Positions 1 to 32,359 of a stretch of DNA of 32,359 nucleotides are shown here, piece by piece; the first letter of the stretch is position 1; every line of letters starts with the position of its first letter. The notes below the pieces were generated by a model that was not told the origin of the DNA, ran no database searches, and saw only the letters and a program-made list of their open reading frames with translations. The stretch spans positions 1-32,359 of the forward strand of contig JAILGP010000075.1 of the NCBI GenBank assembly GCA_024696635.1. The letters are read 5' to 3'. The stretch comes from Eubacterium sp. Its GTDB lineage: Bacteria > Bacillota > Clostridia > Lachnospirales > Lachnospiraceae. The position numbers and the translations under genes were made by a program.

Positions 1-278
1 TGCATTTTATTACTTTTATATCGTTTTACAAATCAGTATTTTAGTCTATAAATTTTTATTTTACAGTAATAATATGAATTCTTCTACAAAAATTATGATA
101 TACATATCAAATGTAACTATGATAAATCAAGACTTGTCTCAAGTAATGAATCACCATGGTCCATAACAAATAATGTCCTGGTACTTTGGCTAAAGAATAT
201 AAAAAACAGAAAAATATAATAAAAAACACTAAAATTGTAATTAAATGTAAAGTATTGAAAGCATTTATTAAAAATATA
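1..278. other. AT-rich upstream region without a recognisable gene
   Basis: This is very AT-rich DNA between the window edge and the oadB-like promoter. I see no reading frame with a ribosome binding site, no tRNA and no convincing terminator hairpin. It probably holds the rest of the upstream regulatory region of the sodium-pump genes. Confidence 0.5.
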
Positions 279-287
279 TGTTACAAT
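279..287 (+). promoter_or_regulatory. Extended -10 promoter of the oadB-like gene
   Basis: TGTTACAAT at 279-287 is an extended -10 element (TG, one base, then TACAAT). It lies about 30 nt before the start codon. The best -35-like match, TTGAAA at 255-260, is 21 nt away, which is too far, so the extended -10 is probably the main determinant. An AAAGGGGG ribosome binding site follows at 303-310. Confidence 0.5.
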
Positions 288-317
288 ATATAGCACTAAT
301 TTAAAGGGGGAACTAAA

Positions 318-1451
318 ATGGGAGTATTTTCAGCACTCTTTTCCAATGTTCTTAATCTTGATTATAAGCAAATTATTATGTGGTTAATTGGAGGAATCCT
401 TATATACCTTGCTATCAAGAAAAAGATGGAACCAACATTACTGCTTCCCATAGGTTTTGGTGCCATTCTGGTAAACCTTCCTATGTCCGGAGCTATAACT
501 CAGAAAATAGGTGATATTGTTCAAGAGGGACCTATATCAATTCTTTTTGAAAGTGGTATAGCAAACGAACTTTTTCCACTCCTGCTTTTCGTAGGAATTG
601 GAGCAATGATTGATTTTGGTCCGCTTCTTTCTAATCCAAAGCTTATGATATTTGGAGCCGCTGCTCAGTTCGGTATATTCTTTACACTGAGCCTTGCTTC
701 ACTCTTTGGATTTGAGCTTCGTGATGCAGCATCAATTGCTATTATAGGTGCAGCCGATGGACCAACATCTATCTTCGTAGCCAACTATTTTGGTACTAAG
801 TATATCGGAGCAATCATAGTTGCAGCATATTCATATATGGCACTTGTTCCTATAGTACAGCCACCAATTATTAAGCTTCTTACCACCAAAAAGGAACGCC
901 AGATTAAGATGGAATATAATCCGGGAAATGTATCTCAGACTACAAAGATATTATTCCCAATATTTGTTACAATCCTCACTGGAATCGTAGCTCCAAATGC
1001 AGTTGCACTTATTGGTTTCCTTATGTTTGGTAACCTTATAAGGGAATGTGGTGTTTTGGAATCTCTTTCCAAATCAGCCCAGTCAGAGCTTGCAAACCTG
1101 GTAACATTATTCCTTGGAATTACAATAGCAGAAAAAATGCAGGCCGATGCTTTCCTTAATCCACAGACAATACTTATTCTTGTATTAGGACTTGTAGCAT
1201 TCATTTTCGATACAGCAGGTGGTGTAATATTTGCAAAAATCATTAATATTTTTGCTAAGAAAAAGATCAATCCTATGATCGGAGCAGCAGGAATATCCGC
1301 TTTCCCAATGTCTTCAAGAGTTGTACATAAGCTTGGACTTGAGGAAGATCCTACAAACTTCCTGCTCACTCATACAATCGGTATAAATGTATCTGGTCAG
1401 ATAGCTTCCGTTATTGCCGGAGGTCTTATCCTTAACCTGATACCTAGATAG
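318..1451 (+). CDS. oadB: Sodium-ion-translocating decarboxylase beta subunit (OadB/GcdB/MmdB family)
   Basis: A 377-residue, very hydrophobic protein that matches the OadB family over its full length. Family hallmarks seen are an N-terminal helix pair, a GIGAMIDFGP segment near residue 95, a GAADGPT motif near residue 144 and a GINVSGQIAS segment near residue 355. In known systems this subunit couples decarboxylation of a carboxybiotin carrier (oxaloacetate, methylmalonyl-CoA or glutaconyl-CoA) to Na+ export across the membrane. The start follows a strong AAAGGGGG site. The next gene begins 11 nt after the stop, and its AGGAGG overlaps this stop codon. No alpha subunit or biotin carrier is in the window, so the decarboxylase substrate cannot be assigned. 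Family assignment is firm; the exact enzyme is unknown. Confidence 0.9.
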   Translation: MGVFSALFSNVLNLDYKQIIMWLIGGILIYLAIKKKMEPTLLLPIGFGAILVNLPMSGAITQKIGDIVQEGPISILFESGIANELFPLLLFVGIGAMIDFGPLLSNPKLMIFGAAAQFGIFFTLSLASLFGFELRDAASIAIIGAADGPTSIFVANYFGTKYIGAIIVAAYSYMALVPIVQPPIIKLLTTKKERQIKMEYNPGNVSQTTKILFPIFVTILTGIVAPNAVALIGFLMFGNLIRECGVLESLSKSAQSELANLVTLFLGITIAEKMQADAFLNPQTILILVLGLVAFIFDTAGGVIFAKIINIFAKKKINPMIGAAGISAFPMSSRVVHKLGLEEDPTNFLLTHTIGINVSGQIASVIAGGLILNLIPR

Positions 1452-1462
1452 GAGGTCTTACC

Positions 1463-1762
1463 ATGAAAATTGACTTAAATGCATTTATGGATTCACTCCC
1501 AATCATGGGCGTAGGACTCTTGGGAATATTCATAGTAACCTTAGTTATCATTATCGGTATCTATATCTTAAAAGCCCTTACATCAAGAAGTGCTGATTCT
1601 GAAGCATCAGATAATAAGGAAAAGGATATAGAAGAAAAATACAATGAAATAGATAATAAATCCGATATGAAAAAAGAATCCGCTATGGATCTTATGAAAG
1701 AAAAAGAGAAAAAGGATTTCCTTAAAGAGGAAGAAAATAATTTTATTTCTCAGGATTTTTAA
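1463..1762 (+). CDS. OadG-like gamma subunit of the Na+-pump decarboxylase
   Basis: A 99-residue protein with one membrane helix (about residues 14-38: MGVGLLGIFIVTLVIIIGIY) followed by a highly charged Lys/Glu-rich cytoplasmic tail. This is the layout of OadG subunits, which anchor the carboxyltransferase to the beta subunit. Sequence similarity in this family is low, so the call rests on topology plus position directly after the OadB-like gene. Translation is probably coupled: AGGAGG at 1450-1455 overlaps the oadB stop TAG. The gene ends just before a bidirectional terminator. A generic single-pass membrane protein cannot be fully excluded. Confidence 0.7.
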   Translation: MKIDLNAFMDSLPIMGVGLLGIFIVTLVIIIGIYILKALTSRSADSEASDNKEKDIEEKYNEIDNKSDMKKESAMDLMKEKEKKDFLKEEENNFISQDF

Positions 1763-1793
1763 ACTATTGGAATTTTCTATTTATATGAATCTT

Positions 1794-1819
1794 GATTATT
1801 AATTATGATTATTAATTAT
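1794..1819. repeat. 13-bp perfect tandem duplication
   Basis: GATTATTAATTAT occurs twice back to back between the oadG-like stop and the terminator. It is probably a slippage product, with no evident function. Confidence 0.7.
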
Positions 1820-1831
1820 GATTTAAAATAT

Positions 1832-1866
1832 AAAAAAACGCAGACCATTTTGATCTGCGTTTTTTA
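1832..1866. terminator. Bidirectional intrinsic terminator between convergent genes
   Basis: CGCAGA (1839-1844) pairs with TCTGCG (1854-1859). An A-run on the left (1832-1838) and a T-run on the right (1860-1865) extend the stem and make it work in both directions. It serves the oadB/oadG-like pair on the plus strand and the hybrid kinase on the minus strand. Confidence 0.85.
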
Positions 1867-1923
1867 TATGTAATCATAAACCTCAATCTACCAAATCAAT
1901 ACTCATGATATAATAATCATTAT

Positions 1924-4803
1924 TTAATCACTAACCTTAATTACTTTACCAAGCATGTTACATATATCAATGTAATCATTAATAAAAGAATCTGCATTTG
2001 CATAAATAAAATCTGTATTCATATCCTTGGCAGCAAATTCATGTTCCTTTGCTCTTTGGCTGAAGTCCTTAAGTCCAATGGTTGCCATGGAACTCTTAAT
2101 TGAATGGGAATCTATCTGATAAGCCTTAATATCCTTTTCTTCAAGGCTCTTTCTCATTCTGTCTACACGGTCCTGACACTCTTTTACTAAATCACCCAGG
2201 ATTTCCTCAAGCAGTTCCTCGTCTCCACCACAATGTGTAAGAGCTGTACTATAATCAAGTCCCTCTATCGAAGAAAGTCTGTCCTTTATAGATTTATTTT
2301 TATCATAGACTTGTCCGCCTGAAATACTATCTATCTGTCCAGCCTTATCATAAGCTTTTTCACCTGTATTACTATCTATTGGAGAATATGATTGGGCAGA
2401 TGCTTTACCAGGCGACCTAGAAGACGAATTTGCAGATGCTTTTGTATCTGCTTCTTTTTCCAGGAGTTTAAGCATTTCCTCTCCCTCAATCACCTTAGTC
2501 TTAGGAAGCATATTTTTCACAACCTCCTCAAGAACCTTTGAATCCAGAGGTTTAGTAAGATAATCATCAAAGCCCTCATCTATATAAAGCTGTCTGCTTC
2601 CAGCCACTGCATTTGCTGTAAGTACAATAGCCTTGGTATCCTTATTAAGTGAATCAGGTTCTTTTCTGATTATGTGAAGACTTTCTATACCATCCGGTTC
2701 CGGCATCATATGGTCCATAAGAATAAGATCATATTTATTCCTTTTACAGAATTCTATAGCACTCTTTCCTGTACTACAAAGATCCGGAACTATTTTATTT
2801 TTCTTAAGGAATAGCTTAACAATTGTAAGATTGGACTGGTTATCATCAACCGCAAGAATCCTGGCATCAGGAGCTATGAAGCTGCAGGTATCAGCATATT
2901 CCGCCTTGCTTATCCTCTTATCCATAAAGTCCTTACCAAGAGCTGTCTTATTCTTATAGGTTACCGGAAGCTTAACCCAGAACTCTGAACCGATTCCGTA
3001 TTGGCTTTCAACTCCCAGCTCACCATTCATTGAAGCGACTATGCTCTTTACTATGGCAAGACCAAGTCCTGTTCCTTCAATACTTGCATTTGACTTAATA
3101 TCCGCTCTTGAAAATGCCTCGAAAAGACCTTCCTGATCTTCCTCAGGAATTCCCTTTCCTGTATCCTTAACAGCAAGCTTTAAGGTATATCCATCCTCTG
3201 TATACTCTCCATCTACCTTTAGGATAATCTGTCCTTTTTCCGTATATTTAACAGCATTATTAAGGAAGTTAATAAGAATCTGTCTTATCCTGAATTCATC
3301 ACTAAAGATTTGATCAGGTACATCCTCACCTATAATAGTATCCAGCCTTAAGTCCTTCTCCTCTGCCCTTTCCTTAATAAGGGAAATGACATCATACAGC
3401 ATATCTGACATAAGAAAATCAGTATTATTTATTTCCAGTTTACCTGCTTCAATCTTGGTAAAATCAAGTACATCATTTACCAGCATAAGGAGCATTTTAC
3501 CTGAAGATTTAATAGTTTTGGAGTATTCCTCTATTGTCTTATCATCATTTTCCCTAAGTATCATCTCATTCATTCCAAGAATGGAATTAATAGGTGTCCT
3601 TATCTCATGAGACATACTTGCCAGAAACTTGGTTTTAGCCTCGGATATATCAATGGCATGCTGTTTTTCCATATTTATCTTCCTAAGGTCATGAACCTGC
3701 TGGACAACAATAAATGTAAGAAGGAAGGCAAGCCCTACAACCATAAGAATTGTATCCTTCATGAAGGCAAACTCAAATATAACATTTATCAGCTCAATCA
3801 GACAGCCCACAAGAAATCCAAGGAAACCTATAAATGTATAATGATAGGAAACTGTATTTCCACGCAGGGCATCTATGATCAGAATGGCTATACCCGCTAC
3901 TGACAAAATCACCAGAACTGCGTTAGCCTCATTAAGTACATTGTAGAAGGGCAATATACCTGTAAAATGAAGTATAGGCCAAACCAGAACGTTGAGTATG
4001 GATATGATAAGTGTAACAATTTTAAATTTTTTATAACGTCCTCTTTGTATGGAAAATAGATATATGGCAAGTCCCAGAGGAATTATAAGGCAAAACATAA
4101 AGCTAAGGAGGCCATTCACATGATTCACTCCAAATACAAATGGGAATAAAAATGAATCCGTTATAAGCCAGGCTGCTATGGAAAATATTCCCAGTGCGCC
4201 GTACATCATATCTATTCTTTGCTTCATTATTATTCTGAGAACAATACTTACAACAAAGGATACAAATGAAAATATGAGAACTATAAAGGCAAGAACGAAG
4301 GAAACTCCGCTTGTTTTCAGAAGATAATTCATTGCCCCTGACCGGGTACTGATGAATACCTCTGGGATATCCTTATCAAAGTCCAGAACTGATTTTCTTT
4401 CTATTACAATCTGACAGCCAGAATCTCCTTCTTCAAGAGGAACCGAAAATAAAAATCTTTTAAATGAACCACCTGGCACATTAATATCTCTTTCTGAAAT
4501 AAAATCTTTTCTGAACTGACCATTTATATAAACTATAGCATCCCTACGTGTATCAAAATAAAGATATTCTCTTCCCTTTATATTCTTTGGAAGGGTGGCT
4601 TTTATGGTTTGATCACCATTTTCTCCATAAGAGACCTCCCAATTTCCTACAAACTGAACAGGCTCACTTTCTATGGGATCACTTTTATTAATCAGGCCAT
4701 AATACACAAAAATAAAGGCATTAAAAATAAGCACAAAAAAGAGCAGCAGCTTTACTGCCCCAATGCTTATCTCATATAGCCCTTTACCCTTTTTCTCCTT
4801 CAT
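1924..4803 (-). CDS. Hybrid sensor histidine kinase with 7TM sensor, receiver and HPt domains
   Basis: The start is taken at the ATG at 4803, preceded by AGGAAGGG (959 residues); an in-frame ATG at 4848 has no good ribosome binding site. Order of domains: an N-terminal helix (about 12-35), an extracytoplasmic beta-rich domain (about 40-160), six further helices (about 165-375) resembling the 7TMR-DISM layout, a HisKA domain with His399 in the MSHEIRTP motif, a HATPase domain with N and G boxes (NFLNNAVKYT, GTGLGLAIVK), a receiver with Asp697 in LILMDHMMP, a polar Ser/Gly/Asp-rich linker, and an HPt domain with His900 in DSHSIKSSM. It therefore carries a complete His-Asp-His relay but no output domain, so the final response regulator must be elsewhere. 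The ligand is unknown. It ends at a terminator shared with the oad genes and follows its own upstream terminator. Confidence 0.9.
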   Translation of the reverse strand: MKEKKGKGLYEISIGAVKLLLFFVLIFNAFIFVYYGLINKSDPIESEPVQFVGNWEVSYGENGDQTIKATLPKNIKGREYLYFDTRRDAIVYINGQFRKDFISERDINVPGGSFKRFLFSVPLEEGDSGCQIVIERKSVLDFDKDIPEVFISTRSGAMNYLLKTSGVSFVLAFIVLIFSFVSFVVSIVLRIIMKQRIDMMYGALGIFSIAAWLITDSFLFPFVFGVNHVNGLLSFMFCLIIPLGLAIYLFSIQRGRYKKFKIVTLIISILNVLVWPILHFTGILPFYNVLNEANAVLVILSVAGIAILIIDALRGNTVSYHYTFIGFLGFLVGCLIELINVIFEFAFMKDTILMVVGLAFLLTFIVVQQVHDLRKINMEKQHAIDISEAKTKFLASMSHEIRTPINSILGMNEMILRENDDKTIEEYSKTIKSSGKMLLMLVNDVLDFTKIEAGKLEINNTDFLMSDMLYDVISLIKERAEEKDLRLDTIIGEDVPDQIFSDEFRIRQILINFLNNAVKYTEKGQIILKVDGEYTEDGYTLKLAVKDTGKGIPEEDQEGLFEAFSRADIKSNASIEGTGLGLAIVKSIVASMNGELGVESQYGIGSEFWVKLPVTYKNKTALGKDFMDKRISKAEYADTCSFIAPDARILAVDDNQSNLTIVKLFLKKNKIVPDLCSTGKSAIEFCKRNKYDLILMDHMMPEPDGIESLHIIRKEPDSLNKDTKAIVLTANAVAGSRQLYIDEGFDDYLTKPLDSKVLEEVVKNMLPKTKVIEGEEMLKLLEKEADTKASANSSSRSPGKASAQSYSPIDSNTGEKAYDKAGQIDSISGGQVYDKNKSIKDRLSSIEGLDYSTALTHCGGDEELLEEILGDLVKECQDRVDRMRKSLEEKDIKAYQIDSHSIKSSMATIGLKDFSQRAKEHEFAAKDMNTDFIYANADSFINDYIDICNMLGKVIKVSD

Positions 4804-4921
4804 ATAAATACCCTTCCTATACTGGAAATTTATGAACATAAAGAGCACAAATCCCCACTTTAAACCCTAAATATTTTAATATTATATCATAATAGGATTG
4901 GGCTTTATATACATTTTTATT

Positions 4922-4957
4922 ACAAAAATGAGCCCGCTTTATTGGCAGGCTCATAAA
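4922..4957 (-). terminator. Intrinsic terminator after the SBP-permease gene
   Basis: On the minus strand a nine-pair stem (4929-4937 with 4945-4953, one G-U pair, loop CAATAAA) is followed by TTTTT (4928-4924). It lies between the permease-fusion stop (4964) and the hybrid-kinase start (4803), so the kinase is probably transcribed from its own promoter in the remaining ~120 nt. Confidence 0.75.
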
Positions 4958-4963
4958 AGTATA

Positions 4964-6703
4964 TCATCTATCAGGTCTGAAAATATGAGTGATCAGCTTG
5001 ATAATTATTATATAAAGAAGTGTTGTTGCAATAAGAGGCATCACAGTTTCAAGACTTTCAAGTCTTATTTTATCAAAGGTCTTAACCATATCCTGGACTG
5101 CAACATATCCAACTACGGCTGAAGTCTTAATCAGTGTCACTAAATCATCTCTAAAGTCCTCTAAGATATCATTTCCACAGGCCTTAAAGAGTCTTTTTAC
5201 AAATCCTATATCATCATAGTATTCAAGTCTGTAATCCTCTGCGATTTTTCCCTCTTCGACTCTCCTTGAGTTTTTGTCTATATTTTTATAGCACATTATG
5301 GCAAAATCAAGAGTAAAGCCTGTAACTGAGGCTATAATTCCTCCCACCGCAAATCTTTTATAAAATGCATAATAAACAATTATTATAAGCATAACTGCGG
5401 GAATGCCATGAAGCAACCATACAATCACCTTGGATATGATCTGATTTACCAGATATCCTCTCTTGGATCCCTTATAAAGAAGGAAACCCAGGGGAGCCCC
5501 CAGAAGAACTGAACAAAAGCTTATAGCCAGTGTCATCAGAAGACCCTTAAGGAGCTGGACATATCTTCTTTCTTCAACAAATGATTTTGTGAAATGTCTT
5601 ATAAAACGGGTTATTCCCTTGGCTGACTTGTCAACCTCATCGCTTGCATTTAAACCTAATTTAACCGCATCCAGACTATCAGGATTTAGAATACAAATAG
5701 CCGCTCCCCCTGAATAAATTGATTTACCAAAATAAAGTGACTCTGCCCTTTCCTCAGTTATGGTTATTCCGCCACAGGCCATATCATATTTTTCTTTTGA
5801 TACGCCTTTAAGCATCTTGGAAAATTCCTTCATTTCGTAGGAAACCTTATAATCATACTCCTGACAGAATCCATTGATTATATCTATCTCATATCCCACA
5901 GGTTTTCCTGCAGACAGGTAGGCAAATGGAATACTTTCTCCGTCATGAATTGCCAGCTTTATAACTTTTGAGGAGTCTTTATCTTTTGAATTATCCTTTT
6001 CTTGGGAATCTTCTTCTTGGGAATCTTCTGAAATCAGAGGCAGGTCCTGACTTTTCTTATTATCCGTTCTGTTTCCAAACCATTTTTCGTCAAGGGCTTC
6101 AAGAGAACCATCAGACTTAAGCTTATCTACATATTCATCAAATTCTTTACGTAGCTTGTCGCCTTCTTCATTTTTAGGAAATATAAATGAATAGTCAGAT
6201 GCTTCTAAGTATTCATCAACCATTATAAATAAATCTGTGGACCTCATCATGGATCTTATTATTGCATCATCATCCACCACCGCATCAACCTTGCCATGGG
6301 TCAGGGCCTTGAAGGTATCCTCTCTTGAATCATAATATTTTATATCCGCCTCAGGCAGATGTTCCTTAATCATATGGTCAAAAACATATCCCTTTACAAC
6401 GCCTATTTTAATGTCCTTATTATTAAATTCATCTATATCTAATGATTCTAATGATTCTGATTCTGGTGTTTCTGATTCTAATGATTCTGATCCTGAAGCT
6501 TCTGATTCTAATGATTCTGATTCCGGCGCTTCTGATTCCGGCGCTTCTGATTCAAAAGTTACTGTATTGGACTTGGCATTAACCCCAGACTTTCCTATAT
6601 AACTACCTGTAAATCTTCCTATAAGTATTCCTGCAAACAGTCCTATAAGGCAGATGACAAGACACCTATATAAGGAAGATTTTTTTAATCCTTTAAAACG
6701 CAT
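4964..6703 (-). CDS. Fused amino-acid-type substrate-binding (lobes in swapped order) and ABC permease protein
   Basis: 579 residues from the ATG at 6703; a GTG at 6706 is only one base from the AAGGTGGAG site, so ATG is preferred. Order seen: membrane anchor (about 13-35), Ser/Glu/Pro repeat linker (51-90), a segment matching the second lobe and closing helix of SBP_bac_3 proteins (93-211, ending DEKWFGN), an acidic linker (214-245), a segment matching the first lobe (246-340, with ITITEERAE carrying the usual Arg, here Arg319), and a HisM/GlnP-type permease (380-573). The second lobe precedes the first, which is a circular permutation. The usual amino-acid-binding Arg and Asp (VDAVVDDD) are both present. 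The EAA loop that contacts the ATPase is weakly conserved, and no ATPase gene is adjacent. It could import a polar amino acid or act as a sensor. The start overlaps the upstream stop (TGATG), indicating translational coupling. Confidence 0.75.
   Translation of the reverse strand: MRFKGLKKSSLYRCLVICLIGLFAGILIGRFTGSYIGKSGVNAKSNTVTFESEAPESEAPESESLESEASGSESLESETPESESLESLDIDEFNNKDIKIGVVKGYVFDHMIKEHLPEADIKYYDSREDTFKALTHGKVDAVVDDDAIIRSMMRSTDLFIMVDEYLEASDYSFIFPKNEEGDKLRKEFDEYVDKLKSDGSLEALDEKWFGNRTDNKKSQDLPLISEDSQEEDSQEKDNSKDKDSSKVIKLAIHDGESIPFAYLSAGKPVGYEIDIINGFCQEYDYKVSYEMKEFSKMLKGVSKEKYDMACGGITITEERAESLYFGKSIYSGGAAICILNPDSLDAVKLGLNASDEVDKSAKGITRFIRHFTKSFVEERRYVQLLKGLLMTLAISFCSVLLGAPLGFLLYKGSKRGYLVNQIISKVIVWLLHGIPAVMLIIIVYYAFYKRFAVGGIIASVTGFTLDFAIMCYKNIDKNSRRVEEGKIAEDYRLEYYDDIGFVKRLFKACGNDILEDFRDDLVTLIKTSAVVGYVAVQDMVKTFDKIRLESLETVMPLIATTLLYIIIIKLITHIFRPDR
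6435..6555 (-). repeat. Degenerate tandem repeats encoding a Ser/Glu-rich linker
   Basis: Repeats built on GATTCTAATGATTCTGATTC (plus strand) encode the ESEAPESE/ESLESE linker (about residues 51-88) of the SBP-permease protein. Unit lengths are multiples of three, so changes in copy number would keep the frame. The linker joins the membrane anchor to the extracytoplasmic domain. Confidence 0.7.
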
Positions 6704-8022
6704 CACTCTCCACCTTTCTCGCCTGCACAGGCTTGCTCTATCTCATCTGCATATGCAGCCCTATCAAATGAAAGTGTAAAATAGTTATCACAATATGGAT
6801 CATATGGGACTTCATAAAATCTAAGCCATGCATAACAGGCATCTACCACGGTTGGTGCATTTCTAAGCTTATTATCCAGGGCTTTAAAATCATCGCTTTT
6901 AAGCAGATATATTATGTAATAAGCCTGCATTTCCGGGTCTGCTATATTGAATCTGTAATCCTCTCCTCTTCCTCCAGGCGAAAACCATTGCTCTGCGTAC
7001 TGGTAAAGCTCCTCCTTTTTAACATAGGCAGTATACTGAGCATATCCATAGCCACCGTCCACATTTACCCATTGATAATAATCATTATAATAACCATTTG
7101 TAATCTCATGGGTTCTGGCTTCAAGGAAATCCTTTTTACTTATATCTCCACTATTTACACTGTCCGTATAAGACTGGTCATCCACAGACCACATCTCATT
7201 ATTGTAGTCCTCCAGATTACAGGCCTTGAATTTTGATTCTGCCCTAAGATTACACATTATACCAAGTACAGGAATTGTGTTGTTATCATAATATTCCATC
7301 AAGGTATTCCATAAGCGCTTCTGCTCATTAGTTCCGTCAGGATCAGAATAATGCTTTTCAGGTTTAAGAGTTTCTACCTTTTCATAGTTTGTATATTGAG
7401 TATAGGCTGCATCTGTTGGGCTTGCCTCCTGAGTCTTCTCTCTATCGCTATTGCTGTGTAGAACATTTGCTACAATAATAAAAAGGATCATAAGACATAC
7501 AAGACCAATGGCTATGGTTATTGCATTTCTTTTTCCAATCAGGTTATTAGGATCATTTTTAGCTTTCTTCAGGCGGTTTTCCAGAATAATCCGACGGTCA
7601 TGTTCACGTTTCTTTGCCTTTTCTTCATATGCTTTTCTCTTTTTTTCAATATCCTTTTTATGGTTTTCCCGTATTTTATCCTGCTTCTTTCTTGCGCTTG
7701 ATATCCTGTCATCTGTCTTCCTTGTCATATCACGAAGCTTTTCTTCTTTTTCCTCTTCACCCTTAACTATCTTTTCCTCTATAGTCTGGCGGTGATCACG
7801 GATTCTCTTATCTGTTTTTTCTCTTCCCCTTCTAAGGATTTCCTCATCCAGCTTTCTAAGAGAATCCAATCTGTCATCATTTTTTTCCAGAAACTTTTCC
7901 CGCCTTTTAATTTCAGCTTCCAGTTTCTCCATGTTCTTCTTATATGACATTTCAGCCTTCTCTATATGAGGGCTGTTATTTTGTTTATTTTTATCTTTGG
8001 GATTATTCTTTGAATCTGACAT
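6703..8022 (-). CDS. Membrane-anchored protein with extracellular phage-tail-lysozyme-like domain
   Basis: 439 residues. Residues 1-160 are extremely charged (Lys/Glu/Arg) and predicted coiled coil. One membrane helix follows (about 168-190), then a short polar linker and a C-terminal domain (about 230-430) resembling phage tail lysozyme (Phage_lysozyme2): LWNTLMEYYDNN, LGIMCNLRAESKF and GGYGYAQYT. Glu262 in NLRAES is the expected catalytic acid. With no signal peptide and basic N-terminal residues, the coiled coil should be cytoplasmic and the lytic domain outside, so it is probably a cell-wall hydrolase held at the membrane and possibly positioned by a cytoplasmic partner. Start supported by AAGGTG seven nt upstream. 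The stop overlaps the next start (TGATG). It is a single cellular gene with no phage genes around it. Domain match is recognised by eye; activity is inferred. Confidence 0.75.
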   Translation of the reverse strand: MSDSKNNPKDKNKQNNSPHIEKAEMSYKKNMEKLEAEIKRREKFLEKNDDRLDSLRKLDEEILRRGREKTDKRIRDHRQTIEEKIVKGEEEKEEKLRDMTRKTDDRISSARKKQDKIRENHKKDIEKKRKAYEEKAKKREHDRRIILENRLKKAKNDPNNLIGKRNAITIAIGLVCLMILFIIVANVLHSNSDREKTQEASPTDAAYTQYTNYEKVETLKPEKHYSDPDGTNEQKRLWNTLMEYYDNNTIPVLGIMCNLRAESKFKACNLEDYNNEMWSVDDQSYTDSVNSGDISKKDFLEARTHEITNGYYNDYYQWVNVDGGYGYAQYTAYVKKEELYQYAEQWFSPGGRGEDYRFNIADPEMQAYYIIYLLKSDDFKALDNKLRNAPTVVDACYAWLRFYEVPYDPYCDNYFTLSFDRAAYADEIEQACAGEKGGE

Positions 8023-8212
8023 GCAGTCACCTTCTTGATATTATTAATTGATGTATATGAATTAGGCCCTTGATTTAGTTTTTTATACTCTATTTCAAGA
8101 ATCTCCACAGGAGCAACCTCTGATATATCAATAACTATTTTATTCTAACATAATTATCCAAGGTATTCTCATAATTTTTAATATTATTTAAAATATGTGA
8201 AGGAATAAGAAA
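8023..8212. other. Intergenic gap before the lysozyme-like gene
   Basis: 190 nt between the LtaS-like stop and the lysozyme-like start. It carries the AAGGTG ribosome binding site of the latter. I see no clear terminator hairpin and no convincing -35/-10 pair, so read-through from upstream is possible. Confidence 0.4.
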
Positions 8213-10429
8213 TCAGTCTAAATCCTCAAGTTTTTTTATGTAACTATAATAATTTAGCTCACATATTGCGTCCGCAAGTCTGAATCGATTGGATACAAGG
8301 GATTTTTTTTGATCCAGTTCTGTGTCGCTTACCTGGTATCTGCCATTATCACTTATCTGTCTAAAGCTAGCATCGTACTTATAATTCTCTGTTATAAAGC
8401 TTCCATCTTCCATAATAACAAATCCCGGCTCATCAGATAATATGTCTCTTCCTACCATCATTCTAGAATCATATTCCAGCCCCATAAGATTGAGCACTGT
8501 AGGAAGTATATCAAGTGAATAACAAGGTTTATCCACCCTGGCTGTTTTTTCCATGGATGCACTATATATAATAAGTGTATTTTTATACCTTTCAAACCTA
8601 TCCATGGTGGTACCCCTAAGATCATTCAAAATATCCATATCATTATAAGGAACATGGTCACCACATATTACTATAAGAGTATTATCTGCTATGCCCTTAG
8701 CCTCCAGATCCATATTCAATGCCTCCACCATATATTCAAATTCCAGCTGGCAGGCTATATAGGCCTTAGTTGATTCCTTGTAAGGAAGGTCCATTACCTT
8801 ATCTCTGTTTTTCTGAGACATAGCATTTCCACTGAAATTGTAATTCAAATGTCCACTAACCGTCAGATAATATATGTGAAATGGACTCTCTCCACTATAT
8901 TCATCAAATGTATTCTCTTCCATAAAAAGGTCCGACTGAGGCCATAATTTATTCCCATTTTCACCCTTTTCACATTCAAGTCCATTTCCTATTCCATAAT
9001 AATTTTCATAGCCAAGATAGGGTCTGGAAATGTTCCTGTTGTAGTATGTATATTCATTATTATGATATGCTGCTACATAATACCCCTCTTCCTTAAGCTC
9101 ATTTCCTAGACAAAATGGCATATAGTTACCCTGATAGCCAATCTTTTCCATACTTAGATATCCACCACTTTTAGGCATATTTCCGGTAAGATTGGCGTAT
9201 TCTCCACCAAGTGTTGAACCATACCAAAGTGGTGTATAGAAATTGGTAAAATAGAATCCCTCCTGACTCATCCTGTAAAGCTCAGGAGTAATCTCCCTGT
9301 CAATCACATATCCATCAAAGCCCTCGGCAACTATAAATATAAGGTTATAGCCTTCAAACATCCCGGTGTAATCATTGGTATAGGTAGGCTGGGTAGAAGT
9401 AATATATTTGGTAAGCTCAATAACTGAGCTATTATCAGTGACCTCTGACATCCTGGAAAGATCTATATCCAGCTTTTGCGGGGTATAAGCCTTCATTTCT
9501 TCAGTAGTTTCACTATCAGGAGTTTCATCCTCATCCCCGGCTTCTGCGTCATTCTCAGCATTATTATTTACACCAGAACCCTCTTCACCATCTAAACTAT
9601 TTGTATCAGAACTATTTGTATCAGAACTGGTATTCCCATCCTGGTCTTGGATTAATTGTTCTTCCCCATAATCATTTATATTATCAGCCCTCTCATCCAG
9701 ATCGAATTCACCCATTTCAAAATCTGTATCAGAACTATTCTCTCCTTCAGAATTCCTCTCAAATATCATATACTTACCATCCCTGATAAAAGTCTCCATA
9801 AGACCCAGCTTTTGGACTGAAAGATTGACTGAGGAATAATTTTTTATAAGGTCCACAGGAGAATTTTTATTATCCCCCTGCATATTAAAAAGTAGAACTA
9901 GATATACTATTCCACAAATAAAAATTGAAACATTTACCATATACATTTCCCATTTATGAAGGGAATAATCTACCCAGAATATACATAAGAAAACTACAAA
10001 TGCATATAAGAGAATAATCAGGATAAACGGAATAATCTCCTGGCCTATACCCTTAATAATGGTTTCCTTAAAGTCAAAGGCCTGGTTAGCCAGCCTTCCT
10101 GTAGCTGAAACCGACCAGTAGTTCTTAAATACACTACTGTAAATCAGCTGAATTAGTGCATATATAGCAAACATGATTGAAAAAATTATTGATATAATCT
10201 TACCAGCCTTTTTAGGTAATAAGGAAATGATAATTCCCAGGAAGAAGCCAGCCAGAGCTGAAAAAAAGCATTTATTTAATATATAATAAATATCAAATTT
10301 AAACTTAAATAATGAAAAAACAAGCTCCGTAAGAGCAAGAAAAACAGCAAAGAATCCCTCCGGACTCCTAGCTGCTTTTTCAATTCTTCCATATTCTGTT
10401 TTATATCCTTGTTTGATAATATTTGTCAT
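8213..10429 (-). CDS. LtaS-like sulfatase-superfamily membrane enzyme
   Basis: 738 residues from the ATG at 10429. An in-frame ATG at 10543 lacks a ribosome binding site and would read through two palindromic repeats, so it is less likely. Five N-terminal helices (to about residue 190) are followed by a strongly acidic Asp/Glu/Ser/Asn linker (about 225-320) and an extracellular sulfatase-fold domain. Seen are the metal-binding Glu369 (IVAEGFDG), a candidate nucleophile Thr406 (WYGSTLGGEYA), SGHLNY and the metal-binding GDHVPYND. LtaS-family enzymes transfer glycerol-phosphate from phosphatidylglycerol onto wall polymers; some relatives transfer phosphoethanolamine or act on other glycans, so the substrate is not certain. 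It lies 100 nt after the GHKL kinase on the same strand and may be co-transcribed. The ribosome binding site (GGTGA) is weak. Confidence 0.82.
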   Translation of the reverse strand: MTNIIKQGYKTEYGRIEKAARSPEGFFAVFLALTELVFSLFKFKFDIYYILNKCFFSALAGFFLGIIISLLPKKAGKIISIIFSIMFAIYALIQLIYSSVFKNYWSVSATGRLANQAFDFKETIIKGIGQEIIPFILIILLYAFVVFLCIFWVDYSLHKWEMYMVNVSIFICGIVYLVLLFNMQGDNKNSPVDLIKNYSSVNLSVQKLGLMETFIRDGKYMIFERNSEGENSSDTDFEMGEFDLDERADNINDYGEEQLIQDQDGNTSSDTNSSDTNSLDGEEGSGVNNNAENDAEAGDEDETPDSETTEEMKAYTPQKLDIDLSRMSEVTDNSSVIELTKYITSTQPTYTNDYTGMFEGYNLIFIVAEGFDGYVIDREITPELYRMSQEGFYFTNFYTPLWYGSTLGGEYANLTGNMPKSGGYLSMEKIGYQGNYMPFCLGNELKEEGYYVAAYHNNEYTYYNRNISRPYLGYENYYGIGNGLECEKGENGNKLWPQSDLFMEENTFDEYSGESPFHIYYLTVSGHLNYNFSGNAMSQKNRDKVMDLPYKESTKAYIACQLEFEYMVEALNMDLEAKGIADNTLIVICGDHVPYNDMDILNDLRGTTMDRFERYKNTLIIYSASMEKTARVDKPCYSLDILPTVLNLMGLEYDSRMMVGRDILSDEPGFVIMEDGSFITENYKYDASFRQISDNGRYQVSDTELDQKKSLVSNRFRLADAICELNYYSYIKKLEDLD

Positions 10430-10440
10430 AATTATATCAC

Positions 10441-10477
10441 CAAATTTGCCAAAGGGGTCAGACCCTTTTGGTAAAAT
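10441..10477. repeat. Palindromic repeat, copy 1
   Basis: A 37-bp element with a near-palindromic core, GCCAAAGGGGTC AGA CCCTTTTGGT. It is identical to the copy at 10492-10528, 51 bp away. It lies just after the GHKL kinase stop and just before the preferred LtaS-like start. In RNA it would form a stable hairpin with a three-base loop. Confidence 0.85.
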
Positions 10478-10491
10478 CAATTGCGTACAAT

Positions 10492-10528
10492 CAAATTTGC
10501 CAAAGGGGTCAGACCCTTTTGGTAAAAT
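10492..10528. repeat. Palindromic repeat, copy 2
   Basis: Identical in all 37 bp to the copy at 10441-10477, with a 14-bp spacer between them. It starts two bases beyond the GHKL kinase stop codon. Read in the minus frame of the LtaS-like gene, each copy encodes LPKGSDPFGK. Confidence 0.85.
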
Positions 10529-10529
10529 T

Positions 10530-11834
10530 TTAGATAACAACATTTGCTATGAAATGCCCATTTTCAATTCTATTGACGTAAACTCCATCATACCTTGAAA
10601 CCACATCTCTGACACTAACTGTTCCAAGTCCGTGATTAATTTTATCTTTTTTGGTGGTAACAAGAATTCCGGTAGAAGGTATTTCCTTAAGAATAGTTTC
10701 GTTTTTTATGTAAATACCAAGTTTATCACCTATATTTTTAACCTTTACATAAATAACTTTATCCTTCGCATCTATTTTTTCACAGGCTTCCATAGAATTT
10801 CTAATAAGGTTATAGAAAATTGTACAAAGGTCAAATTCTTTTATATCTTCCCTTACATTGCAGAAGCCATCGAATTCAAACTTAATTCCTATATTCTTCA
10901 TTTGTTGTACCTGATCATTAATTACTGAATCTACAGCGTTATTACCAACGTATTTATAGGCTACAAGGGAATTGGTTTTCTCTTCCATATCAGACAAATA
11001 TTGCAAAATTTTATCATCAGCATTTTCATTTGCATACTCTCTAAGAGCCACAATATGCCCTCTTATATCATGCCTGATTTTCCTTATTTCATTATAATTC
11101 TTAAGAAGCTCCTCAAAATATTTTTCCTGGGTTTCCAGCATATATTTATAACTGTTTTCCTTACGTTTTAAGGTTTCATTTTTCCTCATAACGTATCCCT
11201 GCCAGAATATGATAGCTACAAAAATAATATGCATTATTATAAATGCAGCACCCATAACAATATAAAATTTGTTCGAAATAGTATTTCCTCTTGCCATTGC
11301 ATTAATTGGAGGAACTATAATTAATATTCCTATACCAAATATAATAATTACAACCAGCTGCCAGGGATATAAAGAAAAATTTGATTTCTTTTTTATCAAT
11401 ATATTAACTATGATATGATATATAAATGGAATCAAAAGTCCAATCATTCTAGATACTATTGAATGAGTTGATTCATACATACCAGCTCCATTATAAGAGC
11501 CATCCATTATAGTCGCAACTTGTTCGAATAAACCGATTCCAATGTCCATAATTATCCATGATGCTATAACAGATAAAATGCGCATATAATATTTTATTTT
11601 TTTATCCATTACAAAAATCAGCAGTAAGGCACAAATATTTGGCATTAGCTTATAAATATTATAATAATCCACAAAAGCATAACAAAATAAACATATTCCA
11701 AGTGAAATCACAAGCCATATCGGAACTATAATTTTATTTTTTTTAATAGGAATAGAAAAGATGACTGTAATACATAATATGTAACTTAACAAATCAATCA
11801 GACTATTTCCCCCCACCCATAAATAATCTCTCAT
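10530..11834 (-). CDS. GHKL-type sensor histidine kinase, AgrC-like
   Basis: 434 residues: six or seven N-terminal membrane helices (to about residue 215), a coiled linker, a dimerisation helix with the phospho-acceptor His255 (IRKIRHDIRGH), and a HATPase_c_5-type ATPase domain with N-box NLIRNSMEAC and a glycine box near HGLGTVSV. This is the architecture of AgrC/ComD kinases, which sense peptide pheromones. The start overlaps the LytTR regulator stop by four bases (ATGA) and is preceded by GAGGA, so the two are translationally coupled and form a cognate pair. The likely ligand, by context, is the product of the small reading frame at 12844-12969. The family assignment is firm; the ligand is inference. 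Confidence 0.9.
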   Translation of the reverse strand: MRDYLWVGGNSLIDLLSYILCITVIFSIPIKKNKIIVPIWLVISLGICLFCYAFVDYYNIYKLMPNICALLLIFVMDKKIKYYMRILSVIASWIIMDIGIGLFEQVATIMDGSYNGAGMYESTHSIVSRMIGLLIPFIYHIIVNILIKKKSNFSLYPWQLVVIIIFGIGILIIVPPINAMARGNTISNKFYIVMGAAFIIMHIIFVAIIFWQGYVMRKNETLKRKENSYKYMLETQEKYFEELLKNYNEIRKIRHDIRGHIVALREYANENADDKILQYLSDMEEKTNSLVAYKYVGNNAVDSVINDQVQQMKNIGIKFEFDGFCNVREDIKEFDLCTIFYNLIRNSMEACEKIDAKDKVIYVKVKNIGDKLGIYIKNETILKEIPSTGILVTTKKDKINHGLGTVSVRDVVSRYDGVYVNRIENGHFIANVVI

Positions 11835-12553
11835 GAATTCAATTCCTCAATCAAATACCTCTGATATTCTTTTTTTAACGTTGCTAAATAACTTCTTCCT
11901 ATAGGAAATACAGTATCATTTTTTAAAAAAACTTGAGTAGAACTAATTTTCTTAACATAACCAAGATTTATAATATATGATTTATGAATCCTGACAAATG
12001 GGTTGCCATTTACCTGTTCTGCACATTTCTTTAATGTACATGTAATTGTTCTCTCTTCCTTATTTGTAATTAAGATTATATAATTAGAGACTGCTTTAAT
12101 GTATATAATATCAGATTTTCTAAATAAATTATTAGAATCCATATCTGAAAATTCTATAAAAGAATCAGAAAGCATTTTATTATATAATTCTCCAAGCTTT
12201 TTATATATTTTATCCTTATCCAAAGGCTTTACCATAAATCCAATGGGTTTATATCCAAAGGCATCTTCAATCAATTCTACATGACAGGATATAAATATAA
12301 TTCTGTGAATATTAGGCATTGACTCAATACGTTTCATAGTTTCAATACCATTAATTCCACCCATCTCAATATCCAGAAAGAGCAAATCTATATCTTTTTC
12401 ATTTTCATTTAATATATCTTCTCCAGAATAGTATGAGGTAAACTCGTATTCCACACCTATTTCCTGAAAAAAATCATTACAATAAGATTCTATCAGTTCA
12501 TGATAACTATGATCGTCATCACATACAGCAATACTTATCAGTTCAGAATCCAT
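11831..12553 (-). CDS. LytTR-family response regulator, AgrA-like
   Basis: 240 residues: a receiver domain (1-125) with acidic pocket Asp12-14, phospho-acceptor Asp61 (LLFLDIEMGG) and a Lys in MVKPLD, then a LytTR DNA-binding domain (about 140-236) with the typical ISYIKAVSNY-like start (IIYIKAVSNY) and FVRIHKSYIIN segment. Regulators of this family bind pairs of short direct repeats spaced about two helical turns apart, often just upstream of -35 elements. The 20-bp tandem repeat at 12724-12763 is the obvious candidate target. Start supported by AAAGGAAG eight nt upstream. It is the first gene of the minus-strand run and overlaps the GHKL kinase. Confidence 0.93.
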   Translation of the reverse strand: MDSELISIAVCDDDHSYHELIESYCNDFFQEIGVEYEFTSYYSGEDILNENEKDIDLLFLDIEMGGINGIETMKRIESMPNIHRIIFISCHVELIEDAFGYKPIGFMVKPLDKDKIYKKLGELYNKMLSDSFIEFSDMDSNNLFRKSDIIYIKAVSNYIILITNKEERTITCTLKKCAEQVNGNPFVRIHKSYIINLGYVKKISSTQVFLKNDTVFPIGRSYLATLKKEYQRYLIEELNS

Positions 12554-12723
12554 AATATATCTACTTCCTTTTATTAGTTAAAAACCATAAAATTTACTTT
12601 ATCATATTTGTGTTAAAACAACAATGACTTGTCTACTATTAAATCCTATTTCGGCATTTTGCTTACTTATATTTGAAAATATAATCCATATTTTTTATTT
12701 TTATGTACAGATTTACCTTAAAA
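12554..12723. other. Intergenic region between divergent regulator and peptide-like gene
   Basis: AT-rich DNA that should contain the minus-strand promoter of the LytTR regulator. I cannot pick out a confident -35/-10 pair. No additional reading frame is apparent. Confidence 0.4.
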
Positions 12724-12763
12724 CATGTCGTTTACTAAATAATCATGTCGTTCACTAAATAAC
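12724..12763 (+). promoter_or_regulatory. Tandem 20-bp direct repeat, candidate LytTR binding sites
   Basis: CATGTCGTTTACTAAATAAT (12724-12743) is followed without a gap by CATGTCGTTCACTAAATAAC (12744-12763), 18 of 20 bases identical. The 20-bp period is about two helical turns and the core CGTTNA partly matches the LytTR half-site consensus. The second repeat ends three bases before the candidate -35 element, as in AgrA-activated promoters. The position, divergent from a LytTR regulator gene, supports the assignment; binding is inferred. Confidence 0.7.
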
Positions 12764-12765
12764 TA

Positions 12766-12794
12766 TTACATTTTTTTTAGTTTTAATGTAAAAT
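12766..12794 (+). promoter_or_regulatory. Candidate activator-dependent promoter of the peptide-like gene
   Basis: -35 TTACAT (12766-12771) and -10 TAAAAT (12789-12794) are separated by 17 nt. The poor -35 fits a promoter that needs an activator. Transcription would start near 12801, which makes an ATG at 12808 nearly leaderless but leaves the strong ribosome binding site at 12827-12836 well inside the mRNA. Confidence 0.55.
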
Positions 12795-12843
12795 ATGGGC
12801 CAATTTTATGCGAACAAGTTTTAAACAAAGGAGGGGAAAAAAG

Positions 12844-12969
12844 ATACTTTATAATATACTTAACTGGATATTAAATACTGGGGATAGACCTTATTGTCAG
12901 TTAATTATATCCAATCCGTTAAACAAACAAAAAAGACTTAACAAACAAAGCAAAGCGTTTCAAAGTTAA
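12844..12969 (+). CDS. Candidate AgrD-like autoinducer precursor (41 codons, ATA start)
   Basis: A short frame directly after AAAGGAGGGG (12827-12836). The only open frame at the right distance begins with ATA at 12844, a very rare start codon; no ATG, GTG or TTG is near. An in-frame ATG at 12808 would give 53 residues but lies upstream of the ribosome binding site. The product has an amphipathic N-terminal helix (LYNILNWILN), then GDRPYCQLII, then a Pro-containing basic tail. RPY-C-QLII matches the geometry of AgrD peptides, where the Cys closes a five-residue thiolactone ring with the last hydrophobic residue. The tail is basic, whereas classic AgrD tails are acidic. The last codons overlap the terminator stem. 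No AgrB is in the window. It could be a functional pheromone, a precursor inactivated by loss of its start codon, or a chance frame. Confidence 0.5.
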   Translation: MLYNILNWILNTGDRPYCQLIISNPLNKQKRLNKQSKAFQS

Positions 12970-12978
12970 GTCTTTTTT
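12929..12978. terminator. Bidirectional terminator with 14-bp stem
   Basis: AAAAAAGACTTAAC (12929-12942) pairs perfectly with GTTAAGTCTTTTTT (12965-12978) around a 22-nt loop. It ends the peptide-like transcript on the plus strand and the xylanase transcript on the minus strand. It overlaps the 3' end of the peptide-like frame. Confidence 0.85.
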
Positions 12979-13003
12979 GCCAAAAGGGACCCCTTTGGTA
13001 AAT
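12978..13003. repeat. Palindromic repeat, diverged copy 3
   Basis: TTGCCAAAAGGGACCCCTTTGGTAAAT is a shortened version of the elements at 10441-10477 and 10492-10528. It has the same GCCAAA and TTTGGTAAA ends but only a single base, A, in place of the tip loop. It again touches the 3' end of a minus-strand gene, here the xylanase stop. Confidence 0.65.
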
Positions 13004-14202
13004 TAGATTGTAATTGTCATTAAATTATCATCTGTAAATGTAATTTCCTTATCAACTCCTTCAATGCTGATCTTATAATCTCCCTTGAAGGCATCTATTG
13101 TGATGCAGCCCTCAGAATCTGTGGTAACTGTGGTATCGGTCCACCACTCTTCCTTCACAAGCTTCTTAAGCATCTTATATGAAGGCTTAAGTGAATTATC
13201 AAGTCTTATATATCCGCTTGGAGCCTTGAGCCATGCACCGTCTCTATAATCCCAGGTTGTAATGGCTTCAACTAGAGGATGGGCAAAGAGGATTCGGTAC
13301 ATTTCCTCAATTTCCCTGGCCTGTCTTTCCTCTCCCTCAGGAGTACTTGGCCACTCATCAACCTGCCAGTCATTCAGATCAACAATATGAGCCGGCATGA
13401 TTTCTCCAGAAATAAGAGTATTTTCTGTAAAATGTATCGGCAGGCCAAATGATGAAAATCTATCTAATACTTCTTCAAGCTTCTCTTTTCCCCAATAGCC
13501 CTGGTGCTGATGGGACTGAATTCCTATGGCACTAATTGGAACTCCGGCATTCAGACATCCATCAATAAGGATTTCATAGTTAACTGATGTATTGAAATCA
13601 TTTAATAAAAGTGTGGCTTCCGGATTAGATTCATGAGCCTTATCGAAAACAGTCTTGATAAGACCAACTCTTCCCTTTTCCTTACAGATTCTTGTAATGG
13701 CATTATCATACTTATCAAATATAGGCATGATAACAACTTCATTTATAACATCCCACATATCAATTACGCCCTTAAAACCAGAAACCTCTCTATCGATACG
13801 TTCCAGCTGTTTCTGCATAATTGTCTCGTTATCATAATTCATAAGCCACTTAGCACACTCAGTATGCCAGCAGAGAGGATGGCCCTTAACTCTTACCCCC
13901 TTACTCTTCAGATATTCAGCAGTTTTCATAAGTTTATCCCTGTTAGGCTTACCCTCTTCAGGTTCGTACTGTCCCCAGTAGAATGGCAGAGTTCCATAAT
14001 TGAATATCTCAAGCCAGCTATCAGTGACTTCCTTATATTCTTCCTTACCCTCAAAGGCATAAGGGATAAAGTCAAATGCACCGCATCCGAAAAGAAAACT
14101 ATGATTAGTCTGTTTCACCGCTACTTTCTTATTAACAAGTGCTACTCCATTTGCATCCTTAAACTGTAATTTTTTACTTACTTTTCTATGTGATATATCC
14201 AT
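13003..14202 (-). CDS. GH10 endo-1,4-beta-xylanase, apparently cytoplasmic
   Basis: 399 residues from the ATG at 14202, preceded by GGAAGGAAGG at ideal spacing; an in-frame ATG at 14319 has no ribosome binding site. The GH10 barrel is complete: FLFGCGAFDF near the N-terminus, NYGTLPFYWGQYEPEEG, GHPLCWHT, acid/base Glu155 (WDVINEV) and nucleophile Glu260 (IHFTENTL), 105 residues apart as usual for the family. The C-terminal ~45 residues form a short beta-rich extension after the catalytic domain. With this start there is no signal peptide, so it probably cleaves imported xylo-oligosaccharides inside the cell, as described for intracellular GH10 enzymes of rumen Butyrivibrio. No sugar transporter or other glycosidase is next to it; the neighbour is a divergent MATE exporter. 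Confidence 0.92.
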   Translation of the reverse strand: MDISHRKVSKKLQFKDANGVALVNKKVAVKQTNHSFLFGCGAFDFIPYAFEGKEEYKEVTDSWLEIFNYGTLPFYWGQYEPEEGKPNRDKLMKTAEYLKSKGVRVKGHPLCWHTECAKWLMNYDNETIMQKQLERIDREVSGFKGVIDMWDVINEVVIMPIFDKYDNAITRICKEKGRVGLIKTVFDKAHESNPEATLLLNDFNTSVNYEILIDGCLNAGVPISAIGIQSHQHQGYWGKEKLEEVLDRFSSFGLPIHFTENTLISGEIMPAHIVDLNDWQVDEWPSTPEGEERQAREIEEMYRILFAHPLVEAITTWDYRDGAWLKAPSGYIRLDNSLKPSYKMLKKLVKEEWWTDTTVTTDSEGCITIDAFKGDYKISIEGVDKEITFTDDNLMTITI

Positions 14203-14511
14203 CTTAGCTACCTTCCTTCCAAAAATACTATTACCTTCATAAGCTATTTTCTTAAAGATAATATATAAAACACAGAAATAGTAGAAAGATATTATTAAAT
14301 ACTGCCCATTTTTTGTCATATCTTTGGGGCTATATCTTTGGGGCTATTTATTTTATTGCATTTAGATTTTAGCTTTTATGCTATCAAATGCCACAAAAAA
14401 GCAAAAATAGCAAAAAATTGCATAAAAGAAGTCAATTTTTGATTAGTTATCAAAATAAATAAAGCGTATATTACTAGCTTGAAATAAATTTTAATTGAGG
14501 AATTATAAAAG
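14203..14511. other. Divergent intergenic region, xylanase and MATE gene
   Basis: 309 nt holding the regulatory signals of both divergent genes. It contains a perfect 14-bp tandem duplication (14319-14346) and A-rich blocks around 14395-14430. No promoter could be assigned with confidence, and no further gene is seen. Confidence 0.5.
14319..14346. repeat. 14-bp perfect tandem duplication
   Basis: TATCTTTGGGGCTA occurs twice without spacer, about 120 bp upstream of the xylanase start. It could be a binding site pair or a slippage product. Confidence 0.75.
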
Positions 14512-15915
14512 ATGTTTGAAAATACTACAAAAAAACGTACAACTGATATGACAGTCGGAAGTCCGATAAGACACCTGATTCTATTTTCTATCCCTGCCCT
14601 TATCGGAAATATCTTCCAGCAGGTTTACAATCTGGCCGATTCAATCATAGTCGGAAAATTTTGCGGGGCAAATGCACTTGCCGCAGTCGGCGCTACCTTC
14701 TCTATTACATTTTTCTTCTTTGCATTATGTAATGGTATAAGCAGCGGCGGCGGTATTATCGTGTCTCAATTTTATGGAGCCCATGAAGAGGGAAATGTCA
14801 AGAGAGCCATAGTCAATACCGGCTTTATCATGCTTATAGTCCCCCTTATCTTCGGTACCACCGGATTTATAACTGCTCCATACATACTTAGGCTTCTTTC
14901 TACCCCTGATGAAATCATGGCAGATTCAACTATGTATATCAGATTTATGTGTGTAGGCCTTCTTTTTACTTCTATTTATAACTTTATATCAAATGTATTA
15001 AGGGCCCTGGGAGACTCTAAGACTCCACTTTACTTCCTTATACTTTCTACAATTATAAATGTAATCTTCGATGTAATATTCGTTTATTCATTTGAAATGG
15101 GAATTCAGGGCGCTGCACTGGCCACTATAATTGCTCAGTTCATATCTGCCCTTACAAGCGGTATATATGCATATGTTACTAATCCGGTATTTAAAATAGA
15201 AAAGAAATATTTTGTTATATCCTCTAAGATTTTAAAGAAAATAATAAAACTGGGAGTTCCAATGTCACTTCAGTTCGCTATGATAGCCGTTTCTTCAATG
15301 GCTGTTCAGAGAATCGTAAACTCATATGGAACAACAGTTGTAGCTGCATTTACAGCAACAAACAGAATAGAGCAGTTCATACATATGCCATATACAACTC
15401 TGGGAGCATCACTATCAACCTACTGTGGACAGAATTATGGAGCCAAGAAATATGATCGTGTACTTACCGGATACAAAAAAGGACTGGTCATCATGTCCGG
15501 CATAACAATATTTATGCTCCTTGTAATGCAATTATTCGGTGGAACCATCACTTCACTCTTTGTGTCAGACCCTGAGGTTATAGCTCTTGGAAAAACTGGA
15601 CTTCAGATAACTAGTCTTTTCTATTTTTTACTTGGACTTATATATGTTGTAAGAGGCGTACTGACTGGAACAGGCGATGCTTTCTTTGCACTTTTTAATG
15701 GTATAGTTGAAGTAATAGGTAGATTCACAATTCCAATTTTCATGACTTCATATCTTGGAATGGGTGCAAGAGGAATCTGGATCTCAGCCGGTGTTGTATG
15801 GGCAATCAGTGGTATAACCGCATGGTTCCGTTACTACTATCATTTCCAGAAGAAATATTTTCCTAGGCAGGTTTCTCATATAGAACCAGTCCATGCATCT
15901 GCAAGTCACAAATAA
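14512..15915 (+). CDS. MATE family efflux transporter
   Basis: 467 residues with about 12 membrane helices and clear MATE features: an N-terminal SPIRHLILFSIPALIGN segment, a QQVYNLADSIIVGKF motif near residue 40, GNGISSGGG-like (CNGISSGGGIIVSQ) near residue 80, and the internal repeat of the fold from about residue 235 (IIKLGVPMSLQ). Such transporters export drugs or cationic metabolites using Na+ or H+ gradients; the substrate cannot be read from sequence. The start follows GAGGA about nine nt upstream. It is transcribed alone, divergent from the xylanase, and ends at a strong terminator. Confidence 0.93.
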   Translation: MFENTTKKRTTDMTVGSPIRHLILFSIPALIGNIFQQVYNLADSIIVGKFCGANALAAVGATFSITFFFFALCNGISSGGGIIVSQFYGAHEEGNVKRAIVNTGFIMLIVPLIFGTTGFITAPYILRLLSTPDEIMADSTMYIRFMCVGLLFTSIYNFISNVLRALGDSKTPLYFLILSTIINVIFDVIFVYSFEMGIQGAALATIIAQFISALTSGIYAYVTNPVFKIEKKYFVISSKILKKIIKLGVPMSLQFAMIAVSSMAVQRIVNSYGTTVVAAFTATNRIEQFIHMPYTTLGASLSTYCGQNYGAKKYDRVLTGYKKGLVIMSGITIFMLLVMQLFGGTITSLFVSDPEVIALGKTGLQITSLFYFLLGLIYVVRGVLTGTGDAFFALFNGIVEVIGRFTIPIFMTSYLGMGARGIWISAGVVWAISGITAWFRYYYHFQKKYFPRQVSHIEPVHASASHK

Positions 15916-15933
15916 AATAACAAATAAAATATA

Positions 15934-15974
15934 AAAAGCAGCCAGCATTATATATCATTTATCTGGCTGCTTTA
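15934..15974. terminator. Bidirectional terminator, MATE and phosphoesterase genes
   Basis: AAAGCAGCCAG (15935-15945) pairs perfectly with CTGGCTGCTTT (15963-15973). T-runs follow on both strands. It terminates the MATE transcript and could also stop minus-strand read-through from the phosphoesterase gene. Confidence 0.85.
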
Positions 15975-15981
15975 TTAATTT

Positions 15982-16160
15982 ACTCTATATACAGTTCATC
16001 TTACTGCTTCACGTATTTTGCCTTATATACAATCCATCCTACTTCTTCACACAATCAGCTTTGTTTATACAATCTTTTCTTCTTCTTCATATAATCAGCT
16101 TTGTTTATACAAGCTTTCCTTCTTCTTCATATAATAATTTTTATTCATACTATTCACTGA
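15982..16160. repeat. Imperfect ~40-bp tandem repeats in a convergent intergenic region
   Basis: Two good copies of a unit starting CTTCTTCAYAYAATCAGCTT begin at 16042 and 16082, with a diverged copy at 16122 and older-looking copies before 16042 (for example from 16004). They fill the gap between the convergent MATE and phosphoesterase genes. Copies are adjacent with no unique spacers, so this is not a CRISPR array. Confidence 0.7.
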
Positions 16161-16191
16161 TTACTATATTTATAAATGTTATGTATCATCC

Positions 16192-17394
16192 CTACTGGGC
16201 CACATATATAGTAATTTCAAATTCCGTACTAACTGTTGTATCCGGCGGAATACTCTGTCTCACAACTCTGCCTGATTCCATGTCAGCTGATTCCTCATAT
16301 TTAACTACAATATTGAGAAATCCCATATCTTTAAGCTTTGTAACCGCTCCCTCTTCAGTAGCTCCAACTACATCCGGCATATAAAGATGCATGATCTTTT
16401 GTTCTTCTCTCTTCAATACAATTGTTACAATTTCAGGATAATTATTAATTCTGGCCGGAAAAAGGCTATTTCCAAGTCCTCTACTGATAATCATAGTAGA
16501 ATTTCCGTATGTTTTTTCACCCTCATCCAGCTCTGGGAAAAACTGAAAATCAGCAGATACAAGACCGCCTTTCCCTGGAATTCTAATCTGTCCCCCATGA
16601 TTATGACCTGAAAGAACTAAATCTGCGCCGCCCTCTACATAGCTATTTATATATTTAGGCTCATGGGCCAGAACCACCATAAGTTCATCCGGGGCCGTAT
16701 CTCCAAGATTACTGGTTCCCTGGGACATTTCAGAAACCCCTGAAAGCTTTACACCTCCCAGATCAATAGTCTTATCATCAATATATAAAACTCCGTAGGA
16801 CTCTATAGTCTTAATAAAATCCTCAAACCTTTCAGGATTCTTCTCTATAAGCCATTCCTCATGATTTCCAGTAATATAGTAAACAGGGGCAAGCTTCACT
16901 GCACCCTCAAAAAACTCCTCTGTTATCCCATAATTCGTATGCATGGAATCAACTGCATCACCTGTTACGACAATAATATCAGGATTTTCTTTCTTTATTT
17001 TATTAAGAAGAATTGTCTGTCCCGGCCCAAAAATCTGGTTATGGAGGTCTGATACCTGTACTATCCTGTATCCATCCATTTCTGCTGGAACCAGGATACT
17101 TCTATACTCATACTGTGTACTGACCAGATGATAATTACCATATAGAATAAATACGATACATAGCAAATTCAAAACCAAAAGTATTGGAACACTTATATAG
17201 AACTTAGGCTTTCTTATCTTATGACGAAAGACCAGCATTCCAAGTCCGGCTCCATATACACCACCCAGGACAGCCACAAGAATCAGTCTGGATTCTGGTA
17301 TCCTGTACTCATCTTTCTCGGCCCTTTTCTTGTCTATGCCATATATGATAAATGCAATAATATTTATAATTATCAAATAATATACCAGTATCAT
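16192..17394 (-). CDS. DUF1294-metallophosphoesterase-PASTA fusion protein
   Basis: 400 residues in three parts. Residues 1-85 match DUF1294 (YGIDKKRAEKDEYRIPE, GGVYGAGLGMLVFRHK), a small two- or three-helix membrane domain. After another helix comes a YkuE-like calcineurin-type phosphoesterase (about 105-325) with all metal motifs: DLH, GDAVD, GNHE and SGHNHGGQ. Residues 338-400 are a PASTA domain (MPDVVGATEEGAV, KLKDMGF, VVRQSIPPDT). YkuE relatives act on lipid or phosphodiester substrates at the outer membrane face. PASTA domains bind peptidoglycan or muropeptides, so this enzyme is probably extracellular and directed to the wall. Start supported by AGGA nine nt upstream. It is a single-gene unit. 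Confidence 0.88.
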   Translation of the reverse strand: MILVYYLIIINIIAFIIYGIDKKRAEKDEYRIPESRLILVAVLGGVYGAGLGMLVFRHKIRKPKFYISVPILLVLNLLCIVFILYGNYHLVSTQYEYRSILVPAEMDGYRIVQVSDLHNQIFGPGQTILLNKIKKENPDIIVVTGDAVDSMHTNYGITEEFFEGAVKLAPVYYITGNHEEWLIEKNPERFEDFIKTIESYGVLYIDDKTIDLGGVKLSGVSEMSQGTSNLGDTAPDELMVVLAHEPKYINSYVEGGADLVLSGHNHGGQIRIPGKGGLVSADFQFFPELDEGEKTYGNSTMIISRGLGNSLFPARINNYPEIVTIVLKREEQKIMHLYMPDVVGATEEGAVTKLKDMGFLNIVVKYEESADMESGRVVRQSIPPDTTVSTEFEITIYVAQ

Positions 17395-17779
17395 CTCTTT
17401 ATTCCTAATTTAAAAAGTATTTGAGCCATTTATTTATTCTTAACAGCTTTCTTATTGATATTTTCCTTTATATCTGCATTCTTAACAACCTGCTTATCTT
17501 TAGCACTCAGCTTATCGATACTTTGTTTCTTCAGCACGGCTAAATCCTTAAGAATATACCTTCCTAATTACAGATTCATTTTCTTACTTATCATAATACA
17601 GCCATAAGGCCGCTATACCGATGATAAAACTACCCTACTCCCTTAATAATAACAAATGCGCAACATTTTTTTATTTCCCTATACAATAAATTATTTTATC
17701 ATACAAAGGAAAAAATTACAGAAAGTTTAAAAAAATTAATGATGCCATTTATATTCTTTGCAATGAAAATGAGAATGAT
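17395..17779. other. Intergenic region with a decayed or very small reading frame
   Basis: About 385 nt between the phosphoesterase start and the terminator of the XRE gene. It contains a Lys-rich minus-strand frame (17430-17537, listed separately). The rest shows no gene-like frame or structured RNA that I can recognise. The phosphoesterase promoter must lie here. Confidence 0.5.
17430..17537 (-). pseudogene. Possible remnant of a Lys-rich coding sequence
   Basis: 35 codons from a GTG at 17537, with codon-like composition: LSAKDKQVVKNADIKENINK in the middle, ending KNK before TAA. The frame is blocked by a stop just upstream. The AGGAAGG there is too far from the GTG to be its ribosome binding site. 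It looks like the tail of a lost gene, but a small protein or chance frame is possible. Family not recognised. Confidence 0.25.
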
Positions 17780-17820
17780 AAAATGAGCTATCTCATATGT
17801 AATACGAGATAGCTCATTTT
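17780..17820. terminator. Bidirectional terminator downstream of the XRE gene
   Basis: AAAATGAGCTATCTC (17780-17794) pairs perfectly with GAGATAGCTCATTTT (17806-17820) around an 11-nt loop. On the minus strand it follows the stop of the XRE gene by about 20 nt and runs into TTTTATC. Confidence 0.85.
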
Positions 17821-17841
17821 TATTTAATATCCCCTATATAA

Positions 17842-19047
17842 TTAATCATCATGAAAATTATAAGTAGCTCCATTATCAAATGTATGATAATAAATTGTAA
17901 AGCTATCTAACCCATCAGATTTATATTCCTTCTTATCTGATTTTATATAATCCTTAAATTTAGAAAGATTTAGAAATTTAGGGTAACTAAGCAATACATA
18001 GATTATCGTATCATTTTCAGCATCCATGAGAGCATATTCATACACACTGCTATAGCCATCACTTGCTATATATGAAGGATAATTATACATTGATTCATCA
18101 TATTTTATATAGGTTTTCACCGTATCTGTTATAACATCGTCATATGTATAATTATTTATGGTACATTCAATCTCAGATAATCTTTTTTCCTCCAGCAGAT
18201 AGTCTTCATGACTATAATGAGCCTTCAAAATTATATATGCATCCGAATCCAGCACTCCATATTTTAAATGAAAATTATATTCCCCATCCAATATCTTATC
18301 AGTATCATCTGGAAATGTTAAAAGGTCCGAGTTTAGATCATTCTCATATTGTTCAACAATTTCCTGCTTATTATAATTATCCAGTCCAGATACATTTTTA
18401 TGTTCCAGCCCAAATAATTCCAGTATTATCACTCCTGCAAATACACATACCACAACAATGTATCTTAAGGCTACTACTATCAGCCCTATAAGAGTAATCT
18501 TAACAGCTATAGCAAAGCCTTTCTTTTTAATTATTTTTTCCAGAAGGCCATTAACATGTAAGGTTACAACGACTAATGCAATCAGGGCGATAAATGACAC
18601 TATAATAGCGGTAAATCTAACAAAATTCGACTCATATACAGTACACTGAAGCACTATTCCTATAGTTAATAGAACACTTCCTATAATACCGATAAGCCTT
18701 ACAAACTTTAAGAGCCTACTTTTTTCACTTGAGGCATAATCCGCCATTTTTTCAGCTACTTCAACTACATCCTCATTCATCATCTCACTTTGTCCAGCCC
18801 CACTATCAATATCTGCAGTAGAATCGTGGGAATTGCTCAGTCTTTCACCATCTATTATCTCTCTCACATCAACATCATAAAAATTAGCAATATCTACTAA
18901 TAGAGATATATCTGGCATAGTATTTCCAGTTTCCCACCTGGATACTGATCTTCCTGAAACTCCAAGTTTATCTGCAAGTTCTTGCTGAGTTATTCCCTTT
19001 TCTTTACGCAGTTCTTTCAAAAACTTTCCAGTTTTAGCCTGGTCCAT
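17842..19047 (-). CDS. XRE-family helix-turn-helix regulator with membrane and extracytoplasmic domains
   Basis: 401 residues. Residues 5-62 are a Cro/CI-type HTH (ITQQELADKLGVSGRSVSRW, then ISLLVDIANFYDV). A short linker is followed by three or four membrane helices (about 112-215) and a C-terminal domain of about 180 residues that should be outside, rich in Tyr/Asp and of unrecognised family. The arrangement suggests a one-component membrane regulator that senses an external or membrane signal. The start has an excellent AAGGAGG site. Its target could be its own promoter: palindromes lie about 165-205 nt upstream (19214-19251). The HTH call is firm; the signal and regulon are unknown. Confidence 0.88.
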   Translation of the reverse strand: MDQAKTGKFLKELRKEKGITQQELADKLGVSGRSVSRWETGNTMPDISLLVDIANFYDVDVREIIDGERLSNSHDSTADIDSGAGQSEMMNEDVVEVAEKMADYASSEKSRLLKFVRLIGIIGSVLLTIGIVLQCTVYESNFVRFTAIIVSFIALIALVVVTLHVNGLLEKIIKKKGFAIAVKITLIGLIVVALRYIVVVCVFAGVIILELFGLEHKNVSGLDNYNKQEIVEQYENDLNSDLLTFPDDTDKILDGEYNFHLKYGVLDSDAYIILKAHYSHEDYLLEEKRLSEIECTINNYTYDDVITDTVKTYIKYDESMYNYPSYIASDGYSSVYEYALMDAENDTIIYVLLSYPKFLNLSKFKDYIKSDKKEYKSDGLDSFTIYYHTFDNGATYNFHDD

Positions 19048-19213
19048 CCTGGGCTTCCTCCTTAATTAATTAGTACATCCACCTAGTCGAATATTTTCTA
19101 TCGAATGTATCTTCTTTTAAAAATATCCCCTTAAGCAAACATCCACCTGCAGTATAGAATGAGCTTACCTCAGATGTATACGACACAAAGTGAGAAAATG
19201 CCGTATTTTAGCC

Positions 19214-19251
19214 TATTAGACACATCTGTCTAATAAATATCATATATGATA
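19214..19251. promoter_or_regulatory. Adjacent inverted repeats, candidate operator
   Basis: TATTAGACA-CATC-TGTCTAATA (19214-19235) is a perfect inverted repeat with 9-bp arms. A second perfect 14-bp palindrome, TATCATATATGATA, follows at 19238-19251. They lie upstream of the XRE gene and downstream of the AlkZ-related gene. No T-run makes them a terminator, so protein binding is more likely. Confidence 0.45.
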
Positions 19252-19319
19252 CGACCGGTTTTATCCCTCATCGCACTTAATTTATATTTCTTTTCAAGCT
19301 GTCAGAAATCTTAATGTCA

Positions 19320-20009
19320 TCATTTAAGCATTTTTTCTATCCATTCATCCTCCACGCCAGGAAGAATTTTTTTGAAATGCTTAAACAGTCTTGCATAGGA
19401 TTCCTCGGGTGTCCGCTTATAAACATTATTAACAAACATCTTTCCGAAAAACTTTTCGGGTGTTGAATATTCCGCTATCCCCCATCCATACTCGTTTCCC
19501 ATCTTGTCTGTTTCATATTTGAAATCCGAAATAATCACATAACACTGTTTCTCAAGTCTGTTTATGCAACTGTCAAACCCTTTACGTCCGCCCTTACGAT
19601 AGTCTCCAAGCTTCTTGAGTGGTTTGGAAAAAATGGGTGCATTGACATCAATCAGTTCATATAAATCCTTATCCTGAAACTGAGCTAGCCCATCCTCAAA
19701 TCTTGCATCAAAATCATATCCATCTCTTCGAAAGTTTGCAAAGTCCGTAAACCACTTGGCACTTACATACATTGCCTTTCCTCTCAGAAACTTTCCATAA
19801 GCACATTTCGCTCTTTGTATGACCGGTCCCTTCCATTCCCAGGCATCCCAGAATCCGTTACTATCATCATACCAGTGTCCCGGTGCGATATGTTCTTCAA
19901 TGGAAAAGCCTTCTATCTCATTTTCAAAGAAAGGAACAAATCCCACCTCGTCAATAAGACTCATCAGATCTTCCATAGAATCAATTTGAAAATTATCAAA
20001 AAATGTCAT
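19320..20009 (-). CDS. AlkZ-related protein (DNA glycosylase-like family, function unproven)
   Basis: 229 residues, soluble, no signal peptide or membrane helix. It has the signature blocks of a Firmicute family usually labelled AlkZ-related: APGHWYDD, WDAWEWKGPVI, AYGKFLRGKAMYVS, FANFRRDGYDFDARFEDGL, and YGWGIAEYSTPEKFFG. AlkZ/YcaQ enzymes unhook DNA crosslinks, but this family is shorter and its activity is not established; I assign it from memory of the conserved blocks. The start follows a weak GGAAA site. Upstream on the same strand is a short structured RNA with a strong promoter and terminator (20072-20178), which may control this gene or be independent. Confidence 0.6.
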   Translation of the reverse strand: MTFFDNFQIDSMEDLMSLIDEVGFVPFFENEIEGFSIEEHIAPGHWYDDSNGFWDAWEWKGPVIQRAKCAYGKFLRGKAMYVSAKWFTDFANFRRDGYDFDARFEDGLAQFQDKDLYELIDVNAPIFSKPLKKLGDYRKGGRKGFDSCINRLEKQCYVIISDFKYETDKMGNEYGWGIAEYSTPEKFFGKMFVNNVYKRTPEESYARLFKHFKKILPGVEDEWIEKMLK

Positions 20010-20071
20010 AACTTTATTTCCATACTTATTTTCAGCTTCTGCCGTTTTCCCACGGTAAAACTTTATTTAGA

Positions 20072-20178
20072 GCATAAGAAAAGCCGTCCTAACCCTAGCA
20101 AGTAAACGACGGCTAATCTTATTACTAAACAAGCTTGCCGGATTGGGTGATGTGCACTCACCCTCCAACTACCTCGTT
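20072..20178 (-). ncRNA. Candidate structured small RNA or riboswitch-like leader
   Basis: About 105 nt expected from the consensus promoter at 20185-20214 to a terminator. The RNA contains a hairpin with arms GGGTGA and TCACCC (20145-20163), a GGCAAGCTTG stretch, and a terminal stem AGCCGTC/GACGGCT followed by TTTTCTT. It has no reading frame with a plausible start. The AlkZ-related gene starts about 60 nt beyond the terminator, so it could be a leader acting by transcription attenuation or a free-standing RNA. It does not match the riboswitch classes I can recall (T-box, SAM, purine, glycine, THF, c-di-GMP). Confidence 0.55.
20076..20114 (-). terminator. Terminator of the candidate small RNA
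   Basis: On the minus strand AGCCGTC (20114-20108) pairs with GACGGCT (20088-20082) around a 19-nt loop, followed by TTTCTT. The reverse direction has no proper T-run, which fixes the RNA to the minus strand. Confidence 0.65.
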
Positions 20179-20184
20179 AAGTAA

Positions 20185-20214
20185 ATTATATATTTCGCAG
20201 CAAAAAAATGTCAA
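20185..20214 (-). promoter_or_regulatory. Perfect consensus housekeeping promoter for the small RNA
   Basis: On the minus strand TTGACA (20214-20209), an 18-nt spacer, then TATAAT (20190-20185). Both hexamers match the sigma-A consensus exactly, the strongest promoter visible in the window. Transcription should start near 20178. Confidence 0.8.
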
Positions 20215-20285
20215 TGGCATTATTCTGTCATCAGCTCCGTTACAGAAACCTATTTAACCTTACCTGCTGAAATTTTTCGATAATT

Positions 20286-21812
20286 TTACAGAAGTGAGTC
20301 GTCCACCTCAATTTCAAATGGCAATCTGTTCAGGATATCCTTATCCATATCAATTCCTGGATAAACCTCAATCAGCTTAAGTCCCTTGTCACCAAGTTCG
20401 AAAACACATCTCTCTGTTACATAGATTACGCGCTGTCCGTTTTTCTTTGCTCTCTTTGCAGAGAAGCTGATACTCTTAATTTCATTTACAAATTTATCTA
20501 TGGAACCTTCGTTCTTGATAATAATATTTCCATCATCCTCTTCAACGCTAAGGCCCTTAGTATTAAATGTCATACAGAACACAACGGTCTTTGTTTTTGC
20601 AGTGATATTTGCAAATCCACCAACACCGGCAAATGCACCAGGTCCCTTGTGAGCATTTACATTTCCATACTTATCTACTTCGATTCCACCCATGAAACAT
20701 ATATCAAGTCCACCATTGTTGTAAAGGTCGAACTGATTTGCCATATCGTAGATTGAATCTGCTCCGATAACCGCTCCAAATACCTTTCCTGATGCAGGAA
20801 ATCCACCGACTCCACCAGACTCAACTGTAAGAGTAATCTGTTTCAGAAGTCCGTTTTCTCGTGCAAACTTAGTAACTGACTCTGGAATACCGACACCGAT
20901 ATTTACAATATCATCTGGCCTTAATTCCTGAGCAGCTCTCTTTCCAATGATGTTGGCACTGGAATTCACAACACTCTTTGTCATGGTACGCTTCTCTAGC
21001 ATTTCAGCCCAGTCATTCCACTGAGAATATGGAATCTCAAAGCTACCTGTCAATGACTCATAAGCCGCATGTCTTGGTTCTGGCTTAATAGGCACGATAG
21101 CATCCACCAGACAACCAGGAATGATTGTGCTGTGTGGTCTGGAAGGTCTTACCACAAGGCGGTCAACCTGAACGATAACCTTTCCACCATTTGCCTTAAC
21201 AGCCTGACAGATTGAAAGTGCATCACCAGCTGTAAACATATCTTCAAATGAAATATTACCCTTCTTATCTGCACAGGTTCCCTTGATTATAGCTACATTT
21301 ATCTTTGGTAACTTGTAGTAAAGAAACTCCTCTCCGTCCAGCTCAACATATTTTACCAAAGATTCATCCTTGGAAATGTTATTGATCCCTGGACCTTCAA
21401 GTCTTGGATCCACGAATATATCAAGACCTACCTTTGAAAGTGCACCTGGAAGTCCACCCGCCTGTGCTCTTAATGCATGTGATATACAACCAAGAGGAAG
21501 ATTGTATGCTTCAAATCTATCTTCCAATACCAGCTTCTTTGTGCTATACATAGCACCAAAATGTCCACAGATGATTTTATCCACTGCTCCATCACGGATA
21601 TATCCTTCAGCAGCTCTGTTCTCATCCCATACACCAAATCCTGCACTGGAAACACAGGTAAGATGTTTTGGTGAACCAGTATTCTTATACCTCTCATATA
21701 ATGCTTCATGAAGTTCAACTGGATTATCAATACCCAGAAATGAATTATATGCTATAACATCTCCATCCTTGATTAAGGTCATTGCCTCATCAGCTTTAAG
21801 TATCTTAAACAT
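20286..21812 (-). CDS. Acyl-CoA:acetate / 3-ketoacid CoA-transferase (YdiF-type, fused subunits)
   Basis: 508 residues from the ATG at 21812 (AGAGG seven nt upstream); a TTG at 21818 is less likely. The alpha-type half (about 1-275) has GDVIAYNSFLG and a GHFGAMYSTKK segment. The beta-type half (about 290-508) carries the catalytic Glu331 in LTVESGGVGGFPASG, close to the position known in E. coli YdiF. The enzyme moves CoA between acyl groups through a glutamyl-CoA intermediate, typically in short-chain fatty acid metabolism such as propionate or butyrate formation or acetate activation. The natural acyl partner is not determined by sequence. It stands alone, with its own upstream promoter and the small-RNA promoter downstream. 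Confidence 0.92.
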   Translation of the reverse strand: MFKILKADEAMTLIKDGDVIAYNSFLGIDNPVELHEALYERYKNTGSPKHLTCVSSAGFGVWDENRAAEGYIRDGAVDKIICGHFGAMYSTKKLVLEDRFEAYNLPLGCISHALRAQAGGLPGALSKVGLDIFVDPRLEGPGINNISKDESLVKYVELDGEEFLYYKLPKINVAIIKGTCADKKGNISFEDMFTAGDALSICQAVKANGGKVIVQVDRLVVRPSRPHSTIIPGCLVDAIVPIKPEPRHAAYESLTGSFEIPYSQWNDWAEMLEKRTMTKSVVNSSANIIGKRAAQELRPDDIVNIGVGIPESVTKFARENGLLKQITLTVESGGVGGFPASGKVFGAVIGADSIYDMANQFDLYNNGGLDICFMGGIEVDKYGNVNAHKGPGAFAGVGGFANITAKTKTVVFCMTFNTKGLSVEEDDGNIIIKNEGSIDKFVNEIKSISFSAKRAKKNGQRVIYVTERCVFELGDKGLKLIEVYPGIDMDKDILNRLPFEIEVDDSLL

Positions 21813-21857
21813 AAACAACCTCTTTTCAAATTCAATAAGTCCCCATAATGTATTGAC

Positions 21858-21886
21858 ATTATTTCACATTTATCATATAGTGACAA
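21858..21886 (-). promoter_or_regulatory. Candidate promoter of the CoA-transferase gene
   Basis: On the minus strand TTGTCA (21886-21881), a 17-nt spacer and AATAAT (21863-21858). The spacing is right and each hexamer has one mismatch. It lies about 45 nt upstream of the start codon. Confidence 0.5.
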
Positions 21887-21940
21887 GTCTTTAATCCTTA
21901 ATAAATATTCTATTGCAACTGATTAATCTTACTCAGAAAC

Positions 21941-22087
21941 TTACCATCCCTGCTCATCTAAAAATCTCTGAAGACCTTCTCGTCTTATCCTTTCATCATC
22001 AGTTCCAAACTCAGACATTTTATATTCACCTGTTATATTTCCGTCTTTTAAGTAGATCACACGATTTCCGCAAAAGGCAGTCGCACT
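21941..22087 (-). pseudogene. 3' remnant of an ABC transporter ATP-binding gene
   Basis: Directly after the kinase stop, in a shifted frame, 47-48 codons read as an ABC-ATPase C-terminus: CGNRVIYLKDGNITGEYK, then LQRFLDEQGW and TAA. It closely parallels the end of the intact ATPase at 26506-27336 (GNRVIYLSDGVI and KDFLQDMGW). Walker A, signature and Walker B regions are absent, and the kinase coding sequence abuts the fragment. A deletion therefore joined the kinase end to the tail of a second ATPase gene, presumably once part of a regulator-kinase-ATPase-permease operon. No start or ribosome binding site, so it is not expected to be translated. Confidence 0.8.
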
Positions 22088-23252
22088 ATACCTTTGCTAT
22101 AAAAAGTTCAACAACAAAACCACCATCATTATAGTAGTCAATATCACCATGCTGTTTTTCCATATACCATTTTACGAGATACATTCCCAGGCCATATCCG
22201 GGTTTTTCCTTACTTTCCTTACCTCTATAATACTTATTGGTGATAAGAGGAAGGTCCTCCTCTGAAACTCCGGGGCCCTTATCCTGAATCTTTAACTTAA
22301 TAAATCTTTGATTATCACCTCTATCTACATTTTCAAAGGTTACATATATATCGGTTCCTGCGTATTTGTAGGAATTAGAGATTACATTATCGATTACCTG
22401 CTCCATTCTAAGCCTATCAATAAAAACAAGGCATTCAGGGATATGATTTGTCAGGATAATATTACCGTAGTCTTTAAGCTTCAGGAATGTCTCTTCTATC
22501 ACAGTTGATACTGTTTCCTCCGGAGAAACCTTTATGCCCTCCAGGTCATCCAGATTCGCATGAAATACATCCTGGACCAGACTATTTATTGTTTCAGACT
22601 TGTTCATGATATAACCATTTTTCTCAATCAGGTCATTAACTCCACCAATCAGATTCTTTTTTTCATAGCTTATATCCTGTTCCTCAGTTTCTTCAAGTTC
22701 CTTTAAATATCTCTTTAGTCTAACATCAAGAACCTCACAGGTAGCCTTAATAGTAGCAACAGGAGTTTTAAGGTCATGGCTCATTTCACCCACCAGCTCT
22801 CTTTTAGCATTATCTGCTTCCATTTCCCTTATTTTAGAAGCCTTCAGTTCCTCGCGCATAAGATCAAAACTTTCTGTAAATGTACCAAACATATTATCTT
22901 TATGAATAGGAAGCTCGACGTCCAGATTTCCTCTTGCAATTTCTGCGGCGAAATCCTTCATTTCCATAACAGGCTTTATTTCCTTAATATATACCAGCCA
23001 GAGAAATATCAAACCAATTATAAAAATGACGCTCCAAAAAATGATCATATACACCAGAATCTGCCTATGTTCGCCCTCTATACCAGATAAAACACTGTCC
23101 CACATTTTCCTGTAAAGTCTTAATTCCTCATCGGTATAATTTTCCACCATAATATTACTTATGGTGATTTTCTTATACAGATATACCATTATAGCCAGAC
23201 ATCCAAGCATTAAAAAAACATATGCCAGGACTACTTTTTTATATATTTTCAT
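22086..23252 (-). CDS. Sensor histidine kinase, HAMP-type, partner of the OmpR-family regulator
   Basis: 388 residues: membrane helix (about 8-28), short extracytoplasmic loop (about 30-65), second helix (about 66-90), HAMP-like linker (about 92-145), HisKA domain with His159 in VGEMSHDLKTP, and HATPase domain with N-box VIDNVISNSYKYA, DKGPG and GYGLGMYLVK. The regulator ends four nt upstream, so the pair is co-translated. With the ABC exporter just upstream on the same strand, it probably controls export of or resistance to an antimicrobial peptide, as in BceRS or VraRS-like modules. The small outside loop fits kinases that sense through their ABC partner. The ribosome binding site (GGAG) is rather distant. 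Confidence 0.9.
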   Translation of the reverse strand: MKIYKKVVLAYVFLMLGCLAIMVYLYKKITISNIMVENYTDEELRLYRKMWDSVLSGIEGEHRQILVYMIIFWSVIFIIGLIFLWLVYIKEIKPVMEMKDFAAEIARGNLDVELPIHKDNMFGTFTESFDLMREELKASKIREMEADNAKRELVGEMSHDLKTPVATIKATCEVLDVRLKRYLKELEETEEQDISYEKKNLIGGVNDLIEKNGYIMNKSETINSLVQDVFHANLDDLEGIKVSPEETVSTVIEETFLKLKDYGNIILTNHIPECLVFIDRLRMEQVIDNVISNSYKYAGTDIYVTFENVDRGDNQRFIKLKIQDKGPGVSEEDLPLITNKYYRGKESKEKPGYGLGMYLVKWYMEKQHGDIDYYNDGGFVVELFIAKV

Positions 23253-23256
23253 AATA

Positions 23257-23994
23257 TTATTTCAGCTCCAAAATATATCCCGTACCCCATATCGTCTTGA
23301 TAAATTCAGGATTATTAGGATTATCTTCTATCTTTTCTCTAAGCTTTCTTATATGAACATTTAGAGTCCCATCAGAATAAAAGGTATCCCCCCACACTTC
23401 ATCAAAGAGTGTATCCTTATCAACTATTGTATTCTTTCTCTCATATAAACATTTCAGGAGCTCAAACTCCTTAGCTTTAAGGTTTATTCTTTTTCCTCTT
23501 AATATAAGAGACATGGTCTTAGGATCCAGGCTCATAATCTGATTCTCACCGGGATCTTGATCAATTGATTCATTCTGGCCTATCTTATCATTTCCCTGCT
23601 TTGTATTATTACTTTCAAGTTCCTTAATCTGCTGGACTCTCTTAAGATTGACCTTAACTTTAGCCAGAAGCACTGAAAGGCTATAAGGCTTCTTTATGTA
23701 ATCGTCACCACCCACGCTCAGGGCTATCAGCACATCATCATCACTCTGTCTGGCGCTGATAAAAAGGATAGGGATCTGATAATCCTCACGAATAGTTTTG
23801 CATACATCAAAGCCCAGACCATCGCCCAGATTGATGTCCAGGAGAATTATGTCGCAGGTATTTTCCTTCAGAAAAGCATAACAAGACGCAGCACTCTCCA
23901 CATACTGCGTCTTAACATCAAACATCTCAAAATATTCAGCTGTCATCTTGGCAAGCTCTGTCTCATCATCAACTATCAGGCAGTTATAATGCAT
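23257..23994 (-). CDS. OmpR/PhoB-family response regulator
   Basis: 245 residues from the ATG at 23994, preceded by AGGAGG at eight nt; an in-frame ATG at 24018 lacks this support. The receiver (1-120) has Asp9/Asp10, phospho-acceptor Asp53 (IILLDINLGDG), a Ser in ISARQSD and the Lys in IKKPYS. A polar linker follows, then a winged-helix DNA-binding domain (about 150-243) with LNVHIRKLREKIE and the terminal TIWGTGYIL. It is four nt from its kinase and 88 nt downstream of the ABC permease, so all four genes probably form one unit. Likely target: the promoter region of the ATPase gene (27337-27508), which holds repeated TCTTAA hexamers. Confidence 0.93.
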   Translation of the reverse strand: MHYNCLIVDDETELAKMTAEYFEMFDVKTQYVESAASCYAFLKENTCDIILLDINLGDGLGFDVCKTIREDYQIPILFISARQSDDDVLIALSVGGDDYIKKPYSLSVLLAKVKVNLKRVQQIKELESNNTKQGNDKIGQNESIDQDPGENQIMSLDPKTMSLILRGKRINLKAKEFELLKCLYERKNTIVDKDTLFDEVWGDTFYSDGTLNVHIRKLREKIEDNPNNPEFIKTIWGTGYILELK

Positions 23995-24082
23995 AGCAAC
24001 ATCCTCCTCATACCCCATAGACAGATTTTATCATATATCCAAAATGTGTCAAATAGCTCTGGGCAAATCGACACATTTCCCT

Positions 24083-26473
24083 CTACTCTTCGGTGATCAT
24101 CTCCACCGGTATCAGTTTGTTGATTTTTCGTCCTGCCAGGGCGGATGTGATAAGGGCGATTCCTATGATTCCTACAACCACAAGCACGATCCAGGTAAAG
24201 GACAAGGTAAATGCAATCTTTTGAATACCCATATAGGAAAGTACCAGTTTAACCACATTCTTTCCTGCCTCTTTTGAAAGAAGGGCGCCGATCAGACAGC
24301 CGGTTATAACAGCCGGAAGATTTGTCAGTGCAATCTGGCTTACAAGCTCCCTGGATGTCATTCCAAGAGCCTTACTTATTCCGTATCCTCTATATTCCCT
24401 TGAAATCTTAGCTCGGATTATAAGAGACTCAACAAATATAACTATAAATATGGTAAGTATGGATATGAACATACAGACCATTTTCATTGAAGCAGACAGC
24501 CCATCTATTGTAGACTTCAAAAGATCCTCAGAATTTGACACAGTTAAACTTAGTCCATTATCTTCATTAAACCTATCCACTGTTTTTTCAAATTCTTCGT
24601 AACTTACACCTTCTTCCAATGTAGTGAAATAATTATACGTACTTATGTCCAAACCCAGTCTTTGGGCTCCTTCCAGATTTAGGGTAAGGGTTGTTCCGGC
24701 ATTCATCATACGCTGATTAATACCTGTTACCAGATAATCTTTTTCCGTCTTTCCGAAACTCAGCTTAACCACATCTCCTACTTTTATATCCATTATATCT
24801 GCAACTGCCCCGGTAACCATTAGTTCATTCTCTTTCTCAGGAAAACGCCCTTCAACCATGACTGTATTCTGGGTATATTTAAAATCGTCATTGATTATAG
24901 TACTATACTTCTGCTCCAAGCCTTTATAGGAGATATTGACATTACTCATCACTTGAACCAAAACATTGTCTACTCCCTCAAGCTTTCTTATTTCTTCCTC
25001 ATGTCCTGCTTCTCCGTATATGCCTGCATCTCCAAATTCAAAGCCCATATACTGAAATGCTCCTTCCGGATTAAGACTAAAATTCTCCATAAGTCCAAAT
25101 CCCAGTAATGTGGAAATGGTAAGTACTACCATAATTAAGCATAATATAACATTTTTCTTAAAGCCTCCAAATGTATCCTTCAGGGATAGCACTACGGAAA
25201 CGGGCAGGCTGCATCCTTCAAAGGCAAAGTAATTCTTCTTAAAATTATGAGTATTGATGCCGCCTCTCAAAGCGTCAAGAACAGTTATTTTATTATATTT
25301 CCTGCTGATCATTCTGACTGTTACAAAAATCAGTAGTAATATAAAGATTGCAACCATTAATGGAAGGATTAAACTTTTGCTTCCTTCGGCTGTAATTCCC
25401 AGGAGGCCGGTAAAGAAAATATCAAACCCGGGATATGATAGATATCCGGCACCGATACCCAGTATAACAGCCACTCCGCCGACCAGCATAAGCTGGGTGG
25501 TAAGGGCCGCCTTAAGCTCCTTAATCGTATAACCACTCGCCTCAAGAATTCCTGTATTCTTCATATTTTTCTGTATAAAATCATTGATACTGAAGGATAT
25601 AATAACCAAAGCAATCACCAGGATAATAATGGCAAAAAGTATGATCATAGCCATAACAAGTGACGGAAGCATCTGATTGCCCCAACCGATGAGACCCCAA
25701 TTGACATCTAAAGAAATGTCACTTCTTTTACCGGGATTACCATCCTTATATTCTTCAATATTTTTATTATAGTTTTCAACTATGTCTTTTTCTATTTTAT
25801 CAAGCTCTGCTCTTTCTGTTTCATCGGACTTACACCTAAATTGAATATCTTTTATTACCGTTCCAATGGGAACATCCTCATCATTATATATCCTGCTATA
25901 CATTTCATCCGATATATATACCTGATAAACGCTTATTGACATAGAAGAACAAAAATAAGGATTTTCATTGTAGCCTGCTACATTAAATTCATAGATTTCA
26001 TCTCCAAGCTTCATTTCTAATGTATCGCCAACAGCAAAAATGCTTTTCATGTAAAGAGGTACCAATATATCATTTTCCTTTAAGCTTAGGTCCTCCGGCA
26101 GTACATCCATAATAGTGGGATCCTCATCAAAGCTTTCCAGCTGAAATTGATAGCTTTTATATTTTTCCTCCCCCTTTTTTCTATATTCAGCTGTCACATT
26201 AAGGGTAGGCATAGCTTCATATTCTTCTATGCCATTATCCTTAATAGCATCCTCCATACAAGCCACGCAATCCTTATCATCACTTAACTGAAATATAATC
26301 TTAGGACCGTTTACCTCCTCCAGCTTCCTGTCAAATACTGTGGAAATGCTGTAAAATGCGGAGACGGATAAAAATATTAAAAATGTGGATAGGAAGGTGA
26401 GGATGAAAAATGTTATCATATCACCTTTTTGCTTCTTTATATTATTCCTGGCTATAAAAAATAATTTATACAT
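24083..26473 (-). CDS. ABC exporter permease with FtsX/MacB-type domains
   Basis: 796 residues. A first helix (about 18-45) is followed by a large extracytoplasmic domain (about 50-265), a cluster of three helices (about 270-390), an amphipathic stretch, a second helix near 435, a second outside domain (about 460-680), and three C-terminal helices. This is the duplicated FtsX arrangement of peptide- and lipoprotein-type exporters (MacB/SalY/BceB superfamily). It pairs with the ATPase 32 nt upstream; GAGGGAG precedes the start. Followed by a regulator and kinase, it is likely an antimicrobial-peptide resistance or sensing exporter; the substrate is unknown. Confidence 0.9.
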   Translation of the reverse strand: MYKLFFIARNNIKKQKGDMITFFILTFLSTFLIFLSVSAFYSISTVFDRKLEEVNGPKIIFQLSDDKDCVACMEDAIKDNGIEEYEAMPTLNVTAEYRKKGEEKYKSYQFQLESFDEDPTIMDVLPEDLSLKENDILVPLYMKSIFAVGDTLEMKLGDEIYEFNVAGYNENPYFCSSMSISVYQVYISDEMYSRIYNDEDVPIGTVIKDIQFRCKSDETERAELDKIEKDIVENYNKNIEEYKDGNPGKRSDISLDVNWGLIGWGNQMLPSLVMAMIILFAIIILVIALVIISFSINDFIQKNMKNTGILEASGYTIKELKAALTTQLMLVGGVAVILGIGAGYLSYPGFDIFFTGLLGITAEGSKSLILPLMVAIFILLLIFVTVRMISRKYNKITVLDALRGGINTHNFKKNYFAFEGCSLPVSVVLSLKDTFGGFKKNVILCLIMVVLTISTLLGFGLMENFSLNPEGAFQYMGFEFGDAGIYGEAGHEEEIRKLEGVDNVLVQVMSNVNISYKGLEQKYSTIINDDFKYTQNTVMVEGRFPEKENELMVTGAVADIMDIKVGDVVKLSFGKTEKDYLVTGINQRMMNAGTTLTLNLEGAQRLGLDISTYNYFTTLEEGVSYEEFEKTVDRFNEDNGLSLTVSNSEDLLKSTIDGLSASMKMVCMFISILTIFIVIFVESLIIRAKISREYRGYGISKALGMTSRELVSQIALTNLPAVITGCLIGALLSKEAGKNVVKLVLSYMGIQKIAFTLSFTWIVLVVVGIIGIALITSALAGRKINKLIPVEMITEE

Positions 26474-26505
26474 AATGCTCCCTCGCTAATTAATATCTAT
26501 ATAAT

Positions 26506-27336
26506 TTACCATCCCATATCCTGGAGGAAATCTTTAAGTTTTCTGTGTCTTTCGATTGCCTCTTGCTGAGCAGGATTTGCTTCATCCTTATAATCACCAA
26601 GATATGGTCCCAGATCACATTCGTCCGATATTACTCCGTCTGAAAGATAGATTACTCTGTTTCCTCTCTCAGCTGCCATAAGCGTATGTGTAACCATTAC
26701 TATGCTCTGTCCCTCATTATTTAAGTCACTTAAAATGTCCAGAACATTTATAGTATTCTGAGAATTAAGAGCACCTGTTGGTTCATCTGCAAAGAGAACC
26801 TCCGGGCTGTTTATAACTCCCCTTACAACAGCAACTCTCTGCTGCTGACCGCCTGAAAGCTGGGTAGGGAATTTTTTATAATCCTGCTCAGTAATCTCAA
26901 CCTTCTTAAAAAGTTTTTTAGTTTTCTCCGCCAGTGCCGCCCTATCCTTAGTTCTGAGAAGCCCACTGACCATCACATTATCCATGGCACTCATGGAATC
27001 ATTCAGGTAATTCTGCTGGAAAACAAAGCCTGTATGGTTTCTTCTAAATAGAGCCAGCTTGTCGTTGGAAAACTTGGAGATTTCTATTGCATTTCCAGAC
27101 TTCTTAAAGTACTTTGAATCATCCTTCACATGGTAGGTTACAGTTCCAAGGGAAGGTCTGTCCATTCCAGAGAGGGCATAAAGCAGAGTAGATTTACCCG
27201 AACCCGAATTCCCCATTATTACCGTAAAATCACCTTTATATATATCTAAGTTAAGATTCTTAAGAACGTGCTGCTGCACTGATTCATTTGAAAATGTTTT
27301 TGACAGTTCCTTTGCTGTGAGTATTATATCTTTCAT
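26506..27336 (-). CDS. ABC exporter ATP-binding protein
   Basis: 276 residues with Walker A GNSGSGKST (about 42-50), Q-loop near VFQQNYLN, signature LSGGQQQRVAV, Walker B VLFADEPTGA and H-loop VTHTLMAAERG. It belongs to the MacB/LolD-like class that energises FtsX-type permeases. A C-terminal extension of about 45 residues ends in KDFLQDMGW, and the remnant at 21941-22087 shares this ending. Start supported by AAAGGAG. It is the first gene of the operon with permease, regulator and kinase. Confidence 0.95.
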   Translation of the reverse strand: MKDIILTAKELSKTFSNESVQQHVLKNLNLDIYKGDFTVIMGNSGSGKSTLLYALSGMDRPSLGTVTYHVKDDSKYFKKSGNAIEISKFSNDKLALFRRNHTGFVFQQNYLNDSMSAMDNVMVSGLLRTKDRAALAEKTKKLFKKVEITEQDYKKFPTQLSGGQQQRVAVVRGVINSPEVLFADEPTGALNSQNTINVLDILSDLNNEGQSIVMVTHTLMAAERGNRVIYLSDGVISDECDLGPYLGDYKDEANPAQQEAIERHRKLKDFLQDMGW

Positions 27337-27508
27337 TAAAAGCTCCTTTCACTTTTACTTATTATTTCTTGTTATGACTTATTAAGAATATCTCCAAAGA
27401 CATACCATATCCTTGTGACTCTAATATACATGATATAAATCTTAAAGTCTTAATCTGATTCTTCCTTATTTCTTAAATGATTCTAAATTACTACGCATTC
27501 TGAAAATG
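27337..27508. promoter_or_regulatory. Regulatory region of the ABC/two-component operon with TCTTAA repeats
   Basis: 172 nt between the upstream terminator and the ATPase start. Three TCTTAA hexamers (plus strand) lie at 27440, 27448 and 27471. Repeated hexamers are typical targets for OmpR-type regulators, so these may bind the regulator encoded at 23257-23994. The motif is AT-rich and short, so chance cannot be excluded. Confidence 0.3.
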
Positions 27509-27546
27509 AAAAAACCTCCGGGAGTCTTTTCCCCCGAAGGTTTTTA
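27509..27546 (-). terminator. Terminator of the second ABC exporter operon
   Basis: AACCTCCGGG (27513-27522) pairs with CCCGAAGGTT (27533-27542), ten pairs with one G-U. On the minus strand a TTTTTT run follows. It lies about 40 nt after the permease stop at 27582. The plus strand also has TTTTT, so it may work both ways. Confidence 0.8.
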
Positions 27547-27581
27547 TACGTTATATTAATAGTTTCACATTAATTATTCTA

Positions 27582-30335
27582 CTACTCTACATTTTTTAAT
27601 GCTTCGTCCATTGGAACTCGTTTGATTCGATTATAATCCATGAACATTACTACCAGATAAGCTACAAATATAAACACAAATTCTATAATAAAACAATCTG
27701 GAGTCATTACATAATTAAACCAGCCTTCCATATCCATGATATAACTTCTAAAGAAGACTCCCATAGCAAAATAACCAACTATCATCCCAATTATACAGGC
27801 TATAAATACAACAATAGTTGTTGATGTTAAATAGAGAGAACTGATTTCTTTATTCTCATACCCCAGGATTTTTACCATTGAGATAGCATTTTCATTTTTC
27901 TCAATAATAATCTTAGTTAAAAGATATGTAAGTACCGCAGACAATATAACACATACATATTTAAATATTTTCATGTATCCACCAATAGAATGATCCAACT
28001 GACGAGATATCTTAAGGATGTCATCCTCAGTGATTGTAGTTGCTATATACTTTTCTTCAATACCTTTTATCTCTTCATTTGCCATGAAACCGGTAAAATA
28101 ATCTTCATCTTCATCCATTAGTTCCCGGTAATTTTCTATTGGAACAAATACCGAAAGAGAACCTGCATAGTCATAAATGTCCTTAACCTTTAATGTATAA
28201 GACTGGTTTTCATATTTTTCTTTAAGTTCAAATGTATCTCCAGTTTCAAGTCCATATTTTTCTGCAAATGATGTGGATACATATACTTCATCTGGCTCTA
28301 AATCAGACTGAATATCTATATATTTACTATCTTTCTCTATTCCATATACAGAAATACTTTCACTTCTATCTTTAAATTCATAATCCAGACTCTTCATGGC
28401 GAATTTTTCTGCAGAAGCTGTCGTTGTTTTAATCGGATTATCATCATCATCCTCAATAGTTTTAAGTATCACCTGATATTTTGCAAACATCATATCAGTA
28501 ATATTTTCCTTATAACTATCCAAGGACTTTGGAAATCCAACACAGAAAGACATCATCAGCATAACAAATCCTATTCCGACAACAAGTACAAGATAATTTG
28601 GTATATTCTGGAAAAGTATGCGTAGTCTGAATCGTCTAAGGAATGTCCATCTAGGAAGCCTCATCGCTTTCTTTCTCTTTGTTTTCTTAAGGTCATGTCT
28701 TAAGAATTTAAGTGGAGATATTCTCATCATCCTTACTATTACAAAAAGATTTATCACAAACATTATAATAACTGGAACGACTGTTGTTTTAACAAATGCA
28801 TCTGAATTCCAGTAGGTTTCATAAGTTGGCAAACTGTAGCTGTTATAATACATTCCTATTACAACTTCCTTTAATACAGTATAACCAAGTATATTTCCTA
28901 TAATTGCAGCAAGCAATGTTACCAGCACAGGCATAGTCATATAATGTATGATCAATTCATTTTTAGTATATCCCGATGCTCTAAGAGTACCTATTACTGC
29001 CGCTTCCTTTGTTATAGTATTGCTAATGGTTATAGCAAAGATAAATGATAATACTGCTATAAGTATATAAAGCATGATTCCTGATATGGCCATATCTCCG
29101 CCCAGGTCATTTTCGGCAAAATGAATAGCCTGATTCGAATAATTAGGAAGGAATCCTTTAACTTCCATATCATTTACAGCGGTCTGGGTAATAAGCGCTT
29201 CCATAACATTTTCTGATAGAACCTTTTCCTCTATTTCATCAGCTGGCTTTTTATCATATACCCATGCATAGTTATACTTAATACTTTTATCTATTCTCTC
29301 AAATCCTTCATCATTAACCAGCGCAACATTAAAATTAATTGCATCAAACATACTGTCAGTTGGTTTCTCAAACAGAGTACTATAATTAACTAGTGCTATA
29401 AGGGCTGTGACCTTAAAATCTTTTCCGGCTACACTTATTATATCTCCAACTTTAACCCCAACATTATCAGCATGCATTCTATCGATTGCTATTTCCGATT
29501 CAGTTTTTGGCATATTTCCTTCATGGATACTATATAAGTCTACATCTTTTCTATCTTTATAGATTCTTATCTTGCCATCCTTTTTACCATCCAGATCATT
29601 ATCTTCTATGGTATCCATATAAAAGTTTTCATATATCTTAATTGGGACAGCCTCATAATCCGGATTGTTCAGATTATACTTATCGACTGCCTTGTCATAT
29701 TCTTCATTTATAGTTTTTTCAACTTCTTTATAGGCTTCTTCTTTTGCATCTTCTAATATATTGTCATACTCATCTTCCATGAATTTATCATAAGCTTCTT
29801 TATAAGCATCTTCATAGTATTCATCTAATGCTTTCTGAAGATTCTCATCGACAATATCCTGAATCTGCTTTTCCTTATCTGTTTCAGATACAGTAACCCC
29901 CATTGCCTCATACTGAGCAATCTGGGCCTCTACTCCCTCTGTAGCCTGACTTCTAACTTGTTCTTCTATCCCCTCTTTTACAGCCTTCTCAATTTCTCCA
30001 GGTATTTCCTCATCTACAGCTTTTTTTACTTCTTTATCAGCCTCTTTATAACCTTCTTCCAATAAATATTTCTTTATATCAGCCTTCTCACCTTTTTCGA
30101 GAGCTTCCTTCATCTCATTGCTGATTTTTTCATCAATCTCAAAACATCCATCTTCCAGATTATATTCAACGGTTTTCTTCTCGGCTGATTTAAGCATGCT
30201 ATTATTAGCCACATACATACCGGATATAAATCCAATCATAATTATTAAAAATAACGCTATAACCAAATACTTCTGCCATTCACCAAAGAGCTCTCTAGGA
30301 ACTCTTTTCTTAAGTGGGTTTTTAACCTTATTCAT
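27582..30335 (-). CDS. ABC exporter permease with FtsX domains and long extracellular coiled coil
   Basis: 917 residues. After the first helix (about 24-45) comes an unusually long, Glu/Lys/Ala-rich helical region (about 55-225) predicted to form an extracellular coiled coil, then a compact domain (about 225-400), three helices of the first FtsX unit (about 415-545), a basic cytoplasmic loop (RHDLKKTKRKKAMRLPRW), a helix near 580, a second outside domain and three final helices. An extracellular coiled coil on an FtsX-type permease recalls proteins that reach into the wall and activate hydrolases or capture substrates; that link is inference. The start follows AAAGGG. The partner ATPase lies 56 nt upstream. 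Confidence 0.88.
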   Translation of the reverse strand: MNKVKNPLKKRVPRELFGEWQKYLVIALFLIIMIGFISGMYVANNSMLKSAEKKTVEYNLEDGCFEIDEKISNEMKEALEKGEKADIKKYLLEEGYKEADKEVKKAVDEEIPGEIEKAVKEGIEEQVRSQATEGVEAQIAQYEAMGVTVSETDKEKQIQDIVDENLQKALDEYYEDAYKEAYDKFMEDEYDNILEDAKEEAYKEVEKTINEEYDKAVDKYNLNNPDYEAVPIKIYENFYMDTIEDNDLDGKKDGKIRIYKDRKDVDLYSIHEGNMPKTESEIAIDRMHADNVGVKVGDIISVAGKDFKVTALIALVNYSTLFEKPTDSMFDAINFNVALVNDEGFERIDKSIKYNYAWVYDKKPADEIEEKVLSENVMEALITQTAVNDMEVKGFLPNYSNQAIHFAENDLGGDMAISGIMLYILIAVLSFIFAITISNTITKEAAVIGTLRASGYTKNELIIHYMTMPVLVTLLAAIIGNILGYTVLKEVVIGMYYNSYSLPTYETYWNSDAFVKTTVVPVIIMFVINLFVIVRMMRISPLKFLRHDLKKTKRKKAMRLPRWTFLRRFRLRILFQNIPNYLVLVVGIGFVMLMMSFCVGFPKSLDSYKENITDMMFAKYQVILKTIEDDDDNPIKTTTASAEKFAMKSLDYEFKDRSESISVYGIEKDSKYIDIQSDLEPDEVYVSTSFAEKYGLETGDTFELKEKYENQSYTLKVKDIYDYAGSLSVFVPIENYRELMDEDEDYFTGFMANEEIKGIEEKYIATTITEDDILKISRQLDHSIGGYMKIFKYVCVILSAVLTYLLTKIIIEKNENAISMVKILGYENKEISSLYLTSTTIVVFIACIIGMIVGYFAMGVFFRSYIMDMEGWFNYVMTPDCFIIEFVFIFVAYLVVMFMDYNRIKRVPMDEALKNVE

Positions 30336-30391
30336 ATTTTTCCCTTTCTAAAATCTGCTAATGAGGTTTACGCAGATACCACTCAAGTAAC

Positions 30392-31108
30392 TTACCATTC
30401 AAGATTAACTGCAGATATTTTGTTCTCATTTATATTATTATGTCTTACTACTCCGTCACGTAATTTGATCACATGATCCGCCATATTTTTAATTGCCTCA
30501 TTATGTGTAACCATAATTATTGTATTTCCATATTTATTATTTACTTCTTCTATTAATTTCAGGATTTCTTTAGAAGTATTATAGTCAAGAGCTCCTGTAG
30601 GCTCATCGCATAAAAGAATATCAGGATTTTTAACTATGGCACGACCTATTGAAACTCTCTGCTGCTGACCACCAGATAACTGATTGGGAAGTTTATGACG
30701 ATGTTTATAAAGTCCCAGAGTTTCTAATAGTTCGTCAATATCCAGTGGGTTATCTGAAAGATACGCTCCAACTTCAATATTTTCTTTAACATTGAGATTA
30801 GGTATAAGATTATACATCTGGAATACATATCCCAAATGCTTACGACGATACTGGGTAAGTCCTTTTTCTCCCATATCCTCTAACTTGTCACCATTAATTG
30901 AAATATAGCCAGAATCTGGATTATCTATTCCCCCTATTATATTAAGTAGTGTTGATTTACCAGATCCTGATGGACCAAGAAGAACACAAAATTCGCCCTT
31001 GGACACTGTAAAATCCATACCCTTCAGAACTTCCTGTCTAGACTCACCTGATCCAAATCCTTTTTTTAAATCAACTATTTCTAGAAATTTTTTTTCATCT
31101 TCTGACAT
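30392..31108 (-). CDS. ABC exporter ATP-binding protein
   Basis: 238 residues, standard length for MacB/LolD-type ATPases: Walker A GPSGSGKST, Q-loop YVFQMYNLIPN, signature LSGGQQQRVSI, Walker B ILLCDEPTGALD and H-loop VTHNEAIKNMA. Start supported by AAAGGAGGG. It is the first gene after a ~230-nt leader containing a very large hairpin and T-run, so expression is likely governed by read-through of that terminator. It pairs with the coiled-coil permease at 27582-30335. Confidence 0.95.
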   Translation of the reverse strand: MSEDEKKFLEIVDLKKGFGSGESRQEVLKGMDFTVSKGEFCVLLGPSGSGKSTLLNIIGGIDNPDSGYISINGDKLEDMGEKGLTQYRRKHLGYVFQMYNLIPNLNVKENIEVGAYLSDNPLDIDELLETLGLYKHRHKLPNQLSGGQQQRVSIGRAIVKNPDILLCDEPTGALDYNTSKEILKLIEEVNNKYGNTIIMVTHNEAIKNMADHVIKLRDGVVRHNNINENKISAVNLEW

Positions 31109-31342
31109 AATGTCCCTCCTTTATATTATTTAAATTTATGATAAAAAAAGAGACCTGCATGCAAACATACACATACTAAATATTTAGTATGCATATGTTT
31201 GCAAGCAAGTCTCGTTTATTACTTATAAACCGAATTACAAGTCTATGAATATGAATGAATTTTCATAATCATTTCAAACCTGCAACTGAGATGACGATAA
31301 TATAAAACAGTTTATATCACTGAAAACTACTCCCTCGTTTGC
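31109..31342 (-). promoter_or_regulatory. Long leader of the second ABC exporter operon
   Basis: About 234 nt of untranslated mRNA between the predicted start site and the ATPase start. Features in transcript order: GAACGAGCAAACGAGGGAG near the 5' end, a small CAGT/ACTG hairpin, a nine-codon frame starting ATGATTATG (about 31262-31233) without a good ribosome binding site, a GTTTAT/ATAAAC hairpin, and the giant hairpin with T-run. This layout fits transcription attenuation by a riboswitch, protein or leader peptide. I do not recognise a known class. Confidence 0.5.
31141..31214 (-). terminator. Giant leader hairpin with T-run, probable attenuator
   Basis: A 64-nt inverted repeat at 31150-31213: 27 of 31 positions pair, mismatches are isolated or in a 2-nt bulge, and the centre is ACTAAATATTTAGT. 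On the minus strand it is followed by seven T (31149-31143) and lies 33 nt before the ATPase start. It should terminate transcription efficiently unless disrupted. It is 310 nt from the upstream gene and downstream of a good promoter, so it is more than a simple gene-end terminator. Confidence 0.7.
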
Positions 31343-31348
31343 TCGTTC

Positions 31349-31377
31349 AAATTATCATATTTATATATATTTGTCAA
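31349..31377 (-). promoter_or_regulatory. Strong promoter of the second ABC exporter operon
   Basis: On the minus strand TTGACA (31377-31372), a 17-nt spacer and TAATTT (31354-31349). The -35 is a perfect match. Transcription would start near 31342 and produce the long leader. Confidence 0.7.
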
Positions 31378-31522
31378 ATAAAAATCTTTATGAATGTATT
31401 ATCCTTATAATCAGAAAAGAGTATTCCTATGGAACTTGTACTGATATACTCAACAATCTGGTTCACAAAGTATATCTCCACTATTTGACAAGCCATGATT
31501 CCACCTTACTGTCATAAAATCA

Positions 31523-32359
31523 TTACCTCAATTTGTACTTAGTATATTTCCCCCCACAGTACTTGTAGATTTTTCCCTTGCTGACTAGCTTCTTTATTTC
31601 GGAATATGCCTGATCCGGAGTTATCTTTAAAAGTTCTGCCACGTCCTGTTTAGTAATAAACCCATCCTGCGCCCCTGCAAGCTTAATAATCATTTCAGGA
31701 TAAGCAACTCTATCTATACCTGTTTGTCTCACATACTGAATACTTCTATTGTTTTCTTTATACACTTTCACAGAAAGAATATATGATCTTGATTTACCAC
31801 TTCCTACGCCTTCCACAAGTCCATCTTCAATCAAGTTTTCTATAGCTCCCAGCAGTTTACCCTCTGCCAAATGAGTCATTTCTGCGATACGCTCTATCGT
31901 AAGTCGTTTTTCATTCTTTAATAATGAAAGAATCATCAAAGCATAGATTGACAATGGTTTTCCTAATCTATTTTGCTCATCTGCAATAAATTTTGTAAAA
32001 GTGTCATCTGCTTTTGCTCTTTGAATGAACAACCTAACATTCGTGCTTGTTGTTTCAGAATAGTCCGGCCAAGGTCTTCCGTATATAATAGAGCCCTCAT
32101 ATATACGGTCTATACCGCGTCCGGTCTTTTCAGCAAGTCCAATTCGTTTTAATGCATCTGCAAGTGCAGGATTTTTACCATGAGGTTCTACAGTTAGTAA
32201 GTTTTCTAATGTCACCCCGTCAATAAACCCACCAGGGCTGCTTATAGTCATTCCCTCATCATCGATCAGCACCCTCACAGTTCCCAACATGGTATAATCC
32301 CTGTGACAAAAAGCATTAATCAATCCCTCACGAAATGCTGCTTTGTCAAATTCCGGCAC
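31523..32359 (-). CDS. ATP-binding protein with RecG-like C-terminal HATPase_c_4 and winged helix (5'-truncated)
   Basis: The frame runs off the window end; the codon at the edge is GTG but is unlikely to be the start. The visible 279 codons begin inside a HATPase_c_4 domain (REGLINAFCHRDYT, ISSPGGFIDGVTLENLL, NPALADALKRIGLAEKTGRG), followed by a linker and two helix-turn-helix-like segments (LTIERIAEMTHLAEGKLLGA and ITKQDVAELLKITPDQA). Full-length relatives usually start with an AlbA_2/Schlafen-like putative DNA-binding domain, which would lie outside the window. These proteins are often annotated as transcriptional regulators and are common in mobile or defence-rich regions, but no such neighbour is seen here. 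Function unproven. Confidence 0.8.
   Translation of the reverse strand: MPEFDKAAFREGLINAFCHRDYTMLGTVRVLIDDEGMTISSPGGFIDGVTLENLLTVEPHGKNPALADALKRIGLAEKTGRGIDRIYEGSIIYGRPWPDYSETTSTNVRLFIQRAKADDTFTKFIADEQNRLGKPLSIYALMILSLLKNEKRLTIERIAEMTHLAEGKLLGAIENLIEDGLVEGVGSGKSRSYILSVKVYKENNRSIQYVRQTGIDRVAYPEMIIKLAGAQDGFITKQDVAELLKITPDQAYSEIKKLVSKGKIYKYCGGKYTKYKLR

Follow-up and report, generated by a model that had tools for sequence, protein, structure and literature searches.

Tiny reading frames opposite a GHKL kinase/LytTR regulator pair in Lachnospiraceae: a candidate family of leaderless peptide signals with an apparently damaged copy in one Eubacterium locus

In three-component bacteriocin regulation, of which PlnA-PlnB, ComC/ComD/ComE and BlpC are examples, the known inducers are made as precursors with double-glycine leaders, which are cut by C39 exporters. 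For many of the GHKL/LytTR receptors in Firmicutes, to our knowledge, no signal has been recognised. Most known peptide-pheromone receptors, AgrC, ComD and PlnB included, are HPK10 kinases, according to the excerpted text of PMC4873836. A different layout is described for streptococci, where the tiny pheromone precursors of the SHP type are secreted by PptAB and have cytosolic receptors, and where ComS of S. mutans has 17 aa and a DWW stretch (both from an excerpt of PMC5167397); a streptococcal Rgg pheromone sORF carries a WXW motif (PMC9426450, likewise in excerpt). For the rumen, a bacteriocin paper names Eubacterium ruminantium for lanthipeptides, and its excerpted text contains no pheromone or LytTR system (PMC13289728).

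Here we describe a family of candidate signals, one of them in Eubacterium ruminantium FB3002, recognised from their place, their promoter boxes and a short core, together with a copy that has apparently lost its start.

A small transcription unit divergent from a kinase/regulator pair

The window, by which we mean the whole stretch of DNA analysed (32,359 nucleotides), encodes a kinase and a regulator on one strand and, divergent from both, the open frame under study on the other. Positions 12725-12979 make up a small transcription unit composed of boxes, a −10-like element, a ribosome-binding site, an open frame and a terminator. The features are as follows:

10530..11834, reverse strand: GHKL-domain histidine kinase, full length, 434 aa; GHKL match (HATPase_c_5) over cut-off
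11831..12553, reverse strand: LytTR response regulator, full length, 240 aa; Response_reg and LytTR matches over cut-off
12725..12762, forward strand: pair of LytTR-type direct-repeat boxes, ATGTCGTT(T/C)ACTAAATAA, at 12725 and 12745, their starts 20 bp apart
12789..12794, forward strand: −10-like TAAAAT, aligned with TATAAT/TATACT of relatives
12808..12810, forward strand: in-frame upstream ATG, which would give 53 aa
12827-12836, forward strand: ribosome-binding site AAAGGAGGGG, aligned with GGAGG-type sites of same-genus relatives
12841..12888, forward strand: region homologous, by DNA alignment, to the tiny peptide genes of relatives
12889..12969, forward strand: run-on beyond the point at which 14 of 15 relatives stop
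12928..12979, forward strand: intrinsic terminator hairpin with an A-rich and a T-rich arm; the end of the frame lies inside it

The first-pass annotation had read this unit as an overlooked AgrD-like peptide gene with an ATA start, placed behind a LytTR-type promoter and opposite a GHKL/LytTR pair. Much of that anatomy is real: the ribosome-binding site, the direct-repeat boxes of the promoter, the upstream ATG with its 53 aa and the opposing pair are all present, as is the frame of 41 codons counted from the ATA at 12844-12846 and open until the TAA at 12967-12969. Codons from 12844 read ILYNILNWILNTGDR, those after the ATA giving ILYNILNWIL, in which the core found in relatives is kept as NILNWI. 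The transcript would be expected to start near 12801, judging from the −10-like element; a consensus promoter scan found three promoters against a mean of 2.5 in shuffles, no better than chance. The terminator folds at −17.9 kcal/mol (12926-12985), and the consensus terminator scan reported none at the locus, probably owing to its loop limit.

At its two ends, the frame departs from its relatives. An alignment of DNA from six loci places the AAG at 12841-12843 in the column that holds their ATG, so that the window's ATA is the second codon and the relatives start one codon upstream of it; to L013 the window aligns across the ribosome-binding site and the core. The AAG comes from one assembly of one genome, in which an assembly error is possible. 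Three options for the start had been proposed earlier: a rare ATA, the ATG at 12808 or a freshly inactivated gene. It is the last that the AAG in the ATG column favours, the start being lost or nearly so, while the ATG at 12808 is unlikely to serve because the ribosome-binding site lies inside the frame that it opens. At the other end, the frame runs past the usual stop, and its last codons are the arm and loop of the terminator hairpin. We therefore read the stretch as a copy of a tiny-peptide family whose start is apparently damaged. Deviation of both start and stop, with the core kept, suggests a recent loss of the signal gene with the receiver left intact; indeed, no damage is apparent in the window's kinase, regulator, boxes or ribosome-binding site.

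Palindromic repeats of the type CCAAAGGGGTCAGACCCTTTTGG flank the peptide/kinase/regulator cassette at both ends (10449-10471, 10500-10522 and 12980-12998 of the window), and similar stretches lie elsewhere in the genome (L003, L004, L006-L008).

Tiny reading frames in the same slot of related loci

The regulator was searched in 61 genomes, and a profile of the kinase in 61 genomes of the window's genus, seven of which hold close kinase orthologues (E < 1e-149), making eight loci with the window. Among the named copies are one of Eubacterium ruminantium FB3002 and others of rumen and abomasum MAGs, the group to which the window belongs. Nine more loci, from six genomes of a second genus, came from an order-level search (392 genomes) and a search of that genus (79 genomes); at order level at most four candidates per genome were scored among those listed, and absence there is weak. 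The comparison set without the window thus holds 16 loci from 12 genomes and two genera. Excluded from it was L112 (in G352; 801 bases; kinase match on part of the model, 6.6e-63), in which neither boxes nor a tiny ORF were found by eye, and left out as well were L051-L057 and L059-L067, with weaker kinase matches, and L073 and L074, at 24-26% identity. At L049 and L050 (kinase E about 1e-49) boxes were not found. Searching plasmids with the kinase yielded 22 records, each below 60% identity.

In all 16 related loci, the regulator matches LytTR and Response_reg and the kinase matches the GHKL domain. Identity to the window kinase, whose N-terminal half is hydrophobic in appearance, is 24-41% in the sensor half and 43-64% in the ATPase part, a variability that fits differing ligands, although sensor domains often vary anyway. 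In the kinase tree, L113, L116 and L118, all with MYQYDILELIFG-type peptides, group together, and the DIWDW-type loci group with L117. The window kinase is sister to that of L011, but its peptide core is closer to that of L013.

The claim of an overlooked peptide gene is borne out by these relatives, since all but one of the 16 loci have, in the divergent slot, an ATG-started ORF of 13-22 codons; the products of these 15 are:

L011, the locus of E. ruminantium FB3002 (also L069): MVFFDFLDLLSWLFS
L012: MIILFNIFEWLRTL
L013: MILCNIFEWLRNRGG
L014: MHRTGYHSFFDYSIFSFLKSLF
L047: MIHCDILDWWRKHGWP
L048: MTRSDIFDWFRENGWP
L110: MMYYYDIWDWISGH
L111: MMYLMDIWDWLSGR
L113: MYQYDILELIFGNSNP
L114: MMYLMDIWDWITGR
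L115: MIYMDIWDWIIRGGN
L116 and L118: MYQYDILELIFGSGNP
L117: MTVMDLYDWIRHL
L119: MKHLMDIWDWISGH

All are 13-16 codons long except that of L014, which has 22 codons and no Cys. A core such as DIWDWI or NIFEWL is common to 14 of the 15; L011 deviates from it in part, and L014 fails the motif, which we wrote as [DN][IFL][FLWY][DEN][WL][LIWF] within a short ATG ORF. This motif occurs in 14 of the 16 related regions, against 4 of 3200 shuffled regions and none of 25 other LytTR-regulator loci, a contrast that serves as a guide and not as a test because the motif was derived from the same sequences. Within the kept residues, synonymous codon changes separate L047 from L048, L111 from L114 and L113 from L116. 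Of the longer window frame, what relatives have kept is limited to roughly the first 16 codons; conservation beside the same pair, which had been proposed as a check on the gene, therefore holds for this part and its core and not for the Cys further on.

In eight of the 15 relatives no in-frame ATG, GTG or TTG precedes the tiny ORF before a stop is reached, which leaves the short form as their product; the other seven have at least one, and L047 has two ATGs, both ahead of its −10-like element. The distance from the purine-rich ribosome-binding site to the ATG is 6-11 bases in ten relatives and 15-18 bases in five, and the latter spacing is far and counts against reading the ORFs as part of a signalling system. 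No double-glycine leader was seen by eye in any of the 15, the few GG pairs being C-terminal (L013, L115).

The remaining locus, L058 (G068:C64:38027-42328), is the second pair of its genome. It keeps the boxes and, by eye, a terminator-like hairpin, while the peptide ORF is absent, and so reads as a second putative receiver without a signal gene.

Past the stop of the tiny ORF and before the terminator-like hairpin, a stretch like GCTATACCYACYCTTTARTC recurs in L012 (2360-2760), L013 (1000-1400) and L047 (3500-3950); it is perhaps an RNA element.

Paired boxes and their putative targets

Box matches in the window number two, against a mean of 0.18 in shuffles, of which 2 in 100 reach two. Paired boxes are found at 13 of the 16 related loci, the pattern being missing from L113, L116 and L118. 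Across the 61 genus genomes there are 34 sites in eight genomes, 33 of them in the seven genomes with the kinase; put by genome, the box pair occurs in 7/7 genomes with the kinase/regulator pair and in 1/54 without it, that one (G004) being 58% complete. A reversed-pattern control gave no match in the seven kinase genomes and four across all 61. The boxes would thus mark a regulon, and this regulator is predicted to bind them.

We inspected 29 of the 33 sites, omitting G068:C105, two overlapping sites of G015:C37 and one G007 site (same promoter). Eight of the 29, those of L058 and the window included, face a kinase/regulator pair. Among the other 21, some targets could be identified: at L084 a mediterrocin-family bacteriocin gene and at L098 a double-glycine bacteriocin signature, both over curated cut-offs, at L095 a peptide whose class II bacteriocin match stays below cut-off, as well as a C39 exporter, a radical SAM enzyme in an E. 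ruminantium cluster (L091), peptides with a double-glycine stretch by eye (L088, L097) and ABC transporter or adaptor genes (L083, L089). For 13 of the 21 non-cassette targets inspected in the window's genus, our reading gives no clear role in bacteriocin production or export.

In the window's own genome, the boxes precede a MacAB-like operon (L120), a gene for a 114-aa secreted protein and a contig end. The 114-aa protein (C184) was considered as a lactococcin 972 and rejected, as it has no family support. In L120 (2318-6324; G000:C147), an HlyD-type adaptor, an ABC ATPase and a permease, assigned by eye, are followed by an acyl-carrier-like protein of 82 aa, and this box-driven operon is a candidate exporter.

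The second genus has eight box sites, seven of which, in six promoters, are at the peptide promoters of cassettes, while the eighth stands before a sugar-phosphate gene. There, the boxes may therefore serve mainly autoinduction, and the link to bacteriocins is limited to the window's genus.

Further arrangements were observed. In L069 of E. ruminantium FB3002 (3-9397), the pair is clustered with a radical SAM enzyme (PF04055), a second radical-SAM-like protein (by eye), ABC parts and a Gly/Ala/Cys-rich peptide of 51 aa (3514-3666) with no family match, a possible RiPP cluster. In L124 (4900-5100; G015:C30:66900), the box pair leads to a hairpin, the only ORF being hairpin DNA, and stands back to back with a single box ahead of a gene cluster for an adenylate ligase and a carrier protein (by eye). 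L100 has boxes, and its only ORF is again hairpin DNA.

A candidate quorum-sensing cassette, its rivals and known systems

We consider it likely that the peptide, kinase and regulator form a three-part quorum-sensing cassette in which the signal is the tiny peptide, made with neither leader nor AgrB. In relatives, the tiny ORF would be transcribed as a short RNA, mostly from the promoter with paired LytTR boxes; once exported, the peptide would be perceived by the GHKL kinase encoded opposite; and the LytTR regulator, in its phosphorylated form, would bind the boxes and so activate the promoter of the peptide itself and, in genomes of the window's genus, some bacteriocin, RiPP-maturation and export genes as well. 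The peptide is best read as the ligand because it is box-driven and lies opposite a receptor of the HPK10-like kind, among which we infer that the kinase counts. The tiny peptides probably act as a density signal that switches on bacteriocin genes. If this reading holds, we are fairly confident that the window strain would make little or no signal and could still listen. More tentatively, and with somewhat greater doubt than belief, we put forward the leaderless peptides of 13-16 aa as a new class of quorum-sensing signal on GHKL/LytTR receptors of Lachnospiraceae, which would drive bacteriocin regulons and on which signal-less listener strains (the window; the second pair of G068) could eavesdrop. 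If true, membrane kinases would have a peptide pheromone that takes neither a leader nor an AgrB step, and some rumen bacteriocin genes would be under a signal that certain strains stopped making but could hear.

Several other explanations have to be weighed. That the frame encodes the precursor of an AgrD-type cyclic autoinducer, started at ATA and with a thiolactone ring in RPY-C-QLII, was the original claim, and it has in its favour a Cys and hydrophobic residues following an amphipathic stretch, next to a GHKL/LytTR pair. We rejected it, and regard it as very improbable. Against the AgrD model TIGR04223 the frame had no match, even with E values as high as 10 allowed; the positive control, a peptide encoded beside AgrB in G007 of the window's genus, scored 2.6e-9, over cut-off. 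Only the NCBIfam model counts here, as Pfam missed even this control. The absence of AgrB noted earlier is confirmed for the window genome (97.23% complete), and among the seven genus genomes with the pair AgrB is absent in three and solely on other contigs in four, in a search that works, given that AgrB was found in 19 of the 61 genus genomes. The proposed ring is moreover outside the conserved part: its Cys codon (12895-12897) lies with the ring residues and the basic tail in the run-on, a part of the frame that 14 of the 15 relatives do not reach. A Cys stands there in none of the 15, those of L013 and L047 being near the N-terminus, at residue 4. The end of the tail, taken before as a feature of the peptide, is terminator DNA. 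Unlikely, if less so, is a translated window copy, read from ATA, AAG or the ATG at 12808 into a longer, altered signal, which would be compatible with the system proposed above. The ribosome-binding site and core residues are kept, 53 codons are open, and seven of the 15 relatives also have some upstream in-frame start. However, AAG and ATA are very poor start codons, the position of the ribosome-binding site speaks against 12808, the run-on reads terminator DNA, and neither the eight relatives that lack an upstream start nor L047, whose two precede its −10-like element, support a longer form.

The remaining rivals concern the family as a whole. The tiny peptide is partly hydrophobic, has neither a leader nor a constantly linked exporter, and in 13 of 16 loci is transcribed from a promoter with the boxes of its system. 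It might stay inside the cell and, embedded in the membrane, exert feedback on the kinase, as MgrB does on PhoQ, instead of being secreted as a pheromone; it is also a weakness of our own reading that no exporter accompanies the cassette at every locus. We think retention in the membrane rather doubtful, as several of the peptides, MTRSDIFDWFRENGWP for example, have charged and polar residues at both ends, in contrast to a membrane span, and as the HPK10 kind, to which this kinase presumably belongs, makes up most of the peptide-pheromone receptors in the excerpt of PMC4873836. Some of the peptides are amphipathic, and bacteriocin-type genes, too, stand behind the boxes in the window's genus, which could make the tiny peptide itself a leaderless bacteriocin or toxin-like product under the system's control; its fixed place opposite the pair in 15 loci of two genera, its retention where no bacteriocin gene is near by eye (L127) and its length, short at 13-16 aa, render this improbable. 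Finally, the short transcript could work as RNA, its ORF being incidental, and here L058, where boxes and a terminator-like hairpin stand without any ORF, and L100, whose only ORF is hairpin DNA, might be cited; with core residues kept despite codon changes and start and stop kept in 15 of 16 loci, we give this very little credence.

A word search of the open-licence literature (titles and the starts of abstracts) found no paper that describes, for this group, a GHKL/LytTR pair with a leaderless signal. The parts are of known kinds, and their combination, a leaderless tiny signal with a GHKL/LytTR pair and without AgrB, is one not met in the literature searched. With agr (AgrB/AgrD/AgrC/AgrA) the locus shares a GHKL kinase and a LytTR regulator adjoining a peptide gene, but here the gene is divergent, its product of 13-22 aa has no AgrD model match and, in relatives, no Cys/Ser ring, and AgrB in the window's genus is absent or on other contigs. 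Three-component bacteriocin systems are alike in their peptide gene, GHKL kinase and LytTR regulator, and in paired boxes before both the peptide gene and bacteriocin-type genes, and unlike in that none of the 15 tiny ORFs has, by eye, a double-glycine leader. The tiny ORFs of SHP/Rgg and ComS/ComR in streptococci come closest in size and place, shp genes being divergent from their regulator, and the DWW stretch of ComS resembles, by eye only, the D-W cores found here (excerpt of PMC5167397). As far as the excerpted source goes, however, those peptides are exported, processed, re-imported and bound by cytosolic Rgg-type regulators, whereas no Rgg/ComR receptor was met beside the peptide in our loci, where in 16 of 16 the neighbours are a LytTR regulator and a GHKL kinase.
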